From assembly GCF_019891175.1 (NCBI RefSeq), contig NZ_CP072600.1, forward strand, positions 1,612,001 through 1,676,000: 64,000 bases of DNA, in the 5' to 3' direction. Positions 1 to 64,000 of the stretch are shown here, in pieces (the first letter of the stretch is position 1; each line of letters begins with the position of its first letter). Source of the DNA: Leptothermofonsia sichuanensis E412. Lineage in GTDB: Bacteria; Cyanobacteriota; Cyanobacteriia; Leptolyngbyales; Leptolyngbyaceae. The notes below the pieces were generated by a model. It was not told the origin of the DNA. It was given only the letters and a program-made list of their open reading frames with translations, and searched no databases. The translations under genes were made by a program, and so were the position numbers.

Positions 1-255
1 TGTAACACCGGCTTAGTCAACCGCATCAGATCCAGTCAACTCTGTACGGAGAGAGTCCTGGAGGTCAGCATTCCCCTCCAGGGAGGAATTAGTGGTGCTC
101 CTATCCTGAACCAATTTGGAGAGGTGATCGGACTTTTAACTTTCTGGACGGAGCGCAAACAAGCTCTCAACAGTGGGCAGATTCGCAGTGAGCGCTCTTT
201 CTATGCTGTTCCGGTTGAGTTGCTACACCGCCTGCGAGCAAAAATTCAGGGTTAA
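1..255 (+). CDS. Trypsin-like serine protease, C-terminal part
   Basis: The reading frame enters from the left edge and ends at TAA 253-255, leaving the last 84 residues. They contain GGISGAPILNQFGEVIGLL, which matches the catalytic-serine block (GxSGxPhhN..G.VIG) of chymotrypsin-fold peptidases of the HtrA/trypsin_2 type. The serine is about 31 residues in. The His and Asp of the triad would lie upstream, outside the window. No PDZ domain follows the protease fold, so this is probably a single-domain protease rather than a classical DegP. Substrate and location cannot be judged from this piece. Confidence 0.7.
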   Translation, partial: CNTGLVNRIRSSQLCTERVLEVSIPLQGGISGAPILNQFGEVIGLLTFWTERKQALNSGQIRSERSFYAVPVELLHRLRAKIQG

Positions 256-426
256 TAACGTGATGGGCAACCCGGAAACCAGGATCCCCGACATCTCGTT
301 GATCTGAGTGTACCTGGCTAAAGTAAATGCGTGAGGATGCTAAAGCACCCATGGGAATTCTGTCAGAGTTTACTTGAGAGCGAAGCAGATTCGGTTTTAT
401 AGTCGCGGCGAAGGGTTCATAAATCT

Positions 427-1755
427 CTATGTCTCTTCCGGGTCGTCTGAATTCAGTTTTGGCATCAGGGCAACTCGAACCCGCTGTCCGTCTTCCAGGA
501 CAGTCAGCAAGACGTGATTAACCTGGAGGGTGTCTCCCGGTTCAGGCGTTCGTTGCAATTCTTCCAGGAACAGCCCGGCCAGGGTTGCGGCTTCTTCACG
601 GGGTAATTCAATATCCAGTTCATTATTCACAGTTGCAATGCTGGCGCGAATCTTAAAGATGCCCTCGTGGGCACCAATCTGGCGGAACTCCGATTCTTCT
701 TCGGCATCGTATTCATCTCGAATCTCACCCACAATTTCTTCCAACACATCTTCCAGAGTGACCAGTCCTGCGGTTCCACCAAACTCATCCCGGACTATAA
801 CCAGGTGCAGGCGGTTCTTCTTCATCTCTGCCAGAATTTCGTTGGCAGGTTTGTTCTCAGAGATGAAATGAACCGGGCGCAGTAACTCACGGATACTGGG
901 TGGTTTCTCCTGTGTGATGGGGAATGGACGGATCAGATCTTTAACATGCAAGATGCCTACAATGTTATCCAGATCAGGATCGCAAACAGGCAGACGGGTG
1001 TGGGCATTGTTGGCAACCACTTGATAGGCTTCTTCCAGGGATGTATCAATTTTGAGGTACTGAATTTGCACACGAGGGACCATAATTGCCCGGGCAGTGA
1101 CATGACTGAGTTCAACGGCTCCATAGATGATGCGACGTTCCTGTTCCCCCACGGAACCACCCGCTCGTCCGGCATCCACCATTGCCTTGATTTCTTCTGA
1201 ACTAATCCCTTCTTCCGCTTGATCGATGGGATTGCCCGTCAGTACTAGGATGAAGTTGGTAGATGCACTGACCAGTCTGACCACTGGATCGAGTACCTTT
1301 TCTAGAAAGCGGATGGGACGGATGCAGAACAGGGCAAACTCTTCGGCATAATGGATTGCCAGGCGTTTGGGAACCAGTTCTCCCAGAATCAGGCTGAGCA
1401 AAGCAATTGTTACAGTGACACTGATCAGAGCAACCTGACTGGCAATTTGGGGACTCAACAGTGGCACCAACCGACTCGACAGCGGACCTGCCAGATTGTC
1501 CGCTGCAAATGCCCCGTTCAGAAAGCCTGTCAGGGTAATAACAAGTTGAATAGTTGCCAGGAAGCGTGTGCTGTCTTCAGTGGTTTTTATTACCAGCCGA
1601 GCCTGGCGATCGCCGTCGTCTGCCAGCATTTTCATCCGCACGTCACTGACAGAAACCAGCGCAATTTCAGCAGCAGCAAAAAAAGCATTCACTGCGATCA
1701 GAATCAGGTTAATGAGAAATAAAAAAAGGACGTTAGAGGGTTCTGGGGTATTCAT
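427..1755 (-). CDS. CNNM/CorC-type membrane protein (DUF21, CBS pair, CorC_HlyC)
   Basis: A 442-residue hemolysin-C/CNNM family protein, a family linked to divalent cation (Mg2+/Co2+) efflux or homeostasis in the inner membrane. The order is: DUF21 with about four hydrophobic segments (residues ~8-170), a CBS-domain pair (~190-320, beginning near RAIMVPRVQI and including VGILHVKDLI), then an acidic linker and a C-terminal CorC_HlyC domain. I start at the ATG at 1755 (MNTPEPSN), which directly precedes the first membrane segment. The frame stays open to 1812, but those 19 residues look non-native. An AGGAG lies about 16 nt upstream, further than usual. It is divergent from the ABC permease pair. 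The older name hemolysin is historical and should not be read as toxicity. Confidence 0.85.
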   Translation of the reverse strand: MNTPEPSNVLFLFLINLILIAVNAFFAAAEIALVSVSDVRMKMLADDGDRQARLVIKTTEDSTRFLATIQLVITLTGFLNGAFAADNLAGPLSSRLVPLLSPQIASQVALISVTVTIALLSLILGELVPKRLAIHYAEEFALFCIRPIRFLEKVLDPVVRLVSASTNFILVLTGNPIDQAEEGISSEEIKAMVDAGRAGGSVGEQERRIIYGAVELSHVTARAIMVPRVQIQYLKIDTSLEEAYQVVANNAHTRLPVCDPDLDNIVGILHVKDLIRPFPITQEKPPSIRELLRPVHFISENKPANEILAEMKKNRLHLVIVRDEFGGTAGLVTLEDVLEEIVGEIRDEYDAEEESEFRQIGAHEGIFKIRASIATVNNELDIELPREEAATLAGLFLEELQRTPEPGDTLQVNHVLLTVLEDGQRVRVALMPKLNSDDPEET

Positions 1756-1940
1756 TATGGGTGTTCTGATAGCTCCTAGCTCACAGGATGTGTCAGGCGA
1801 TCGCCGTAACACATCGCAGGTATTTTATTTTTGTGCAGATTCCTGACCGCTATAGCAACTCATTCTGGTATCCAATATGCAGAAAGTGTATCAGGGTCAG
1901 GATAGGATGCCTGGGAGTGGAATTTGTAACCTGACAGATT

Positions 1941-2975
1941 GTGCCCCTGCAACTGAACCGATTGCTTCCTCTAGTGTCGCCATTGCTGGCGATCGCGGCT
2001 GCCCTTCTCGTGGGCGCAGGCTTGATTCTCCTGGCAGGCGTCAGCCCACTTGGGGCGTATTCGGCTCTATTCAGTGAAGCTCTGACTAACTATTTTGGTT
2101 TTGGCAATACCCTGACCAAAATGGCACCATTGCTGCTCACCAGTTTAGGGGTGTTGCTTGCCCTGAAAGCCGGTCAGTTCAATATTGGTGGCGAAGGGCA
2201 AATTTATATGGGAGGGGTGGGCAGTGCCCTGGTGGGACTCTATGTTCAGGGATTGCCTGCTCTGGTTCACGTCCCCCTGGCATTGCTGGGTGGCTTCTTG
2301 TTCGGTGCTATATGGGGAATGGTGCCGGGATATCTGAAGGCCTATCGGGGGGTCAATGAGGTGATTACCACTCTGTTACTGAACTATATTGCCCAAAATT
2401 TAGTGAGCTACGCGGTAAGCCACCCCATGAAGGAACCAGGTGCTCCCACTCCTTTCAGTCCTATGATTGCTCCATCTGCCCGATTACCCGTGATCTTGCC
2501 TCAGACTCAGGTTCATGCTGGGATTGTACTGGGGTTGGCGGCAACGGTTATTCTGTGGATTGTGTTTGCCCGATCGCCCGTTGGCTATCAGATTGAAACC
2601 GTAGGACAAAACCCCACTGCTGCCCGCTATGCTGGAATTTCTGTCGAGCGCACCATCCTGCTGGTGATGGCACTGGCGGGGGGACTGGCAGGACTGGCAG
2701 GTGCCGGGGAGGTGATGGGATTGAAATATCGTCTGTTTGAGAACTTCTCTCCGGGCTACGGGTTTGATGCCATCGCGATCGCTTTTCTGAGTCGGGGGAA
2801 TCTGGCAGGGATTGCATTGATTTCCCTCTTTTTTGGGGCACTGCGCAGTGGCGCAAACGTCATGCAGCGCAGCGCAGGCGTCCCCGTGACCGTGGTTTAC
2901 GCTATTCAGGGATTGACCGTATTGTTTATCGCCATCGGTCTGGTGCTGGAAAGACGAGTTGGGGAGAAGGGATAG
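1941..2975 (+). CDS. ABC transporter permease, BmpA/nucleoside (YufP) type
   Basis: An inner-membrane permease of 344 residues with about nine hydrophobic segments, of the COG4603 family that pairs with a second permease to import nucleosides or related sugars. Family signatures include LALKAGQFNIGGEGQIYMGG (~75-95) and RGVNEVITTLLLNYIAQNL (~135-153). The start is a GTG at 1941, immediately before the first membrane segment. It is followed after 45 nt by the partner permease, so the two are probably co-transcribed. No ATP-binding subunit or BmpA-like binding protein is in view, so these must be encoded elsewhere. The substrate is inferred from the family only. Confidence 0.85.
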   Translation: MPLQLNRLLPLVSPLLAIAAALLVGAGLILLAGVSPLGAYSALFSEALTNYFGFGNTLTKMAPLLLTSLGVLLALKAGQFNIGGEGQIYMGGVGSALVGLYVQGLPALVHVPLALLGGFLFGAIWGMVPGYLKAYRGVNEVITTLLLNYIAQNLVSYAVSHPMKEPGAPTPFSPMIAPSARLPVILPQTQVHAGIVLGLAATVILWIVFARSPVGYQIETVGQNPTAARYAGISVERTILLVMALAGGLAGLAGAGEVMGLKYRLFENFSPGYGFDAIAIAFLSRGNLAGIALISLFFGALRSGANVMQRSAGVPVTVVYAIQGLTVLFIAIGLVLERRVGEKG

Positions 2976-3020
2976 AGGGCTGCATAATCTAACCACCAAC
3001 CACTAATCCTTCCCTTACCC

Positions 3021-3965
3021 ATGAATATCACAACGTTCCTGACAGATTACCTTTCGGCGAGTTTGAGACTCTCAATTCCATTGGCGTTTGCGGCATTGGG
3101 TGGGCTGTGGTCTGAGCGATCGGGGGTGTTGAATATTGGGTTAGAAGGCATGTTGTTAACAGGAGCGTTTGTGAGTGCTGCCGCCACCTTTTATGCCGGT
3201 GGCAATGTCTGGGTCGGTGTTCTGTTAGCTCTGGTAGCGGGTGCGCTGGCAGGGCTGCTGCACGCCTTCCTGTGTGTCACTCTGCGCGTGGATCAACTGG
3301 TTTCGGGACTGGCGATTAATCTATCAGTCGCTGGTTTGACGGCTTTTATGTCCCGTTTAGTATTTACCAGCGATACAACCCAGAAACTTTCGGGCATCAG
3401 GGCAATTGCGATTCCTGGCTTCAGCCAGATCCCAATCCTGGGTCCGCTTTTGTTTGAACAAGACCTGCTGGTTTATCTCCTGTTACTGCTGGTGCCAGTG
3501 AGTTCCTATATCCTGTTCCAGACGAGCCTGGGGCTGACGGTGCGGGCAGTTGGGGAATATCCGCGAGCCGCTGATACGGCTGGAATTCGAGTTTTTCGAG
3601 TCCGCTATGCTTGCGCAATCATCAGTGGAATGTTGGCGGCACTGGGCGGAGCATACCTGGTGCTGGCCCATGTGCGGTTCTTTACTGAAGATATCAGTGC
3701 TGGCAAGGGATTTATTGCCCTGGCAGCCCTGATCTTTGGACGCTGGCATCCGGTCAGCACAGTGCTGGCATGTCTGTTGTTTGGAGCATCCGAAGCCTTA
3801 CAGCTCCGGATTCAGGCCTTTGGCTTAAACATCCCCTACCAGTTTCTGGTGATGCTGCCCTACGCGATCGCCCTTCTGGCCATGGTAGGACTGGCGGGAA
3901 AGTCAGCCCCACCCGCTGCCCTGGGTGTTCCTTACCAGCAAGAAAGTCAGAGCGATGGACTTTAG
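3021..3965 (+). CDS. ABC transporter permease, YufQ type (partner of 1941-2975)
   Basis: The second permease of the nucleoside-type importer, 314 residues and about eight to nine membrane segments, COG1079-like. It carries SGVLNIGLEGMLLTGAF (~35-51), the counterpart of the FNIGGEGQIYMGG motif in the first permease, and DQLVSGLAINL (~93-103). It begins with ATG at 3021 and lies 45 nt after the first permease on the same strand. A perfect 10-bp hairpin 42 nt after the stop may end the transcript. A heterodimeric permease pair without adjacent ATPase is common in cyanobacteria, where ABC operons are often dispersed. Confidence 0.85.
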   Translation: MNITTFLTDYLSASLRLSIPLAFAALGGLWSERSGVLNIGLEGMLLTGAFVSAAATFYAGGNVWVGVLLALVAGALAGLLHAFLCVTLRVDQLVSGLAINLSVAGLTAFMSRLVFTSDTTQKLSGIRAIAIPGFSQIPILGPLLFEQDLLVYLLLLLVPVSSYILFQTSLGLTVRAVGEYPRAADTAGIRVFRVRYACAIISGMLAALGGAYLVLAHVRFFTEDISAGKGFIALAALIFGRWHPVSTVLACLLFGASEALQLRIQAFGLNIPYQFLVMLPYAIALLAMVGLAGKSAPPAALGVPYQQESQSDGL

Positions 3966-4006
3966 TCTGAAATAAGTCTGAAATAATGCATCAGAAGGAT
4001 AGCCCT

Positions 4007-4031
4007 GGTGTCCAGGATTTGCCTGGACACC
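4007..4031 (+). terminator. Hairpin after the permease pair
   Basis: GGTGTCCAGG (4007-4016) pairs perfectly with CCTGGACACC (4022-4031) around a 5-nt loop, 42 nt downstream of the second permease stop. No T-run follows, so it is either a poor intrinsic terminator or a 3' stabilising stem. Confidence 0.45.
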
Positions 4032-4036
4032 GTTCT

Positions 4037-4107
4037 AAAAGCCTATCCAAAAATTGCCTCAGTCTGGATTTGAGCGTTGTCCATTGGGGTTTTTCGGATA
4101 GACTTTA
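4037..4107. repeat. ~70-bp hairpin repeat, family A, copy 1
   Basis: Begins AAAAGCCTATCC and ends TTTCGGATAGACTTT, so the ends are inverted repeats. The interior contains CTCAGTCTGGATTTGAGC. Three further copies lie at 9331-9398, 46625-46694 and 63087-63162. It could fold into a long stem in RNA. Such elements resemble REP/MITE-like repeats spread without their own transposase. Confidence 0.75.
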
Positions 4108-4184
4108 ATGCGGTTCTGCTGCTTATACGGAGGCGGATCCTCCAGAACGCATTCCCACGCAGAGCATGGGAACGAGAACGATGA

Positions 4185-4475
4185 TTTAGTGAAAAGATCG
4201 CTGCCAAAATCACCCAGATAGAGGAAGAAGTTCAGGCCTTTGTAAGAGTGAATAGATTATTCAGTATTCAAATAGGGCAGTTCTGAATCCGTTGCCAGAG
4301 TGAGGAGCTTTGTGGGAAAGAATTCCACAGGGATCCGTTCTCAATCGGGACAGAACAGTACATTGTGGTTCCTGCTCGACGGGCTTATGGTTCAAATTCA
4401 TTGACGCCTTCATCTTTAATTGAGCTTTATGGCCCTAGATTGAGCATTGTGATCAAGCCCCAACCAGACCTTTAA
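4185..4475 (+). pseudogene. Possible decayed ORF, unrecognised
   Basis: One reading frame runs from 4185 to TAA 4473-4475 with a single internal TGA at 4284-4286. The first part reads as a charged helical stretch (EKIAAKITQIEEEVQAF) and the second as EQYIVVPARRAYGSNS and so on. I do not recognise a family. Keeping the same frame on both sides of one stop suggests a dead gene remnant, but chance is not excluded. The rest of 4107-4983 holds only a dispersed repeat and no other convincing coding sequence. Confidence 0.22.
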
Positions 4476-4644
4476 TTTCTATTGCTGTCTCCAATCAATT
4501 GCGAGAAAGAAAGCTTTTATGAAACAGGATTTCTCTGGTAACCCATTTCATAATCCAGCCCAAATAGGACGACTATAGAAACTCATCCATTTACTTGAGG
4601 CTGTTGACTGGAGTCAGACGTTATACTCAGTTTCCATTCTTAGG

Positions 4645-4760
4645 AGTGAGAATTTTATAACCTGAAACTTCATCACAGAGACAACAGAGGGCACAGAGGA
4701 ACTGCTCGCCTCTGTGGTCAAGCCCAGAGTTTTTCGGTTTATTTAACTCGCGACCCTTAG
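4645..4760. repeat. CACAGAG palindromic repeat, family D, copy
   Basis: GAATTTTATAACCTGAAACTTCATCACAG (in part), then CAGAGGGCACAGAGGA, then CCTCTGTGGT, forms an imperfect palindrome. Related copies are at 9074-9131, 19661-19791 and 54150-54275, with weaker ones near 15264-15350, 23357-23445 and 52094-52165. All sit in intergenic DNA. Confidence 0.6.
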
Positions 4761-4983
4761 AGAACCTTAATATGACTTTAACCAAAAGTAATGTCCATTT
4801 TTTCAGGAAAGTCAGATTTGTTCGGTGTATTGGTGTTTAAGTTGGTTTCGTAACTTCAGGGGTTTCAATGGATGTAGATGTCTTGAAACGCCTAAATTCC
4901 ATTCAAATCTCTTTCAAAAAAAAATTAAGTTTTTGCTATATATTGAGAGCGAACTTGGTCTGGTGGTTTGGAGGAGTGAATTG

Positions 4984-5802
4984 ATGCAATTGCACAAAAA
5001 TGCCTTAGAGGTTTTACAAGAAACCAGTCGAACGTTTTATATTCCTATCAGCCGTCTCCCGACAGGGTTGCAGGAGGCGGTTGCTTCTGCCTATCTCTGT
5101 ATGCGTGCCATTGATGAAATTGAAGATCATCCCGATCTGGATAATCCCCTCAAGGCAAAGCTTTTACAAACCATTAGCCTGACGTTACAGGCAGCCAGTG
5201 ACGGCATTGATGTAGATGATCTGGCAGTGGAGTTGAGCCAGTACACCAGCCTGCTGCCAGAGGTGAGTATTCGCATTGGGGAGTGGGCAATGCTTTCCCC
5301 CAGCACGATCGCTCCCCGGATCTGGGATGCGACGGCGGCTATGTCGGATCGGATGGCCTATTGGGCGTTGAATAACTGGAAGATTCAATCCCAGGCAGAC
5401 CTGGATCGCTACACCATGAGTGTTGCCGGTGCTGTTGGGCTACTTCTGTCAGATTTATGGGCCTGGTATGATGGGACGCAAACCAACCGAACTCATGCGA
5501 TCGGCTTTGGCCGGGGTTTGCAGGCAGTGAATATTCTGCGTAACCACCTGGAAGACAGAAATCGGGGCGTGGACTTTTATCCTGATGGCTGGACCAATGA
5601 CCGGATGCAGTCCTATGCTCGCCGGAACCTGGCAATGGCAGATGCCTATACCCGTTCCCTGCCGCTGGGTCCCGCCCTGGATTTTTGCCAGATTCCTCTG
5701 GCACTGGCACACGCGACCCTGGATGCCCTGGCTCAGGGCGAGGAAAAACTGAGCCGGACTAAGGTCCTGGCGCTGGTCGAGCAGTTGACGGGCAGTCAGT
5801 GA
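4984..5802 (+). CDS. Squalene/phytoene synthase family protein
   Basis: A 272-residue all-helical prenyl-condensing enzyme of the trans-isoprenyl diphosphate synthase (head-to-head) family. The first aspartate motif is present in AYLCMRAIDEIEDHPDL (~35-51). The second region, GLQAVNILRNHLEDRNRG (~178-195), corresponds to the family's LQ..NI.RD..ED motif but has Asn where the first Asp is expected. I start at ATG 4984 because GGAGG at 4970-4974 sits 9 nt upstream and the longer frame (from 4825) adds unlike sequence. The pattern NILR..LED.N.G..FYP is closer to squalene synthase than to phytoene synthase CrtB, so a role in squalene/hopanoid rather than carotenoid synthesis is my inference. No terpenoid genes are adjacent. 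Confidence 0.75.
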   Translation: MQLHKNALEVLQETSRTFYIPISRLPTGLQEAVASAYLCMRAIDEIEDHPDLDNPLKAKLLQTISLTLQAASDGIDVDDLAVELSQYTSLLPEVSIRIGEWAMLSPSTIAPRIWDATAAMSDRMAYWALNNWKIQSQADLDRYTMSVAGAVGLLLSDLWAWYDGTQTNRTHAIGFGRGLQAVNILRNHLEDRNRGVDFYPDGWTNDRMQSYARRNLAMADAYTRSLPLGPALDFCQIPLALAHATLDALAQGEEKLSRTKVLALVEQLTGSQ

Positions 5803-5877
5803 GCTGCTTTGCCCGTGAGTTGCTTCAAGACGCTGGCCCCCCTGGGGCGATCGCCCCAGGAGGTTAAACCTATCTGT

Positions 5878-8655
5878 TTAGATATCAAAAATTGGTTCCC
5901 AGCCCAGAGCTTCGGCTGGCAGGAACTCAGCACTGACCAGGCTGGTACCTGCCAGTCGCCAGATTGCGTTGTCTCCTGAAATATAGTTACGCCAGAAGAC
6001 TTCCAACTGACCATTTCCTTCCAGATCAATAATGTTTTCGGCTTTCCATCCCAGAACAGTCGGCAATTCGATGGCAGACTGGAACGTCAACCCATTCATT
6101 TGCCAGATGCCGGTCTGGCCACTAACCGTGTTGTACCAGAAGAAGTCGAGGTCACCATCGCCATCCAGATCCGCAATGTCGCCGATCACCCAATCGGGAG
6201 AAATCGTGGTCAGCATCGCAATACTGGCGAGGGACGTATTATCCAGAATCCAGGCTCCAGTTTCACCAGACACCCAGTTGCGCCAGAGAATATCAAGCAC
6301 ATTGTCGCCATTTAAGTCACCCACGGCAGCCACATGCCAGTCCAGATTTGCAGTCGGCAACTCCACAAGGCTACTGAATGTGGCACCCTGCATCACCCAG
6401 ATTCCAGTTTGCCCGGTTACCGTATTGCGCCAGAGAATATCTACCTGGTTGTCCCCGGTAAAGTCAGCAATTTTTTCAACTCTCCAGGCATTGGTCACCG
6501 AGGGCAGCAGTGCAATGGAACCAATGGAAGTGCCATTCATGAGCCAGATGCCAGTTTGCTCGGTCACCAGGTTATGCCATACCAGGTCATCAATGCCATC
6601 ATCGTTAAAGTCACCCCATCCTTCCAGTCTCCAGGTTGAGTCTGCACCTGGCAGGTTATCGATCTGAGCCACAGCCGAGCCATTCATCAGCCAGATCTTG
6701 TTCTCACCCGTGATTGGATTACGCCAGAGAACATCTGCATTGCCATCCAGGTCGAAGTCGGGGCCGTTGCCGTCATCATCCCCGATGCTCCCGATCGCAG
6801 TTCCGTTGGCGATCGCAGCCCCCGTCGGATTGGAGAGGTTGACAGTAAACCGCTCAGTCCCTTCAAGTTTGCTATCACCAACGACTATCACCGTAATCGT
6901 TTGAGAGGTGACCCCAGGAGCAAATGTCAGCGTTCCGCTTGTAGCGATGTAGTCATTGTCAGCAACGGTGGCTGTTCCATCGGCAGTTGAGTAATTGACT
7001 GTGACCGGCTGACCCAGCGCTTCCGATAGCGTGACGGTGAAGGTAAATTCCTTATTGGCGCGAGTTCCTTCACTGCGCTGGACATTGGCAATGCTAAGGG
7101 TGGCTGGTGGGGGGGTGGTCGCTCCACTCAGATCAATCGTCACCAGCCCTGTAATTTGCAGAGGCGGGTCGAAGGGGAAACCACCATACTCGATCAGGTA
7201 TCCCAGGGGGGCATAGTCACCGCCTGGACCAGTATTGGAAAGATCGTTCCACCGACCTTGATTTTCAGGACCCAGCGCGGGATTACCAATCACGTGAGCA
7301 TAGTTTTCATTACCGCCAAAATTATTCGGTTCTCCAACTGCCCAGTTATTGTACTGGCCACAAACCACAGAACCACCAGTTCCCCCCTGCCAGAACTGAA
7401 GTCCTGCCTCTGGACCCGTTACCCAGCGCCAGGCTCCTTCCTCGGCAGCGTCACTGGCTCCAATCCAGCCGTTCCCCTGGACTTTCGTTTCAATGAATGC
7501 CTGCTCAGAAGCACTGGTAATCGTCGCCAGATATCCATGTAACCCAAAGTAAAGGGTAGTATCTGCAATATTGAAGGCATCCGTCCAGGTGATGTTTGGC
7601 GCGGAGACGAAGTTATAGAAGTGGCCGTTTTCCGGGTTGTACAGAGCCGATCCCAGATTGTACTGGACGCTCCGAGAGGCAGGGGATGGCGTACCACTGA
7701 GGTTGGTATAGGTCACCTGACGCAGAGCAGCCTGATAAACATCAACCCCTGCCACACCGGAAAATGTCAGCACCCCTGAATTGATGTCATAGTTCCAGTT
7801 CAGTCCATTGACGGTGCCACTAGTGCCAGCCTGTCCCTGGATGCCCAGCCGATCCTGACTGGGGTTGAAGTTGGTTGTAATGTTGATTGAGGCTCCATCC
7901 AGGGTGGCGGTGGGGTCATCGGGATCAACAACTGTCAGATTGGGTGCCAGCAGGACAGAGGAACCAATGAACTGGTAGTTGACGGTGCCAGTTACTTCGT
8001 CCAGCACGGGCACGAGAATGTACGCATAGTTGGCTAAAACCTCTGACTGGAATGCCAGAGAACTTTCAATGCTGCCAGTGCTGACTTCCAGAATCCAGTT
8101 ACCACCCAGACTGGCACTGCCGGTCAGGTCATTGGAGGCTGCCACATCGGCTCCGGTCAACTGGCTAAGGATGTGGACGAAGGCAGTTCCCAGGTCTCCC
8201 TGAGCAACGTTGCAGCCATACAACAAAATATCGGCGTTGGGAGCCAGGGCACTGCTCCAGGATTGGATCTGGCTGGCATAATCCTGCAAGTTGTAGAGGT
8301 TGAGTGAGTTGTCGCCAAATCGAAGACCACCAACTTCACCGTGAGAAACAATGTGAAGACTGGAAACTTGCTGTCGTCCCATCAGAACAGCCGTAATTTG
8401 GCTGACGGCATCCTGAGCGGAGTCGAGGATGTAGACTTCAGTGCCCGCAGTCACACCGTCAACCAGGCTCTGATAGTCGTCCAGGTCTGAATCGATGAAG
8501 AGCAGGGAAGAGGACTGGAAAGGACGAGGGATGGGCCGATTGGATGTGAGAGAATTGCTTTCCACCAGCAACGAGCTTGCACCGAGTAGAGACGATTCAG
8601 GAACGCTGGAGGTTGGTTGAAAGGTAGATGAAAGAGACGATAGAAAAGAACCCAT
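5878..8655 (-). CDS. Mosaic surface protein: DUF4347, C-type lectin, Calx-beta, FG-GAP/VCBS repeats
   Basis: A 925-residue exported-type protein. The DUF4347 domain (~40-205) has a caspase/CHAT-like dyad: HIVSHG (His105) and LLYGCNV (Cys148). A bacterial-Ig/cadherin-like stretch (~225-335) follows, then a C-type-lectin fold (~338-495, with WIGASD, WRWVTG, NNWAVGEPNN, ENYA and RWNDLS), then a Calx-beta domain (~515-630). Last come about six FG-GAP/VCBS-like units (~635-925), each with DFNDDGIDDLVWHN-type calcium loops and TG.W.MNG. I start at ATG 8655. The longer frame starts at TTG 8685. No clear Sec signal peptide is seen, as is usual for DUF4347 proteins, which may leave by type I secretion. 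It is probably a calcium-binding adhesin or sensor, possibly self-processing through the dyad. Confidence 0.75.
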   Translation of the reverse strand: MGSFLSSLSSTFQPTSSVPESSLLGASSLLVESNSLTSNRPIPRPFQSSSLLFIDSDLDDYQSLVDGVTAGTEVYILDSAQDAVSQITAVLMGRQQVSSLHIVSHGEVGGLRFGDNSLNLYNLQDYASQIQSWSSALAPNADILLYGCNVAQGDLGTAFVHILSQLTGADVAASNDLTGSASLGGNWILEVSTGSIESSLAFQSEVLANYAYILVPVLDEVTGTVNYQFIGSSVLLAPNLTVVDPDDPTATLDGASINITTNFNPSQDRLGIQGQAGTSGTVNGLNWNYDINSGVLTFSGVAGVDVYQAALRQVTYTNLSGTPSPASRSVQYNLGSALYNPENGHFYNFVSAPNITWTDAFNIADTTLYFGLHGYLATITSASEQAFIETKVQGNGWIGASDAAEEGAWRWVTGPEAGLQFWQGGTGGSVVCGQYNNWAVGEPNNFGGNENYAHVIGNPALGPENQGRWNDLSNTGPGGDYAPLGYLIEYGGFPFDPPLQITGLVTIDLSGATTPPPATLSIANVQRSEGTRANKEFTFTVTLSEALGQPVTVNYSTADGTATVADNDYIATSGTLTFAPGVTSQTITVIVVGDSKLEGTERFTVNLSNPTGAAIANGTAIGSIGDDDGNGPDFDLDGNADVLWRNPITGENKIWLMNGSAVAQIDNLPGADSTWRLEGWGDFNDDGIDDLVWHNLVTEQTGIWLMNGTSIGSIALLPSVTNAWRVEKIADFTGDNQVDILWRNTVTGQTGIWVMQGATFSSLVELPTANLDWHVAAVGDLNGDNVLDILWRNWVSGETGAWILDNTSLASIAMLTTISPDWVIGDIADLDGDGDLDFFWYNTVSGQTGIWQMNGLTFQSAIELPTVLGWKAENIIDLEGNGQLEVFWRNYISGDNAIWRLAGTSLVSAEFLPAEALGWEPIFDI

Positions 8656-9073
8656 GATTACACCGTTGGAGGACGTGAAAACCAAAAAAACAAAAACGTT
8701 TCACCCAAACCTGAATTTGAGATCAACGTCCAGCTCAAGTTGCATGAGTGGGCAGATGCGAGATATCCCTGATCAAGCCAATTCAAATTGTTCTACGCAT
8801 AATCAACATGTACATAGTACATCAGCCATGCTTATCAGAGGATGGTTTTATCCATCAAACAGGGAATTTAACAGAGCTGACTATAGAAGCCTATATTAGG
8901 CAAGGTTTCTATGCGATCGCCGCCCTGGTGCAGGTAAATTTTCTCTATTGATGTACTTGTTAAATAATTGACAAAGCTGGTAGTCTCCCCCTTGACAACC
9001 AGGGGATGAACCACAAATTTTTCCTAATGGCATCCGTACTTTCTCAGATCTTGTCAAATTTTTCTCAGGGATG

Positions 9074-9131
9074 AGAGAGAATTTTATAACTTGAAACTTC
9101 ACCACAGAGGCACGGAGAACACAGAGCAATT
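9074..9131. repeat. CACAGAG repeat, family D, partial copy
   Basis: GAATTTTATAACTTGAAAC followed by CACCACAGAGGCACGGAG, very close to the copy at 19661. Only the left half of the palindrome is present. Confidence 0.6.
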
Positions 9132-9330
9132 CAATAGTCCCATCCAAATGAACTCTTTACTACAGACAAGAAATAAAAAATCTGCCATTCTAACCAGAGC
9201 GTTTCAGGTAGAGGATTCTGGTGAAGGATTCTGGTAGCTTTCCTGGGTCAGGCTGGTGACTAGTCCCCTTCGTTTCGAGGGCGCTGGTCATCCTGGTTGC
9301 GATTGCCGCTAAAGCTGGCAGTCTGTTTTG

Positions 9331-9398
9331 GAGCCTATCCAAAAACTTTCTCAGTCTGGGTTTGGGCTTTGATGGTTTGAGCTTTTCGGATAGGCTTT
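9331..9398. repeat. ~70-bp hairpin repeat, family A, copy 2
   Basis: Starts GAGCCTATCC, contains CTCAGTCTGGGTTTGGGCTT and ends TTTTCGGATAGGCTTT. Same orientation as copies 1 and 3. It lies about 120 nt upstream of the SulP start, inside the probable promoter or leader region. Confidence 0.8.
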
Positions 9399-9518
9399 TA
9401 GAAACCTGCTGGTTCACGGATCACCATGACTCACTCGCTTGTAAGCCTGGGCAGGTTGACCTGAGTTGTTGTGGACGACCTTTCTCTTCATCATTTAACC
9501 TGCTGAGGTCATAGCATT

Positions 9519-11255
9519 GTGTCGATTAAGTCGATTAACCTGATCAATAAAATTCAGTTTGGGAATCTGAGGGGTGATCTGTTTGGTGGTGTAACGGCGG
9601 CAATTGTGGCACTACCGCTGGCACTTGCGTTTGGAGTTGCTTCTGGGGCAGGGGCGATCTCTGGGTTGTATGGTGCGATCGTGGTTGGTTTTTTTGCCGC
9701 CCTGTGTGGGGGAACCCCTGCCCAGGTTTCAGGACCCACTGGACCGATGACCGTTGTCATCACTGGCGTGATCACCACATTAGTTGCCCGTCATCCCGAC
9801 ACTGGACTGGCAATGGCGTTTACGGTCGTGATGTTAGGTGGGCTATTTCAAATCTTCTTTGGAATGATGCATCTGGGGCAATACATCACACTCATACCCT
9901 ATACCGTCATCTCTGGCTTTATGTCTGGAATTGGCGTGATCATTATTTTGCTGCAATTGCCACCCCTGCTGGGCTATAGCGGAACAGGGGGGGTTTGGGG
10001 AACCCTGCATCAACTGCCGACCTACCTGGGCCAACCAAATCCAGTTGCCCTGGGACTTGGATTGCTGTCCTTAGGAATTGTATTTGTAGCCCCTCCTAAA
10101 CTCAACCGGATTCTGCCCTCTCCTCTGCTGGCTCTGGTGATTGGTACACTTGTATCCATTCTACTGTTCGGTAATGCAGATATTCCTCGAATTGGTGAAA
10201 TTCCAACGGGATTGCCCAGGCTACGAATGCCGACATTTAGCCTCAACGAGCTACAAAGTATGTTGCGTTATGGCTTGATGTTGGGGGCGCTGGGGGCAAT
10301 CGACTCCCTGTTGACTTCATTGGTCGCAGATAGTATCTCGCGGACTCAGCATGATTCTGACCGGGAGTTGATTGGGCAGGGAATTGGTAACTGTTTAGCG
10401 GGATTGTTTGGGGGGTTGCCCGGAGCAGGTGCCACAATGCGAACGGTGGTCAATGTTCAGGCAGGGGGGAAAACGCCCCTCTCTGGGATGATTCATGCTT
10501 TTATCTTACTGCTGGTGGTGCTTTGGGCGGCTCCTTTAACCACGGTAATTCCCCATGCCGTCCTGGCTGGTCTGCTGTTAAAGGTTGGAGTTGACATTAT
10601 TGATTGGGGTTTCATTAAGCGTGTTCCTCGCTTATCCCTGAAGGGTACTGGATTGATGTATCTGGTGCTGTTCCTGACTGTATTTGTTGATCTGATTACA
10701 GCCGTAGTCGTTGGGGTGTTTATTGCCAACATGCTGACGATTAAGCGCTTAACCGATGTGCAGGGGGATAACGTCCAGGTAATCACTGACCCGACTCAGG
10801 GCACCAATCTGAGTCTCGCTGAGCAGGAAATACTGACTAAAGCTGGAGGAGATATTCTACTTTTTCAGTTGGGGGGTCCCATGAGTTTTGGAGCTGCTAA
10901 GATGATTTCCCGCCGGATGGCGATTGTGAAAGACTATCAGGTTCTGGTACTGGATTTGAGTGAGGTGCCAACGATTGGGATCACAGCCGCCCTGGCGGTT
11001 GAAACGATGGTACAGGATGCGGTTAAACGCGATCGCCATGTGTGGATTGTTGTCACCCCTGGACAGGTTCAACAGCGCATCGAGAAACTTCAGTTGCACC
11101 GCTTCTCCAATGCAAATCGAAGAACCCCCGGAACCATCCCTGGAGAACCATCTGCCCAAATTCACCAGGTCGAAAGCCGCTCCCAGGCATTACGATCCTC
11201 ATTTGCACTGATCCATCCAGAGGCGGCAGCCTGCCCCACCCTGATCGATTCCTGA
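9519..11255 (+). CDS. SulP-family anion transporter, BicA-like
   Basis: A 578-residue SulP (SLC26) transporter with about 10-14 membrane segments (~20-415) and a C-terminal STAS domain (~440-545). The N-terminal signature GDLFGGVTAAIVALPLALAF (~18-37) and PTGPMTVVITG (~72-82) are typical of the family. It is paralogous to the SulP gene at 25573-27240. Cyanobacterial members of this type include BicA, the Na+-dependent bicarbonate transporter, but others carry sulfate. After the STAS domain there is a ~45-residue polar tail the paralogue lacks. Start: GTG 9519 with TGAGGT at 9504-9509. ExbB/ExbD genes follow after 66 nt. Bicarbonate is the likeliest substrate but is not shown by sequence alone. 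Confidence 0.8.
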   Translation: MSIKSINLINKIQFGNLRGDLFGGVTAAIVALPLALAFGVASGAGAISGLYGAIVVGFFAALCGGTPAQVSGPTGPMTVVITGVITTLVARHPDTGLAMAFTVVMLGGLFQIFFGMMHLGQYITLIPYTVISGFMSGIGVIIILLQLPPLLGYSGTGGVWGTLHQLPTYLGQPNPVALGLGLLSLGIVFVAPPKLNRILPSPLLALVIGTLVSILLFGNADIPRIGEIPTGLPRLRMPTFSLNELQSMLRYGLMLGALGAIDSLLTSLVADSISRTQHDSDRELIGQGIGNCLAGLFGGLPGAGATMRTVVNVQAGGKTPLSGMIHAFILLLVVLWAAPLTTVIPHAVLAGLLLKVGVDIIDWGFIKRVPRLSLKGTGLMYLVLFLTVFVDLITAVVVGVFIANMLTIKRLTDVQGDNVQVITDPTQGTNLSLAEQEILTKAGGDILLFQLGGPMSFGAAKMISRRMAIVKDYQVLVLDLSEVPTIGITAALAVETMVQDAVKRDRHVWIVVTPGQVQQRIEKLQLHRFSNANRRTPGTIPGEPSAQIHQVESRSQALRSSFALIHPEAAACPTLIDS

Positions 11256-11321
11256 GCCAGAGCCAATGCTGATAATCTATGGAAGAATGTGTAAGCCCCT
11301 CTTCTGGTTCAGGCAAGGTCT

Positions 11322-11969
11322 ATGCCATTCGGCAATTTGTTTACAACTGGCGGTATCGTCATGTGGCCCCTGCTGGGGTTTTCCATCCTGGCAGTAGCCT
11401 TAATTATGGAACGAATTGGGTTCTGGGTCCGGATCGCCCGTCGCCAGGACAGGGTTGTGCGAGAGGTACTGGAACTCTATAAACGCAGCCCCAGAGCGGC
11501 CTTCTTGAAGCTGGAGCAAAACCTGGACCTGCCGATCGCCCGCATTTTTCTAGCCGCCCTGGAGATGGAACGTCCCACCCCAGAAGAATTTCGTCTTGCC
11601 CTGGAAAGTGCCGCTCAGGCAGAACTTCCTTTACTCAAGCGATTTAATACGGTGTTTGAAACCATCATCAGCCTGTCTCCGCTGTTGGGTCTTTTAGGCA
11701 CAGTGTTGGGTTTGATCAGTTCCTTTGCCTCGCTCAAACTGGGGGAGGTGGCTGGGAGTGAAGCGGCAGGGGTCACGGCTGGGATCAGTGAAGCACTCAT
11801 ATCCACAGCAGCCGGACTCGCGGTGGCAATTTTCACCCTCCTGTTTGCCAATACCTTTCGAGGGCTTTATCTGCGGCAGAGTGCCCTGATTCAGGAATAT
11901 GGTGGACAACTGGAACTGCTCTATCGCCGTCGCTACGAACAAGGAAAATATCCCTATGCGTCTTCCTGA
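11322..11969 (+). CDS. exbB: MotA/TolQ/ExbB proton channel family protein
   Basis: A 215-residue inner-membrane protein with three hydrophobic segments (near 8-28, 112-135 and 155-178). The conserved channel segment reads LSPLLGLLGTVLGLISSF and the next ends ALISTAAGLAVAIFTLLF. It forms the proton channel that energises TonB- or Tol-type outer membrane work together with ExbD. Its stop overlaps the exbD start by 14 nt, indicating translational coupling. No TonB or receptor is in the window, so I cannot say whether it serves TonB-dependent uptake or a Tol-like role. Confidence 0.88.
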   Translation: MPFGNLFTTGGIVMWPLLGFSILAVALIMERIGFWVRIARRQDRVVREVLELYKRSPRAAFLKLEQNLDLPIARIFLAALEMERPTPEEFRLALESAAQAELPLLKRFNTVFETIISLSPLLGLLGTVLGLISSFASLKLGEVAGSEAAGVTAGISEALISTAAGLAVAIFTLLFANTFRGLYLRQSALIQEYGGQLELLYRRRYEQGKYPYASS

Positions 11970-12363
11970 TGAACCCGACCTGCCCCCCCCGATCAACATC
12001 GTGCCTATGATCGATGTGATCTTTGCCCTGCTGACATTTTTTATTATGTCTGCCCTGTTTCTGACTCGTTCAACCGGCCTGCCCGTCAACCTGCCCAAAG
12101 CCATCACCGCAGAAACCCAAGCAACCGGCGAAATTGTGGTCACCATTAACCCTCAGGGAGGACTGAGCCTCAACCAGCAGCCCACCCGGCTTGACGATCT
12201 TCAGGCACGGGTGCGTACCCTGGTTGGGAGTAACCCCCAGGCGGTTGTCACCATCAGTGCCGATGAACAGGTCAACCACGGTCGTGTCATTGCCGTCATG
12301 GATCAACTCCGCCTGGTTCCTGGAGTGCGGCTGGCGATCGCCGCAGACCGTCCAGCCAGGTAA
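11956..12363 (+). CDS. exbD: ExbD/TolR family biopolymer transport protein
   Basis: A 135-residue partner of ExbB: a short cytoplasmic N-terminus, one membrane anchor (~17-38, IVPMIDVIFALLTFFIMSAL, with the conserved channel Asp in MIDV) and a periplasmic domain ending DQLRLVPGVRLAIA. I start at ATG 11956, inside the exbB coding end (14-nt overlap). The open frame extends further upstream to 11899, but that region is exbB coding in another frame. Four GGGCTAC heptamers start just past the stop. Confidence 0.88.
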   Translation: MRLPDEPDLPPPINIVPMIDVIFALLTFFIMSALFLTRSTGLPVNLPKAITAETQATGEIVVTINPQGGLSLNQQPTRLDDLQARVRTLVGSNPQAVVTISADEQVNHGRVIAVMDQLRLVPGVRLAIAADRPAR

Positions 12364-12391
12364 GGGCTACGGGCTACGGGCTACGGGCTAC
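12364..12391. repeat. Heptamer tandem repeat (GGGCTAC)x4
   Basis: Four perfect copies of GGGCTAC lie between the convergent exbD and SH3-protein genes. The stop codon of the SH3-protein gene (minus strand, 12388-12390) falls in the last unit. Short tandem heptamers of this kind are common in filamentous cyanobacteria. Confidence 0.8.
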
Positions 12392-13032
12392 TGACAATAC
12401 CCCAGGTTACTGTTTGGACTGCCAATGATACTGTTGTATAGCCAGCCAGTGCCAGAAGGACGGAAAAACGGAGTGTTCGTTAAATCAACCTGAACCCAGT
12501 TATAGCCATCTGCCTGGCGACTCACGACATTGCCATTGGCGTCTAAAACAACAAAGACTCGTTGACCCCGCAGGAGGGACGCAATGATGTTGGGTTGGGT
12601 AACCGTCGGTGCGCTGCGGACATTAACGGCATCGGGCATCCTCAAGATGCGGCAGGAGGTGCGGGGTGGCGGTGGTGGCGCACCACAGGACTTGAGAACG
12701 GCGGTTTGAATGTATCCCGCAATTGGCAGGTTAATCTGAGCAAACTGGCTGCCCGCAGGCGGAACGGCAACCAGCCTCACAAATCCATCGGGTGGAACAA
12801 GGCGCAAAGCGGAACTGATTGTAGACGCAGATTCAAAAATTGGGGTAGAACGGTTAGCGGCTCGACACAGGGGATCCTGGGCAGAGACCGATTGCTCAAT
12901 GGCTGGAACCCCTTCGGCTGGAGCGTCGGGGGCAGGAGTATCCTGTGCTCTGACGGGGAGTACAGCACCTGAAAGGGAGATCGCCCCTACCGTCAAGAGA
13001 TTGATCGTTCTTCTCAAAGCATTTTGACCCAT
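12388..13032 (-). CDS. Exported SH3-domain protein
   Basis: A 214-residue protein with a Sec signal peptide (MGQNALRRTINLL, a hydrophobic stretch, then cleavage around VRAQ, ~29). Two bacterial SH3-like regions follow: a degenerate one (~55-115) and a clear one (~128-205, containing AVNVRSAPTV, a turn and WVQVDL). They are separated by a CGAPPPPPRTSC linker. Four or more cysteines outside the signal peptide suggest disulfides in the periplasm. Such proteins often bind cell-wall peptides, but no enzyme domain is present. It is convergent with exbD and divergent from the FAD oxidoreductase. Confidence 0.7.
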   Translation of the reverse strand: MGQNALRRTINLLTVGAISLSGAVLPVRAQDTPAPDAPAEGVPAIEQSVSAQDPLCRAANRSTPIFESASTISSALRLVPPDGFVRLVAVPPAGSQFAQINLPIAGYIQTAVLKSCGAPPPPPRTSCRILRMPDAVNVRSAPTVTQPNIIASLLRGQRVFVVLDANGNVVSRQADGYNWVQVDLTNTPFFRPSGTGWLYNSIIGSPNSNLGYCQ

Positions 13033-13122
13033 GATCGTTCCTCCTCAAAGATGAGACATTTCACAATTGATAGTTTCTGAATCGAGATTATTACATGGGA
13101 ATTCTACAAACAGGATAATTTG

Positions 13123-15201
13123 ATGGTTGAATTTTCTCCTTTTCTCCTTCTACGCGCTGCACGGTTCAATCTGCTTGGGCTGGCAGCCCTGGCTCCAATC
13201 CTGCTTCAGGCACCGGGAAATGGGGCCTCCCCGCCGCGATCGCCCGATCAAACGGTGGAATGTGAAATTCTGGTGGTGGGGGGTGGACTGGCAGGTACTT
13301 CTACGGCGATCGAAGCCCTGCGAGCAGGGCGGACTGTCTGCATGACGGAAATTACAGACTGGGTTGGTGGGCAACTCACTTCCCAGGGAACCTCTGCCCT
13401 GGATGAGGCGCGGCGGCAGCGGCAACTCCTGTTCTTTCCCCGTGGATATAAAGAGTTTCGGCAGCGGATTCAACAGAAATACGGCAGACTCAATCCGGGC
13501 GACTGCTGGGTCAGCGCATCCTGTTTCCTGCCACGGGATGCCCAGCAGATTTTAGTGGAGATGTTAGAGGAAGCTGCCAGGGAAGGCAAAGGGCAGTTGA
13601 AATGGTTTCCGTTTACCGTGATCAAAGATTTGAGTGTGAGTGCAGATAAAACCTTAATTGAAGGGGCGATCGCCATCCAGCATAGCCCGGCACCGGGCAC
13701 TCCCCCCCTCAACACCGAACCCCTGTCTCACATTTTTGAAGATGCCCACAGATATGAAAACTCAGCACGGCTTTCAAAGCAAATCCTTCAGTTTATTCCA
13801 GCCAGGGAAGGAGAGCAACGATCAGACCCCCATCCGGAGGCAAAGTGGGCCTCCCGCTGGATTGTGGTTGATGCCAGTGAAAATGGGGATGTAATCGCCC
13901 TGGCAGATGTCCCCTATCGCAGTGGGTTAGACCCACGCACCTACCGCAATCCCTCCTCGCCAACAGAAACTGGTGATCCCTATTGTCTCCAGGGGTATAC
14001 CTACACCTTTGCCATGGAGCGAACCCAGGAACCGCAGCCGCAACCCATGCCCCCTTTCTACCCGCAGTATGAGCCTTACTACGGCTATGATGAAGACCCT
14101 GAACGAGCAGAGTTTGAGTACGTATTCACCTACCGCCGCATCTGGAATCCTCCCACAGACCTGATGGAGCGGGCTGGTCCCTTTACCCTACCGGCTTCCT
14201 CCCCCGGTTCCATTTCAATGCAGAACTGGACCTGGGGCAATGACTACCGCCCCGGCACAGATCGAGACAATCTGGTCCTGTCCCGTGGGCAGCTTCAGCA
14301 AACCGGACAACTGGCTCCCGGCGGATGGCTGGGGGGCTTACGCACCGAGTCCCTTAAAAACGCAGAAGAAATTGCGCTTGGCTATTACTACTGGCTGGTG
14401 GCTGGCACAACCGACTCTCAGCTAACCCCGAGCCAGAAAAAGCCCCACCCCAATCATCGTCTGCTCACGGGCTTTGATTCCCCTATGGGCACCATCCACG
14501 GCTTGTCGAAATATCCCTACATCCGGGAGGGACGGCGAATAATTGGGCGTCCCTCCTCTGGCTATCCCGACGGATTTAGCATTTCTGAAACCGACTTTTC
14601 GATGGCAGATTTTCGGGAAGACTATTACCAGAACTTACCTGAACAGCTATACAAAAATCTGTGGACCGATCTGGCTGGACTGGAAACCTACAAAGTCATC
14701 ATTGAAGGAATTCCCCCTGAGCAGGTAAAACAGCGGACCCGATCGCGCATCTACATTGACTCCGTCGGCATTTCCCAGTATGCGATTGACTTTCACCCCT
14801 GTATGCTGGAGTCTCCACCTGAAAAACCCGGAAATATCGAGCGACCAGGAGTCCGGCAGGCACACGGTCCTTCCTATCCGGCACAAATTCCTTTGCGAGC
14901 GATGATTCCCCAGCGAATTAACAATCTGTTGGTGGCAGGCAAAAGTATTGCTACCAGTTACAGTGCTGCCGCGGCTTACCGGGTTCATTCCTTTGAATGG
15001 TCAGTTGGAGCTGCCGCAGGAACCACCGCATCGTTTGTCCTGGAAAAAGAAATTTTACCTTATCAGCTTATTGACCAATTACCCAGTATTGAACCCAGGC
15101 TGATCGCGCTCCAGCAGCGGCTGGCCGCAAACGGCAATCCAACCGCATTCCCTGGAACCTCAATCTTCAACCTGGACTGGAGGAACTGGGCACCATGGTG
15201 A
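13123..15201 (+). CDS. Exported FAD-dependent oxidoreductase (FAD_oxidored family)
   Basis: A 692-residue flavoprotein. A hydrophobic N-terminus (~5-30, then NGASPP) suggests export. The Rossmann motif ILVVGGGLAGTSTAIEALRA (~46-65) binds the ADP of FAD, followed by TDWVGGQLTSQG, typical of the PF12831 family. The C-terminus has a second FAD contact, NNLLVAGKSIATSYSA (~605-620). The substrate is unknown: family members act on varied hydroxylated or unsaturated compounds. Start: ATG 13123, one codon after an alternative TTG. A proline/tyrosine-rich insert lies at ~305-330. It stands alone on its strand. Confidence 0.75.
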   Translation: MVEFSPFLLLRAARFNLLGLAALAPILLQAPGNGASPPRSPDQTVECEILVVGGGLAGTSTAIEALRAGRTVCMTEITDWVGGQLTSQGTSALDEARRQRQLLFFPRGYKEFRQRIQQKYGRLNPGDCWVSASCFLPRDAQQILVEMLEEAAREGKGQLKWFPFTVIKDLSVSADKTLIEGAIAIQHSPAPGTPPLNTEPLSHIFEDAHRYENSARLSKQILQFIPAREGEQRSDPHPEAKWASRWIVVDASENGDVIALADVPYRSGLDPRTYRNPSSPTETGDPYCLQGYTYTFAMERTQEPQPQPMPPFYPQYEPYYGYDEDPERAEFEYVFTYRRIWNPPTDLMERAGPFTLPASSPGSISMQNWTWGNDYRPGTDRDNLVLSRGQLQQTGQLAPGGWLGGLRTESLKNAEEIALGYYYWLVAGTTDSQLTPSQKKPHPNHRLLTGFDSPMGTIHGLSKYPYIREGRRIIGRPSSGYPDGFSISETDFSMADFREDYYQNLPEQLYKNLWTDLAGLETYKVIIEGIPPEQVKQRTRSRIYIDSVGISQYAIDFHPCMLESPPEKPGNIERPGVRQAHGPSYPAQIPLRAMIPQRINNLLVAGKSIATSYSAAAAYRVHSFEWSVGAAAGTTASFVLEKEILPYQLIDQLPSIEPRLIALQQRLAANGNPTAFPGTSIFNLDWRNWAPW

Positions 15202-15457
15202 GGAGAGAGGAGAGAGATGAGGCTAGGTGAGGGAAGGGCATCAGTTTCTCCCGGACTCATTAGGATCGAGGACTTAATAACCTGTAGAAATAACCAAAAG
15301 GCACGAAGGACACAAAGCATTCTTTGTGCTCTTTGTGTCTTTGTGGTTCTGTTCAGTACGGCATCTTAATCAATCCACACTCCTTAGCTTCTCCTTCAGA
15401 ATGGGACTTTCTTCGATAGGATGAAGAAGAATAAGCAAGCCTTAAAGATTCCGATTC

Positions 15458-15931
15458 ATGGCTCTGGAAAATTTGCGCGATCTCTATCAACAAGTCATTC
15501 TGGAACGGTATAAAAAGCCCCGGCATCGGGGAAAAACTAACCCGGTTCACCGTTATCAGAAGGGGCACAATCCCTCCTGTGGGGACACCATTGAGTTAAC
15601 CGTGAAATTCAATGAAGCTGGCGACAGGATTGAAGAAGTGAAATTTGAAGGTGAAGGTTGTGCGATCGCAATGGCATCAGCAGACCTGATGGCAGAAGCT
15701 TTGCAGGGGAAAAGCTTGCAGGAAGCCCTGGAGATGGTACAGCGTTTCCAGAATATGATGCAGGGTAAGGATCAATTTCCACCGGAGCAGCGCAAGCTGA
15801 ATGTCATGCATGGAGTCTCCCAGTTCCCGGTTCGAATCAAGTGCGCCACCCTGACCTGGCACACGCTGAAAGCCGCTATAGAAGCCTCTGATCCTCAGCC
15901 CGTTGGTTTCGTGAGCAATGAAAATTTGTGA
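15458..15931 (+). CDS. sufU: Iron-sulfur cluster scaffold SufU/IscU-like protein
   Basis: A 157-residue scaffold of the SufU/IscU family, which receives sulfide from a cysteine desulfurase and helps assemble Fe-S clusters. All conserved ligands are visible: Cys41 and Asp43 (NPSCGD), Cys68 (EGEGCAIAMASAD) and Cys129 (VRIKCATLTWH). The spacing between the second and third Cys includes the ~18-residue insertion typical of SufU over IscU (MMQGKDQFPPEQ region). No other suf gene is adjacent. A CATCAACC/GGTTGATG stem (15934-15960) follows the stop. Confidence 0.88.
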   Translation: MALENLRDLYQQVILERYKKPRHRGKTNPVHRYQKGHNPSCGDTIELTVKFNEAGDRIEEVKFEGEGCAIAMASADLMAEALQGKSLQEALEMVQRFQNMMQGKDQFPPEQRKLNVMHGVSQFPVRIKCATLTWHTLKAAIEASDPQPVGFVSNENL

Positions 15932-16017
15932 GCCATCAACCCCTGCCCTTGCGGTTGATGCCTGGTCTGTCCAATTTTTGGGGACCACATCCCCCTTCAA
16001 GCAATCATTGACCGCTT

Positions 16018-16956
16018 TTACTGTCCTCCTCTAATCTCCTGAACTTCCGGCTTGACCGTAAATCGCTCCAGACTCAGCCGCAGAACTGACAGCCCCAAAA
16101 TGCCCAGAAACATCACCAGTCCAATGGTGCAGGCATAGCTCATTTCCAGATTTTGAAAGGCCTGTTCATAGACGTAATACACCAGGGTTTTGGAGCTATT
16201 GCGTGGTCCCCCCTGGGTCATGATGTAAACCTCCTCAAACACTTTGGTTGCTGAGATGGCAGAAATCACAGCTACCAGGAGCAGATAGGGACGCATCAGC
16301 GGCACAGTGATATCCCAATGCTTTTTCATGCCATCGGAACCATCAATCGCGGCTGCTTCATATAAATCTGGAGGGATCGCCTGTAGCCCTGCCAGGTAGA
16401 TCACCATGTAGTAGCCCACCCCTTTCCATACAGTCACAGCCATGACGCTAAAAATAGAGAGCTGGGGACTCGTCAGCCAGGGTACTCCAGCCTGCGTCAC
16501 TCCCACCCATCTCAAGAGTTGATTCAACAAGCCATTCTCCGCATAGAGCCACTTCCAGGCGATACCTGCCACCACCATCGAAATGACCACCGGAATATAA
16601 TAAGCCACCCGGAACCAGTGGATGCCGCGCAATTTCTGGTTCACCAGAATTGCCAGCCCCAGGGGCAGGGAGACCAGAATGGGCACTACACAGACCAGAT
16701 ACAGTAGGGTGTTACGCAATGTTTGCCAGAAAACCGGATCAATCAGTAACCGCTGAAAATTCTTAAACCCAATCCACACAGGTGGTTGAGTTAAATCGTA
16801 CTCGTACTGAGTAAAGCTAAGGAAAAAGGCTTGAATCGCTGGATAGAAGACTGTCAAACCCAGCATCACCAGAGCTGGCAGTAAAAACAGATAGGGAGTG
16901 AGCCGATACAGCCAGCGATCGCGATCTTTGAGCATCCATTGAATCATTGTAAACAT
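16018..16956 (-). CDS. Sugar-type ABC transporter permease (UgpA/MalF-like)
   Basis: A 312-residue inner-membrane permease with six predicted segments. The EAA loop is clear: DLYEAAAIDGSDGMKKHWDI (~210-229), followed by TVPLMRP. It belongs to the MalF/UgpA branch that imports sugars or glycerol phosphate with a second permease, a binding protein and an ATPase, none of which is adjacent here. The open frame continues upstream to 17232, but that part is unlike the family. I choose ATG 16956 (MFTMIQWMLKDRDRW). ATG 16947 and 16935 are alternatives and none has a clear ribosome site. It is divergent from the small regulator at 17056. Confidence 0.8.
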   Translation of the reverse strand: MFTMIQWMLKDRDRWLYRLTPYLFLLPALVMLGLTVFYPAIQAFFLSFTQYEYDLTQPPVWIGFKNFQRLLIDPVFWQTLRNTLLYLVCVVPILVSLPLGLAILVNQKLRGIHWFRVAYYIPVVISMVVAGIAWKWLYAENGLLNQLLRWVGVTQAGVPWLTSPQLSIFSVMAVTVWKGVGYYMVIYLAGLQAIPPDLYEAAAIDGSDGMKKHWDITVPLMRPYLLLVAVISAISATKVFEEVYIMTQGGPRNSSKTLVYYVYEQAFQNLEMSYACTIGLVMFLGILGLSVLRLSLERFTVKPEVQEIRGGQ

Positions 16957-17055
16957 ATGTAACGATATTGACGTCAAGCCGGCTTGATGTCTTGACAGCA
17001 GGCTGATCAGTCGATAATCTAACATGCATACCCGGGTACAAAAACTGAGAGTTCT

Positions 17056-17412
17056 ATGCAAGACAAGCAAAAAGTCACGTTGTATCTCCCGCCTGACCTG
17101 CACCGTCAGCTCAAGGTGCAAGCTGCCCTTGATGCTGAAACAATGACGGATATTGCTCAAAGAGCGATTGGGTTTTATCTCGCCCACCCGGAAGTGGTCG
17201 CCCATTATGAAGAGGGACATGGACAGACTCACCGAGTTTACAATTGTCCCGACTGTTCTTCCCCGGTTGTTTTGAGGGATGGTGACATGGTATCCCTCAG
17301 AAAGCAGGCAGGGGTCATGACTGAAGAAACGCTTTCAGTTGGGAGTGCTTCTTCCGTTAATGCATCGGTGAAGGTAGATCCTCAAGGTGAAGGCGAACTG
17401 GTTCCCTGTTAG
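17056..17412 (+). CDS. Small protein, ribbon-helix-helix-like N-terminus plus CxxC
   Basis: 118 residues. The first ~45 (KVTLYLPPDLHRQLKVQAALDAE, then TMTDIAQRAIGFYLAHPEVV) read as a ribbon-helix-helix/Arc-like DNA-binding motif. A short zinc-ribbon-like piece YNCPDCSSPVVLRDGD follows at ~61-76, and the tail is Ser/Val-rich and polar. It precedes ycf46 on the same strand by 196 nt. From memory, similar small proteins neighbour ycf46 in other cyanobacteria, so it may be its regulator or partner (inference). Confidence 0.6.
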   Translation: MQDKQKVTLYLPPDLHRQLKVQAALDAETMTDIAQRAIGFYLAHPEVVAHYEEGHGQTHRVYNCPDCSSPVVLRDGDMVSLRKQAGVMTEETLSVGSASSVNASVKVDPQGEGELVPC

Positions 17413-17608
17413 GGTTCTGCTCGGTTTCAATCTTTTAGTCTGGATTGCTGACCATCCATCTTATTGTCTTGTTCAGCCTTCAGGTCTTGCCAGCTCTTAG
17501 CTTAATTGCCCTTTTGTTTGAGTCCAGCCTTGTAAATGGGGATCGATTCAGCACTTTGGAAACGCTTAAGGCTTCAGGCGTCTGCGCTGTCTCTAGTGGG
17601 TTGATGTT

Positions 17609-19114
17609 ATGCATGAAGAGCTAAGTATTCTGATTCAAGCCCAATATCCCCTGATCTACCTCGTCACTTCTGAGGAAGAGCGGGCTGAGCAGGCGATTGC
17701 GGCAATTGCTCAAAGCAAACCTCAAAGACGAGTATTTATCTGGACGGTAACTCACGGAATTGTCGAGTATGGGCAGCCACGCAATGTCACCCAGCACAAT
17801 ACGGTTTCTCCAGAAGCGGCTATTGAATGGGTAACCCGGCAGCGAGAGCCTGGGCTGTTTGTATTCAAAGATCTGCATCCCTTTTATTCAGCTCCAGTGA
17901 TTCGCTGGCTGAGGGATGCGATCGCCAGCTTCAAGGGGACTCAAAAAACCATTATTCTGATGTCGCCCGTTCAGGAGATCCCAATTGAGCTGGAAAAGGA
18001 GGTTGCTGTACTTGACTTCCCGATGCCCAGCATGGCAGAGCTGAATCAGGTACTCTCGAACCAGTTAGAGCAGTCCCGCGGTCGCCGGATTACCACCGAG
18101 GCAAGGGAAAAGTTATTGAAGGCAGCCCTGGGTTTAACCCGTGATGAAGCAGAAAAAGTTTATCGTAAGGCGCAGGTAACAGCAGGGCGATTGACAGAGG
18201 AAGAAGTTGGTGTTGTTCTGTCTGAGAAAAAGCAATTAATCCGGCGCAACGGAATTCTTGAATACATTGAAGAGGATGAAACGATTGACTCTGTCGGTGG
18301 TCTGGAAGAGTTGAAGCGATGGTTAAAGCAGCGCTCTAATGCCTTTACTGAACGCGCCAGAGAGTATGGGTTACCCCAACCCAAAGGGATGTTGATTCTG
18401 GGGGTTCCTGGCTGCGGCAAGTCGTTAATTGCCAAGACAACTTCCCGTCTCTGGGGACTGCCCCTCCTGCGGTTAGATATGGGTCGAGTCTATGATGGTT
18501 CAATGGTGGGGCGCTCGGAAGCGAATCTGCGGAATGCCCTCAAGACGGCGGAATCCATTTCACCTGCGATTCTCTTTATTGATGAGTTAGATAAGGCTTT
18601 TGCTGGTGGCGCAGGTTCGGCGGACTCGGATGGAGGAACCTCCAGTCGGATTTTTGGTTCATTTTTAACCTGGATGCAAGAAAAAACCTCTCCAGTGTTT
18701 GTAATGGCTACGGCAAACCGGGTTGAGCGGTTACCCGGAGAGTTCCTCCGCAAAGGGCGCTTCGACGAAATCTTTTTTGTTGACCTGCCCAATGCGGAAG
18801 AGCGTCAGGAGATATTCAAAATTCACCTATCCAAGCGGCGGCGAGATATTGCTCGATTTGATCTGGACCAACTGGCAAATGTCTGTGATGGCTACTCCGG
18901 TGCCGAAATTGAACAGGCTCTGGTAGCTGCAATGTACGAGGCATTTGCTCAAGAACGTGAGTTTACCCAGTTGGACATTATTGCAGCAATCAAGTCAACG
19001 CTGCCCCTTTCCAGGACGATGACTGAGCAGGTTACTGCCCTGAGGGATTGGGCAAGGCAGCGAGCGCGACCTGCAGCATCCTCAGTCGCTGAATATCAGC
19101 GACTTGAGTTCTAA
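17609..19114 (+). CDS. ycf46: Ycf46-like AAA+ ATPase
   Basis: A 501-residue AAA+ protein conserved in cyanobacteria and some plastids. The N-terminal ~220 residues form the Ycf46-specific domain (starts ELSILIQAQYPLIYLVTSEE). The AAA module follows: Walker A GVPGCGKS (~265-272), Walker B ILFIDELDKAF (~320-330), sensor 1 FVMATANRVERLP, and arginine-finger region FLRKGRFDEIFF. A role in regulating photosynthesis or carbon use has been proposed for cyanobacterial Ycf46; this sequence does not test it. It is flanked by the RHH-like gene and by ycf35, probably one transcriptional neighbourhood. Confidence 0.9.
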   Translation: MHEELSILIQAQYPLIYLVTSEEERAEQAIAAIAQSKPQRRVFIWTVTHGIVEYGQPRNVTQHNTVSPEAAIEWVTRQREPGLFVFKDLHPFYSAPVIRWLRDAIASFKGTQKTIILMSPVQEIPIELEKEVAVLDFPMPSMAELNQVLSNQLEQSRGRRITTEAREKLLKAALGLTRDEAEKVYRKAQVTAGRLTEEEVGVVLSEKKQLIRRNGILEYIEEDETIDSVGGLEELKRWLKQRSNAFTERAREYGLPQPKGMLILGVPGCGKSLIAKTTSRLWGLPLLRLDMGRVYDGSMVGRSEANLRNALKTAESISPAILFIDELDKAFAGGAGSADSDGGTSSRIFGSFLTWMQEKTSPVFVMATANRVERLPGEFLRKGRFDEIFFVDLPNAEERQEIFKIHLSKRRRDIARFDLDQLANVCDGYSGAEIEQALVAAMYEAFAQEREFTQLDIIAAIKSTLPLSRTMTEQVTALRDWARQRARPAASSVAEYQRLEF

Positions 19115-19145
19115 AGCTTTCTTCTGCTTCCCAACAGAAGGAAAG

Positions 19146-19196
19146 GCTAGCAACCGCTAGCAGTTTACCCCAAAGCTAACGGCACTCGCTGTTAGC
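19146..19196 (+). promoter_or_regulatory. Two small stem-loops between ycf46 and ycf35
   Basis: GCTAGC-AACC-GCTAGC (19146-19161) and GCTAAC (19175-19180) with GTTAGC (19191-19196) form two adjacent hairpins in the 132-nt gap before ycf35. No T-run follows. They may be attenuator or processing stems that set the ycf35 level. Confidence 0.35.
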
Positions 19197-19246
19197 GTCT
19201 AGCTAACCAAACGTTGTTCTCAAGTCTCCACAGGAGGAAACCTAAA

Positions 19247-19600
19247 ATGTCTCACTTTAGCACGCTGCGCACCAAAATCACGGAAGCTGAAATTCTGAAG
19301 GCTTCTCTCCGCGACCTGGGGATCTCTGTTAAGACAGAGGCTGATGTTCGTGGATACAATGGGCAAAGAGTTCGTGCTGACATCGTGGCTGTTCTGGAAG
19401 GCGAATACGATCTGGGTTGGTCCCGCAATGCTGATGGTTCCTTTGACCTGATTGCTGACCTCTGGGGCGTTGCTAAGAAGCACAACCAAACCGAACTGAT
19501 CAACTCCATCAACCAGAAGTACGCTGTGAATAAGACCCTGGCTGAAGTCAAGCGTCCTGGTCTGCAAAACGCCAACGTCAAACTCGTTCTTCAAAAGTAG
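19247..19600 (+). CDS. ycf35: Ycf35 homologue (DUF1257)
   Basis: A 117-residue protein of the DUF1257/Ycf35 family, found in cyanobacteria and algal plastids, function unknown. It begins MSHFSTLRTKITEAEILKAS, the typical family opening, and includes EYDLGWSRNADGSFDLIAD. Start ATG 19247 is fixed by a strong AGGAGG at 19232-19237. Codon use favours CTG/GTT/AAG-rich, clean codons, suggesting good expression. It is followed by a strong intrinsic terminator. Confidence 0.88.
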   Translation: MSHFSTLRTKITEAEILKASLRDLGISVKTEADVRGYNGQRVRADIVAVLEGEYDLGWSRNADGSFDLIADLWGVAKKHNQTELINSINQKYAVNKTLAEVKRPGLQNANVKLVLQK

Positions 19601-19624
19601 TTTCTCTGCGCGTTCCCAAACTAG

Positions 19625-19656
19625 CGGGTTAACCCTTCCCGGTTAGCCCGTTTTTT
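19625..19656 (+). terminator. Rho-independent terminator after ycf35
   Basis: CGGGTTAACC (19625-19634) pairs with GGTTAGCCCG (19641-19650), 10 bp with one G-T pair and a 6-nt loop, followed directly by TTTTTT (19651-19656). It is the best intrinsic terminator in the window. Confidence 0.88.
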
Positions 19657-19660
19657 AATG

Positions 19661-19791
19661 GGAATGAGGATTTTATGACCTGAAATTTCACCACAGAGGC
19701 ACAGAGAACACAGAGCAATTTCTCTTCGCCCTCCGTGTCTCTGTGGGAAGAGCTTTAAGTTTTTCCGTTGATTTAATCCACGATCCTTACC
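19661..19791. repeat. CACAGAG palindromic repeat, family D, fullest copy
   Basis: CACCACAGAGGCACAGAGAA on the left and CTCCGTGTCTCTGTGGG on the right form a long imperfect palindrome. A conserved tail TTTTTCCGTTGATTTAATCC is shared with 52130-52160 and, inverted, with 54190-54212. It sits just past the end of the minus-strand exported protein gene at 19787. Confidence 0.7.
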
Positions 19792-20290
19792 AGGTTTGGG
19801 GAACGATTTCCACAGGTTCCTGGATGGGAGCTGGCTCTGCCGTTGGTCTTGGGGTCAGCGGGGGAACAACTGGCGTAGTCGGTGTAAATTGCAGTGCTGG
19901 CACTTCAATGGGCGTGACTACAGGAGCGGGGGGAGGAGCCAGGTCAATGCGACGGCAATATACATCCCTGACAACAACTTTTTTGCCTACCAGTTGCCCC
20001 ATATGGCCCCGTTCCCACCAGTCCAGGTAGACATGCTCTGTAGTTCCGTCTTCTTTTTCAATCATGACGGTGTTGCCAATCACGCTGTAGACCCTGCCGA
20101 TAATTCGAGCTTCTTCAACTGCGGGATTTTGGGCGATCGCCTGTGCCAGTAAAGGACACTTCACCCGTTCGATGATCATTGCAGGATCAGGCGCTGACAT
20201 CTGCCGTGCAACTCCTGAGCTTGCCAGACCACTGCCTGCTGAGAGTAGCGGCATCAGAAGAATTGAGGGAACGAGGGCTTTTTTTAGCAT
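19787..20290 (-). CDS. Exported hypothetical protein
   Basis: 167 residues with a signal peptide (MLKKALVPSILLMPLLSAGS, cleavage around LAS, ~24). A middle domain (~40-115) is rich in beta-like segments (RIIGRVYSVIGNTVMIEKED, then EHVYLDWWERGHMGQLVGKK) and has Cys45 and Cys112, which could pair. The C-terminal ~50 residues are proline-rich (PPPAPVVTPIEVP and so on), like a periplasmic spacer. I do not recognise a named family. It resembles exported cyanobacterial proteins with an OB/SH3-like core. Confidence 0.6.
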   Translation of the reverse strand: MLKKALVPSILLMPLLSAGSGLASSGVARQMSAPDPAMIIERVKCPLLAQAIAQNPAVEEARIIGRVYSVIGNTVMIEKEDGTTEHVYLDWWERGHMGQLVGKKVVVRDVYCRRIDLAPPPAPVVTPIEVPALQFTPTTPVVPPLTPRPTAEPAPIQEPVEIVPQTW

Positions 20291-20675
20291 TTAGGGTCAA
20301 TCCTTAATCTCAAAATCTTAGTGAATGAACGCTGACAGCAATTTTCATGGGTGTATGCCACATCAATCTTCCGTTTCGCCGGAATTCCCAGGCATTTGCT
20401 GGGTGGCATTCGTCTGAAAAACGCTTTATCTTGACTCGTTAGCATTTTAGTACCTTTGAATTTAATTTCAACCAGTCATTTTCCTGGTCAATCAACGAGA
20501 ATTGCTCACAGGCAGGGCTGTCCTCCCCAGCAGAAGGCTTTTCGCCCGCTTACTCATAAAAGGAAACCCTGTGGACGTTTTCTGGAGCGTCAGTCCCCCC
20601 ACGAAGATGCCATCTTCAGCCCCACCTCTTTTTCGATCTGCTATTTTCAGTGGCCTATTTTCGGTGGGATTTGGT
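20291..20675. other. Gene-poor interval
   Basis: 385 bp between the exported protein and gvpK. Open frames on the plus strand have no start context and no family resemblance. I see no RNA gene or repeat here. Confidence 0.4.
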
Positions 20676-21134
20676 CTAAATCGGTTTTGAGGTCAGCACC
20701 AGTTGCAGTTTGGCGTGGATCAGGTCAATGTCTGCCAGTCCCAGATCGACTTCGCCCTGCAAAGCAACCCCTGTATTGAGTAAACGATCCAGGAGTTCCA
20801 GAATGGTTGGGCTGGAAGAAGTTTCACCGGGATAGTAGCCGCCGGACTTAGGGAGTAGGGTCCCGACTTCGCCCAGGTCAATATTCAGATCTGCCGGATC
20901 CACATCGAAAATTTTGCAGGTTTCAATCACCTGTTCTTCTAGCTTGCGTAAGCTCTCGGCAGCGCGATCGAGTGCCTCATCACTGAGTTCTCCGGCTTCC
21001 ATACGACGAATGACCTGCGCTTCCATCAACTGCCGCACCAGTTCAACGACTGTTAGCAAAAGAGGAGCCAGTCCAGATTCCTTATCAGGGTTGGAGGCAC
21101 CAGGAACTACCTGGAGGGGAGAGTCAGATGTCAC
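20676..21134 (-). CDS. gvpK: Gas vesicle protein GvpK with GvpA/J-like tail
   Basis: 152 residues. The GvpK core (~22-100) is clear: LAPLLLTVVELVRQLMEAQV, then IRRMEAGELSDEALDRAAES, LEEQVIETCKIFDVDPADLNIDLGEVG. After YYPGETSSSP comes a second segment, ILELLDRLLNTGVALQGEVD and onward (~110-150), that resembles the GvpA/GvpJ fold (DRhL..G.hh.......L..h.L). GvpK is an accessory protein of gas vesicle formation. No structural gvpA or other gvp gene is in the window, so it is an orphan or a relic here. Start: GTG 21134. Confidence 0.82.
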   Translation of the reverse strand: MTSDSPLQVVPGASNPDKESGLAPLLLTVVELVRQLMEAQVIRRMEAGELSDEALDRAAESLRKLEEQVIETCKIFDVDPADLNIDLGEVGTLLPKSGGYYPGETSSSPTILELLDRLLNTGVALQGEVDLGLADIDLIHAKLQLVLTSKPI

Positions 21135-21202
21135 AGGTTCAATGCTTCAGGACTTCTACCCTACTATTTTCGCTGATTTTTCCATTTGTGCCGTTTAATA
21201 CC

Positions 21203-21369
21203 GGCATCCGAAGGGTACGGGCGCGATCATGTGGATCTGGTGGTGCTGAGTGCCTGTGAAAGTTGAAATTGTCGATCGCCGTACCGGCAAACCCCGGACT
21301 GTGAGCGTGGATACCCTGCAACATCCCTACTACTGGGCACCCTTTATCCTGATTGGCAATGGCTTATAG
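21203..21369 (+). pseudogene. Remnant of a CHAT-domain protein
   Basis: Two pieces in different frames look like the end of a CHAT (caspase HetF-associated with TPR) peptidase. First DHVDLVVLSACES (frame of 21231), which carries the catalytic-Cys block LSACES. Then, after a frame change, VDTLQHPYYWAPFILIGNG ending at TAG 21367-21369, the typical CHAT C-terminus. The ~100 residues that normally separate these blocks and all upstream domains are missing, so this is a deletion remnant. Confidence 0.65.
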
Positions 21370-21449
21370 TTGGATGGTCCTGAATGAAGTTGGATGCGAT
21401 CGCTCAGATCTCCAGTTCCCTGTCCCCTGCTCTAAAAGGAAGGTTAGCC

Positions 21450-22352
21450 ATGACTGTCATTTACGACCTGGAACACATCACCACTTACCGCTATCGAAAC
21501 CCGGTGACATTCGGTGAACATCGGGCCATCTTTTTACCCAGCGTCGGCTATGGTGGTCGGATTCTGCGCTACTCCGTGGAAGCCAATCTGCCTGCCAGAA
21601 TCCGCTGGATTATGGATACCCTCTCTAACAATGTGGCAGCGATCGAACTCAGTGGGTCTGCCACCGAACTGACCATCACCTGTCGAGTTCGGGGTGAACA
21701 TTTTGGGATTCGGGAAATTGCGGAATTTCCCCTGGATGCGCGGGCGGTAGAAATTCCAGTGCAGTACACCCCGGATGAATGGATGGATCTGTCAGCGTTC
21801 CTGCGCCCCCATACGGAAGACCCGGATGGGAGTGTCTCTGCCTGGGCAAAGCATTTCGTTGCAGGAGATCAGGACAATACCCTGGATGTGCTGAACCGCA
21901 TGATGGATACCATCAGGAATCGTTTTACCTATCAGGCGCGGGAGGCCGAAGGAACCCAGTCGCCGGGTGAAACCTTACTCTTGCAGTCAGGGACCTGTCG
22001 GGATTATGCCTGGCTCATGATTGAGGCACTGCGACGATTGGGGCTTGCCTGTCGCTTTGTCAGTGGCTACCTCTATGATGCAGCTTTAGATGGCGGAGAC
22101 GTTGGGATGACTGGATCGGGTGCAACCCATGCCTGGCTGCAAGTCTATCTCCCTGGGGCTGGCTGGCGGAGCTATGACCCGACGAATCAAATCACATCTG
22201 GTTTCGATTTAATCCGGGTGGCGATCGCCCGTCATCCTGGGCAGGTCATACCCCTGTCGGGTTCCTGGTTTGGGAATAGCCAGGATTACCTCGGCATGGA
22301 TGTTAAAGTATTGATTCGCAAACTTGGCACACTCCCTGAGTTTGAGGAGTGA
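21450..22352 (+). CDS. Transglutaminase-like protease family protein
   Basis: A 300-residue protein with an N-terminal Bact_transglu_N domain (starts VIYDLEHITTYRYRNPVTFG) and a transglutaminase core. The triad is visible: Cys183 (LQSGTCRDYAWL), His227 (GATHAWLQVYLPG) and Asp243 (YDPTNQ). Members act as cysteine proteases or amidases. No signal peptide is seen, so it is probably cytoplasmic. The start is ATG 21450 with AAGGAAGG upstream, rather than the longer frame from 21384. Downstream it meets the DUF1823 gene head-on across a 12-bp hairpin. Confidence 0.85.
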   Translation: MTVIYDLEHITTYRYRNPVTFGEHRAIFLPSVGYGGRILRYSVEANLPARIRWIMDTLSNNVAAIELSGSATELTITCRVRGEHFGIREIAEFPLDARAVEIPVQYTPDEWMDLSAFLRPHTEDPDGSVSAWAKHFVAGDQDNTLDVLNRMMDTIRNRFTYQAREAEGTQSPGETLLLQSGTCRDYAWLMIEALRRLGLACRFVSGYLYDAALDGGDVGMTGSGATHAWLQVYLPGAGWRSYDPTNQITSGFDLIRVAIARHPGQVIPLSGSWFGNSQDYLGMDVKVLIRKLGTLPEFEE

Positions 22353-22382
22353 CGCCATGCGTCATGGTGGTGCTGCATAGCC

Positions 22383-22410
22383 GTATGAATTGAAAGTCTT
22401 CAATTCATAC
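22383..22410. repeat. GTATGAATTGAA hairpin, family C, copy 1
   Basis: GTATGAATTGAA (22383-22394) and TTCAATTCATAC (22399-22410) form a perfect 12-bp stem with a 4-nt loop, between two convergent genes. It may serve as a bidirectional terminator-like stem. Related hairpins lie at 27320-27343 and 35475-35498. Confidence 0.7.
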
Positions 22411-22447
22411 AACGCTCAATTCATACCCAAAATCAGCAACACCTGCA

Positions 22448-22825
22448 TCATTGTTGCATATAGCTCAGGAGCCAGTTGGCGATCGTGGCTCGGCGCGTTT
22501 TGCGGGGCACCAGTTCATTCACCTGATAGCCCTTAAACCCCAGTCTTTCCTTCAGCAATTGTTTGTTTTCTGCTGGAATGGAGCGAGTCAACTTTACCGT
22601 TGCCGGACGGCTCTCAATGAAGTTGGGTGGCTCTGGATATGCCTCCCGCCATTCGGGCGCAACGGCTGAACTATCCCACAGGTTAGTGGTTGAGTTGAAC
22701 TGGTACCCCAAGCAATGCCACACGATCGCATTGACTGTGGCATCATCGATGGTGTCGTTGAGAATGCCCCAAATAGTGTCGGTATTCAGTGGAGGTAGTG
22801 GGCTAAGTGGTGATGATGCAGTCAT
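22448..22825 (-). CDS. DUF1823 family protein
   Basis: A 125-residue cytoplasmic protein. Blocks such as LNDTIDDATVNAIVWHCLGY (~22-41), YPEPPNFIESRPATVKLTRS and PAENKQLLKERLGFKGYQV match what I recall of DUF1823, a family of cyanobacteria and plants with no known function. Length is near the family norm. It is convergent with the transglutaminase gene and divergent from acyP. A leading SPLSPLPPL segment is probably disordered. Confidence 0.7.
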   Translation of the reverse strand: MTASSPLSPLPPLNTDTIWGILNDTIDDATVNAIVWHCLGYQFNSTTNLWDSSAVAPEWREAYPEPPNFIESRPATVKLTRSIPAENKQLLKERLGFKGYQVNELVPRKTRRATIANWLLSYMQQ

Positions 22826-22904
22826 ATCCCAGAAATCCTTTTACGCTCACCTACCCTACACCCTACACCTTATATAGCGTTTCTCAATTGAGTAAGGTAC
22901 GGAA

Positions 22905-22951
22905 GTGTGAGGTACAGTGAGGATGCTGAGCACCCTCACTGTACCTCACAC
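22905..22951. repeat. Perfect 18-bp inverted repeat upstream of acyP
   Basis: GTGTGAGGTACAGTGAGG (22905-22922) is the exact reverse complement of 22934-22951, with an 11-nt loop. It ends 37 nt before the acylphosphatase ATG, in the gap from the divergent DUF1823 gene. In RNA it would be a very stable stem in the acyP leader. Confidence 0.9.
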
Positions 22952-22952
22952 C

Positions 22953-22986
22953 CTTGAAAAGGGCTATATCTTGAAAAGGGCTATAT
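22953..22986 (+). repeat. 17-bp tandem duplication in the acyP leader
   Basis: CTTGAAAAGGGCTATAT occurs twice back to back (22953-22969 and 22970-22986) immediately before ATG 22989. Each unit carries AAAAGGG, so the duplication doubles the purine-rich stretch nearest the start. Confidence 0.9.
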
Positions 22987-22988
22987 CT

Positions 22989-23264
22989 ATGGAACTGATC
23001 CGCATTCACGCTTTTATCTCTGGCATTGTGCAAGGAGTTGGTTACCGCTTCACCACTCAAGATAGAGCTGTTCAGCTTGGCGTCAGAGGGTGGGTGCGCA
23101 ATCTCCCTGATGGACGGGTAGAAGCCGTTTTTGAAGGTCCCAAACAGCTGGTAGAAGAAATGGTGCGATGGTGCTATCAAGGACCGCGTGGAGCTATTGT
23201 ACGGACTGTGGATGTGGCATATGAACCGCCGGAAGGGTTACAGGGTTTTGAGATTCGACGTTAA
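22989..23264 (+). CDS. acyP: Acylphosphatase
   Basis: A 91-residue enzyme hydrolysing acyl phosphates such as acetyl phosphate. The catalytic residues are present: Arg20 in SGIVQGVGYRFTTQ and Asn38 in GWVRNLPDGRVEAVFEG. Length matches the family (~90). ATG 22989 is the start: the open frame reaches 22917, but that part is the hairpin and tandem repeat. The leader structure (perfect 18-bp stem plus duplicated purine segment) is unusual for such a small metabolic gene. Confidence 0.9.
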   Translation: MELIRIHAFISGIVQGVGYRFTTQDRAVQLGVRGWVRNLPDGRVEAVFEGPKQLVEEMVRWCYQGPRGAIVRTVDVAYEPPEGLQGFEIRR

Positions 23265-23442
23265 GCATGATCTGGACCGGGCAACCCCGAATGGTGAGAC
23301 AGCAAAATCCACTGGCAGACCACTAGTGCAGGTTGCCGAAAATAACCCGCCCGTTTTAGTTTGAACCATAAAGACACCAAGCGCACGAAGAAACGTTGTG
23401 TCCCTTCGTACCTTTGTGGTGAAAAACTTCTGCCGCAATGTA

Positions 23443-23802
23443 CTAGCCAAACCAGTGAGAAGCCGCCAGGTATCCGTCATTTTCTTCGGGAATTTGGTGC
23501 TCTGTAGCGTCTTGATGCTTTTGCAGAATCTCATGAATTCCCTGATGAATAAAAGACTCTAAATGGGCACGGGTTTCCGTAGAGGGAGGAAGTGTCTCCA
23601 CCTTATCTGTGATCGCCTCTCCTCTATCTACAGCCACATAAACACTGTGTATGCGGGTCAGCACATAGGCAATCAGTTCTTGACGAACATCAGGGCTGGA
23701 AAAAATCTGTTGATGGGGGTGGTGGGGATAGGTTGTCAGAATTTGCTCAATTTCTGCCAGAACAGTTGGAACAGTCAAATTTACAATCCATTTCATAATC
23801 AT
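23443..23802 (-). CDS. ComFB family protein (late competence development)
   Basis: A 119-residue protein of the ComFB family. Typical blocks are VNLTVPTVLAEIEQILTTYP (~7-26), HPHQQIFSSPDVRQELIAYV (~28-47) and LTRIHSVYVAVD. Cyanobacterial ComFB-type proteins have been reported as cyclic-nucleotide-binding signalling proteins affecting motility, competence or cell size. I did not verify that this one has the binding residues. The ATG at 23802 has AGGAG 5 nt upstream. The C-terminal ~30 residues are longer and more polar than the core. Confidence 0.8.
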   Translation of the reverse strand: MIMKWIVNLTVPTVLAEIEQILTTYPHHPHQQIFSSPDVRQELIAYVLTRIHSVYVAVDRGEAITDKVETLPPSTETRAHLESFIHQGIHEILQKHQDATEHQIPEENDGYLAASHWFG

Positions 23803-24059
23803 GGTCTCCTGATATTGCGTCTCGTGTTCTATAGCAGTTTTTAATTCAACTATGGCACATCTTAATCCTCTGATTCATCTTATTGTTCATCTTATTGGAT
23901 GAGACGTATTGCACCTGATTAGAAATGGCTCTGCAACAGGAGACAGAGAAGAAAGGATGACGGGATCAGAGGTTGAGCGTTCTAATGGTGTCCTGACCTG
24001 GATAGCTACGGCTCTAAAACAATCGTGAAACAATATTGTTGGATCCAGAATTTTGAGAT

Positions 24060-24455
24060 TCAATAGGAGTCACCCAGCAACCCCAGGTTTGCCACTTTTT
24101 GAAACGCATCTTCTGCTCTCGTGCCCTGTTTGATGGCAAGGTGTACCAGCACAATCGTGGAGGCTCGAATGCCATTGTCGCAATGAATCAGAATTGGTTT
24201 CGGTAACTGCATCAGTTGTTGAATGACCTGACTCACATCATCAGGCTTTAAGGTTTTTATCTGGATTGGGATGTTGACGTAGCACAGCCCCCAAAATTCC
24301 GTTTTTTGCTGTTCGTCGTCCAGAAAGCCAGTTTCGTCTGGCGATCGCAGGTTGACCACCGATCGGTATCCCACTTCTGTCAATTGCTGTAGTTCATCAA
24401 AGGTGGGTTGCCCTGCGATCGCCAATTCATCTGTAATTTCTCTGAACGTATTCAT
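24060..24455 (-). CDS. DUF442/protein tyrosine phosphatase-like protein
   Basis: A 131-residue single-domain protein starting FREITDELAIAGQPTFDELQ, the usual opening of DUF442 (Blh-type) phosphatases. The active-site loop is HCDNGIRAS (Cys92, Arg97), matching HCxxxxR. Aspartates that could act as general acid lie at ~72-73. In bacteria this family includes sulfide-metabolism partners and small dual-specificity phosphatases. The substrate is unknown. A MITE-like repeat lies just upstream (24468-24564) and may contain its promoter. Confidence 0.75.
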   Translation of the reverse strand: MNTFREITDELAIAGQPTFDELQQLTEVGYRSVVNLRSPDETGFLDDEQQKTEFWGLCYVNIPIQIKTLKPDDVSQVIQQLMQLPKPILIHCDNGIRASTIVLVHLAIKQGTRAEDAFQKVANLGLLGDSY

Positions 24456-24467
24456 CTCCCGGTCTCC

Positions 24468-24564
24468 TGCTGGTTTGTCAACTCTGTATGGGTGAGTCTG
24501 GAATCAGGAAGAGGGTATTATTTTAGAGTTTTCAACCCACAAAATAATTCTTGACAGACCACTA
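24468..24564. repeat. MITE-like repeat, family B, copy 1
   Basis: One end reads (reverse complement) TAGTGGTCTGTCAAGAATTA, the other end is degenerate (TGCTGGTTTGTCAACT). Inside, TTTTGTGGGTTGAAAACTC is shared with the copies at 33966-34037 and 61646-61742. Length is ~97 bp, as in the well-preserved copy at 61646. Confidence 0.65.
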
Positions 24565-24618
24565 CAGCCGTGCCTCAACAATGAGGAGGATTAAAGCGAG
24601 GGATCAGTCAGACTAATT

Positions 24619-24795
24619 TCAGGATGATTTTCCATCCGCTGGGTCGCCCTCAAAGGGTTGAACTCCCGTTTCAGGATAATCATCATCGATTGGACCAAAA
24701 ATTCTGGTGACGGCACCTGAAATATAGCGGATTACCTGTTTGGGGATGGTTTCAAGCGCCCGGATGATAGTTTGTAATCCTCTGTTAGTAGCCAT
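24619..24795 (-). CDS. Small hypothetical protein
   Basis: 58 residues starting at ATG 24795, preceded by AGGAGA. The N-terminal half (NRGLQTIIRALETIPKQVIR) is a basic amphipathic helix; the C-terminal half is acidic and polar (FGPIDDDYPETGVQPFEGDP). No cysteine and no membrane segment. I do not recognise a family, but the good ribosome site and charge pattern suggest a real gene. Confidence 0.55.
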   Translation of the reverse strand: MATNRGLQTIIRALETIPKQVIRYISGAVTRIFGPIDDDYPETGVQPFEGDPADGKSS

Positions 24796-25572
24796 AATAA
24801 TTTCTCCTGTAGCGAAACCATGGGTGGGCATGTTCAGCCATCTAGCCAGACCTGGGGCGATCGCCCCTGAGCGATAAGATCCCCTTCTGCGCGCATGACT
24901 GGTTGCCTTATGGCATTCCCTGCTCCTTCATAAATGGCGGCTTGCAGGCATTTAGCCTTGTAACACCTGTCCTGCTGTCTTTCAGGGGAGGTAACTGCCT
25001 GCCCACATTCTCAGATTAAGAAAACAATTTGAGGAACTTGTGAAGGCAGGATGGGAAGGCAGGAAATCCTACCATTGGGCTGAGCACTCAGTTCCCTCGG
25101 AGCTACTCTATCGAGAAGCAAGAAATGTTCAATGGTTAAAATGAATCCTACTTAACAAATATTTAAGACTTTATAGTATTTTTAGATACTAATAGCCCAT
25201 CTATAACGTTTCCTGTCTGGGTGAGGGGCCTCTCATCTGGTTAACTCAAGGGTTCTCCAGCCATGAATGCACCTCACTGGATTCAGAAAACGTTATGAAT
25301 CAGTCCTCTAATCATTCGCGAAATGGACGGACTTTGTGAACAGAGTTTCCTCAGGAAACCCTTTTTACAATTCAGCCAGAAGCGCTAATGTCAGGTTTCT
25401 TTTGCCATTCAGACACAGGTTGCAAGTAGGGTGGATACCCTGCCTGCCCAAATCAAAATAGCTTCTTCGTCCCGGAAAGAAGCTGATTCATGGTCATGTC
25501 TCATGCTGAGATGCCCCTGAGTCAGGGCAATGACCTTGCGCTTAAGTTCCACCCTTACTTCATTCACCACTG
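24796..25572. other. Long leader/intergenic region before the SulP-antiporter-Mrp block
   Basis: 777 bp without a convincing gene. It is AT-rich around 25140-25200 (several TATA-like stretches), where a promoter is plausible. GTTTCC (25345-25350) and GGAAAC (25354-25359) form a small stem followed by CTTTTT. The length suggests a long 5' leader or an unannotated small RNA, but nothing decisive is visible. Confidence 0.4.
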
Positions 25573-27240
25573 ATGTCAATCACCAATCAAATTCGTTTGG
25601 ATAACCTGCGGGGCGATATCTTTGGGGGAGTTACCGCCGCCATTATTTCTTTGCCCCTTGCCCTCGCCTTTGGTGTGGCTTCTGGGGCGGGTCCGATCGC
25701 AGGACTTTATGGTGCCGTTTGCGTTGGCTTCTTTGCCGCCCTATTTGGGGGAACACCAACGCTAATTTCTGAACCTACCGGCCCGATGACCGTCATTATG
25801 ACGGCGATTGTTGCCAGTTTAACAGCCAGTGACCCGGACAACGGCCTGGCAATGGCATTTACCGTTGTCATGCTGGCAGGGCTGTTTCAAATTATCTTCG
25901 GTATTTTCAAACTTGGTAAATACATCACCCTGATGCCCTATAGCGTCATTTCTGGCTTTATGTCCGGGATTGGCGTGATTCTGATTATCCTCCAGATTGC
26001 GCCGTTCCTGGGTCAGGCGCCCCCGAAAGGAGGAGTACTGGGCACCGTCACTGCCCTCCCGCAACTGCTGGCAAATGCCAGCCTGCCAGAGGCGATTCTG
26101 GGTGGTTTAACCCTGGCAATCATTTTCTTGATGCCCAAAAAGCTGAAGCGATTGATCCCACCTCAATTAGTCGCCCTGATTATTGGTACGGTTATCTCCC
26201 TGACAATCTTTGGAGATGTTGATATTCGCCGGATTGGCGATCTGGGTGAAATTCCAGTCGGTCTACCAAACTTTCGATTGCCCACGTTTACCCCCGGTCA
26301 GTTAACTCAAATGTTTGTAGATGGGGTGATGCTGGGGATGCTGGGTTGCATTGACACCCTGTTGACGGCGGTGATCGCGGATAGTCTTACCCGAACAGAG
26401 CACAATTCGGATAAGGAACTGATTGGGCAGGGTATTGGCAATATCGTTTCAGGAATTTGTGGGGGGTTACCGGGTGCGGGTGCCACGATGGGTACTGTGG
26501 TGAATATCCAGACAGGGGCTACCTCGGCTGTTTCAGGGCTATCCCGGGCACTGATTCTACTGGTGGTGGTGCTGGGTGCCGCTCGATTCACCCAGCCCAT
26601 TCCGATGGCGGTTCTGGCAGGAATTGCCCTCAAGGTCGGGGTGGATATTTTGGACTGGAGTTTCTTGAAGCGATCGCACAAAGTCTCCCTCAAGGGTTCC
26701 CTGATTATGTACGGGGTTCTGCTCCTGACCGTATTTGTCGATCTGATTGTGGCAGTTGGTGTGGGCGTATTTATCGCCAATATTCTGACGATTGAGCGCT
26801 TGAGTAGCCTTCAATCTCAGGAAGTGAAGTTGATTACAGACACCGATGATGATGTACGGTTAAGTGCTGAAGATAAGCAACTTCTGGATAAGGGGGCAGG
26901 TCAGGTGCTGCTGTTTTACCTGAGTGGTCCAATGATTTTTGGTCTGTCGAAGGCGATCGCCCGTGAACACAATGCCATGAAAGATGCCCATGTCCTGGTC
27001 ATGGATCTGAGTGATGTGCCCCTTTTAGGAGTGACCGCTTCCCTGGCAATCGAAAACGCGATTCGGGATGCTTATGACAAAGGGCTTCAGATCTATGTGG
27101 TAGGAGCTAGTACCAAAATCCAGAATCGCCTGGAACGTTTGGGACTGTTTGAGCTGATTAAGCCTGAGCATATCCTGGATAGTCGCACTGAGGCGCTGCG
27201 TCAGGCGGTTGATCAGGTTTATGCTCGGAGTGCTGCCTGA
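25573..27240 (+). CDS. bicA: SulP-family transporter, BicA-like bicarbonate transporter candidate
   Basis: A 555-residue SulP protein with 10-14 membrane segments (~15-410) and a STAS domain (~430-535). Signatures GDIFGGVTAAIISLPLALAF and PTGPMTVIMTAIVASL are nearly those of the paralogue at 9519-11255. BicA is the low-affinity, high-flux Na+-dependent HCO3- transporter of cyanobacteria. In Synechococcus PCC 7002 bicA neighbours a Na+/H+ antiporter gene, as here (antiporter starts 168 nt downstream). That context makes this copy the better BicA candidate. Start: ATG 25573, with no obvious ribosome site. Confidence 0.8.
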   Translation: MSITNQIRLDNLRGDIFGGVTAAIISLPLALAFGVASGAGPIAGLYGAVCVGFFAALFGGTPTLISEPTGPMTVIMTAIVASLTASDPDNGLAMAFTVVMLAGLFQIIFGIFKLGKYITLMPYSVISGFMSGIGVILIILQIAPFLGQAPPKGGVLGTVTALPQLLANASLPEAILGGLTLAIIFLMPKKLKRLIPPQLVALIIGTVISLTIFGDVDIRRIGDLGEIPVGLPNFRLPTFTPGQLTQMFVDGVMLGMLGCIDTLLTAVIADSLTRTEHNSDKELIGQGIGNIVSGICGGLPGAGATMGTVVNIQTGATSAVSGLSRALILLVVVLGAARFTQPIPMAVLAGIALKVGVDILDWSFLKRSHKVSLKGSLIMYGVLLLTVFVDLIVAVGVGVFIANILTIERLSSLQSQEVKLITDTDDDVRLSAEDKQLLDKGAGQVLLFYLSGPMIFGLSKAIAREHNAMKDAHVLVMDLSDVPLLGVTASLAIENAIRDAYDKGLQIYVVGASTKIQNRLERLGLFELIKPEHILDSRTEALRQAVDQVYARSAA

Positions 27241-27319
27241 TTGGCACACGGGCAAGGGACATTCCCATTGTTTGTCCTTTTTCAGGGTTGCTGATTCTGG
27301 GTTATGGATTAAAAGTTGT

Positions 27320-27343
27320 ATGAATTGAAGACATTCAATTCAT
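27320..27343. repeat. GTATGAATTGAA hairpin, family C, copy 2
   Basis: ATGAATTGAA (27320-27329) and TTCAATTCAT (27334-27343) form a 10-bp stem with a 4-nt loop, between bicA and the antiporter gene. It might reduce read-through from bicA. Confidence 0.65.
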
Positions 27344-27408
27344 CCTGCTATTCAGCAGCCCCTTTCTTCCGCTTTATTGAAAGCTGTTCTCAAAGAAAAA
27401 CCTCGCCT

Positions 27409-28818
27409 ATGTTTTTGACTCCTCTTATCCCTCATCCACTCTCGTTTCTGCCACCGGTTTCCTTCCTGGCAACCGCTGAAGCAGAAAATGCTCCGATTGT
27501 CCTGACTGGGGTTTTACTGAGTCTGGTCGTGATTTACCTTGCCAGCAAAGTTGGGGGCGAAATTTCAAAGCACCTGGATTTTCCACCCGTCTTGGGAGAA
27601 CTGGTTGCCGGAGTGGTGGTTGGTGTCTCTGCGTTGCATCTGGTCGTTTTTCCTGAAAGCGGAATGCAAGCCACCGACTCGGTGATCATGACAGTTTTGC
27701 AATGGATTAATGGACTGACTCCAGAGGCAGTCAGCAGTATTTTTCAGTCCCAGAGTGAAGTGATTTCGGTTTTAGCCGAACTTGGCGTCATCATTCTGCT
27801 GTTTGAGATTGGACTGGAGTCCGATCTGCGCCAGCTTAAGGAGGTGGGCTATCAGGCAACGATCGTTGCCTGTGTTGGGGTGGCAGTTCCCTTTGCGGCA
27901 GGTACTGCTGGCTTAATGATGCTGTTCCATGTGCCGGCAATTCCAGCTATTTTTGCGGGAGCCGCTCTGACCGCCACCAGTATCGGCATTACTTCCAAAG
28001 TGTTATCGGAACTAGGACGGCTGAAGTCAAAAGAAGGTCAGATTATTGTTGGGGCTGCGGTCATTGACGATGTGTTGGGCATCATTGTGCTGGCAGTGAT
28101 TGCCAGTTTAGCCAAAACCGGCGAAATCGATGTTGCCAATGTGATCTACCTGATTGTGAGTGCAACTGCCTTTCTCATGGGTTCTATCCTGCTGGGCGGG
28201 ATTTTTAATAAAACCTTTGTGGCAATTGTAGAGAAGCTCAAAACCCGTGGCAATATTGTCATCCCTGCCTTCATCTTTGCTTTCTTTATGGCATTCCTGG
28301 GCAATGCCATCCACCTGGAAGCCATTTTGGGTGCCTTCGCGGCGGGTCTGGTGCTGGATGAAACGGATGCCCGAAACGAATTGGATGAGTTGATTAAACC
28401 GATCGCCGATCTGCTGGTGCCTATCTTCTTTGTGACCGTCGGTGCCAGGGCAGACCTGGGAGTCCTGAATCCAGCTATCCCGGAAAACCGGGCGGGTTTA
28501 GTGATTGCCGTCTTTCTGATTGCCATTGCGATCGCTGGCAAAGTGGTCACAGGTTGGGCCGTGGTTGGTCAACCAGGAATTAATCGCCTGGCGATCGGTG
28601 TGGGAATGGTTCCGCGGGGTGAAGTGGGCTTGGTATTCGCAGGCATCGGGTCTGCCAGTGGGGTTTTGAGTAAACCTCTGGAAGCTGCCATCATTATCAT
28701 GGTAATTCTGACCACCTTTCTCGCCCCTCCCTTCCTCCGCATCGCCTTTGGAAAATCCCCAGAGCCACCTGCTGGGGAATCTGCACCAGAGCCAGTGGCG
28801 GTAGCAGGTGAAGGATGA
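27409..28818 (+). CDS. CPA2 cation:proton antiporter (NapA-type)
   Basis: A 469-residue antiporter with about 12-13 membrane segments and no RCK/TrkA-N regulatory domain. Typical CPA2 blocks: FPPVLGELVAGVVVGVSAL (~60-78), IILLFEIGLESDLRQL (~130-145, with the conserved FEIGLE), ATSIGITSKVLSELG and GAAVIDDVLGIIVLAVIA (the paired Asp of the ion site). It is placed to remove the Na+ that enters with bicarbonate through the preceding SulP transporter. I start at ATG 27409: the upstream part of the frame (from 27316) includes the hairpin repeat. Confidence 0.85.
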   Translation: MFLTPLIPHPLSFLPPVSFLATAEAENAPIVLTGVLLSLVVIYLASKVGGEISKHLDFPPVLGELVAGVVVGVSALHLVVFPESGMQATDSVIMTVLQWINGLTPEAVSSIFQSQSEVISVLAELGVIILLFEIGLESDLRQLKEVGYQATIVACVGVAVPFAAGTAGLMMLFHVPAIPAIFAGAALTATSIGITSKVLSELGRLKSKEGQIIVGAAVIDDVLGIIVLAVIASLAKTGEIDVANVIYLIVSATAFLMGSILLGGIFNKTFVAIVEKLKTRGNIVIPAFIFAFFMAFLGNAIHLEAILGAFAAGLVLDETDARNELDELIKPIADLLVPIFFVTVGARADLGVLNPAIPENRAGLVIAVFLIAIAIAGKVVTGWAVVGQPGINRLAIGVGMVPRGEVGLVFAGIGSASGVLSKPLEAAIIIMVILTTFLAPPFLRIAFGKSPEPPAGESAPEPVAVAGEG

Positions 28819-28929
28819 AGAGATGAAGAGATGAAGGGGTGAAGGAGTGAAGGATGAAACTGCTCCTGACTATTGACTAACCTCACTCCTCACTTCTCAT
28901 TAAACAACTTCCCCTCCACCCTGTGTGCC

Positions 28930-30357
28930 ATGATTGCCCTGACGATCGCCTGGATCACCCTTCCCTTTTTCATCGGGTTCATCGGTTACATGCTGCCTGG
29001 CATGGCAACCTACCTTGCCCTGGGAGGGGCGATCGCCTCTACAGGTTACGCCCTGCGGCTGTTTACCCAATTGCCGCTGACTCTGTCATTATTGGATAAC
29101 TTTGGCGTCACCTTACTGCTGGATCCATTGGGTGGCTATTTCATTCTGACCAATGCCCTGGTCACCCTGGCAGTGATTCTCTACTGCTGGCGTACCGGCA
29201 AGACAGCTTTCTTTTATACACAGCTCATCATTTTGCATGGGAGTGTCAATGCTGCTTTTGCCGCGGCAGATTTCATCAGTCTGTATGTGGCCCTGGAGGT
29301 CATCAGCGTTGCGGCGTTTTTGCTGATTACCTATCCCCGCAGCGATCGCTCCATCTGGGTGGGGTTGCGTTATCTGTTTATCAGCAACGTTGCCATGCTG
29401 TTCTACCTGGTGGGGACAGCCCTGGTTTATAAAGCAACTCACTCCTTTGCCTTTAGCGGACTGGGGCAGGCAACGCCAGAAGCGGTTGCCCTGATTGGTC
29501 TGGGGCTACTGGTCAAGGGTGGCATCTTTGTTTCAGGACTGTGGCTCCCCCTGACCCATTCCGAGGCAGAAACCCCCGTATCGGCAATGCTGTCAGGGGT
29601 TGTGGTCAAGGCAGGGGTCCTGCCCCTGGTTCGTTGTGCCCTGCTGGTAGAGGAAATTAACCCCCTGATCCGGGGTTTTGCGGTTGGGGCAGCTCTGTTG
29701 GGCGTGATCTATGCCATCTTTGAACAGGATACCAAGCGGATGCTGGCATTCAGTACCGTCTCACAATTAGGCTTTGTTCTGGCGGCACCGGAGGTGGCAG
29801 GCTTCTATGCCCTGACCCATGGTTTAGTCAAATCAGCCCTGTTTCTAACGGTGGGGACCCTTTCCAGTCGGAACCTGAAGGAGTTGCAATCCCAATCCAT
29901 CCCCACCCCGCTCTGGATTGTCCTGGTGATTACCAGTTTCTCGATTTCAGGGTTTCCTCTGTTGTCGGGGTTTGGAGCCAAGGTTCTGACCATGAAGAGT
30001 TTATTGCCCTGGCAGGTGGTTGGGATGAATGTAGCCGCTCTAGGAACTGCGATCGCCTTTGCCAAATTTATTTTTCTACCTCATAAAAAAGAGAGCCTCA
30101 ATCTGAGACCGGGGTTCTGGGCAGCCGTGGTTCTGCTAACGGGTGGCTTGATTGTGGCAAATGTCGCCTACTACGATGCCTATACCCTTGAAAATATTGC
30201 CAAACCTCTGGTAACGATCGCCCTCGGCTGGGTAGCATACTGGCTGATTGTTCGACGCACTGAGGTCAAACTACCCCGGCTATTGGAGCAATTTGATCAT
30301 CTGATTGGGGTGATGAGTTTGATGCTGATCCTGCTGTTCTGGATGGCATTCGCATGA
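28930..30357 (+). CDS. mrpD: MrpD/NdhD5-type antiporter subunit
   Basis: A 475-residue membrane protein of the proton-pumping NuoM/N-MrpD family, with ~13-14 segments. Key features: YVALEVISVAAFLLI (the conserved Glu of TM5), GLGLLVKGGIFVSGLWLPLTHSEAETPVSA (shown in part; Lys and His channel residues, ~195-225) and FEQDTKRMLAFSTVSQLGFV. In Synechocystis, ndhD5 and ndhD6 flank a small MrpC-like gene, the same order as here. Together with MrpC, MrpD2 and MrpE it should form a Na+/H+ antiporter complex in the cytoplasmic membrane. Start: ATG 28930, aligned with the paralogue at 30752. Confidence 0.85.
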   Translation: MIALTIAWITLPFFIGFIGYMLPGMATYLALGGAIASTGYALRLFTQLPLTLSLLDNFGVTLLLDPLGGYFILTNALVTLAVILYCWRTGKTAFFYTQLIILHGSVNAAFAAADFISLYVALEVISVAAFLLITYPRSDRSIWVGLRYLFISNVAMLFYLVGTALVYKATHSFAFSGLGQATPEAVALIGLGLLVKGGIFVSGLWLPLTHSEAETPVSAMLSGVVVKAGVLPLVRCALLVEEINPLIRGFAVGAALLGVIYAIFEQDTKRMLAFSTVSQLGFVLAAPEVAGFYALTHGLVKSALFLTVGTLSSRNLKELQSQSIPTPLWIVLVITSFSISGFPLLSGFGAKVLTMKSLLPWQVVGMNVAALGTAIAFAKFIFLPHKKESLNLRPGFWAAVVLLTGGLIVANVAYYDAYTLENIAKPLVTIALGWVAYWLIVRRTEVKLPRLLEQFDHLIGVMSLMLILLFWMAFA

Positions 30358-30419
30358 TTGGCTTTTCCCCCTCTGATAACTAACAACCAACAACTAACAA
30401 CTACCCCCCTCTCCTTCCC

Positions 30420-30755
30420 ATGCTAGAAGCCTGTGTATTTGCAACCATCCTGTGCGGTTTTTTTGGCATCATTCTGAAAAAGAATCTGATGATGAAAATC
30501 ATCGCCATGGATGTCATGAGCACAGGCGTGATCGCCTTTTATGTGCTGATTGCATCCCGGCATGGGCTGGTGACTCCCATCCTGTCTACGGCTAAAAAAG
30601 TTGCTTATGCGGATCCCGTCCCTCAGGCGGTGATTTTGACCGCGATCGTAATTGGCTTTTCAATCCAGGCCCTGATGCTGGTGGGCGCCATGAAGCTGGC
30701 ACGGGATAACCCGACCCTGGAAACCAGAGAAATTGAGCAGAATAACGCACCATGA
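30420..30755 (+). CDS. mrpC: MrpC/NuoK-like antiporter subunit
   Basis: A 111-residue protein with three membrane segments, the NuoK-like subunit of the Mrp antiporter. LILKKNLMMKIIAMDVMSTG-type sequence (~18-38) and VPQAVILTAIVIGFSIQALM (~67-86) are family blocks; the second is the QALILTAIVIG motif. It starts with ATG 30420 and its last codons overlap the second MrpD by 4 nt (ATGA at 30752-30755). Confidence 0.85.
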   Translation: MLEACVFATILCGFFGIILKKNLMMKIIAMDVMSTGVIAFYVLIASRHGLVTPILSTAKKVAYADPVPQAVILTAIVIGFSIQALMLVGAMKLARDNPTLETREIEQNNAP

Positions 30756-32206
30756 ATACGCTGACGTTTACCGAAGGTGCGCCTGCCGCGATCGCCTGGA
30801 TTACCTTCCCTTTTATTGCAGGATTCATCGGCTATCTGATTCCAGGGCTGGCTCGCTATCTTGCGCTGGCAGGGACGATCGCATCCACCAGTTACGCCCT
30901 GCTGTTCTTTACTCAACTGCCACTGACCCTGCACCTGCTGGATAGCTTTGGCGTGACCTTGCTGGTCGATCGTTTGAGTGGCTACTTTATCCTGACCAAT
31001 GCGCTGGTGACGATGGCAGTGATTCTCTACTGCTGGCGCAGCCCCAGAACCACTTTCTTTTACATGCAGACCATCATCCTGCATGGCAGCGTGAATGCAG
31101 CCTTTGCCGCGGCGGATTTCATGAGTCTATACGTGGCGTTAGAGGTGATCAGTATTGCCGCGTTTTTGTTGATTGCCTATCCCCGCACAGATCGCTCCAT
31201 CTGGGTGGGGTTGCGCTACCTCTTTACCAGCAACGTTGCCATGCTGTTTTACCTGGTGGGTACCGCTCTGGTTTACCAGGCAACCCATTCCTTTGCCTTT
31301 ACTGGACTGAGGAATGCCTCTCCAGAAGCAGTTGCCCTGATTGGTCTGGGGCTGCTGGTCAAGGGTGGAATCTTTGTCTCAGGGTTGTGGCTCCCCCTGA
31401 CCCATTCCGAATCAGAAACCCCGGTATCAGCGATGCTATCAGGGGTTGTGGTCAAGGCAGGGGTTTTGCCCCTGGTCCGCTGTGCATTACTTGTGGAAGA
31501 GCTTGATCCCCTGATCCGGATCTTTGGTGTCGCGACGGCTCTGTTGGGTGTGGGTTATGCCGTGTTTGAAAAAGACACCAAGCGAATGCTGGCCTTTCAC
31601 ACGGTTTCCCAGTTAGGCTTTGTCCTGGCGGCACCGGAAGTGGGTGGATTTTATGCCCTGACTCACGGGCTGGTCAAATCGGCACTGTTTCTGGTTGCAG
31701 GTGTACTTCCCAGTCGCAACCTGAAGGAGTTGCAATCTCAATCCATCCATACCCCCATCTGGATTGCCCTCGTCATTGCCAGTTTCTCAATCTCAGGATT
31801 TCCTCTGTTGTCCGGGTTTGGGGCCAAGGTCCTGACAATGAAAAGTCTGTTACCCTGGCAGGTGATTGGCATGAACCTGGCAGCACTGGGAACCGCCATT
31901 TCGTTTGCTAAATTCATTTTTCTGCCCCATAAAGCAGATGACCAGGTTAATGTGCAGCCAGGTTTCTGGGCAGCCGTCATTCTGCTGATTGGTGGACTGG
32001 TGGTGGCAAATGTAGCCTATTACGAGGCCTACACCCTGGCAAATATCGCCAAACCCCTGTTTACCATCGCCCTCGGTTGGGTGGCGTACTTCCTGATCTT
32101 CAGGCGCACCCTGCTGAAACTGCCGCGTTTACTGGAACAATTTGATCATCTGATCGGGGTCATGAGTTTGATGTTGGTTTTACTTTTCTGGATGGCACTG
32201 GCATGA
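30752..32206 (+). CDS. mrpD: MrpD/NdhD6-type antiporter subunit (second copy)
   Basis: A 484-residue paralogue of the protein at 28930-30357, with very high similarity through most of its length, so the pair arose by gene duplication. The same functional blocks are present: LYVALEVISIAAFLLIAYPR, LLVKGGIFVSGLWLPLTHSE and FEKDTKRMLAFHTVSQLGFV. It is coupled by ATGA overlaps to mrpC (upstream) and mrpE (downstream). The near-identity of long segments (for example the LGLLVKGGIFVSGLWLPLTH region) hints at continuing gene conversion between the copies. Confidence 0.85.
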   Translation: MNTLTFTEGAPAAIAWITFPFIAGFIGYLIPGLARYLALAGTIASTSYALLFFTQLPLTLHLLDSFGVTLLVDRLSGYFILTNALVTMAVILYCWRSPRTTFFYMQTIILHGSVNAAFAAADFMSLYVALEVISIAAFLLIAYPRTDRSIWVGLRYLFTSNVAMLFYLVGTALVYQATHSFAFTGLRNASPEAVALIGLGLLVKGGIFVSGLWLPLTHSESETPVSAMLSGVVVKAGVLPLVRCALLVEELDPLIRIFGVATALLGVGYAVFEKDTKRMLAFHTVSQLGFVLAAPEVGGFYALTHGLVKSALFLVAGVLPSRNLKELQSQSIHTPIWIALVIASFSISGFPLLSGFGAKVLTMKSLLPWQVIGMNLAALGTAISFAKFIFLPHKADDQVNVQPGFWAAVILLIGGLVVANVAYYEAYTLANIAKPLFTIALGWVAYFLIFRRTLLKLPRLLEQFDHLIGVMSLMLVLLFWMALA

Positions 32207-32643
32207 TTGGCTATCTCAACTTGATACTGCGACTGGTGATCTGGTTTCTGCTGACGGCTAACCTGAGTTTGCCGAATATCATCATTGGGGTTGGCGTCGC
32301 TCTCCTGTTACCTCGCAGCTACACGGCTCCAGGGGCACTAAAAGACTGGCTACGGGTATTGTGGGAGGTCATTGTGGCAATTCCCCAGGCTTATCTGGAA
32401 GCATTTGAAATCATCCTTCGCCCCCACAGACAGGAAGCGATTACGATGGAGCGGGTTAAACCCCGGCGATCGCCCGGCCTCATCTTTTTAGACATTTTCA
32501 TCATTACCTTTACCCCCAAAACCATTGTTTTGAAGTACCACGAAGAGGGCTGGTATGAAGTTCATCGGGTGACGCGGCAGAAGCAGAGAGGAGGTGAAGA
32601 AGGGAGGTCTATCAGGGGACAGGGAACAGGGGACGGGGTATAA
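32203..32643 (+). CDS. mrpE: MrpE antiporter subunit, altered C-terminus
   Basis: 146 residues. The family part (~1-122) has two membrane segments and PRSYTAPGALKDWLRVLWEV, PQAYLEAFEIILRP and TPKTIVLKYHEEGWYEVH. The last ~22 residues (KQRGGEEGRSIRGQGTGDGV) read through a low-complexity GGGAACAGGGGACGGGG-type repeat and look non-native. No mrpF, mrpG, mrpA or mrpB follows. Instead there are 155 bp of non-coding DNA and then an IS630 copy. The operon therefore ends abruptly here. Confidence 0.8.
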   Translation: MIGYLNLILRLVIWFLLTANLSLPNIIIGVGVALLLPRSYTAPGALKDWLRVLWEVIVAIPQAYLEAFEIILRPHRQEAITMERVKPRRSPGLIFLDIFIITFTPKTIVLKYHEEGWYEVHRVTRQKQRGGEEGRSIRGQGTGDGV

Positions 32644-32798
32644 GGAAGAAAAGATGACAGGATCAGGCTTTGAACCTAACACTCGTTCCAGGCGTCGTAT
32701 GTGTCTAGCGCCCCATTACGCTCGTTGCCAGGCTCCCGCCTGGCCATGCCAGTAATTCATACCCAGAATCAACAAGCCTGAAGCAGCCCAATGTCATA

Positions 32799-33963
32799 CC
32801 AATTTAAATGGGGTTCAGGGCAGATAGGGCATTCAGGATGAAGGAATATCCTGTGATCGAAGCAATAACTTCTGGAGTCAATTGAGCCAGGAGTTGATCG
32901 ACCTTCGCTTGGAGTTGCTCTAGCGTTTTGAACGAAGCCCACTTCAAATCTGCCTTGAGGTATTCCCACAACCTTTCAATCGGATTTAACTCTGGGCAGT
33001 AAGCAGGTTGAAACAATAAAATCACATTCTCTGGCACCACTAAATCTTTACTGCTGTGAAAACGCCCGTTATCCACTTGTAGAATGTTGAGACTATCGGG
33101 GTAGGCTTTGGAGAACTCCTCGAGGAACGCTTGATAGCAAGCAGTATCCACATGGGAGAATTGCAAGAAAAACGACTCTCCGGTTGCTGGTTCGACGGCC
33201 CCATAGAGCCAAAACGCTTTGAACAACCATAGCCATTGCCCAATCGGTTTGATACCACAAGCAGTAATCAAGCGCCCAATCAGGGTTTTGAGTCCAAAGC
33301 GACTTTCATCCTGAGCAAAATAACGGATAGGACGCTCCTCCTGGATGACTTGCCGAGCATACTGGCTCAACAACTCCAGGTCATCTGCAAGGTTTTTTTA
33401 AATGATTCGCGCCGTTCACAATCCTGCTTGATATTTTGCGGACGAGCCACTTTCAGCTTCGCTTGGAGGCGATAGCGCGTCATTTGGTATACCGCATGAT
33501 ACTCCGCTTCGACACCCAACTCCTCCGCTAACCACTGTTGCACAGCTCCATAACTGGCAAATCCATGTTCCGAGTTCTTTAATCGCTTAGCCAGTGCCTC
33601 TTCCGCCCATTGTGGAATCTTGCGGACACCGCCAGACGACACTTTACGTTCCAGCATGGCACTCACCCCATCTTCCCGATACTGCAATAACCATCTCCCT
33701 ACTGTATTGCGATGTTTCCCACTGTATTGCGATGTTTCCCGATCGCCTTGGCAATCGCACCAATGCTGGGTGGCTTTTCCTGTTTGAGCCAGTACAGCAC
33801 TTGCAGGCGTTCCTTGTCCTTTGGTGTTTCCACTTGTTGCAATTGTTGGACTAGCTCATCGAGACTTTCTTTGACTTTAACCGAGGTGACTCCAGCCATT
33901 GCAGAGGGAATCTAAACTACCCTCTCAGTCTACTCTATTTGCCCTATATCCAATTTAAATCGG
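32799..33963 (-). mobile_element. IS630-family element, copy 1
   Basis: 1165 bp bounded by imperfect ~33-bp terminal inverted repeats: CCAATTTAAATGGGGTTCAG at the left and, reverse-complemented, CCGATTTAAATTGGATATAG at the right, each flanked by TA (32797-32798, 33964-33965), the usual IS630 target. A second, nearly identical copy is at 58122-59285 in the opposite orientation. Left of the element, CTGAAGCAGCCCAATGTCA is shared with the flank of copy 2. On the right it abuts a family-B repeat, which it appears to have interrupted. Confidence 0.88.
32804..33899 (-). pseudogene. IS630 transposase, copy 1, disrupted
   Basis: Three frames make up the transposase. Frame 1 (33899 to 33699) is the helix-turn-helix N-terminus (VKVKESLDELVQQLQQVETP, GAIAKAIGKHRNTV). 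It is broken by a 20-bp tandem duplication (33701-33720 and 33721-33740) whose removal gives GKHRNTVGRWLLQYREDG. Frame 2 (33687 to 33367) ends at an A7 run where a -1 shift leads into frame 3, which holds the DDE core (FAQDESRFGL, LQVDNGRFH, NPIERLWEYLK). So the A7 looks like a normal programmed site, while the duplication is a true lesion. Confidence 0.8.
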
Positions 33964-33965
33964 TA

Positions 33966-34037
33966 TGAGTCTGGGATAGAGAAGGGGGTATTATTTTGGG
34001 GTTTTCAGCCGACAAAATAATTCTTGACCGACCCTTA
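33966..34037. repeat. MITE-like repeat, family B, copy 2 (cut by IS630)
   Basis: Reverse complement begins TAAGGGTCGGTCAAGAATTA and continues with GGCTGAAAACCCCAAAATAA, matching the other family-B copies. It is cut at its far end by the IS630 element. The TAA that ends proA (34035-34037) is formed by the terminal TAA of this repeat. Confidence 0.65.
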
Positions 34038-35360
34038 GCACAAATCCCGATGGGTGAACGGTTTAGCCTGAGAGCCGGAATAGGTCGCTGCAATATGTCC
34101 ATTGCCCACCAGGTGATACTTATAGGTCACCAACCCCTCCAGCCCGACTGGACCTCTGGGCGGCATCTTTTGAGTGCTGATGCCAACCTCAGCACCAAAT
34201 CCGTAGCGGAAGCCATCCGCAAACCGAGTTGAGCAATTGTGATAAACCCCCGCCGCATCTACCTGTGCCATAAAGATTGCGGCTGCCTGGGGGTCTTCGG
34301 TTGCGATCGCCTCCGTATGGCGGGAGCCGTAGGTATTGATGTGGGCGATCGCCTGTTCCAGACTGTCCACCACCTTCACAGCTAGGACCAGATCGCTATA
34401 TTCGGTTGACCAGTCGGCTTCAGTGGCGGCTGGAATGTTGAGAATTTCACGGGTGCGTTCATCCCCCAGCAGCCTCACATTTCTCAACTGCAAGGCCACC
34501 ACCCCTTCCAGCAGGAATTCAGAGGCGATCGCCTGATGCACCAGGAGGGTTTCTATGGCATTACAGGCCGCCGGATACTGGGTCTTGGCATCCACTGCAA
34601 TCTTAATCGCTTTCTGCACATCCGCCGCTTTGTCCACATACAGGTGGCAAATCCCATCGGCATGACCTAACACAGGGATGTGCGTATTCTGCTGCACAAA
34701 CCGGACAAACGAATTGGAGCCTCTGGGAATAATCAGGTCTACATAGGGATCCAGCTTTAACAGTTCCAGAGTTTCTTCCCGTGTGGTCAACAGTTGAACT
34801 ACCGGGGAAGCAATTCCCACTTCAGCCAGCCCTCGCCGAATAGCCCCCACCAGTGCCTCACAGGAATGCAGCGCTTCCTTGCCTCCTTTCAAAATCACAC
34901 CGTTGCCAGACTTGATGGCCAGACTGGAAATCTGCACCACCGCGTCCGGGCGTGCCTCAAAAATGACCCCCAACACTCCCAGGGGACAGGTTATGCGTTT
35001 GAGTACCAATCCCTGATCCAGTTCCCGATGAATCTGCACTACACCCACCGGGTCCGGTAACCGGGCAACATCACGCACTCCCGCGATCGCCCCCTTCAAT
35101 TTGGTTTCATCCAGCTTTAACCGGGCATAGAGCGCCTGGGAAATGCCCTCTGCTTCTGCGGTCTGGCAATCCGTGGCATTGGCTGCCAGAATCTCTGGTG
35201 CCGCCACTTCCAGGGATTGGGCGATCGCCTCCAGCGCCTCATTCTTCTTTGCAGTGGGCAGGGTAGCCAGCAACCGGGCGTGGTCACGGGTCTGCTGGGC
35301 AAGGTCAACCAGCGATCGGGCAACCCCAGAACTGGACTGGGTGGCAGAAGAAATACTCAT
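34035..35360 (-). CDS. proA: Gamma-glutamyl phosphate reductase
   Basis: A 441-residue NADPH-dependent enzyme that reduces gamma-glutamyl phosphate to glutamate semialdehyde in proline synthesis. Aldehyde-dehydrogenase-like fold. Typical blocks: [20 protein letters not shown] (~123-142), [20 protein letters not shown], and the catalytic Cys in [16 protein letters not shown] (~265). Length is slightly above the usual ~420 because of the N-terminus and an extended end (KPFTHRDLC). The stop codon lies in a MITE-like repeat, so the last residues may have been changed by its insertion. Start: ATG 35360. Confidence 0.92.
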
Positions 35361-35474
35361 GGTCTTACAGACAAAAAGCAGTGCAACGTTCAGAAACCAT
35401 TTCCCTGAAGGGTACAGACTAACATAAACCTATAGCTTAGGATCGCACGAAATGGGGTGGCGCTGAACAGCCCT

Positions 35475-35498
35475 CTGAATTGAATGGCTCCAATTCAG
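35475..35498. repeat. GTATGAATTGAA-type hairpin, family C, copy 3
   Basis: CTGAATTG (35475-35482) and CAATTCAG (35491-35498) form an 8-bp stem between polA and proA, just after the polA stop in transcript direction. It is more diverged than copies 1 and 2. Confidence 0.5.
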
Positions 35499-35519
35499 AC
35501 AACTCAGACAATGCTCAAT

Positions 35520-38447
35520 CTATTTCGCCTCCATCCAGTTGTCCCCCGCCCGGATTTCAACCACCAGGGGAATTGAGAGGGGTACAGCAGATTCCATGGT
35601 CGATTTAATTTCAGATTGCAACGATTCCCATTCCTGAGGGGGCATTTCAAATACCAGTTCATCATGGACCTGGAGTAATAGTCTGGCCTGACGATGCTGG
35701 AGCAGATCGTGCAGTTTGACCATCGCCACTTTGATGATATCGGCACTGGAACCCTGGATGGGGGCGTTGGCAGCGGCCCGCAGGGATTGGGCATCGTACT
35801 GATCCCGGACTTTGACCTGGCTCAGGTCGATCGTCGCCGGGTCAGTGCCCCGCAACTTGCGGAGAGATTCACTACTAAAGTTGAAATAGCGCCGCCGACC
35901 CAGGATGGTTTCGACGTAGCCATTGGCGATCGCCTGCCGCTGCATCTGTTGCAGGTAGGCAAACACCCTGGAGTACCGTTCATTAAACCGTTCAATGAAG
36001 GTTTTCGCCTCTGCCTGGGTCACCCCGGCTTCCCGGGCAAACCGCTGGGCACCCATGCCATAGATGACACCAAAGTTGATGATCTTGGCAAGTCGGCGCT
36101 CTTCAGCAGAAATTTCTTCCTTGTCCAGCAGCAGCCGTGCCGTCAATTTGTGGACGTCCTCATTATTCTGGTAAGTCTCCAGCAGCACAGGTTCCTGACT
36201 CAGGTGTGCCAGAATCCGCAGTTCGATCTGGGAATAGTCTGCCGCAACCATGACCCAACCAGGTTCTGGGATGAAGGCTTTGCGAATCTGACGGCTGAAT
36301 TCCGTCCGAATCGGAATGTTTTGCAGGTTGGGATCAGAGGAAGACAGGCGACCTGTGGCCGTAATAGTCTGGTTGAAGTCGGTGTGAACCCGTCCCGTAT
36401 CTGCCCGTACCAGAGCAGGCAGAGAATCCACATAGGTCGATTTCAGTTTGGACAGCGTGCGATGTTCGATGATGTCCCGGATCACCGGATGATCGCCTTC
36501 CAGTCGTTCCAGAACAGAAGCATCGGTGGAGTAGCCGCCGGACTTTGTTTTTTTCGACTTGCGCTTATCCAGTCCCAGCGTTTCAAACAGCAGTTCGCTC
36601 AGTTGCTTCGGTGACCCCAGGTTGAAGACTGCCCCGGCTTCTGCATAGGTCCGCTCTTCAATCGCCTTCAGATCGGTCTCCAGTTGTTTAGAAAACTGCT
36701 TCAGATAGTCCTGGTCAATCCGCACACCCCGGTACTCCATTTCCGCCAGGACGGGTTCCAGGGGTTGTTCCACGTCCAGCAGTAACCGATACAGGGCAGG
36801 GACTTCCTGCAACTGTACCCGGAGCCTGGGCACCAGCAGAAAGGTGGTGTAAACATCCAGGCCACAGTAGTTGGCGACGGCAGGAATGGCAACCTCTGCA
36901 ATGGTTTTACCTTTGGGCACCAGATCGTTGTAGCTCATGGCTGTAATGCCCAGGTAGGTGCTGCTGAGGTCACTCAGGTTATGCTTACCCTCCGGGTTGA
37001 GCACATAGCTGGCCAGCATGGTATCAAATACAACCCCTGCCAGATGGATGCCCTGGCAGCGCAGGATGAGGCGATCGTACTTGGCATTTTGCAGCGCTTT
37101 AGGATACTGGGGACTTTCCAGGATCGGACGCAATGCTTCCAGGGCAGTGGTTTTGTCCAGATTGGTGCCTCTGGCATGTCCCAGGGGAATATAGGCCATG
37201 TCTGAAAGGGAGTCCCCCCAGCAGCAGCCAATCCCAACCAGCTCAGCATCGCGGGGTTCCAGGGAGGTGGTTTCGGTGTCCCAGGCGACGGGGGTTTCAG
37301 GCTGGGTAAAGGTCTGGAGCAGGTTCACCAGTTCCGTCAGTTTGTCCGGTGTATCGATGATGCGGGGAGCAATTTCAACGGCGACTTCGTTCCGGGCAGT
37401 TTCTGTGTCGGCGGCGCTGAAAAACCAGAGTTCGGGGTCGCTGTCGCGGGCAGGGGCGATCGCGCTTTCTGGTGTTGTCCCGTGGGATGCATCCGCCCCA
37501 TACTCCGGACTGTCACCAAACTGGCAGTGTAGTTGCCGGATTTTGCTCAAGAAAGAGTTAAATTCCAGTTTTTCTAGAAGGGGAAGTAGCGTCTCATCCT
37601 CAAAGCCCTGGAGCCTGAAGGCTTCTAAGTCCACATCCAGGGGCACATCCAGGTGGATTTGGGCCAGATATTGGGACCGCAGGGCATCTTCCCGTCCGGC
37701 TTCCAGTTTCTTTCTGACCGCGGCTTTGACCTGATCCAGGGAGGCATAGATCTGTTCCAGACTGCCGAATTCAGTCAGCAGTTGAACGGCTGTTTTTTCA
37801 CCAATCCCTTTCACCCCAGGGATATTGTCAGAGGAATCACCACACAGCGCCTTAAAGTCCACCACCTGGGAGGGTAAAATACCAAGCTTTTCCTTCACCT
37901 GTTGGGAGCCAAACTCCCGCGGCGGTGGGGTGCCCTTACCGTAGGTGGTGCTCATGTAGAGGACCGAAGTGTTTTCATCGGGGTCAATAAGCTGGAACAG
38001 GTCGCGATCGCCACTCAAAATCTTGACCCGGAATCCCCCGGTGGTGGCTCGCCGTGCCAGGGTACCAATGATGTCATCTGCCTCATAACCGGGAGCTGTC
38101 AGAATTTGCAGGTTCAGCCCTGCCAGCAGTTCTTGCAGGTTTGCCAGGTCGGGCAGGAAGTCCTCTGGGGCATCGGGACGGTCTGCCTTGTAGGTGTCGT
38201 CGGCTTCATGGCGAAAGGTTTTGTCCCCCATATCAAAAGCGATCGCCACATACTGGGGTTTCTCAGTCTCCATGGTCTCCAGCAGTGCCTTGAGGAAACC
38301 ATAGGACACACTGGTGGGAATCCCCGTTTTGGTGCGCAGTCCGCCATCCCGCCCTTTGGCAAAGGCAAAATAGGAGCGAAATGCCAGAGAGTGCCCGTCT
38401 ACCAGAACGAGCAGGGGCTTTTGGGAGTTGGAGGATTGAGAGGACAA
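35520..38447 (-). CDS. polA: DNA polymerase I
   Basis: About 975 residues. Order: 5'-3' exonuclease (~1-290, with LVLVDGHSLAFRSYFAF, GYEADDIIGTLARRA, GVKGIGEKTAVQLL), 3'-5' exonuclease (~370-560, with AWDTETTSLEPRDAELVGIG, so the catalytic D and E are kept), and polymerase (~580-975, with AADYSQIELRILAHLS, KIINFGVIYGMGAQRFA, LLQVHDELVFE). It acts in Okazaki-fragment maturation and repair. The start is uncertain: the frame is open to 38609, but that part is repeat-like. A TTG at 38447 gives the usual length. No ATG lies close to the conserved start. Confidence 0.92.
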   Translation of the reverse strand: MSSQSSNSQKPLLVLVDGHSLAFRSYFAFAKGRDGGLRTKTGIPTSVSYGFLKALLETMETEKPQYVAIAFDMGDKTFRHEADDTYKADRPDAPEDFLPDLANLQELLAGLNLQILTAPGYEADDIIGTLARRATTGGFRVKILSGDRDLFQLIDPDENTSVLYMSTTYGKGTPPPREFGSQQVKEKLGILPSQVVDFKALCGDSSDNIPGVKGIGEKTAVQLLTEFGSLEQIYASLDQVKAAVRKKLEAGREDALRSQYLAQIHLDVPLDVDLEAFRLQGFEDETLLPLLEKLEFNSFLSKIRQLHCQFGDSPEYGADASHGTTPESAIAPARDSDPELWFFSAADTETARNEVAVEIAPRIIDTPDKLTELVNLLQTFTQPETPVAWDTETTSLEPRDAELVGIGCCWGDSLSDMAYIPLGHARGTNLDKTTALEALRPILESPQYPKALQNAKYDRLILRCQGIHLAGVVFDTMLASYVLNPEGKHNLSDLSSTYLGITAMSYNDLVPKGKTIAEVAIPAVANYCGLDVYTTFLLVPRLRVQLQEVPALYRLLLDVEQPLEPVLAEMEYRGVRIDQDYLKQFSKQLETDLKAIEERTYAEAGAVFNLGSPKQLSELLFETLGLDKRKSKKTKSGGYSTDASVLERLEGDHPVIRDIIEHRTLSKLKSTYVDSLPALVRADTGRVHTDFNQTITATGRLSSSDPNLQNIPIRTEFSRQIRKAFIPEPGWVMVAADYSQIELRILAHLSQEPVLLETYQNNEDVHKLTARLLLDKEEISAEERRLAKIINFGVIYGMGAQRFAREAGVTQAEAKTFIERFNERYSRVFAYLQQMQRQAIANGYVETILGRRRYFNFSSESLRKLRGTDPATIDLSQVKVRDQYDAQSLRAAANAPIQGSSADIIKVAMVKLHDLLQHRQARLLLQVHDELVFEMPPQEWESLQSEIKSTMESAVPLSIPLVVEIRAGDNWMEAK

Positions 38448-40657
38448 AGACGTGATGCCTGAGAGAGGACAAACCCTATTGTATCGAGATTGTATCGATG
38501 GAAGGGAGTGAGGGGCGACAAAGGTGACAGGTGGACGTTGCCGAAAAGCAATATGAATCGCAACTGAGTTTCGAGCCTGTAGCACCTTTTTCATATCCAG
38601 AATCAGCAACCCCGATAGATGAATGTGGCCTGACCTGGATGGCTACCGCTATATTTTTTAACTCTAGAGGTTTGCCGCGGTTTTGATCGTTTTGCAAATT
38701 TTGATCCAGGCTCGATTTTGGTCTGTGACGGACAGGCTATCCAGGGGCTGATTGGGTGGATAGGCGGCCTGGTATTTCTCGATTTCGGTTTCCTCATACA
38801 GGCAATAGCTCAGGGGTATCCAGATAATGGTCAATCCTTCTGCTTCAGCCGCATCCAGCAAGGGTGGCAATTCGTTTTCAGCAATGAAGTCAGATGCCAG
38901 GAAATCGGGGCTGACCATTAATACTGCGATTTTTGCGGCGGCAAGGGCAGTTGCGATTTCATCTCGCCACTTTGCACCAGGTTGAATCTGAGTGTCATCC
39001 CAGACATTCAAGGTTTGATTACGAATCATTGGTTTCAAATGTTTTTGAAGTTGAGCCAGCCATTCCTGATCGTTGTGGCTGTAGCTAATAAAAACTTGAT
39101 TGCGTTCTGCCATAAAAGGAGATGGGTAAGATGATGAATTTTGATTTGGATACGAAGTGATGACTTCATCAATTAGACTGTGAATATCAACAAATTCATA
39201 ACTCTGCTCACATTCAACCTGATACCGTTTGTTATCCAGACGACGATTGAGATCGGCAAGGCGATAGAAGTGGGGCGTTTGACTGTTGTTGCAGGTGGCG
39301 CAGTTGCAGGGAACCAGTTCAGTGAATTTGAGGCGATCGCCATAGGAATCATGAATCTGCTTGAGTTCGTGACGAACGATAGTCAATAACTCTTTCTGGC
39401 GCTGACCTATGACTCGGACCCGGATTTCGCCTTTGTGGTAGCGGTAGTGTTCAATCACTTCAGCTCTTGCCTGGTCTTGTTTGAGGACAACCCCACTGCG
39501 CCAGACGTGGGATTGTGCCTCGATCAGGGCATGGGTTTCCACAATGAAGCGGGTGAGAATGCCCTTGGGCATGAATTCGCATTCGTAGCGCAGCATCAAA
39601 TTGTGATCAGGTTCCCAATCGTAGATAGGCTGATTTTCGGTCAGAAGCTGGGGGGCGATATAGGTAGCGGAAGCACTGGGAATTTCGTAGCACAGCTTAA
39701 AGTTCATCATCAACTTCAGTAGTTCCGGGCGCATGGTGGCGTACTGGTCTTCGTGCCAGATGGTTGCCAGGTCGGTGCGAGTGAACCGACCAAGGTTTTG
39801 AATCACCTGGGGATTGTCTAACACTTTGTAAACCGCAGCGGTGCCCCAGGTGGGTTTCAAAATGATGGTTTTTTGCAGCAGGTCATCTTCCTGGAAGTGG
39901 AGGCAAACCCCCAGATCATGCAAATAGCCACTCAGTTGCAATTTGTCTTCGTGGCGGGTAAAGCCATGCTGCTGGCAAATGGTCAGGTATGCTTCCAGGG
40001 AAATGTAGTTGCGCGAGTCTTGCTCCAGGGCTTTACGGACTTCTACCCAGGTTTTCGGGAGTTCGCTGCCGACATGGGGCAGGGTACTGATGTGATGCTG
40101 GATTGCCTTCAGGATTTCGGGTAAGCCTCGATTGTCCTTGAGGTTGGTTGCCAGAATGTCTTTCAGGTTGGTGAACTGTCCCCGCAATTGGCGATCGTTG
40201 ATCTCTCGCTTACGGTCCTGTTTCTCGTTTTTGATAATCAGCAGCGGGCTGTTGTCGCTCAATAGCTCTACCACATTCAGCCAGTAGTAGAAATCGGTGT
40301 CTTCTTTACGAGTATCTGCAACCAGAATATAGAGAGAACGTCTGGTCAGGAAAAACTGGTGGGTAGCGTGGTAAATTTCCTGTCCGCCAAAGTCCCAGAT
40401 GTTGACTTGAAATTCCTTACCATCAGGGAGAGGAAATCGCCACTGAGTTACTTCAATACCTTCGGTGGAGCTTTCATCTTCTTGCAGTAAATAGTCTAGA
40501 TTTTCAATTTTTTTTGATAGCGAGGTCTTACCAGCCCCTGGTTCTCCAATGATTAACAACTTTGCTTCACAGAGGAAGTCTTTTCCTGATGTTTCCAGTT
40601 GTCGTAAATATTTTTTAATCGCCCAGATACCTTTCTCTACAATTTCTGGGGGAGGTA

Positions 40658-41786
40658 TACCTTGTCAGGGTATAGTTTTTACTTGTTTAAAGGACTGAAA
40701 ACGCAAGGTTAACAGTGAATCTAACTCAGGTTTATACGTCGTATGACACTGGTTGAGACAAGCAGTAATCGCCTCCTTAAATGCAGAGAAGTCAGCATAA
40801 TAAATCGAATATAAGCATTGCTTCTTGACAAACTTCCACAAGCGCTCAATCAAGTTGAGATTGGGAGAATAGACCGTTAGATACAACAACTCAATGTTCA
40901 ATGATTGAGCCAACTCCATCACAACCGCACACTTCTGATACCGAGCGTTATCCAACACAAGCGTAATCGGAATGTCTAATCCCAGAGCTGCCAGTTTGTG
41001 CAGTAATTCACAGACACTTTGAGCGTTGATATAAGTCTCATTGGTGACGGTGATTAACGCATGAGTCACGGCGTTGAGGGCCCCTAAGACATTGAACCGT
41101 TGCCTTCCTGCCCCCGACTTGATAAACAAGCGTTCAAAGCACCACAAAAACCCTAAGTAGGCCCCCAGAACAAAATGGGCAGCATCGACAAAGAAGACGG
41201 CTCTCTGACCTGCTTTTGCCTCTTGCAGTCGTGGGTCTAGTTTTTTTTGACGAACTCCTCCTGCGCTTCTACATCAGCTTTGGCGGGCAACATCCCCACT
41301 CGCCGACAACGCATCCCCATCGATTTGAGAAACACCCTCACTTGCTCCCGACTACGGACAATACCAGTCAGTTCTTCGATCTTGGCGCAAGCCTGCGCTA
41401 GGGTCTTTGGAGGATTTGCCCGGAAGTATGCTTCCAAAGTCTGTTGATGTTGTTTCAGTTCACTCTGGGGTCGATAAAAGGTCAATTCTTTGAGATTGCC
41501 GATCCCCCCAGTTTCATAATCTCGCAGATAGCTCAACAACGTTGGTTTTGTCACCCGAAGCAACCGGGTAATTTCCTGATGCGAGTATCCTTGACTTTTG
41601 AGATACAACGCTTCCATTTTTTGTTGCACACGCGGATGTGGATGGTGAAAGCGTTCGTAATGTAGTTGCTCAATCTCTTCGGCACTAAAGCTCAGTTGGA
41701 TCATTGGGAGGCACCGTGCTCAACACTCAACGGTCTACCTCATTTCTACTTTATCTAGAGGGTAAAATCTATACCCCGGCAAAGTA
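40658..41786 (-). mobile_element. IS630-family element inside the Roco gene
   Basis: 1129 bp. Ends: TACCTTGTCAGGGTATAG (left) and, reverse-complemented, TACTTTGCCGGGGTATAG (right), about 27 bp of imperfect inverted repeat, flanked by TA on both sides. It differs from the copies at 32799 and 58122. Transcription of its transposase is in the same direction as the Roco gene. It appears complete and recent, since excision would restore the host frame exactly. Confidence 0.9.
40665..41704 (-). CDS. IS630-family transposase, joined by -1 frameshift
   Basis: The first frame (41704 to 41237, 155 residues) holds helix-turn-helix segments (QEITRLLRVTKPTLLSYLRD) and ends FVKKN. At its end, an A8 run allows a -1 shift after which the reading continues KKKLDPRLQEAKAGQRAVFF into the catalytic half. 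That half has all three acidic residues: FFVDAAHF, LVLDNARYQ and NLIERLWKFVKK. The product would be ~345 residues, normal for the family. Nothing else is broken, so I regard it as potentially active. Confidence 0.82.
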
Positions 41787-42916
41787 TAGTTCTAGGGGAT
41801 TCCCACTAAGATCAAGTGATGTCAGATTCTGCAACTGCCCAACTTTCATTGGCAGTGCCTTCAACTGATTGTAGCCAAGGTCAACTATTACCAGGCTCTG
41901 CAACTGTCCGATTTCTGTTGGTAGATCATTCAGGGAATTGTTACTGAGGTAAAGCTCCTCCAGTTTCTGCAATTGTCCAATTTCCGTTGGTAGAGTCCTC
42001 AGTTGATTGGAGTGGAGATCGAACTCCGTCAGACTCTCCAACTGTCCAATTTCTATAGGCAGTGTGTTCAGGCGGTTGGAGCGAAGGTTAAGTGCTGTCA
42101 AATTCTTTAATCGTCCAATTTCCTTCGGTAATGTGCTGAGAAAGTTATCACTGAGGTCAAGCTCAGTCAAATTTTCTAATTGCCCAATACCTACCGGCAA
42201 TATGCTCAGGCGATTCGAGCGAAGGTAAAGCTTAGTCAGATTCTGCAATTGGCCAATTTCTGTCGGCAATACATTGAGATGGTTGGAGTTGAGGAAAAGC
42301 CTGGTCAGATTCTGCAACTGTCCGACTTCTACAGGTAATGTCCTTAGCAGGTTGTAGCTCAGGTAAAGCGCTGCCAGGTTCTTTAACTGCCCAATTTCTA
42401 TGGGTAGGTTGCTCAAGCGGTTGGAGCTAAGGTCAAGGGTTGTCAGGTTCGGCAACTGTCCGATTTCTGCTGGAAGTATGGTCAGGTGGTTGAAGCAGAG
42501 ATCAAGTGCTGTCAGGTTCCGCAATTGTCCAATTTCCGCTGGCAATGTGTTCAAGGAGTTGTAGCGGAGATAAAGGGCGGTCAATTTCTGCAACTGTCTC
42601 ATTTCCCCAGGTAGTGAGGTCAACCCCTTTCGATTCAGATCAAGTTCTGTCCACCCTTCTCTGGCAGCCTGTTCAATCAGTTGCAGCAGTTCCGCTTCTG
42701 TCATCCCTCAATTCCCGCTGGTTTGTTTAATACTGTAGCTGAGGGAAAACGAAATGGGGAGGGTTGGGAGTTGCGTTGAGAGCTAAAAGTTGGAGAGCAG
42801 ATATTTGGAGAGAAGGTAGTGAAGAAAAATAGAATTGTATTCGTCTGGTGGCATCCGTTCCGGGGGTGCTGATTCTGGTTATGAATTAAGGATTGTATAG
42901 ATTGAAACTCCATTTC

Positions 42917-43843
42917 AGAGCTAATTTATAAAGTAAATCTTAAGCAGTCAATCGTCGGATCATCAGACGAATCAAAGAACCATAAATCATGGCTTCACTC
43001 ACCTCTGAATACACTTCATAATCCTTGCTTAAACGTCGGAATCGGTTGATCCAGCCAAAAGTACGCTCTACAATCCACCGCTTCGGAAGGTGCTCAAATG
43101 TCTTGGACCTTCGCTCAATGACCTCTACTCGTACGTGCTCCCCACATACTTGTTGAACGGCGTTGGCAAAATTCTGACCTGAATACCCCTGATCAACCCA
43201 AATCACTTGCAATTTGGCCAACTTTTCCTTGGCTTCATCCAGCACAACAATCGCTCCTAGCCGTTCTGAAGCATTCGCTTCAGTGACCAACACCCCAATC
43301 AATAACCCTTGAGAATCTACAACGATGTAACGTTTACGTCCTTTAACCTTTTTGCCACCATCGAAACCGTAGACCTCCCCCTTGTTTCCGTGGTCTTGAC
43401 AGATTGAGAATCTGCAATCGCCACCCTGGACTGTTCATCTCGACCTAATGTCGTTCGCAATTGCTAGCGTATTTGGTCGTGCATCTGTTGCCAGATGCCT
43501 TTACGTTGCCACTTTTTGAAATAGAAGTACACCGTACTGTAAGGCGGCAGGTCATGAGGCATCATTTCCCATTGGCAACCTGTTCGCTGTACCTAGAAGA
43601 TACCGTTGAGAATCTCCCTGAAATCCACTTCCACGGGATGTCCAAACCCTTTAGGTTTGGGTAATAGTGGCTTTAAGATTTCCCACTCTGCGTCACTCAA
43701 ATCACTGGGATAGGGTTGACGGGTCGGATTGGCGATTTCAGGTAGACGAGTTATCAGGAGCATCATCACTCAACTCGTTCTAGTCTAAAGTCGGCTCAAC
43801 ATTGAGCCGGAACCTCTTTAGCTTCTCTTTATAAATCAGCTCT
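42917..43843 (-). mobile_element. IS5-family-like element, decayed
   Basis: Ends are inverted: AGAGCTAATTTATAAAG at the left and, reverse-complemented, AGAGCTGATTTATAAAG at the right. ~927 bp. It lies just upstream of the Roco gene. An inverted 3' fragment of the same element is at 45899-46165, so the two bracket a 2-kb segment holding another IS and a toxin-antitoxin pair. Confidence 0.75.
42940..43766 (-). pseudogene. IS5-family transposase, with two stops
   Basis: From ATG 43766: LSDAEWEILKPLLPKPKGFG, then REILNGIF-stop, then MMPHDLPPYSTVYFYFKKWQ, then QMHDQIR-stop, then VAIADSQSVKTTE. A frame change follows before GEVYGFDGGKKVKGRKRYIV and the C-terminal part ERRSKTFEHLPKRWIVERTF. The frame change may be the family's normal programmed shift, but the two in-frame TAG codons show the gene is dead. 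Confidence 0.75.
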
Positions 43844-44044
43844 AAGAACTAAAATTGAGTTCTACCTAGCTGGGAATAAGCCTGAGAAGATGGGCGTGGA
43901 TGAAATTAATAGTTTTCACGCTGAGTTTCAAACCATATGGGACGACTTGAGTCAGTCTTGGATCAACTACAGGAAACAGGAAAAATCTTAAAAGTTCCTC
44001 GTAGCGGGCGATCTGGCATGATTATCCAGCTGTGATTTAGACTA

Positions 44045-45259
44045 GTAGTCTGTCAACTTTGTTTTGATGGATAGATTAGGGGAGAATGGAGAGGCAGATA
44101 CCTCTTACCAACCATGCCCCAAAAGAGATACATCGTAGCCCTTAGCTGTGAAGAGCGGGAGACTTTAGAAAGTCTGACAACAACCGGAAAAACATCCGTT
44201 TATAAACTCAATCATGCTCGAATTTTGCTGAAAGCTGACATCAACCAGGAAGGCGGCGGTTGGCGGGATCAAGATATCAGTGATGCACTCGATATTAGGG
44301 TATCTACGATTGAACGAGTCCGGCAACGCTTTGTTGCACAGAGTTTAGAGGCTGCCTTAGGGCGTCAAACTCCAAGTCGAACCAAGCCCCGCTTACTCGA
44401 TGGCGAACAAGAAGCGCATTTGATTGCGCTGGCGTGTGCCGAGACTCCTGAAGGACAAGGGAAATGGAGCGTTCGCCTGTTAGCAGACCAACTGGTTAAG
44501 TTGGGATATGTAGAGAGCATTTCGCATGAAACCGTGCGGCAAACGCTGAAAAAAACGAACTCAAACCCTGGTTGCAGGAATGCTGGGTAATTCCGCCGAA
44601 GTCCAATGGCGAGTTTGTTTACTACATGGAAGATGTTTTGAGCGTTTATACACGCCCTTATGACCCGCGCTACCCGGTCGTTTGTTTCGATGAAACCAGC
44701 AAACAATTAGTCCTCGAAACGCAAGTTCCCCTCCCCCCCAACCCGGTCAACCGAAGCGCTATGACTATGAATATGAACGCAATGGGGTCTGTAATCTCTT
44801 CATGATTTCTGAACCCTTAGCTGGATGGCGGCATGTAGAAGTCACTGAACGGCGCACCAAACAAGACTATGCCAAACAAATGAAATATCTGGTGGATGTG
44901 CGTTACCCCGATGCCGAATGGATTACCATCGTGCATGACCAACTCAATATTCATGACCCATCTGCCTTGTATGAGACGTTTGCACCTCAAGAAGCCAAGC
45001 GGATTCTAGACAAATTAGAGATTCATTACACACCAAAACATGGCAGTTGGCTTAACATGGCAGAAATTGAACTCAGTGTTTTAGCCCGTCAGTGCTTGGA
45101 TCGTCGCATCCCAGATCAAGATACGTTGAAACGGGAAATTGCTGCTTGGGAAGAACGCAGAAATGATCAATCTCGCACCATTGATTGGCAATTTACGACT
45201 GAAGATGCTCGCATCAAACTTAAGCGACTCTATCCCTCAATTCTTTCTTGACAAGCTAC
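44045..45259 (+). mobile_element. IS630-family element with TAGTAGTCTGTCAA-type ends
   Basis: 1215 bp flanked by TA (44043-44044, 45260-45261). Left end GTAGTCTGTCAACTTTG; right end reverse-complemented GTAGCTTGTCAAGAAAG. These ends are nearly those of the family-B repeats in this window (TAGTGGTCTGTCAAGAATT), so this element type could be their mobilising partner. It lies directly upstream of the DUF4258 toxin gene. Confidence 0.8.
44114..45251 (+). pseudogene. IS630-family transposase, frameshifted
   Basis: Frame 1 (44114-44590) has the DNA-binding half (VALSCEERETLESLTTTGKT, ISDALDIRVSTIERVRQRFV). An A7 run at ~44549-44556 would allow a -1 shift to KKNELKPWLQECWVIPPKSN, likely programmed. 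Further on, a C7 run (~44733-44739) is one base short for reading on into PGQPKRYDYEYERNG and the last part (FMISEPLAGWRHVEVTERRT). The acidic triad is present (CFDETSKQ, VHDQLNIHD, NMAEIELSVL). The C-run indel is probably inactivating. Confidence 0.75.
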
Positions 45260-45265
45260 TAGCAA

Positions 45266-45562
45266 GTGCCTCGTAACGATATCGATCGCATCAGAGAGAA
45301 AATTCGTCTCCGTCAGTATGATATGACGGCTCATGCGATGGAAGAAATGGCTGAAGATCTCCTGACTATCCTGGATGTAGAGGAAGCAGTTCTAAGCGGT
45401 CAGATCATTCGGGTTGAAAAAGATGACCCCAGAGGCACAAAATATGTAGTGGTGGGGATTGCACTAGATTAACAAACACCTGTTGGAGTAGTTGGACGTT
45501 TCGCTAGTACCGGACGTTATTTAATCATTACGGTTTATGAAGTGATTAAACTTGAGGGCTAA
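45266..45562 (+). pseudogene. DUF4258 toxin-like gene with in-frame stop
   Basis: The frame starts GTG 45266 and reads NDIDRIREKIRLRQYDMTAH, MEEMAEDLLTILDVEEAVLSG, DDPRGTKYVVVGIALD, then TAA at 45470-45472. It continues in the same frame as QTPVGVVGRFASTGRYLIIT and VYEVIKLEG to TAA 45562. The whole matches the DUF4258 (MqsR/BrnT-like fold) toxins of cyanobacteria, so one point mutation cut the last 29 residues. The IS630 end lies 6 bp upstream of the GTG, so promoter and perhaps a few N-terminal codons were lost. The antitoxin follows after 4 nt. Confidence 0.75.
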
Positions 45563-45566
45563 TCGT

Positions 45567-45809
45567 ATGTACGGGTACAAATGTGAGTATTGCGAAGGAA
45601 CTGTTCAACCCCGGACTGTCAAACGCGAAGCATTTAAACATAGAGACGGGTTTGTCATTCTCGAAGATGTAACGATTGGCGTTTGTGATACCTGTGGCAA
45701 TCGGTATTACTCAGCCGATATTCTTCATGCAGTTCATGCTACTGCAACTGGAGCAAAAGCTCCTGAGCGAATCGAACAAATTCCGGTCACTCATCTAGAG
45801 TCAGCGTAG
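45567..45809 (+). CDS. YgiT-type zinc-finger antitoxin
   Basis: An 80-residue protein with two CxxC pairs, YKCEYCEGTVQPRTV (~4-18) and GVCDTCGNRYYSADI (~36-50). This is the zinc-binding N-terminal half of MqsA/YgiT antitoxins without the helix-turn-helix domain, the usual partner of DUF4258 toxins. ATG 45567 follows the toxin frame by 4 nt. It is still intact although the toxin is truncated. Confidence 0.8.
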   Translation: MYGYKCEYCEGTVQPRTVKREAFKHRDGFVILEDVTIGVCDTCGNRYYSADILHAVHATATGAKAPERIEQIPVTHLESA

Positions 45810-45898
45810 CCAACGCTGTATAGCAACCCCGCTGCACCGGAACGAAGTCGAGTTATCGATGAGATGCAGAGGCTATCTGAGCCCGGTGGGCGGGACCG

Positions 45899-46165
45899 TT
45901 CAGGTAAGAATTTTGCCAACGCCGTTCAACCAGGATGTAGGGAGCACGTACGAGTAGAGGTCATTGAGCGAAGGTCCAAGACATTTGAGCACCTTCCGAA
46001 GCGGTGGATTGTAGAGCGTACTTTTGGCTGGATCAACCGATTCCGACGTTTAAGCAAGGATTATGAAGTGTATTCAGAGGTGAGTGAAGCCATGATTTAT
46101 GGTTCTTTGATTCGTCTGATGATCCGACGATTGACTGCTTAAGATTTACTTTATAAATTAGCTCT
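45899..46165 (+). mobile_element. 3' fragment of the IS5-like element, inverted
   Basis: From TTCAGGTAAGAATTTTGCC to the terminal repeat CTTTATAAATTAGCTCT, it is nearly identical to the 3' part of the element at 42917-43843 but on the plus strand. It encodes the last ~80 transposase residues (VEVIERRSKTFEHLPKRWIV and on). The rest is missing. Confidence 0.8.
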
Positions 46166-46239
46166 CAATTCATAGTGTTATTCAGCAATACCTGCGTTCC
46201 AGATATTTCTGGGCTGGCTTCAAGACGACGTATTGCCAG

Positions 46240-46485
46240 TCAGGCAAGATTTCCTCTAAACAGCTTTCGCTTCAAGGCTTTTGCGGTGACTCCAGAGTCT
46301 CGTCCTGCCCAATAATCTTGCAAAGCTGCTTCACTCTCAAGAATTTCTTCAGCGGAGATAGTTTCTTCTGTTCCTTCGACTTCAACTGAATGGAGCACGA
46401 TCGCAGATAGCGCTTCCAGTAATCGAGCCTGATCCTGCAAGGGAAGACGTTTGGCTAAACTTAGCACCTCTTCATAGGCAGGCAT
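46240..46485 (-). CDS. Antitoxin-like small protein
   Basis: 81 residues from ATG 46485, with AGGAG 11 nt upstream. It begins MPAYEEVLSLAKRLPLQDQA, then LLEALSAIV, then an acidic middle and the C-terminal ALQDYWAGRDSGVTAKALKR. This looks like the short antitoxins that precede PIN-domain toxins in cyanobacteria. No toxin follows it here: downstream lies the IS5 fragment, so it may be a solitary antitoxin. Family assignment is from general resemblance. Confidence 0.5.
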   Translation of the reverse strand: MPAYEEVLSLAKRLPLQDQARLLEALSAIVLHSVEVEGTEETISAEEILESEAALQDYWAGRDSGVTAKALKRKLFRGNLA

Positions 46486-46499
46486 CAGTATAAAACTCC

Positions 46500-46623
46500 T
46501 GGAATGGCTTCTGAATCTAAGTATAAAGGCACAGATAAAGCTCGCTTGCTGAAAGGGGCGATCGCTCGTCAAGGCTTCTGTAACCCTACGCTGATGCATC
46601 AGCACAAAACTTGAGCAATCCAC
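46500..46623 (-). pseudogene. Fragment of a PIN-domain toxin C-terminus
   Basis: VDCSSFVLMHQ-like sequence followed by RRVTEALTSDRPFQQASFIC matches the end of cyanobacterial VapC/PIN toxins (DCSSF...EALT.D.HF.QAGF, including the last acidic residue). The N-terminal ~100 residues are gone, cut at a family-A repeat (46625-46694). It runs in frame into the antitoxin gene. Confidence 0.5.
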
Positions 46624-46624
46624 T

Positions 46625-46694
46625 AAAAGCCTATCCGAAAGCTTCCTCAGTCTGAGTTTGGGCTTTGCCCGCTGGGGCTTTTCGGATAGGCCTT
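46625..46694. repeat. ~70-bp hairpin repeat, family A, copy 3
   Basis: AAAAGCCTATCCGAAAGCTT at the left, CTCAGTCTGAGTTTGGGCTT in the middle and CTTTTCGGATAGGCCTT at the right. It sits exactly between the PIN remnant and the truncated IS110. Confidence 0.8.
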
Positions 46695-46696
46695 AA

Positions 46697-47500
<804 letters not shown>

Positions 47501-47736
47501 GCTGCTTGACTTTTAAGATAATCGCTTCTCCCAAGTTTGGGAGAAGGGGTTGGGGGATGAGGGCTGAGTGGATCTTCCCAAAAAGATTTCTTGAATATGC
47601 ACTAGTGACGCGAAGTGGGAAAACCTTCAGATCCCCGGTGTCTGAGGAGACTGGCCCGCCAATTCGCTTGAAGTCCATGAGACACCAGGGATCCTGGCTT
47701 CCAAGTTGCACATGACGTTATGCAGGCAGCCCTTTC

Positions 47737-48444
47737 TTATCCCATGCCCTGCAATGAAGTACCCAGAAAAATAACTCCAATTACACTGACGCCGTAGCCA
47801 AAATAACGGAAGAAGTCAGCCGCCCGACCGGGAGATTGCTGGAAACCCTGGCGCCCCAACCAGAATGCTAAAAATGCGATCGCGTACTGAATGACTGTAA
47901 AACCAGTCAGATAGGCAACTAACGGCACCATTTCGGCACCCACAATCGCCTCACCGTAGGCATAGCCGTGAAACAACCCGGCGAGGGCAGCAAGCCCTGC
48001 CAGCAACGGAAAACTCAGTTGTTGACCCAGAGCCAGCAAAACCCCCAGCGCAATCACCGATACGGCAATAGCCATTTCCGTCAGGGGCAGGTTGACTTCC
48101 ATTACATGCAACCCGGTTCCCAGCATGGCTGCCACGACAAAGAATAAAGGCAGCCAGGTTCCCCTGACCTGGCGGGCCGAGAGCAGCCCGATCGCGACGA
48201 CAAAGGCCAGGTGGTCTAATCCAATCACAGGGTGGGCTAAACCGGATAAGAAACCTTCCCAAAAACTGGTTGGAGTTCTGCCACCTGTGGCGTGGTGAGC
48301 TACCGCCGGATAAACAATGCCACACCAGCCAAGTCCGACCAGACCTGAGATCTGCACCCAGCCATTTATGCCAGACTTCACCGATGGTTGCGCCGGGACG
48401 CCTGATTTATTGAATAATTTCTTCAACGATACATTAACCATCAT
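47737..48444 (-). CDS. hupE: HupE/UreJ family metal permease, probable cobalt importer
   Basis: A 235-residue inner-membrane protein with six to seven segments. The HupE signature is present: GLAHPVIGLDHLAFVVAIGL (~68-87; HP..G.DH) and LFHGYAYGEAIVGAE (~155-170). An N-terminal cytoplasmic or linker part (~1-28) precedes the first segment. HupE proteins import Ni2+ or Co2+. The cobalamin riboswitch in front of this gene (48470-48650) points to cobalt for B12. Start: ATG 48444, with a second ATG one codon later. Confidence 0.88.
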   Translation of the reverse strand: MMVNVSLKKLFNKSGVPAQPSVKSGINGWVQISGLVGLGWCGIVYPAVAHHATGGRTPTSFWEGFLSGLAHPVIGLDHLAFVVAIGLLSARQVRGTWLPLFFVVAAMLGTGLHVMEVNLPLTEMAIAVSVIALGVLLALGQQLSFPLLAGLAALAGLFHGYAYGEAIVGAEMVPLVAYLTGFTVIQYAIAFLAFWLGRQGFQQSPGRAADFFRYFGYGVSVIGVIFLGTSLQGMG

Positions 48445-48469
48445 CCATACCTCGCAGATGAAAGAGTTC

Positions 48470-48650
48470 CGTCAGGGAGTCGGCGGGCGTTCTGGCTTCG
48501 GGACAGCAAAAGGATGGACGGAGATCGGAGGGGGCGCATTTCCCCTTTTAGCCTTCCTCCATTCGCCTTTCACCGTTCCCTTCACAGTTGCGGGACAGCG
48601 GCAGCCTTGCACTGCACTTTCCCCCTTACCTCCAATGGCTGATCCCCATC
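48470..48650 (-). promoter_or_regulatory. Cobalamin (AdoCbl) riboswitch
   Basis: On the minus strand, upstream of hupE, the order of conserved elements fits the cobalamin riboswitch. GGGGGAAAGTGCAGTGCAAG comes first, then GCTGTCCCGCAACTGTGA (the core CCGCAACTGT), then variable stems with GGGAACGG and GGAGGAAGGC, then the 3' box GAAGCCAGAACGCCCGCC (compare GAGCCAGGAGACCTGCC). The 3' box ends about 35 nt before the ATG, so ligand binding could mask translation initiation or act in attenuation. Expected effect: hupE off when B12 is plentiful. Confidence 0.88.
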
Positions 48651-48790
48651 AGAGCCGATTCCAGTGCCAGAGCAGTGTATCACGAGTGGCTATCGGGAAA
48701 TGCAAAACTTAGCAGGGCTTTGCATCTGAGGAGTACCAGCCTTCAGGTATCGGTGGTGCTGAAAGCTATAGCTCTATGCATTGAAAGTCG

Positions 48791-49732
48791 TCAGTAACGC
48801 CCAGGCTTGAAGGACCGAAAGGGAAGGGGAATGCCAAGACTGCGAAAGTAAAGGGTGCCAATTGATAGGATAAATAGTCCGTAGGCGATCGCCTGCACCA
48901 GAAACAGGCGTTGGGTATAACCAAACAAGGCATTCAACAGAACACCAGGGAAGCGGTCATCCGGCAGAACGCGAGATAAATCCCAGACTTTTGGACCCAG
49001 AATGCAGGAAGGATTTTTGACAAACCGTTCGTAGAAAATACAAAGCCCCTCCGATTTGCGATCCATCCCGGCAAGGCTGGCAACAGCCGTATCAAAGTGC
49101 CCCAGTGCCATCACAACCAGTCCCGCCACAATCAACAGGAGCAGTACCCCCATTGCCATAAAAAATAGCCGCAGGTTGATTCGAACTCCCCATTTGAATA
49201 GCAGGATCCCGATTGCCACCGCAGTTCCCATCCCCATAACCGCTCCCAGGGCTGGCACCCAGCCCTGTTGAAATTTGGCAACTACGAATAGCACTGTCTC
49301 AAAGCCCTCACGCAGGACTGCAACCAGAATTAATCCAAAAATTGCCCAACCTGCGCTTGACTCCTGCTGCAAAGCCGCGGTTACTGAATCTTCCACCTGC
49401 CCTTTCATCAACTTTGCCTGCTGGGTCATCCAGAGCAGCATCCAACTTAACATTGCGATCGCCAGTACACTGAATATTCCTTCCAGCAAAGGTTCAATCA
49501 CAGGCGCATACTTCTGATTGGCAGTTCCCAGACTGAGGATGATCTGGGTGAACAGCACCCCTACCAGAGCACTGAGTGCAATGCCCACCCCAATGCCAGC
49601 GTAAACCCAGGGATTGAATCGACTTTTACCTGCCTTTTTCAGGTAAGCGAGCACGATGCCCACAACAAGAGTCGCTTCCACGCCTTCCCGCAGGGTAATG
49701 ACAAACGTAGGAATGGCAGAGCTAAAATCCAT
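48791..49732 (-). CDS. FTR1-family iron permease
   Basis: A 313-residue inner-membrane iron permease of the FTR1/EfeU family, with about seven segments. Both REGxE motifs are present: FVITLREGVEATLVVGIVLA (~10-29) and LVAVLREGFETVLFVVAKF (~135-153). In this family Fe(III) produced by a ferroxidase is passed through these motifs. It lies 3 nt downstream of the HHH lipoprotein gene (same operon), and a multicopper oxidase gene is upstream. It is slightly longer than EfeU because of an insert at ~225-255 (ERFVKNPSCILGPKVWDL). Confidence 0.9.
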   Translation of the reverse strand: MDFSSAIPTFVITLREGVEATLVVGIVLAYLKKAGKSRFNPWVYAGIGVGIALSALVGVLFTQIILSLGTANQKYAPVIEPLLEGIFSVLAIAMLSWMLLWMTQQAKLMKGQVEDSVTAALQQESSAGWAIFGLILVAVLREGFETVLFVVAKFQQGWVPALGAVMGMGTAVAIGILLFKWGVRINLRLFFMAMGVLLLLIVAGLVVMALGHFDTAVASLAGMDRKSEGLCIFYERFVKNPSCILGPKVWDLSRVLPDDRFPGVLLNALFGYTQRLFLVQAIAYGLFILSIGTLYFRSLGIPLPFRSFKPGRY

Positions 49733-49735
49733 AAT

Positions 49736-50749
49736 TCAGGCAGCCTTGATTATTTTCTGACTGCTTAATTCAATTAATTTCACCCTTTGCGCCACATCGT
49801 CAGACGACAGGATGGGAGCCTTGGGAGGTTCAACGGAGGGCCAAACCTGCAGCAGTTTTGTCAGATCGGTTTGAATCGCTGTATTAGCCTCTGGATTGTC
49901 TTTTCCAACCTGGGAGGACACACGTTTGTACAGATCCGCTGCATAGATTACGAACCCACGAGAATCCTGGTATTCAATCACTTGAGCAATTTTTCCGTCA
50001 GCAATGGATGCGGTGTACTCGGCGGTTGCTGTATCTAGCAATCCATTCATGACCTGGAGGACAAAACCAGGAGAGTTACGCTGGGTTGCAGGAATCCCAG
50101 CGATCGCCCCATCTACCGCTTGCATCGATGCCTGGAAATCCGTCTTGACCTTTGCCATGTCTTTAGCACCGGCTTTTACCAGATCTTGCAGCGCTATCAA
50201 CTCATACTTAAAGTCCTTGACATTGCGTTCCCGAAATTGCTCTTCCACATCTGCATAGATTTCTTCGACAGGATGCCCAATGTGCGGTTCAGCCTGATCC
50301 GGTTTTCCCAGTTCCAGCAATTCCCCAGCGACCAGCAGGTGTCCCTTCATTAACCCCAGCTTGGTCATGTAATCGACATCTTTCGCCTCACCAGTCAGAA
50401 CAACATCCTCAATGGTGACCAGGTCTCTGATCTGATCGTATTGTTCTTGCGTTATGACATTTTTGCTAACCAGTTCCTCTGTCTTACCGTAGGGACGGCT
50501 TGCCTGAATTTTGTGGGACAGTGCGGGAACCCCCAACTTTGCCTCCAGCTTATCCAATTCCGACAGAATCGCCGTGTTGATATTGATTTGCCTGCCACCG
50601 TGAACCGAATGCTCTCTAGAAGCACTTTGATTGGGAGGCGAACTGGTGGGCGGGGACGAAGTGGGGGAAGTCTGGTGACTGCAAGAAACCGCGATCATCA
50701 GAAACACCATCGCCAAAAACAAACCCAGAAATCGAATAATGGATTTCAT
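49736..50749 (-). CDS. Lipoprotein with helix-hairpin-helix domain, FTR1 operon
   Basis: A 337-residue lipoprotein: hydrophobic leader and lipobox ending in Cys23 (MIAVSCSHQ), then a Ser/Pro/His-rich linker (~24-52). A helix-hairpin-helix-like domain follows at ~53-110 (INTAILSELDKLEAKLGVPA, ASRPYGKTEELVSKNVITQE), then a helical domain (~125-337) with MKGHLLVAGELLELGKPDQA and EPHIGHPVEEIY. The helical part may be the metal-handling partner that replaces EfeO/imelysin in this operon: His and Glu are abundant there. Coupled by 3 nt to FTR1. The HHH fold normally binds DNA, so its presence on an exported lipoprotein is odd. Function unproven. Confidence 0.75.
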   Translation of the reverse strand: MKSIIRFLGLFLAMVFLMIAVSCSHQTSPTSSPPTSSPPNQSASREHSVHGGRQININTAILSELDKLEAKLGVPALSHKIQASRPYGKTEELVSKNVITQEQYDQIRDLVTIEDVVLTGEAKDVDYMTKLGLMKGHLLVAGELLELGKPDQAEPHIGHPVEEIYADVEEQFRERNVKDFKYELIALQDLVKAGAKDMAKVKTDFQASMQAVDGAIAGIPATQRNSPGFVLQVMNGLLDTATAEYTASIADGKIAQVIEYQDSRGFVIYAADLYKRVSSQVGKDNPEANTAIQTDLTKLLQVWPSVEPPKAPILSSDDVAQRVKLIELSSQKIIKAA

Positions 50750-50964
50750 ATCAATCGATTCTCTTACCTGAAACGTCTCTTACCTGGAAACGGTTAACAA
50801 CAATGGCTTAAGTGGTCACGTCTTAAGCTGCCAGAAGTGCATGATTTAATGACAAAGTTAATATCAGGTCATTTTAATGCTAAATATTCTCATTAAATCT
50901 GAAGATTATTCTGACGGCTTGTTGCGTCGCTGTCAACAGCTAATTGCATTTACCTGGAAACTGT

Positions 50965-51975
50965 CTATGCAGTATTATTCACCACTTCAAACAGACCCAT
51001 GCAGCCCGCTTCCGCTACGTCGTCCTGGTGTGGATGAAACATGTATTTGCCCGGATAGCGGTAGGAAAATTCCAGGATATGGCGCTCTGCTGTTCCCATT
51101 GTGATCACATCAGTTTCTGCTTGAGGTTGCAGGGTGTGTCCTGTGGGATAAATCTGAAACAAGTTAGCGTGCAAATGAAAAGTCACCGCCGGATCAAACT
51201 CAATCATGTTCAGCACGTAGAGTCGGATCAACTGATCTTGCTGAATGGGGATAGGATGCGTCATGTAGTAGTCAGGTAGCCCATTGAAGGCATAGAGTTC
51301 ATTTTTCCGATCATCATTGACATCGTATCCCGCCATGATCAGAACCATTTCATCCGCCGGAGGACGCGGTTTCGGTGGGTCAATAATAAACATGCCGTAT
51401 AAACCTTTGCCAATATGACGGGTTACAGGAGCGACATGGCAATGGTATAGGTGCACGCCGTAGGGTTCTGCATCAAACTCATAAATAAAAACACTCCCGT
51501 TGCGAATGGGTTTGACCCCATCCATTTCAGATCGATGGATGCCGTGAAAGTGGAGGGAGTGGGAGTGTCCAGCTTTGTTGTAGAAGATCACCCGAATGCG
51601 ATCGCCCTCGGTTGCCCGAAACGTTGGTCCTGGCACCCGTCCGTTTAAGTTCCAGGTGATAAACGTTGTCGCTCTGTTCAGGCGAATCGGGGAAGTTTGT
51701 GCTTCTACACGAAATTCCCGCACTGTACGCCCCTTTTCCTGCGTCACCGCGCCGTAGTCAAACTCGCGCAGGAAAGTCAGGGGTGTAAATTCCTGTGCTT
51801 GAGCAGATGCCGTTTCAGGCAGAGCAGGAACTTTAACCCGTGGAGCATAATGCCGCTGGCGTATGGATTCCATCGCGATCGCTCCGCCCATCAACCCGGT
51901 GACGACCAGACCCGCTTTCAATAATTGGCGTCGATTCCAGAACTCAGCCTTCTCCAACCCATGATGGTCTGGCAT
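50965..51975 (-). CDS. Two-domain multicopper oxidase, probable ferroxidase
   Basis: A 336-residue exported enzyme. NRRQLLKAGLVVTGLMGG (~14-31) is a twin-arginine-type signal. Copper ligands are visible: HSLHFHGIH (~140), HLYHCHVAPVTRH (~185), HLHANLFQ (~270) and FHPHQDDVAEAGCMGLF (~315). This pattern fits the small two-cupredoxin laccase-like enzymes, which trimerise. The gene precedes the lipoprotein-FTR1 pair on the same strand after 215 nt, so oxidation of Fe(II) for FTR1 is the likely role. I start at ATG 51975: the frame is open to a GTG at 51990. Confidence 0.85.
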   Translation of the reverse strand: MPDHHGLEKAEFWNRRQLLKAGLVVTGLMGGAIAMESIRQRHYAPRVKVPALPETASAQAQEFTPLTFLREFDYGAVTQEKGRTVREFRVEAQTSPIRLNRATTFITWNLNGRVPGPTFRATEGDRIRVIFYNKAGHSHSLHFHGIHRSEMDGVKPIRNGSVFIYEFDAEPYGVHLYHCHVAPVTRHIGKGLYGMFIIDPPKPRPPADEMVLIMAGYDVNDDRKNELYAFNGLPDYYMTHPIPIQQDQLIRLYVLNMIEFDPAVTFHLHANLFQIYPTGHTLQPQAETDVITMGTAERHILEFSYRYPGKYMFHPHQDDVAEAGCMGLFEVVNNTA

Positions 51976-52457
51976 GGCGCAGACAAACACCCCCTCCCCT
52001 TATCAAAAATCAATCTCAAAAGAATCTACCGAATAGCAGTGTAGTGAGTGGTAGAATTATTGTCAAATATTCTCAATTATTTACGACGGATGTTATCCAG
52101 GAATCAGGATTTTGCACCCTGAAACCCTGGGTTTTTCCGGTTGATTTAATCCACGATTCTAAGGTGACGGCAGGGCTGACTCCAGGTATGAACTATGCTG
52201 TGCTGCTTCTGTTACAGCGTCCTGAAGAACTTTCTGCTTCCTTTCTGTCCGAAGCCGGGTGGGGGGATAGCTCACGATAGCTTTTGGCTTTACTGTTTTA
52301 GTCTGATAGACTTAAACTTGAACGAGAATGATTATGATTCCCAGAATCAAGTGGGAATCTGTCATGGTCTGGAGAAGTTCCATTGACCCGGAAGCCACTG
52401 TATCCGGTCTGCATTCTGTGTTTGTCTGGTGTGTCTTTGTGTGAGGATAAGCGATCA
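51976..52457. other. Divergent control region of the iron block
   Basis: 482 bp between the leftward oxidase and the rightward porin gene, without a convincing gene. It holds AAATATTCTCAATTATT at 52065-52081, whose core AAATATTCTCA recurs at 50882-50892 upstream of the lipoprotein gene, and a partial family-D repeat (52094-52165). Both promoters should be here. Confidence 0.45.
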
Positions 52458-54134
52458 ATGAAGAGTGGAATTTTGAAGTGTTTTCTATGCAGCCCGATGG
52501 TTCTGGGAATGGTCGCCGTTTCTGCCACCGCCCAGCCATTGCCACTCACCGCTACTGACCCGTTAACGGTTGCCCCCCAGGGACGCAACCGTGGGATTGG
52601 CGGTCGAGTTCTGCCGGTGTCCCAATTGGAGTCTGCTCCCCTGGGCTATCGCTCCCCAACTGTCATGGGGCAGGTCACATCAGTTTCCCAACTGTCCGAT
52701 GTGCGCCCAACAGATTGGGCGTTTCAGGCGTTGCAATCCCTGGTCGAACGTTACGGCTGCATTGTGGGGTATCCTGATCGCACCTATCGGGGTAATCAGG
52801 CCATGACCCGCTATGAGTTTGCTGCCGGTCTGAATGCCTGTATGGATCGAATCAATGAGTTAATTGCCGCAGGCACCGCTGACCTGGTCAGAAAAGAAGA
52901 TCTGGCAGTGCTGCAACGGCTTCAGGAGGAATTCGCCGCGGAACTGGCAGTGCTTCGGGGTCGAGTTGATGCCTTGGAAGCCCGCACCGCCACCCTGGAG
53001 AAGCAGCAGTTTTCCACCACGACCAAACTGAACGGTGAAGTCATTTTTGCCCTAGCAGGCATTGCCACTGGACAGAATGCTGCGGGGGCAAGAATTGATC
53101 GGATTCCAGTCCTGGGCAATCGCGTCCGCCTGAATTTCGACACCAGTTTTACTGGCAGAGATTTGCTCAGAACCCGACTTCAAGCCGGTAACTTAGATTT
53201 GTTTGGACCTGTCACCCTTACTCCAGAAGGTTCTCTCCGCATCAACGCTGACAGCGGCAATCAGGTTGGCATTGATGCCCTGTTATACCAGTTCCCGATT
53301 GGTGAGAGCACTACGGTTACGGTTGAAGCCAATGCCGGGGCAACGGATGATTTTATTCCTACCATTCACCCCTTCTTTGATGGCGATGGTGGGTTTGGGG
53401 CATTGTCTCATTTTGCCACCCGCAACCCAATCTACTATTTGTTGGGTGGTTCGGGAATTGGCGTCAGCCATTCCTTCGGCAACATATTTGAACTGGGAGT
53501 TGGCTACCTGGCAGATAACGGCACCGGAGCCGCCAACCTGCCGTTTGCCAAGAATGGTCTGTTTAATGGTCCCTACGGGGCGATCGCCCAACTGACCATC
53601 ACCCCCTCCGAGCGCTTTCAGGTGGGCCTGACCTATATCCACTCCTACAAAACCGACTTTTCTACCGCCGGCGAGACCGGGAGTAATCAGGCAAACTTTG
53701 TCAACTTCACAGGTGGGTTGCCCTTCTCTACCAATGCCTATGGGATAGGTGCCTCCTTCCGGATTACCCCTGGAATTGTGCTCAATGGTTCCGCTGGCTA
53801 TACCAAAGCGCGATCGCTGGCAAGTGGACTCAGAGGGGACGCCAACATCTGGAACTGGATGGTCGGACTTGCCTTTCCTGACTTTGGTAAGAAGGGCAGT
53901 GTGGCTGGCATTCTGGTAGGGATGGAACCCAAAGTCACCAATGTGCGTGGTAACCTGAATGCTGCCCTATCGGAAGACCTGGATACTTCTCTGCATGTGG
54001 AGGCGTTCTATCAGTTCCAACTGACTGATAACATCGCCATCACTCCTGGGCTGATCTGGTTGACCGCTCCCGACCACAATCGTAACAACAACGATATCTT
54101 GATGGGAGTGATACGGACAACGTTTACGTTCTAG
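52458..54134 (+). CDS. SLH/OprB-type outer membrane porin, iron-uptake porin candidate
   Basis: A 558-residue outer membrane protein. Signal peptide ~1-26 (MKSGILKCFLCSPMVLGMVA, cleavage after SATA). An SLH domain at ~75-130 (LSDVRPTDWAFQALQSLVER, YGCIVGYPDRTYRGNQAMTR) anchors to the peptidoglycan polymer, then a coiled coil (~145-190) leads to an OprB-type beta barrel (~195-558) ending TTFTF with the terminal aromatic. Cyanobacterial porins of this architecture pass ions, and some are reported as iron-uptake porins. The position next to the ferroxidase and permease fits that. Start: ATG 52458 with GAGG about 11 nt upstream. Confidence 0.85.
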   Translation: MKSGILKCFLCSPMVLGMVAVSATAQPLPLTATDPLTVAPQGRNRGIGGRVLPVSQLESAPLGYRSPTVMGQVTSVSQLSDVRPTDWAFQALQSLVERYGCIVGYPDRTYRGNQAMTRYEFAAGLNACMDRINELIAAGTADLVRKEDLAVLQRLQEEFAAELAVLRGRVDALEARTATLEKQQFSTTTKLNGEVIFALAGIATGQNAAGARIDRIPVLGNRVRLNFDTSFTGRDLLRTRLQAGNLDLFGPVTLTPEGSLRINADSGNQVGIDALLYQFPIGESTTVTVEANAGATDDFIPTIHPFFDGDGGFGALSHFATRNPIYYLLGGSGIGVSHSFGNIFELGVGYLADNGTGAANLPFAKNGLFNGPYGAIAQLTITPSERFQVGLTYIHSYKTDFSTAGETGSNQANFVNFTGGLPFSTNAYGIGASFRITPGIVLNGSAGYTKARSLASGLRGDANIWNWMVGLAFPDFGKKGSVAGILVGMEPKVTNVRGNLNAALSEDLDTSLHVEAFYQFQLTDNIAITPGLIWLTAPDHNRNNNDILMGVIRTTFTF

Positions 54135-54149
54135 TGGTCTGCGGCAGCA

Positions 54150-54275
54150 GCTTCTCACCACAAAGGCACAAAGATTCTCCAGGACTGTAGATTAAATCAA
54201 CCGAAAAATTTAGCCTACTCCAGAGATACAGAGCAATTCCTCTGTGTTCTCTGTGCCTCTGTGGTGACGTTCAGC
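54150..54275. repeat. CACAGAG palindromic repeat, family D, copy
   Basis: TCACCACAAAGGCACAAAGA at the left, GATTAAATCAACCGAAAAAT in the middle and CTCTGTGTTCTCTGTGCCTC at the right. It follows the porin gene. Confidence 0.65.
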
Positions 54276-54305
54276 TTATCAACCAGTCGCCATTAACAAC
54301 AGACC

Positions 54306-54797
54306 CTAATGATGAATCTCCAAATTGATCACATAGTGTCCCAGTGCCATCTTTTCAGACCAGAGTTCGTACTCGATTCGGAAAAACGTGGGCAGAGGAT
54401 TACTTTCCAGAACAAGATTGCGGGTATAGTTCCGCAGGCAAAGCTGGCGGTTTTCCCCGGCGTTTTGACCATGCAGCCAGTAGCGACTCAACCCATATAC
54501 CCCCCGTTCCAGCAGGTGCCGGTAACTGAACCGCCCATTTCCCTGCATAGTCAGGATGACCCGGTAGGGAGAAAACTCCAGCCATAACAGTCGAGGAGTT
54601 TCGCCATAGGGCATGGCCGGAATTTCCTGCCCGTCTGGGGCAAATTCGCGATCGCGGATCACTGGCTCTGTCAACAATAAATGAAAGCGGTCAAAGTCTT
54701 TCTGGTAAAGGGTTGCGATCGTCTCCACTTCCGTGCAGATAGGAAAATCGGTGGAGATAAACGACAGGCAAACAGGTCGGCGATGATGGGTCAGCAT
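54306..54797 (-). CDS. Hypothetical protein
   Basis: 163 residues, no signal peptide, no membrane segment. Rich in aromatic residues and arginine (for example LLWLEFSPYRVILTMQGNGR, LERGVYGLSRYWLHGQNAGE). I recognise no family. Its composition fits a soluble beta-rich protein. It is convergent with the porin gene and divergent from aroA. Start: ATG 54797. Confidence 0.55.
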   Translation of the reverse strand: MLTHHRRPVCLSFISTDFPICTEVETIATLYQKDFDRFHLLLTEPVIRDREFAPDGQEIPAMPYGETPRLLWLEFSPYRVILTMQGNGRFSYRHLLERGVYGLSRYWLHGQNAGENRQLCLRNYTRNLVLESNPLPTFFRIEYELWSEKMALGHYVINLEIHH

Positions 54798-54878
54798 GAG
54801 AAACCTTTATCCATAAATTCTTCCCCCGATATCTGGATATTGGATAAAGAATATTGGGTTTTGAATTTCCTCCACTCT

Positions 54879-54954
54879 ACCCTTCAGGAACAGCAGAGCC
54901 ATACATCCTTCATCCTACCCTTCAGGAACGGCAGAGCCATACATCCTTCACCCT
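54879..54954 (+). repeat. 38-bp imperfect tandem repeat upstream of aroA
   Basis: Two units of 38 bp (54879-54916, 54917-54954), each TACCCTTCAGGAACRGCAGA followed by GCCATACATCCTTCA. The second unit is followed by further CCTTCA-rich sequence. It lies 84 bp before the aroA start. Confidence 0.8.
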
Positions 54955-55037
54955 TCACCCCTCATCCTTCCATTCCCCATCCTTGAAACTTGATTGTTTG
55001 CGGTCTCGACTAAGGATAGGATTACTCTGGTGTATCC

Positions 55038-56441
55038 ATGCCAGTTTATCCGATCCCCCTGATCCCCATGCCCGTACCCGGTGTAATCTTTCTCAACATC
55101 TCTCAAGGTCAGCACACCTTAACCATCACCCAACCTCCCTCTGGGCTATCGTTGCAGGGGCGTATCCGGATACCGGGAGATAAGTCCATTTCCCATCGGG
55201 CATTGATGTTGGGGGCACTGGCAGAGGGCACCACAACGATCGAAGGGTTGCTGTTGGGTGAAGACCCGCGCAGTACTGCCGAATGTTTTCGGGCGCTGGG
55301 TGCAGAGATTTCTGAATTAAACACTCGCCAGGTTACTGTCCAGGGGATTGGGCTGGGGCAACTGCTGGAACCTCTGGATGTACTCAATGCAGGGAATTCT
55401 GGAACGACCTTGCGCCTGATGCTGGGAATTCTGGCATCCCACCCAGGCAGGTTTTTCACGGTTACGGGAGACAGTTCTCTGCGATCGCGCCCCATGTCTC
55501 GCGTGGTCAACCCCCTGCGGCAAATGGGGGCACAGATCTGGGGACGCCAGGAAGGCTCTCTGGCTCCCCTGGCAATTCAGGGGCAGCCACTACGCCCCAT
55601 CCACTATCACTCGCCCATTGCCTCTGCCCAGGTAAAATCCTGCATTCTGCTGGCAGGGTTAATGACCGGCGGGCAAACCAGTGTCACCGAACCCGCCCTG
55701 TCCCGGGATCACAGTGAACGGATGTTGAGAGCCTTTGGTGCAGACCTGGTCATCGATCCAGAGATCCATCGGGTGACGATAACGGGACCGGCAAAACTTC
55801 AAGGGCAGACGGTTGTGGTTCCCGGTGATATCAGTTCAGCCGCCTTTTGGCTGGTGGCGGGGGCAACTGTACCCGGTTCTGACCTGACGGTTGAGAATGT
55901 GGGCGTCAACCCCACCCGGACAGGCATATTGGAAGCCCTGGAACAGATGGGGGCAGACATTACCCAGGAAAATGTTCGGGAAGTTGCCGGAGAACCTGTG
56001 GCTGACTTGCGGGTTCGCTATGCGGGCGGAGAGGGTCGCCTGCCCCTGCAAGCCTGTTCCATTGCTGGCGATCTGATTCCGCGCCTGATTGATGAAATCC
56101 CAATCCTGGCAGTGGCCGCCGCTTTTGCCAAAGGGACAACGGTGATTCGGGATGCCGCAGAACTGCGGGTGAAGGAGAGCGATCGCATTGCAGTGATGGC
56201 GGATCAACTGAACCGCATGGGAGCCAGGATCACCGAGCTACCCGATGGCATGGAAATTACCGGCGGTAACCCCCTGAGCGGTACCGAGGTCGATAGCCAC
56301 ACGGATCACCGGATTGCCATGAGTCTTGCGATCGCAGCTCTCGCCGCTAGGGGCACCACCACCATTCAACAGGCAGAAGCCGCCGCCATCTCTTATCCAG
56401 ATTTTGTCCCGACCCTGGAACAGGTCTGCACACCCGTATAA
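55038..56441 (+). CDS. aroA: 3-phosphoshikimate 1-carboxyvinyltransferase (EPSP synthase)
   Basis: A 467-residue enzyme joining shikimate 3-phosphate and PEP in the shikimate pathway. Conserved blocks: [20 protein letters not shown] (~46-65), [17 protein letters not shown] (~116-132), [20 protein letters not shown] (~145-164) and [20 protein letters not shown] (~378-397). The RPM.R form and the overall motif set are of class II type (as in Gram-positives and cyanobacteria). The N-terminal ~30 residues ([14 protein letters not shown]) are proline-rich and probably not conserved: ATG 55068 is a possible alternative start. Confidence 0.92.
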
Positions 56442-56590
56442 TCTCCTGTCAAAATAGATGCCTGATTCCCTGAACAAATACGCAGGCCAGGGCTGGAAAG
56501 CCTGTATTTGCTACAGATAAGCAATTTATCAAAATTGAAACTCTGTTAGATTTTGTGCTCGAATGTCCTAAATAAGGGAGTAATACCAAT

Positions 56591-57655
56591 CTAAGTACAG
56601 GACAAAAGTTTGAGATTGTCCAAGAACTCATCTAATTTATGGTCAAGATTAACGAGTAGGTTGTGCAAGTAATCTAAGCCATATCGGAATAGACTCTGGG
56701 CTTTGCGCCCATGGGACTTGAGTTGAATCGTTTTGTGCGCCTGCCGCCACACCCCCGTTCGCATCACCCAACATAACGCCAATGTGAGGAGCGCAAAGAG
56801 CTTGCGGACTCGGTAGTCATCAATAAAATGGGTCGCTTCGAGGCAGAAGCCCCGAGTTTTGAACGCACCGAACAGGGTTTCTAAATTCCACCGCAGGGCG
56901 TAATCTTTGAGGGCTGAATGGGGTGAATGGTTGGTGACCAAAATCAGTAATTCCTGGGTGTCAAGCCGCAGACCAACGACATACACCCAATGTCCCCACA
57001 CTTGACGGCGTTTGCGTAAAATCTTGGTTTCACCCGCTTTGAGATCGGCAAAGAGGACGCGGCCATTCAGGGCTTTGCTGCCATCACTGAGCGTTTCAGT
57101 TTCGCGAATCCGCCCCCGAAACGGGATTGGCTCATCTTCGAGCAAATAGCCAATCCACTCCCGCCCAACAAATTCGCGGTCGCTCGTCAGGCACCGCAGG
57201 CGGACATCCTCGCCAAAAATCGTGAAGAATTCGTTGAGCAAATCGATGCGCTCTTGGGTGTTGGAATTGCCGCGGTTGTCCAGCATCAGAAACACCACCG
57301 GAAAGGAAATACCCTGATGGCAAATGCCCAGGGTGAGAATGTTGAAAACGCTACCGCCAAAGCTCCATTCGGTGCGGTCTATGGCGAGCACCCAAGGCTG
57401 CGGGATCCCCATCAGGCAGACCACGGCACGGGCAATCGCCGCATAATCGAGATCAAAGTCGCTAAAGAAGCGCTGGAGACGCTTGTAGTTCGACGGAATT
57501 TGGGCGGAACCACAAAAGCTAGCAGCCAATTCGCTCAGATTCACCGTACGGGTTCGTAGCAGGGCGATCAGAAATTGAGCCACAAATGCCAGCCGCGCAC
57601 CATGCCAACCGAGGAGGGGCTGCAAAACTTGGCGAAATTCGGTAATCTGTTGCAT
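56591..57655 (-). CDS. IS4-family transposase, intact
   Basis: 354 residues with the DDE residues in order: VLAIDRTEWSFGG (D1), LTSDREFVG (D2) and YALRWNLETLFGAFK, an exact Y-x2-R-x3-E-x6-K signature of the IS4 family. No frame damage. Its TAG stop is the reverse complement of CTA, the first three bases of the terminal inverted repeat, so the coding region uses the element to its last base. Confidence 0.9.
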   Translation of the reverse strand: MQQITEFRQVLQPLLGWHGARLAFVAQFLIALLRTRTVNLSELAASFCGSAQIPSNYKRLQRFFSDFDLDYAAIARAVVCLMGIPQPWVLAIDRTEWSFGGSVFNILTLGICHQGISFPVVFLMLDNRGNSNTQERIDLLNEFFTIFGEDVRLRCLTSDREFVGREWIGYLLEDEPIPFRGRIRETETLSDGSKALNGRVLFADLKAGETKILRKRRQVWGHWVYVVGLRLDTQELLILVTNHSPHSALKDYALRWNLETLFGAFKTRGFCLEATHFIDDYRVRKLFALLTLALCWVMRTGVWRQAHKTIQLKSHGRKAQSLFRYGLDYLHNLLVNLDHKLDEFLDNLKLLSCT

Positions 57656-57755
57656 GGGGGTCTCGTTGGTTTGTTGTTATTCCTAGGAAACCCCTTCCCG
57701 CCTAAGTTTTCAACCCTCTGTGTGCCTCAATTGACAAGTTTTGTCCTGTACTGAG
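56591..57755 (-). mobile_element. IS4-family element with 9-bp target duplication
   Basis: 1165 bp. Ends CTAAGTACAGGACAAAA (left) and, reverse-complemented, CTCAGTACAGGACAAAA (right), 16 of 17 identical. Flanked by AATACCAAT on both sides (56582-56590 and 57756-57764), the 9-bp duplication typical for IS4-type insertion. Complete and probably recent. Confidence 0.9.
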
Positions 57756-57764
57756 AATACCAAT

Positions 57765-58121
57765 TCTCTCAATGCTGGCGACATGTCCAATTGAACCTGA
57801 AGCCCTCTCCCAGGTTTGGGAAAGGGGGTTGGGGTGAGGGCTATTGTGAAGCCCTCAAAGTGAAAATTGGTATAACAGCAGTCATCCAGGTCAGGCCAAA
57901 TTGGAAACCTCAAAACTCGATCCTGGTATCCTTCCTTTCCTGTCTCCCGTCCCCTGCCACATCAAACCCCAGGTTCTATGGCACGTGTATCCTCTGGCTC
58001 CCGTCAACCGTCTGTCATCTGTTCCCTCTCCATAAGCTATGAGTCTAGATCCGCCTGCAGGCACATCGGTTGCCGTTTGTAATCAAACCGATGAACAAAC
58101 ATGGATACCGTTTTTGTTATA
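57765..58121. other. Gap between the IS4 and IS630 elements
   Basis: 357 bp with no convincing gene. It contains CTCTCCCAGGTTTGGGAAAG and GGGGTTGGGGTGAGGGC, a common cyanobacterial intergenic repeat also seen at 47527-47566. The missing part of the NERD gene is not here. Confidence 0.4.
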
Positions 58122-59285
58122 CCGATTTAAATTGGATATAGGGCAAATAGAGTAGACTGAGAGGGTAGTTTAGATTCCCTCTGCAATGGCTGGAGTCACC
58201 TCGGTTAAAGTCAAAGAAAGTCTCGATGAGCTAGTCCAACAATTGCAACAAGTGGAAACACCAAAGGACAAGGAACGCCTGCAAGTGCTGTACTGGCTCA
58301 AACAGGAAAAGCCACCCAGCATTGGTGCGATTGCCAAGGCGATCGGGAAACATCGCAATACAGTGGGAAACATCGCAATACAGTAGGGAGATGGTTATTG
58401 CAGTATCGGGAAGATGGGGTGAGTGCCATGCTGGAACGTAAAGTGTCGTCTGGCGGTGTCCGCAAGATTCCACAATGGGCGGAAGAGGCACTGGCTAAGC
58501 GATTAAAGAACTCGGAACATGGATTTGCCAGTTATGGAGCTGTGCAACAGTGGTTAGCGGAGGAGTTGGGTGTCGAAGCGGAGTATCATGCGGTATACCA
58601 AATGACGCGCTATCGCCTCCAAGCGAAGCTGAAAGTGGCTCGTCCGCAAAATATCAAGCAGGATTGTGAACGGCGCGAATCATTTAAAAAACCTTGCAGA
58701 TGACCTGGAGTTGTTGAGCCAGTATGCTCGGCAAGTCATCCAGGAGGAGCGTCCTATCCGTTATTTTGCTCAGGATGAAAGTCGCTTTGGACTCAAAACC
58801 CTGATTGGGCGCTTGATTACTGCTTGTGGTATCAAACCGATTGGGCAATGGCTATGGTTGTTCAAAGCGTTTTGGCTCTATGGGGCCGTCGAACCAGCAA
58901 CCGGAGAGTCGTTTTTCTTGCAATTCTCCCATGTGGATACTGCTTGCTATCAAGCGTTCCTCGAGGAGTTCTCCAAAGCCTACCCCGATAGTCTCAACAT
59001 TCTACAAGTGGATAACGGGCGTTTTCACAGCAGTAAAGATTTAGTGGTGCCAGAGAATGTGATTTTATTGTTTCAACCTGCTTACTGCCCAGAGTTAAAT
59101 CCGATTGAAAGGTTGTGGGAATACCTCAAGGCAGATTTGAAGTGGGCTTCGTTCAAAACGCTAGAGCAACTCCAAGCGAAGGTCGATCAACTCCTGGCTC
59201 AATTGACTCCAGAAGTTATTGCTTCGATCACAGGATATTCCTTCATCCTGAATGCCCTATCTGCCCTGAACCCCATTTAAATTGG
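58122..59285 (+). mobile_element. IS630-family element, copy 2
   Basis: 1164 bp, the same element as 32799-33963 in the opposite orientation, with TA at 58120-58121 and 59286-59287. It is one base shorter: the A7 run of copy 1 is A6 here (58686-58691). It cuts the NERD-domain gene on its right. Confidence 0.9.
58186..59280 (+). pseudogene. IS630 transposase, copy 2, disrupted
   Basis: It has the same arrangement and the same 20-bp tandem duplication (58345-58364, 58365-58384) as copy 1. In addition the run before the catalytic frame is A6. From A6 a -1 shift does not reach the DDE frame (a +1 or -2 would), whereas in copy 1 (A7) it does. Two lesions thus separate the DNA-binding and catalytic parts. 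The protein sequences of both copies are otherwise almost the same. Confidence 0.82.
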
Positions 59286-59802
59286 TATGACATTGGGCTG
59301 CTTCAGTTAAGTTGTTCCTCAACGCTGCTGGAGTTAAATCTTCGTAAACTAGCACTGTCCCTTGAGTTACAGGATTGGCGTCAAATTCTCTATCTTGCCA
59401 TTCTTTCCACCTGACAAATGGAAGGGCTACTCGAAAATTACAAGAAACCAAACCACGAGTCTCACGCCGCTCTGTCAGTTTATTTTGAACAGCAAACATC
59501 TGGTCTTCGGCTTGAGCAATAGGTGCTTCAGACTCTGAGTGCCATTCCTGCATTGTCCAGTCATGCCCCTGAATACTGACAATATTTCTGATACAACATC
59601 CTTTACATTCAATTACCCATAATCCCAACTCTCGATGCAATAAGAGAATATCAGGCTCTCGCTGAAGCTGACCGATGCGCCTGAAGATGGGGTAGCGATA
59701 ATATGCAACTCCTTCATCCTGTCTGAATGCCTGCTTCAACCAATCCCAAACCTTATTCTGAGCTGCATTGTTATCAAAGGGAGTGAAGGGGTGAAAATCC
59801 AT
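59257..59802 (-). pseudogene. NERD-domain protein, truncated by IS630
   Basis: The native part (59802 to 59288, ~171 residues) begins MDFHPFTPFDNNAAQNKVWD and contains EPDILLLHRELGLWVIECKG, the D...ExK core of the nuclease-related NERD domain. The last residues (TNLNGVQGR) come from the inserted element. In cyanobacteria such N-termini usually belong to UvrD-type helicases. The rest of the gene is not on the other side of the element, so a deletion accompanied or followed insertion. Confidence 0.7.
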
Positions 59803-59953
59803 ACTCTTCCAGGCTTCACAGATATTTGGGTGAATTTCTTAAACAGTACGTTCAGCGAAGGCTAAACATTCTTCCTCATTCAAGAGGGAACAATGTGAAC
59901 AGGATACTCGTCAAATTTGTTAATATTTGAGTAGGGCCGTGGGGGTAGTATAG

Positions 59954-60889
59954 GTGCAGTTATTGAAGTCCTTTAGGCTGGGAAGAAAAAGCAAGAAGCG
60001 GTTTTTCCAAGTTGTAATGGTTGTTTTTCTGTTTCTTAATGGTTTGTCTTACCTTGGTGCCTATGCCCTAACACACTTCAGTTCTCCTGGTCATGTGGGA
60101 TTGGGACTTCCTAGACCTAACAGTTCCAGGCTCCCCAGCGATATTGGACTTGAATATGTCACACAACGTATCTCCATCAATCAAACTGAGTGGCTAGAAA
60201 CCTGGTTCATTCCTGCTCAACATCATGTATCCACTGGTACTGTCCTGCTATTTCCCGGTAATGGAGGTAGTAAGGCTAAACAACTTCTAGCCCCAACCAA
60301 GGTGTTTCATCGTTTAGGCTACGACACCTTGCTTATTGATTTCCGAGGTGTAGGCGCTTCTAGCGGTAATACGACAACTCTAGGTATACGGGAAGCTAAA
60401 GATGTTGCTCTAGCATTGAGTTACGCTCAACATTCAAATTTGCAGCGTCCATTTGTTCTCTATGGTGTGTCAATGGGAAGTGCAGCGATTCTAAAAGCAA
60501 TCGCCCATGAAAAAATTAATCCTGATGCTGTGATCCTTGAACTTCCTTTTGCAAGACTGTTAGATGCTGTTAGAAGTCGATTGAGAGCAATCAGGGTTCC
60601 AACATTTCCGATGGCTGAAATGCTTGTCTTTTGGGGAAGTATTCAGCATAGATTCAATGGTTTTACGCATAATCCAGTAACTTATGCCAAGCAAGTTCGA
60701 TGTCCTGCTTTGTTGTTGCATGGCAAACTTGATAAGTGGACTACTGTGGCGGAAATCAATCAGATCTTTCAAAATCTGAACGGTTCCAAGGAATTAACCA
60801 TTTTCCCAAACACGGGTCATAGCTTGCTCGTTACGGTTGATAAGGAACATTGGCAGCGAAGTGTTGATCAATTTTTGAAGGGAGTTTAG
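59954..60889 (+). CDS. Alpha/beta hydrolase, membrane-anchored
   Basis: 311 residues. An N-terminal membrane anchor (~17-42, FFQVVMVVFLFLNGLSYLGAY) follows a basic stretch. The hydrolase core has LLFPGNGGSKAKQLL (oxyanion region, ~98-112), the nucleophile elbow YGVSMGSAA (Ser ~178), Asp in HGKLDKWTT (~258) and His in NTGHSLL (~284). Related to serine aminopeptidase S33/BEM46-like proteins, often esterases, facing the periplasm if the anchor is N-in. Start: GTG 59954. Codon use looks a little more AT-rich than most neighbours. Confidence 0.78.
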   Translation: MQLLKSFRLGRKSKKRFFQVVMVVFLFLNGLSYLGAYALTHFSSPGHVGLGLPRPNSSRLPSDIGLEYVTQRISINQTEWLETWFIPAQHHVSTGTVLLFPGNGGSKAKQLLAPTKVFHRLGYDTLLIDFRGVGASSGNTTTLGIREAKDVALALSYAQHSNLQRPFVLYGVSMGSAAILKAIAHEKINPDAVILELPFARLLDAVRSRLRAIRVPTFPMAEMLVFWGSIQHRFNGFTHNPVTYAKQVRCPALLLHGKLDKWTTVAEINQIFQNLNGSKELTIFPNTGHSLLVTVDKEHWQRSVDQFLKGV

Positions 60890-60976
60890 AAAAAGCCCGG
60901 TTCTAACTAGTTTTGAGTCTACAGGGGAGGAGGCATAAAATAAGCGCAAGGGGTTACGTCAAGGAGGCGGCACCGA

Positions 60977-61501
60977 ATGCCAGACCGCAAGAAAAGGGGG
61001 ACGGCAGGGGACAAAACGATTTGTCTGCCGATTGCTGAAGGGATTGACTCCGAGCAATTGGTCACCGATACAGCCGGATTTAGGGCATACCTTGATCGTC
61101 AAATTGCTGCCCATCCTGAATTGTTTCCCGCCCGAATCGGGGAAGGCTTGCCTGCATAGATTCGTACATTCAGATCTCCCAGAGATCACAACCCGGTGAA
61201 TTTGCCTGAAATGTAATCGCGATAGCTATCAGATTCGACCGGATACGGCGATGCCTTACATGAGACTTAATCAGAAATAAGGAAAACCGTAAATTCTTGA
61301 CGTAAGTTCGTCAATTCTGGCGGTCTTTTTATCAATTCAGAGCATGGACAATTTACTACCGATCAAGTCTATGTAGGGACGACTGAGGAAATCGAGAAGG
61401 GGTTATATCTGAGGCGTTACGGGGTGCCCTATGAGGGGATTGCCCATGTGTTAGGGCACTCAGCGATGTATTGGTACCGAGCTACCCAGGCGATGGAATG
61501 A
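60977..61501 (+). pseudogene. Decayed transposase-like gene
   Basis: An N-terminal piece (60977-61159) reads DKTICLPIAEGIDSEQLVTD, AYLDRQIAAHPELFPARIGE, stop. After a gap, a second piece up to TGA ~61499-61501 reads TTEEIEKGLYLRRYGVPYEG and IAHVLGHSAMYWYRATQAM. Both parts resemble pieces of a cyanobacterial transposase whose exact family I cannot name. The middle is broken by stops. Confidence 0.45.
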
Positions 61502-61645
61502 GCTTTAATTGTGGGCAGTACGGTGAAAGAATTGTGGGCAGTACGGTGAAAGACCCGCAAACCATTGCCCCTTCACCGGGGGGCAGATGAAACCCATAGT
61601 TGGTGGAGGGGTGAGCGTTTCTATACTCTGCCAGGCAGTGAGTTC

Positions 61646-61742
61646 TAGTGGTCTGTCAAGAATTATTTTGTGGGTTGAAACCCCCAAAATAATAACCCCT
61701 TCCCTATCCTAGATTCACAATTAAAAAGTTGACAGTCCACTA
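61646..61742. repeat. MITE, family B, best-preserved copy
   Basis: 97 bp flanked by TA and bounded by TAGTGGTCTGTCAA (left) and, reverse-complemented, TAGTGGACTGTCAA (right). No coding capacity. The left end continues GAATTATTTTGTGGGTTGAA as in the copies at 24468 and 33966. Its ends match those of the IS630 element at 44045-45259. Confidence 0.82.
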
Positions 61743-61761
61743 GGTCTGTCTGTCTGATGGC

Positions 61762-62136
61762 TTATCGGTTTCGGCGTCTGCGATTGAAAGCAAGTTTAGC
61801 CCTGGTACCTTTCCACAGAATGAATACAGGAATTGCCGCGATCGCCAAAGTCAGCCAGGTCATAAAGGACGATGAAGTAGCTACGGCATAAACCATGAGC
61901 AGGGCAAAACCGCCAAAGAGAAGCCAGCCTGTAATCAGAACCCACCAGGGTATGCGCCCTTCTGCCAATCCTTTGAACACCCGCCCCCGGAGCTGAATCT
62001 CTCCCATCGGCTCGTACCCGGAGGGAATCCGTTCAGGATATAAAGGGTTTTGCTCAGCCGGAATTTCCACTGAAAGTTTGTCTTTGTCTAAACTTTCATC
62101 GGGAAAGAACTGGTTAAACTCATCCTTTTCATTCAT
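61762..62136 (-). CDS. Small membrane protein, hypothetical
   Basis: 124 residues: an acidic cytoplasmic N-terminus (~1-60, NEKDEFNQFFPDESLDKDKL), two membrane segments (~63-84 IPWWVLITGWLLFGGFALLM and ~90-108) and a very basic tail (AFNRRRRNR). I do not recognise a family, though such proteins are common in cyanobacteria. Start: ATG 62136. Confidence 0.6.
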   Translation of the reverse strand: MNEKDEFNQFFPDESLDKDKLSVEIPAEQNPLYPERIPSGYEPMGEIQLRGRVFKGLAEGRIPWWVLITGWLLFGGFALLMVYAVATSSSFMTWLTLAIAAIPVFILWKGTRAKLAFNRRRRNR

Positions 62137-62215
62137 GGTCGTCCACCCATTTGAAAAAACTCAGGGAACTTGCTCCGAGTGGAATGGCACTGAATTAAGC
62201 TAAACACGATCGCTC

Positions 62216-62248
62216 AGATCTCCAACTTCCCGAAGAAGTTGGAGATCT
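62216..62248 (-). terminator. Perfect 14-bp hairpin
   Basis: AGATCTCCAACTTC (62216-62229) pairs with GAAGTTGGAGATCT (62235-62248) around a 5-nt loop, just after the end of the small minus-strand frame at 62255. No T-run on either side, so a stem that protects or ends the transcript is a guess. Confidence 0.5.
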
Positions 62249-62254
62249 CTCACT

Positions 62255-62428
62255 CTAAAGACAACCCGCTACCGCTACCGTATATCGAGCACCTACAGAC
62301 TGTAATCCTCCAATATTTGTATTGACCTGAAAGGGTTGCAGATCAATACGCAGGGGTTGCCCAGGAACAAATACACTGATGCTCACCAATAAAGCGAGAA
62401 GTCCAACATGAGGAGAACGTATGAACAT
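62255..62428 (-). CDS. Small exported protein candidate (57 residues)
   Basis: Starts ATG 62428: MFIRSPHVGLLALLVSISVF, a convincing short signal peptide, then VPGQPLRIDLQPFQVNTNIG and YTVAVAGCL to TAG 62255. The ribosome site is weak (CCCCTT). No family recognised. Position ahead of a 14-bp hairpin and among other exported proteins favours a real gene, but it could be a remnant of a longer one. Confidence 0.4.
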   Translation of the reverse strand: MFIRSPHVGLLALLVSISVFVPGQPLRIDLQPFQVNTNIGGLQSVGARYTVAVAGCL

Positions 62429-62527
62429 AATAAAAAGGGGTATGTTTGCAATCTAAATTATTGGTTATCTAAATCATTGGATTGAGTCATAGGAACTTTC
62501 ACCGGACGGCTCCTTAGAAAACGCTTG

Positions 62528-63058
62528 CTACCATAATCCTGTAATCGCCTGCGAGACAAAGCGTAAAACCCCTGACCCCTCTTCAGTGGTATAGAAGATT
62601 TGCAACCCATCATCGTTCACTTCATAGCGTTGGGCACCCTGTAGCGCCTTCAGAAATTTGAACTCCTGGTTCAGGATTGGCTCCTCACAAGCCTTAAATG
62701 TGGATGCCAGAGGTCCAATGGTCAGTTGGTCAGCGCTGGTTTGATAATCTCCCATAAAACGGTTGCAACCACCGGAGCCAGTGATCCGCCCCTTCGAAAA
62801 GTCTGCCGTCAGGGCAGGAGTTGCGGGAGGCACCATAGGGGTTGGCGCAGATGACTCCGACATATTTGCCAGTCGCCAACTCCCTTCAATTGAAACAGAG
62901 GATTGAGTCATTAGAAGGAGTCGATTGTGTTGTAAAACGGGCTGTTCCATAACCGGGTTTGCCAACACGACGGGGGGCGCAGATGTGATACCCACACCCA
63001 GAATCAGGGTGGCAATGCACCCTGTAAATGCATGATTAAAGGCAGCGTTAGAATTCAT
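62528..63058 (-). CDS. META-domain exported protein
   Basis: 176 residues. Hydrophobic leader (~8-32, AFTGCIATLILGVGITSAPP). The META (HslJ-like) domain (~55-170) has the family pattern: IEGSWRLANM, ADFSKGRITGSGGCNRFMGD and YQTSADQLTIGPLASTFKAC (the paired Cys). In other bacteria META proteins are linked to outer-membrane stress or novobiocin resistance; here the role is unknown. ATG 63058 is the start: the longer frame (to 63124) runs into a family-A repeat. Confidence 0.78.
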   Translation of the reverse strand: MNSNAAFNHAFTGCIATLILGVGITSAPPVVLANPVMEQPVLQHNRLLLMTQSSVSIEGSWRLANMSESSAPTPMVPPATPALTADFSKGRITGSGGCNRFMGDYQTSADQLTIGPLASTFKACEEPILNQEFKFLKALQGAQRYEVNDDGLQIFYTTEEGSGVLRFVSQAITGLW

Positions 63059-63086
63059 GTTGATTACCAGATTGATTAATCTGACC

Positions 63087-63162
63087 AAAAGCCTATCCGA
63101 AAAGGTCTGACGGTCAAAGCCCAAACCCAGACTGAGCCTGAAGCAGATTTCCGATAGGCTTT
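63087..63162. repeat. ~70-bp hairpin repeat, family A, copy 4 (inverted)
   Basis: AAAAGCCTATCCGAAAAGG at the left and TTTCCGATAGGCTTT at the right, with the interior reversed relative to copies 1-3 (AAAGCCCAAACCCAGACTGA). Its last two bases are part of the TAA stop of the gene ending at 63161. Confidence 0.8.
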
Positions 63163-63679
63163 AAAACTGTTCCAGTCCCAGGAATTGGGTGGTACTATCA
63201 GCCGCAGCCGTTCTGCAAGAACTGGAAATCACCCGTGCGTCAAATACCTCAACGCGGCAGGTTCCCGTGGTATTGCTGATCACTCGCAAGTTGGCTGAAG
63301 AGTTGAAACTCCGCACCCGCCCATCCAATGTAAAATTACTGGGGTTGGTCGAACCAGTTCCTTGTTGACGAATGACGGCACCCCGATATTGAACCCGTGC
63401 TCTTGTTCCCGGTGGCTCTGCCAGTTCCAGACCAAAGTTATCCCGGTCTATTGTCAGGGACACATTCGCGTTTCGCCCCATATTAAACGCCGACCCCTGA
63501 GCCACCCCTCTCCCCTGCAAGCTCCTTTGAGACGGGGAGCGTGGTGATGGCTGTTGTCCAATTTGAGTGTTCTTCTGAATACTTTGTTCACTGATTTCAG
63601 CAGTGACGCGGGGTAGCAAGAACAAACCCATTGCAGCAGCAAAGGCCGTCAATCCAATCAAAATTCGAATTTGTTTCAT
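63161..63679 (-). CDS. Exported hypothetical protein
   Basis: 172 residues from ATG 63679 (GAGG 8 nt upstream). Signal peptide ~1-26 (MKQIRILIGLTAFAAAMGLF). The mature part has a Gln/Ser-rich linker, then a beta-rich domain (~75-172: NVSLTIDRDNFGLELAEPPG, RARVQYRGAVIRQQGTGSTN, SSANLRVISNTTGTCRVEVF) with two cysteines (~149 and ~159) likely joined. No family recognised. The last residues and stop adjoin a family-A repeat. Confidence 0.6.
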   Translation of the reverse strand: MKQIRILIGLTAFAAAMGLFLLPRVTAEISEQSIQKNTQIGQQPSPRSPSQRSLQGRGVAQGSAFNMGRNANVSLTIDRDNFGLELAEPPGTRARVQYRGAVIRQQGTGSTNPSNFTLDGRVRSFNSSANLRVISNTTGTCRVEVFDARVISSSCRTAAADSTTQFLGLEQF

Positions 63680-63907
63680 CCCATTGTCCTCAACTCGATC
63701 GTTAAATTCATCCCCAGTATCAGCTAGTACTGAAAGGCAGAAGTATAAAGGCGGAAGGCAGAAAAGGGATGGCCTCATTCTCAGGGCTTTCCAGTTGCGT
63801 CAATGGCAGGTTTATTTCCGCCGTCGAGTACTAGGCCTTTTCTAATTAGCTGGAGCCGGGCAATTCGGGAACAGGCGTGGTTGAATCATGAGGCTAGATT
63901 AGCTGGA

Positions 63908-64000
63908 TTAGACTTCAGCTCCTAATCGAAAGCGACGTAGCCCTGAGGTAATCAAAATCATCGAGACGCCTGTAAAGAGTAAATTAATCCCGACAAAAAC
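63908..64000 (-). CDS. HdeD/DUF308-like membrane protein, C-terminal part
   Basis: The gene enters from the right edge. The visible 30 residues, VFVGINLLFTGVSMILITSG then LRRFRLGAEV and TAA (63908-63910), look like the last membrane helix and tail of an HdeD-family acid-resistance-type membrane protein. Assignment rests on this helix only. Confidence 0.5.
   Translation of the reverse strand, partial: VFVGINLLFTGVSMILITSGLRRFRLGAEV

What the first reader, a model, noticed from the sequence alone, without database searches (positions are those of the whole stretch)
38664..42704. LRR-Roc-COR-TIR protein gene switched off by a precisely reversible IS630 insertion
The LRR half (42704 to 41787) and the Roc-COR-TIR half (40655 to 38664) are separated by a complete IS630 element at a TA. 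Deleting the element and one TA gives 2910 nt, exactly 970 codons, and the junction reads GNPLELPPPEIVEKGIWA, the normal transition from LRR to Roc. No other lesion was seen in either half. TIR domains in prokaryotic defence and cell-death systems often consume NAD+, and Roco proteins join sensing (LRR) to a GTPase switch. An LRR-sensing, GTPase-gated TIR effector would be a candidate immune or death module, here silenced by a mobile element that may leave again.
Basis: partly seen in the sequence, partly recalled or inferred. Interest (0 to 1): 0.85.

Follow-up and report, generated by a model that had tools for sequence, protein, structure and literature searches.

The report
Immune-like cyanobacterial gene split by transposon
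In a hot-spring cyanobacterium, a gene for a predicted sensor-switch-effector protein of a kind already described has been cut in two at a domain boundary by a recently multiplied jumping element; the break is real, but that it can be cleanly undone is not shown.

Summary
The genome has the size published for Leptothermofonsia sichuanensis E412. An LRR half (42704-41787) and a Roc-COR-TIR half (40655-38664) flank a complete IS630-family element (40658-41786) with TA duplications. Neither half has an internal stop. Relatives in Stenomitos, Nostoc and Brasilonema run uninterrupted across the junction. It is the only Roco gene detected in the genome.

LRR-Roc-COR proteins with exchangeable C-terminal effectors, TIR included, were described as predicted conflict systems in 2021 (PMC8195603). 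The TIR keeps a glutamate at the NADase position, invariant in the 17 sequences aligned. About 40 near-identical copies of the element were found, 16 of 30 checked being identical, so intact halves only show that the insertion is recent.

"Precisely reversible" is not supported: for the relative ISY100, excision and ligation leave TATATA, four extra bases, which would break this frame. No empty site of the same species could be examined. Best reading: a recently disrupted gene of a known predicted class. The wider family (28 TIR-tailed among 112 Roc-COR cores; at least 8 tail changes on a quick tree) supports a sensor-switch with exchangeable effectors.

The parts
41787..42704 (-). LRR half of the split gene (306 codons up to and including the left TA); the present ORF runs on five codons into the element to a stop ending at 41769
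   Evidence: Pfam LRR models; 160 of 283 residues identical to the LRR part of the Stenomitos relative
40658..41786 (-). IS630-family element, 1129 bp, identical to 15 other copies among the 30 checked
   Evidence: DDE_3 and HTH
41787..41788 (.). left TA of the target duplication
   Evidence: 30 of 30 checked copies have TA on both sides
40656..40657 (.). right TA of the target duplication
41762..41786 (-). left terminal inverted repeat (25 bases taken, 21 match the right end)
   Evidence: sequence, counted by eye
40658..40682 (+). right terminal inverted repeat
   Evidence: sequence, counted by eye
41237..41704 (-). transposase ORF 1 (155 aa, helix-turn-helix)
41241..41248 (-). run of eight A, presumed slippage site between the two transposase frames (9 of 30 checked copies have one A fewer)
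40665..41249 (-). transposase ORF 2 frame (194 aa, DDE_3); three codons lie between its TGA and the Roc-COR-TIR half, which is in the same frame
   Evidence: frame read; open frame of 666 codons
38664..40655 (-). Roc-COR-TIR half of the split gene (663 codons plus stop); the first ATG/GTG/TTG of its frame is the TTG at 40559, just before the P-loop
40224..40562 (-). Roc GTPase domain (G1 GEPGAGKTS, G3 DFGGQE, G4-like KNEKQ; motif names recalled)
   Evidence: Pfam Roc residues 32-144; conservation
39642..40058 (-). COR-A domain
   Evidence: Pfam residues 200-338
39168..39602 (-). COR-B domain
   Evidence: Pfam residues 352-496
38670..39104 (-). TIR domain (residues about 518-662)
   Evidence: Pfam TIR_2 residues 521-613; fold matches over about 516-663
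38871..38873 (-). E595, invariant glutamate at the NADase position

Best explanation
This is a recently disrupted LRR-Roc-COR-TIR (Roco) gene. Shown: an IS630-family element, one of about 40 near-identical copies found in the genome, inserted at a TA in the linker between the LRR and the Roc domain; intact relatives run across that point; the split gene is the only Roco gene detected in the genome. Inferred from relatives and from C. tepidum Roco: the intact protein is a single-gene sensor-switch-effector, in which the fast-changing LRR senses a trigger, GTP binding by Roc-COR swings the LRR away about the LRR-Roc linker, and the TIR domain is released or assembled to consume or convert NAD+, stopping growth of an attacked cell. 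In this strain the one-piece protein can no longer be made, so the module is most likely inactive; nothing found suggests that the insertion is a regulated switch.
For: Boundaries and frames; domains; intact relatives and junction. In one search, 72 of 80 Roc-COR ORFs, and 14 of the 17 with this TIR tail, carry the LRR in the same frame (of the other three TIR ones two run off their contig and one starts 106 bases from a contig end). Recent spread: 42 matches in the genome (39 full length, one lacking 15 bases, two fragments, 40 of 64 candidates scored); 16 of 30 fetched copies identical, 5 with one mismatch, 9 lacking one A; no match in the same-genus draft genome G001, and in the 57 relatives searched the best long matches are 69-82% identical (a 28-base stretch at 93% aside, up to 7 candidates scored per genome). 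Published genome: 431 ISs, 67.29% IS630 (PMC8997340 passages). Only Roco: the other two Roc hits lie in an IF-2-like and another GTPase ORF (named by eye; the Roc model also rings in 11 of 14 control genomes). Modular effector: at least 8 changes of the TIR label forced by well-supported branches among 112 Roc-COR rows (quick tree); 10 groups among 56 tails not of this TIR type. TIR: E595 invariant in the 17 aligned sequences; fold match to the RPS4 TIR 4c6r_A Z 13.4, rmsd 2.5, 131 aligned, and SARM1 6zfx_A Z 11.2, rmsd 3.2, 129 aligned. CtRoco hinge: PMC11052575 passages.
Against: No expression data: the downstream half is in frame with the transposase after its TGA, so a shortened Roc-COR-TIR could be made. 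Defence function is prediction only: PADLOC gave only matches in the TIR region; no neighbouring gene recurs in more than 6 of 24 sources (those neighbours were not scanned by family); the gene lies next to polA; no phage test of such a protein was seen. TIR domains can also be scaffolds without enzyme activity (recalled; also in the abstract start of PMC7075850). The model of the half had mean pLDDT 60.7 and pTM 0.42, with residues 1-198 (Roc) under 50, and the Roco matches have rmsd 6-8.5.
Confidence: 0.78

Rival explanations
1. Reversible switch: the element leaves precisely in some cells, restoring the protein, so the population holds on and off forms.
For: The halves have no internal stop; TA duplications are intact; the element has recently multiplied. 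Cyanobacteria often carry several chromosome copies (recalled), so repair from an uninterrupted copy is conceivable.
Against: ISY100 excision plus ligation leaves TATATA, +4 bases, not frame-restoring. Lack of decay is expected from recency alone. No empty site of the same species could be looked for; the element here is identical to 15 other copies, so nothing in it is special to this site.
Confidence: 0.06
2. The insertion makes a shortened but active Roc-COR-TIR: transcription from the element, with reinitiation after the transposase stop or start at TTG 40559, yields a TIR-Roco lacking its LRR and perhaps deregulated.
For: The half is open in frame with transposase ORF 2 beyond its TGA; in C. 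tepidum Roco the LRR folds back on Roc-COR in the nucleotide-free dimer and rotates away about this linker in the GTP state (passages).
Against: The consensus scan gave no minus-strand promoter-like site inside the element, and 5 sites in the region against 5.7 expected (other promoter types are not covered). The first start codon is a TTG past the linker helix. A deregulated NAD-consuming protein would be selected against.
Confidence: 0.1
3. Ordinary gene loss with no functional story: a dispensable accessory gene hit at random in a genome with hundreds of ISs, on its way to being lost.
For: 431 ISs reported; by a loose test of open frames 14 of 30 checked copies lie where some frame could continue across, this being the longest; other Roco genes look broken too, e.g. 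L176 by a stop in the LRR and L188 by a break inside Roc.
Against: Does not conflict with the best explanation; differs only in denying that the intact protein is a conflict module.
Confidence: 0.3

Closest known systems
Prokaryotic AP-GTPase-COR conflict proteins of Kaur et al. 2021 (PMC8195603; section 15 read)
   Same: N-terminal LRRs, AP-GTPase (taken here as Roc), COR, and a variable C-terminal domain, TIR being listed among at least 24 such domains
   Different: Here the gene is split between LRR and Roc by an IS630-family element
LRR-Roc-COR-TIR of Stenomitos rutilans HA7619-LM2 (L117:5143-7980, also G020) and Nostoc relatives
   Same: Same domain order; 77% identity over residues 1-662 of the second half
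   Different: Uninterrupted; no other window gene between 30 and 56 kb matched its neighbourhood
Chlorobium tepidum Roco (PDB 3dpu, 6hlu, 8r4b)
   Same: LRR-Roc-COR core, same PPPEIV linker start; best structural matches of the COR part (3dpu_B Z 17.6, rmsd 8.4, 244 aligned)
   Different: The match ends before the TIR; whether it carries any C-terminal effector was not examined
ISY100 of Synechocystis (IS630/Tc1/mariner; PMC2170065)
   Same: TA target duplication, terminal repeats, HTH plus DDE transposase, cyanobacterial
   Different: Here the transposase lies in two frames around a run of A; likeness of the two elements was not measured
Plant TIR-NB-LRR receptors (RPS4, RPP1)
   Same: TIR fold match; LRR, nucleotide switch and TIR in one protein (recalled)
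   Different: Reverse domain order and an NB-ARC ATPase in place of a Roc GTPase (recalled); likeness of design, not membership

Membership tests
LRR-Roc-COR-effector conflict proteins (Kaur et al. 2021) | N-terminal leucine-rich repeats | tested here: met
   LRR_8 221.8 bits over P0001
LRR-Roc-COR-effector conflict proteins (Kaur et al. 2021) | Roc GTPase followed by COR | tested here: met
   Roc, COR-A, COR-B over their cut-offs; matches to CtRoco
LRR-Roc-COR-effector conflict proteins (Kaur et al. 2021) | variable C-terminal effector domain | tested here: met
   TIR_2 54.3 bits; relatives with other tails
LRR-Roc-COR-effector conflict proteins (Kaur et al. 2021) | all domains in one open reading frame | tested here: not met
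   Split by the element in the window; LRR and Roc-COR share a frame in 72 of 80 ORFs. Filed therefore as a disrupted gene of the class, not a working member
LRR-Roc-COR-effector conflict proteins (Kaur et al. 2021) | role in defence or cell death | not testable with these tools
   Prediction in the paper; no phenotype seen in the listings
TIR-domain NAD+ hydrolases | TIR fold | tested here: met
   Z 13.4 to the RPS4 TIR 4c6r_A, rmsd 2.5, 131 aligned
TIR-domain NAD+ hydrolases | active-site glutamate | tested here: met
   E595 aligns with the E of ...DEL / ...YEL in solved TIRs (weak sequence matches, best E 0.001) and is invariant in 17 sequences; that this E is catalytic in those proteins is recalled
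TIR-domain NAD+ hydrolases | NAD+ cleavage | not testable with these tools
   needs an enzyme assay
IS630 family | insertion at TA with TA duplication | tested here: met
   30 of 30 checked copies
IS630 family | terminal inverted repeats and DDE transposase | tested here: met
IS-driven reversible (phase-variable) switch | precise empty site found in cells or sister strains | not testable with these tools
   one genome per species is held; in the same-genus draft G001 no Roc-COR match was found and another ORF lies upstream of polA
Catalogued anti-phage systems (PADLOC-DB 2.0.0) | match to a model beyond the TIR domain | tested here: not met
   six hits for the second half, all within residues 496-661; none for the LRR half

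The most novel reading that the evidence does not exclude
The insertion, which falls at the hinge between LRR and Roc, has turned a sensor-gated TIR-Roco into a sensorless Roc-COR-TIR that is still made from the element's transcript, giving a natural experiment on whether the LRR holds the TIR in check.
Probability: 0.08. Interest if true: 0.6.

Novelty: new member of a known kind. Interest (0 to 1): 0.33.

Why it matters
LRR-Roc-COR proteins are the bacterial relatives of human LRRK2, and to my knowledge their natural job in bacteria is unsettled. Versions ending in a TIR tie that GTPase switch to a measurable output (NAD+ loss), so the intact Nostoc and Stenomitos genes found here would let the question 'what do bacterial Roco proteins do?' be tested directly. 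The split copy itself mainly suggests that such a gene is dispensable in this strain.

Tried and rejected
Recurrent insertion at the linker: the transposase ORF 2 had no tblastn match in the 80 named loci, so no second case there. Intact paralogue in the same genome: none seen; the other two Roc hits are other GTPases by eye. Conserved neighbours of TIR-type relatives: apart from the gene itself no family recurs in more than 6 of 24 sources; the neighbours were not scanned for defence families. Plasmid or phage carriage: 49 plasmid records match, one covering at least 80% of the query (H5, residues 13-545, so ending early in the TIR); no phage match. dN/dS on the halves: dS could not be estimated; dN was 0.35 for LRR, 0.12 for Roc-COR, 0.22 for TIR. 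Promoter scan: 5 found, 5.7 expected. Papers seen: PMC8195603 (passages, section 15 whole), PMC2170065 (passages, section 9 whole), PMC7159879, PMC4104024, PMC11052575, PMC8997340 (passages), PMC6400869 (one passage, a reference); others only as search listings. No paper reporting a test of a TIR-ended Roco protein was seen in the listings; these show only the best 15-25 rows and cover open-licence papers only.
Full report
What is there. The window is G000:C1:1612001-1676000 of a one-contig genome of 6,426,061 bases. That is exactly the size published for the chromosome of Leptothermofonsia sichuanensis E412 (PMC8997340, passages), a thermophilic cyanobacterium from a hot spring (abstract start); the identification rests on that match and on the relatives being cyanobacteria. 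On the minus strand, 42704-41787 encodes 306 residues of leucine-rich repeats and 40655-38664 encodes 663 residues with Roc, COR-A, COR-B and TIR_2 domains.

One ancestral gene. The second half matches an uninterrupted 946-residue ORF of Stenomitos rutilans at 77% over residues 1-662, with LRR, Roc, COR and TIR in that order. Among 388 genomes of the class searched at E <= 1e-100, 66 have a match, the own genome included; besides the own gene, ten matches in ten genomes reach residue 655 or beyond, that is through the TIR. In the scan of named genomes 107 stretches encode a relative and the best 80 were kept; they gave 80 ORFs with both Roc and COR, 17 of them with the same TIR type at the end, 14 of these 17 with the LRR in the same frame. 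The junction is colinear: own SGNPLEL / PPPEIVEKG against ENPLESPPPEILKK in Stenomitos and GNPIEKPPPEIVAKG in a Nostoc; the solved C. tepidum Roco has PPPEIVKQG there. Several TIR-type relatives have longer or different linkers, so the exact wording is not universal.

The insertion is recent and ordinary for this genome. A search of the own genome gave 42 matches to the element, 39 of them full length, one lacking 15 bases and two fragments (40 of 64 candidates scored, so a lower bound). Of the 30 fetched copies all 30 have TA duplications, 16 are identical including this one, 5 have one mismatch and 9 lack one A. The same-genus draft genome has no match; among the 57 relatives 7 have some match, the best long ones 69-82% identical. 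The published genome holds 431 ISs, 67.29% of them IS630. With a loose test of open frames on either side, 14 of 30 copies could lie in a frame that continues across; this site is the only one with more than 300 codons on a side (307 and 499, the latter limited by the flank). So the clean state of the two halves is what recency predicts and is no sign of upkeep.

Can it be undone? The studied relative ISY100 is cut almost always two nucleotides inside its 5' ends, and the religated donor reads TATATA (PMC2170065 section 9). If this element behaves alike, leaving would add four bases to the empty TA and break the frame. Exact restoration would need repair from an uninterrupted copy or slippage. 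I could not look at other isolates; the same-genus draft G001 shows no Roc-COR match and carries another ORF upstream of polA. 'Precisely reversible' is therefore an assumption.

How the intact protein probably works. Shown: domain content; conserved GTPase motifs; a TIR with fold matches to RPS4 (4c6r_A Z 13.4, rmsd 2.5, 131 aligned) and SARM1 (6zfx_A Z 11.2, rmsd 3.2, 129 aligned), and a COR part matching C. tepidum Roco (3dpu_B Z 17.6, rmsd 8.4, 244 aligned); E595 invariant in the 17 sequences and the 11. The predicted model is weak: mean pLDDT 60.7, residues 1-198 under 50, TIR blocks 521-660 between 72 and 89. Shown for C. tepidum Roco by others: GTP binding turns a compact dimer into an open monomer, with the LRR rotating about 135 degrees on the LRR-Roc linker and alpha-0 helix (PMC11052575 passages). 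Inferred: LRR senses, Roc-COR switches, TIR acts on NAD+. The divergence agrees with a sensor that changes fastest: 56.5% identity in LRR (160 of 283), 80.7% in Roc-COR (405 of 502), 68.9% in TIR (104 of 151) against Stenomitos. The element sits just before the stretch that corresponds to the alpha-0 helix, at the hinge (inferred from the alignment).

Exchangeable effectors. In a quick tree of 112 Roc-COR rows, 28 have a tail like the own TIR (BLAST E <= 1e-3), 3 only a TIR-like motif and 81 other tails; the TIR label needs 9 changes, at least 8 by well-supported branches. Two TIR rows (L114, L116) are long-branched and their place is unsure. A Nostoc TIR form (L128) is sister to a Desmonostoc form with another tail (L139) at 99 support. 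Of 63 ORFs without this TIR type, 7 with short tails were dropped; the remaining 56 tails fall into 10 groups, one of them (L140, 3 rows) with a different TIR. Of ten proteins scanned (nine tails and one neighbouring ORF), Pfam named CHAT in one, AAA/TPR in one and TIR in two; one tail matched only ARMH5 and DUF6860, one only a sub-threshold model, and four nothing. This agrees with Kaur et al. 2021, who list at least 24 C-terminal domains including TIR, caspase and GT4. The class is thus known as a prediction; I saw no experimental test of a TIR-ended member (listings, within an open-licence library).

Verdict. Observation confirmed; architecture real and already described; disruption real and recent; silencing of the full-length protein likely; reversibility and immune role unproven. 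The split gene is a disrupted member of a known kind; the intact relatives are the better material for experiments.

Noticed in passing
L035:7847-10240 and L035:10270-11430 (G024): An LRR-Roc-COR open frame of 797 codons without TIR is followed about 30 bases on by a separate 386-codon open frame ending in the same TIR type: a two-gene version of the module.
   Followed up: partly
L188:5008-8061, L176:5284-7839, L134 around 5900-6000: Other Roco genes look broken without an IS630 of this type: a break inside Roc, an in-frame stop within the LRR, and almost no LRR left before Roc; sequencing errors not excluded.
   Followed up: partly
L128:3524-6235 versus L139:4972-7902: Sister Roc-COR cores with TIR in one and an unrelated tail in the other: a fairly recent effector exchange.
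   Followed up: partly
own genome, 30 checked IS630 copies (L054-L083): Two length classes of the A run (8 or 7, apart from three copies with a base change in or at it) among otherwise near-identical copies; by the translations the two transposase frames are not joined with 8 or 7 A.
   Followed up: partly
L168:7468-9621, L171:2099-3232: Roco tails with an AAA/TPR stretch and with a CHAT domain.
   Followed up: no
window 32804-33373, 42940-43302, 44114-45251, 46739-47500, 56591-57655, 58666-59280: Further transposase-like ORFs of several types by eye, one pair (32804-33373 and 58666-59280) sharing most of its protein sequence; the split gene lies at the edge of an IS-rich stretch (families not tested).
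   Followed up: no
window 28873-30357 and 30752-32206: Two neighbouring, very similar membrane proteins resembling NdhD/MrpD subunits, apparently a tandem duplication (by eye).
   Followed up: no
L047:6358-7065 (G053): A 235-codon open frame with a charged coil-like N-terminus and the same TIR type, perhaps an adaptor-linked stand-alone form.
   Followed up: no

What the first reader, a model, noticed from the sequence alone, without database searches (positions are those of the whole stretch)
48791..54134. Iron uptake module: porin, two-domain multicopper oxidase, HHH lipoprotein and FTR1
The genes would move iron across the outer membrane (OprB/SLH porin), oxidise it (laccase-like enzyme with Tat-type signal) and pass it through FTR1, with a lipoprotein coupled by 3 nt to FTR1. 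The lipoprotein has a helix-hairpin-helix-like domain plus a helical, His/Glu-rich domain in place of the EfeO cupredoxin/imelysin. This appears to be a distinct version of EfeUOB/FTR1 systems.
Basis: partly seen in the sequence, partly recalled or inferred. Interest (0 to 1): 0.65.

Follow-up and report, generated by a model that had tools for sequence, protein, structure and literature searches.

The report
Cyanobacterial copper-oxidase plus lipoprotein iron system
Many cyanobacteria carry a conserved pair of genes, a copper enzyme that probably oxidises iron and a helical lipoprotein that probably carries it, joined in this genome to the iron permease FTR1; it looks like a separate cyanobacterial solution to the job that the EfeUOB and Fet3-Ftr1 systems do elsewhere.

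Summary
The genes are real and correctly placed: FTR1, a lipoprotein 3 nt upstream of it, a Tat-type two-domain multicopper oxidase (MCO), and a divergent iron-uptake porin. The iron reading is well supported by context but has no expression or biochemical proof.

The lipoprotein's constant partner is the MCO: among 386 cyanobacterial genomes both occur in 65, the lipoprotein alone in 4, the MCO alone in 3. FTR1 is optional. Lipoproteins with the helix-hairpin-helix (HHH) domain sit beside FTR1 (46 of 47); those without never do (0 of 20). The porin neighbours about 10% of loci.

The helical core (residues 120-336) matches no Pfam or NCBIfam family above cut-off and shows no profile similarity to imelysin/EfeO (3% probability). 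Its confident model is two four-helix bundles whose best Foldseek matches are EfeM, EfeO and Algp7, too weakly to settle kinship. Conserved His, Glu and Asp form a candidate metal site. A palindrome, AATTATTGaCAATAATT, lies upstream of most MCO orthologues.

Most likely: the MCO oxidises Fe(II), the lipoprotein passes Fe(III) to FTR1, and HHH docks it there; all three steps are inferred. New variant of a known kind.

The parts
48791..49732 (-). FTR1-family iron permease, 313 aa, two RE-G-x-E motifs (residues 15-19 and 141-145)
   Evidence: PF03239 E 9.4e-56; TIGR00145 and EfeU NF041756 match below their cut-offs; motifs invariant among 96 linked FTR1
49736..50749 (-). Lipoprotein, 337 aa, ends 3 nt before FTR1; lipobox-like LMIAVSC (Cys 23)
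   Evidence: orthologues in 69 of 386 cyanobacterial genomes
50414..50593 (-). HHH domain of the lipoprotein, residues 53-112, degenerate (ComEA/PsbU-like)
   Evidence: HHH_3 E 8.7e-6, best member 1.7e-7, 24 of 24 HHH-form members; model matches ComEA-related 2duy Z 9.5, rmsd 2.5 over 63 residues and PsbU 4yuu
49742..50392 (-). Helical core of the lipoprotein, residues 120-336, two four-helix bundles; candidate metal ligands H137, H156, H159, E163, E244, E259, D262
   Evidence: model mean pLDDT 96.9, pTM 0.93; conservation 92-96% across 24 diverse sequences (one search prints numbers one too low)
50965..51990 (-). Two-domain multicopper oxidase with Tat-like signal; type 1 copper site in domain 1 (Cys184, His192, axial position Leu197), four HxH motifs for the trinuclear site
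   Evidence: PF07732, PF07731; nearest solved structures 3gdc E 4e-85 and 7rab; ligands invariant in 99 orthologues
52055..52081 (-). Operator-like element, two overlapping copies of a palindrome related to AATTATTGaCAATAATT, about 65-90 nt before the MCO start
   Evidence: 15/17 match in the window; 72 of 96 MCO orthologues score 14/17 or better against about 2 in shuffles or control upstream regions; sites listed
50880..50898 (+). FurA-box-like sequence CTAAATATTCTCATTAAAT in the gap before the lipoprotein gene (14/19 to the Anabaena FurA consensus)
   Evidence: one of three best matches in the 64-kb window; consensus from PMC4005646; weak evidence
52458..54134 (+). SLH/OprB porin of the 'iron uptake porin' family, divergent; occasional neighbour, not part of the conserved unit
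   Evidence: NF033921 591 bits; near the lipoprotein in 12 of 117 loci; one of 13 such porins in this genome

Best explanation
A periplasmic iron-oxidation and delivery module. The Tat-exported multicopper oxidase oxidises Fe(II), using oxygen, to Fe(III). The membrane-anchored lipoprotein, whose helical core has a conserved His/Glu/Asp cluster, takes the Fe(III) and hands it on. In the branch to which this window belongs the lipoprotein has gained an HHH domain that most likely docks it on FTR1, which carries the iron into the cytoplasm. The divergent porin may let iron across the outer membrane but is not an obligate part. Shown here: gene order, domain content, co-occurrence, the HHH-FTR1 link, intact copper ligands and the conserved upstream palindrome. 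Inferred: ferroxidase activity, iron binding by the lipoprotein, HHH docking, iron control.
For: MCO and lipoprotein occur together in 65 of 386 genomes, apart in 4 and 3. HHH form beside FTR1 in 46 of 47, the exception lying on a short contig; HHH-less form beside FTR1 in 0 of 20. The core tree has one HHH-rich clade with a nested HHH-less member, L111, that has also lost FTR1 linkage. Neighbours in independent branches are iron genes: FTR1 in 94 of 97 HHH loci, ferritin-like protein in 68 of 97, Fe(II)/2OG dioxygenase in 7 of 20 HHH-less loci, iron-uptake porin in 12 of 117. In alphaproteobacteria the core sits next to a di-haem peroxidase-cupredoxin (L168) or an 'Fe2+-dependent dioxygenase' (L169), and cyanobacterial M75 iron proteins have the same kinds of partner: di-haem peroxidase, the dioxygenase, FTR1. 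The own genome has no M75 and no DyP peroxidase, so EfeO and EfeB are missing. MCO ligands are complete and the axial position is Leu in 98 of 99.
Against: No expression, activity or metal-binding data. 49 FTR1 genomes lack the lipoprotein, so FTR1 does not need it. Two-domain MCOs can be laccases or act on other metals. HupE in the window and CbiMNQO-type Co/Ni transporters beside 25 relatives are not iron genes. The palindrome was not tied to a regulator: its other genome sites are mostly not near iron genes.
Confidence: 0.6

Rival explanations
1. The core is a strongly diverged imelysin (M75), so the locus is an EfeUO system in which the MCO has taken the place of the EfeO cupredoxin and EfeB. 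It works as in the best explanation, but is a member of a known superfamily.
For: The five best Foldseek matches of the core model are all EfeM, EfeO and Algp7 (E 0.02-0.25, probability 0.87-0.99, while the next rows have 0.18 or less to 0.69). Two four-helix bundles is the imelysin architecture (PMC3143127). Same partner genes as M75 proteins. One member matches PF09375 at E 0.0018, below cut-off.
Against: Profile comparison with 13 cyanobacterial M75 proteins gives 3% probability over 36 columns. No GxHxxE motif; the conserved set is H137, H156xxH159xxxE163 and E259YQD262. TM-scores are only 0.26-0.41 with rmsd near 10 A, and M75 structures are not among the 50 best of the second aligner.
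Confidence: 0.35
2. Iron detoxification or balance, not high-affinity uptake: the MCO oxidises excess periplasmic Fe(II), the lipoprotein sequesters it, and the ferritin-like partner stores it.
For: Ferritin-like gene between lipoprotein and FTR1 in 68 of 97 HHH loci; ten genomes have the lipoprotein but no FTR1 at all, nine of them with the MCO or its fragments nearby or elsewhere.
Against: FTR1 is an importer in every studied case (established knowledge; cFTR1 in Synechocystis is assigned to a reduction/re-oxidation uptake route, as cited in PMC11221513). FurA-box-like sites point to iron-starvation control, though weakly.
Confidence: 0.2
3. A module for another metal (copper, cobalt, nickel or manganese) beside which FTR1 moves the same or another ion.
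For: HupE/UreJ downstream here and in L031, CbiMNQO-like ECF transporter beside the MCO in 25 relatives; MCOs of the CopA kind act in copper resistance.
Against: Co/Ni genes are limited to a few lineages, while iron genes recur in independent ones; no copper export or chaperone gene recurs among the neighbour clusters.
Confidence: 0.15

Closest known systems
EfeUOB / EfeUOM (E. coli, P. syringae; Bacillus YwbLMN)
   Same: FTR1-family permease coupled to a periplasmic iron-binding helical protein; ferroxidase step by a separate enzyme; two-bundle fold most similar to the predicted core.
   Different: No M75 sequence signature, no EfeO cupredoxin fusion, no DyP peroxidase EfeB; instead a two-domain multicopper oxidase and an HHH domain. 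FTR1 is below the EfeU equivalog cut-off.
Fet3-Ftr1 ferroxidase-permease (yeast) and algal FOX1-FTR1
   Same: Multicopper oxidase plus FTR1; Leu at the axial T1 position, as in Fet3 (recalled).
   Different: Two-domain, soluble Tat-exported enzyme with no membrane anchor; an added lipoprotein that is more constant than FTR1.
cFTR1 (Slr0964) of Synechocystis PCC 6803
   Same: Cyanobacterial FTR1, assigned to reduction/re-oxidation uptake (cited in PMC11221513, PMC7676907).
   Different: No adjacent MCO or lipoprotein was reported in the texts read; 49 FTR1 genomes here likewise lack the lipoprotein.
IrpA (M75) with di-haem peroxidase in cyanobacteria
   Same: Periplasmic lipoprotein paired with a redox enzyme; same partner families.
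   Different: Different sequence family and motif; copper instead of haem enzyme in most cases.
PsbU / ComEA HHH proteins
   Same: HHH fold in an exported protein; PsbU is also cyanobacterial.
   Different: Here it is fused to a helical core; the GxG hairpins typical of DNA-binding HHH are not evident.
Two-domain MCO with T1 copper in domain 1 (Arthrobacter 3gdc, 7rab)
   Same: Domain order, copper ligands, 271-residue alignment at E 4e-85.
   Different: Invariant Cys330 in the cyanobacterial family where 3gdc has Trp.

Membership tests
FTR1 permease (PF03239) | Match above the curated cut-off and two RE-G-x-E motifs | tested here: met
   189.6 bits against 25.3; REGVE15, REGFE141
EfeUOB system | EfeU equivalog | tested here: not met
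   NF041756 200 bits against 255, TIGR00145 233 against 304
EfeUOB system | EfeO with M75 domain | tested here: not met
   No PF09375 in the own genome; none in the lipoprotein; hhalign 3%
EfeUOB system | EfeB DyP peroxidase | tested here: not met
   No PF04261 in the own genome
Imelysin-like superfamily | GxHxxE or GxxxxE motif with detectable sequence similarity | tested here: not met
   Alignments A1, A3; hhalign
Imelysin-like superfamily | Two four-helix bundles with imelysin arrangement | tested here: inconclusive
   Foldseek top five, E 0.02-0.25, TM up to 0.41; not among the rows of the second aligner
HHH / ComEA-like domain | HHH fold | tested here: met
   2duy Z 9.5 over 63 residues; HHH_3 just below cut-off for the window, above it (E 1.7e-7 best) in relatives
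Two-domain multicopper oxidase, T1 in domain 1 (type C in the scheme of PMC13151041) | Two cupredoxin domains, HCH motif in domain 1, none in domain 2 | tested here: met
   HCH183-185 and HPH319-321; scheme
Ferroxidase | Fe(II) oxidation | not testable with these tools
   Needs enzyme assay; conserved acidic residues and Leu197 are compatible only
Cyanobacterial iron-uptake porin | NF033921 above cut-off | tested here: met
   591 bits against 100
Fur-regulated gene | Binding of Fur/FurA at the promoter | tested here: inconclusive
   Conserved palindrome resembles but does not equal the FurA box; other sites not iron-enriched

The most novel reading that the evidence does not exclude
The helical lipoprotein core is a previously undescribed periplasmic iron-binding family, unrelated to imelysin, that forms an obligate pair with a two-domain copper ferroxidase; the pair can serve different inner-membrane transporters, and acquisition of an HHH domain is what tied one branch to FTR1.
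Probability: 0.3. Interest if true: 0.65.

Novelty: new variant of a known kind. Interest (0 to 1): 0.52.

Why it matters
Iron limits cyanobacteria in many waters, and what re-oxidises iron before FTR1 in cyanobacteria is not settled in the papers read (one says oxygen). This locus offers a specific candidate enzyme and a carrier, present in about a sixth of cyanobacterial genomes sampled, including nitrogen fixers with high iron demand. It also gives a clean natural experiment: the HHH domain and FTR1 linkage come and go together, which makes the docking idea directly testable.

Tried and rejected
Imelysin by sequence: rejected. Porin as a fixed part: rejected, 12 of 117 loci and 13 such porins in the genome. 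HupE as a part: only in L031 besides the window. First k-mer search for a motif picked up coding sequence and was discarded. FurA consensus scan alone: mean best match 13.2 in MCO upstream regions against 12.5 in shuffles and 12.0 in controls, too weak by itself. Search for the regulator by listing other sites of the palindrome: led nowhere; in the own genome 3-mismatch hits equal the control (46 against 52). Second aligner: no M75 structure among its 50 rows, which is not evidence against. Sequence matches to designed helical proteins are composition effects. Algal FEA1 as a relative: no evidence in the paper read. Papers on this exact gene set: none found. I first took the MCO for type B; the scheme in PMC13151041 makes T1 in domain 1 type C.

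Full report
Observation. FTR1 (48791-49732, minus) matches Pfam FTR1 at 9e-56 and has two RE-G-x-E motifs. The lipoprotein (49736-50749, minus) ends 3 nt before the FTR1 start codon. It has a lipobox-like start, an HHH_3 match over residues 53-112, and no family match over the rest. The MCO (50965-51990, minus) has two cupredoxin domains and a twin-arginine motif. The porin (plus strand, probably from ATG 52458) is a strong member of the NCBIfam iron-uptake porin family.

What is conserved. Searches of 386 cyanobacterial genomes give the lipoprotein in 69, the MCO in 68 and FTR1 in 108 (recount). The lipoprotein and MCO coincide in 65 genomes, with 4 and 3 exceptions; lipoprotein and FTR1 coincide in 59 of 69, and 49 FTR1 genomes have no lipoprotein. 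In 117 loci the MCO is a near neighbour in 99, almost always upstream on the same strand. The porin is near in 12 and HupE in very few. So the fixed unit is MCO plus lipoprotein. These counts treat related genomes as separate, so the p-values are not probabilities of independent events.

Two forms of the lipoprotein. Close relatives have HHH plus core; distant ones have the core after a signal peptide and, often, a GGEGGEGG linker. The HHH form lies beside FTR1 in 46 of 47 genomes, and the exception (G048) has its lipoprotein and FTR1 on different contigs; the HHH-less form never does (0 of 20). On a maximum-likelihood tree of the core, the HHH rows need two changes: one well-supported set, and inside it L111, a Nostocales protein that lacks HHH and whose genome keeps FTR1 elsewhere. 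The link therefore rests on about one gain and one concordant loss, kept over a wide range of families, and not on 66 independent cases. The HHH domain model resembles a ComEA-related protein and PsbU, and the hairpin glycines of DNA-binding HHH are not evident, so a docking role outside the membrane is the natural reading (inference).

The core. AlphaFold models are confident (full length pLDDT 88, core alone 96.9) and show eight main helices in two bundles. No Pfam or NCBIfam family matches it above cut-off. Near-invariant polar residues are D124, H137, E143, H156, H159, E163, Y165, E244, Y245, E259, Y260, Q261, D262 and R264 (one search prints numbers one too low). Foldseek ranks EfeM, EfeO and Algp7 first, but TM-scores are 0.26-0.41 and profile comparison with M75 gives 3%. 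I leave kinship open.

The MCO. Its nearest solved relatives are the two-domain enzymes 3gdc and 7rab. HCH183-185 with His192 gives a type 1 site in domain 1; domain 2 has HPH and no such site, which is type C in the scheme of PMC13151041. The axial position is Leu in 98 of 99, Cys330 and Asp323 are invariant; 3gdc has Trp where Cys330 stands. Ligands are complete, so an active oxidase is likely; its substrate is inferred from context.

Iron context in independent branches. Between lipoprotein and FTR1, 68 of 97 HHH loci have a 144-residue ferritin-like gene. In 7 of 20 HHH-less loci a 2OG-Fe(II) oxygenase of the PiuC kind is next door. In Indioceanicola the core is followed by a di-haem peroxidase fused to a cupredoxin, in Roseovarius by an annotated Fe2+-dependent dioxygenase. 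Cyanobacterial M75 proteins have these same kinds of neighbour: di-haem oxidoreductase, dioxygenase, FTR1. The window genome has neither M75 nor DyP peroxidase.

Promoter. Upstream of the MCO, 72 of 96 orthologues carry a near-perfect palindrome AATTATTGaCAATAATT, mostly 70-110 nt before the start; about 2 would be expected from shuffles or other upstream regions. The window has two overlapping imperfect copies at 52055-52081. The element contains TTGACA, so part of its conservation may be a -35 box. It resembles the Anabaena FurA consensus (PMC4005646), but its other genomic sites do not mark an iron regulon. The regulator is unknown.

Mechanism. Best supported: Fe(II) oxidised by the MCO, Fe(III) bound by the lipoprotein and delivered through FTR1, docking by HHH (0.6). 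The rivals are a diverged imelysin doing the same, iron detoxification, or another metal. No published description of this gene set was found in the open-access library; subscription papers were not searched. Verdict: a real, widespread, previously unremarked variant of ferroxidase-permease iron uptake, most of whose biochemistry is inferred.

Noticed in passing
47737-48444 (-): HupE/UreJ-type (nickel/cobalt) permease directly downstream of FTR1, also in L031; many Nostocales relatives have a CbiM-type cobalt transporter beside the MCO instead.
   Followed up: partly
52324-52342: 15/19 match to the E. coli Fur box (GGGAATCATAATCATTCTC) between MCO and porin, the best such match in the window.
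   Followed up: no
L154, L156, L158, L159: Cyanobacterial M75 (IrpA-type) lipoproteins are followed by a di-haem oxidoreductase; L157, L161-L163 have a PiuC-like dioxygenase beside M75.
   Followed up: partly
L137:6836-7282 and like: Small ferritin-like protein inserted between lipoprotein and FTR1 in most heterocystous cyanobacteria, absent from this window.
   Followed up: partly
50965-51990 (-), residue 330: Invariant Cys330 (99 of 99) in domain 2 of the MCO, with no assigned role.
   Followed up: partly
L150:5232-6161: Second FTR1 in the same genome, next to an ABC exporter and a PepSY-type membrane protein, without MCO or lipoprotein.
   Followed up: no
46739-47500 (+), 56591-57655 (-): Transposase-like reading frames flank the region on both sides.
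   Followed up: no
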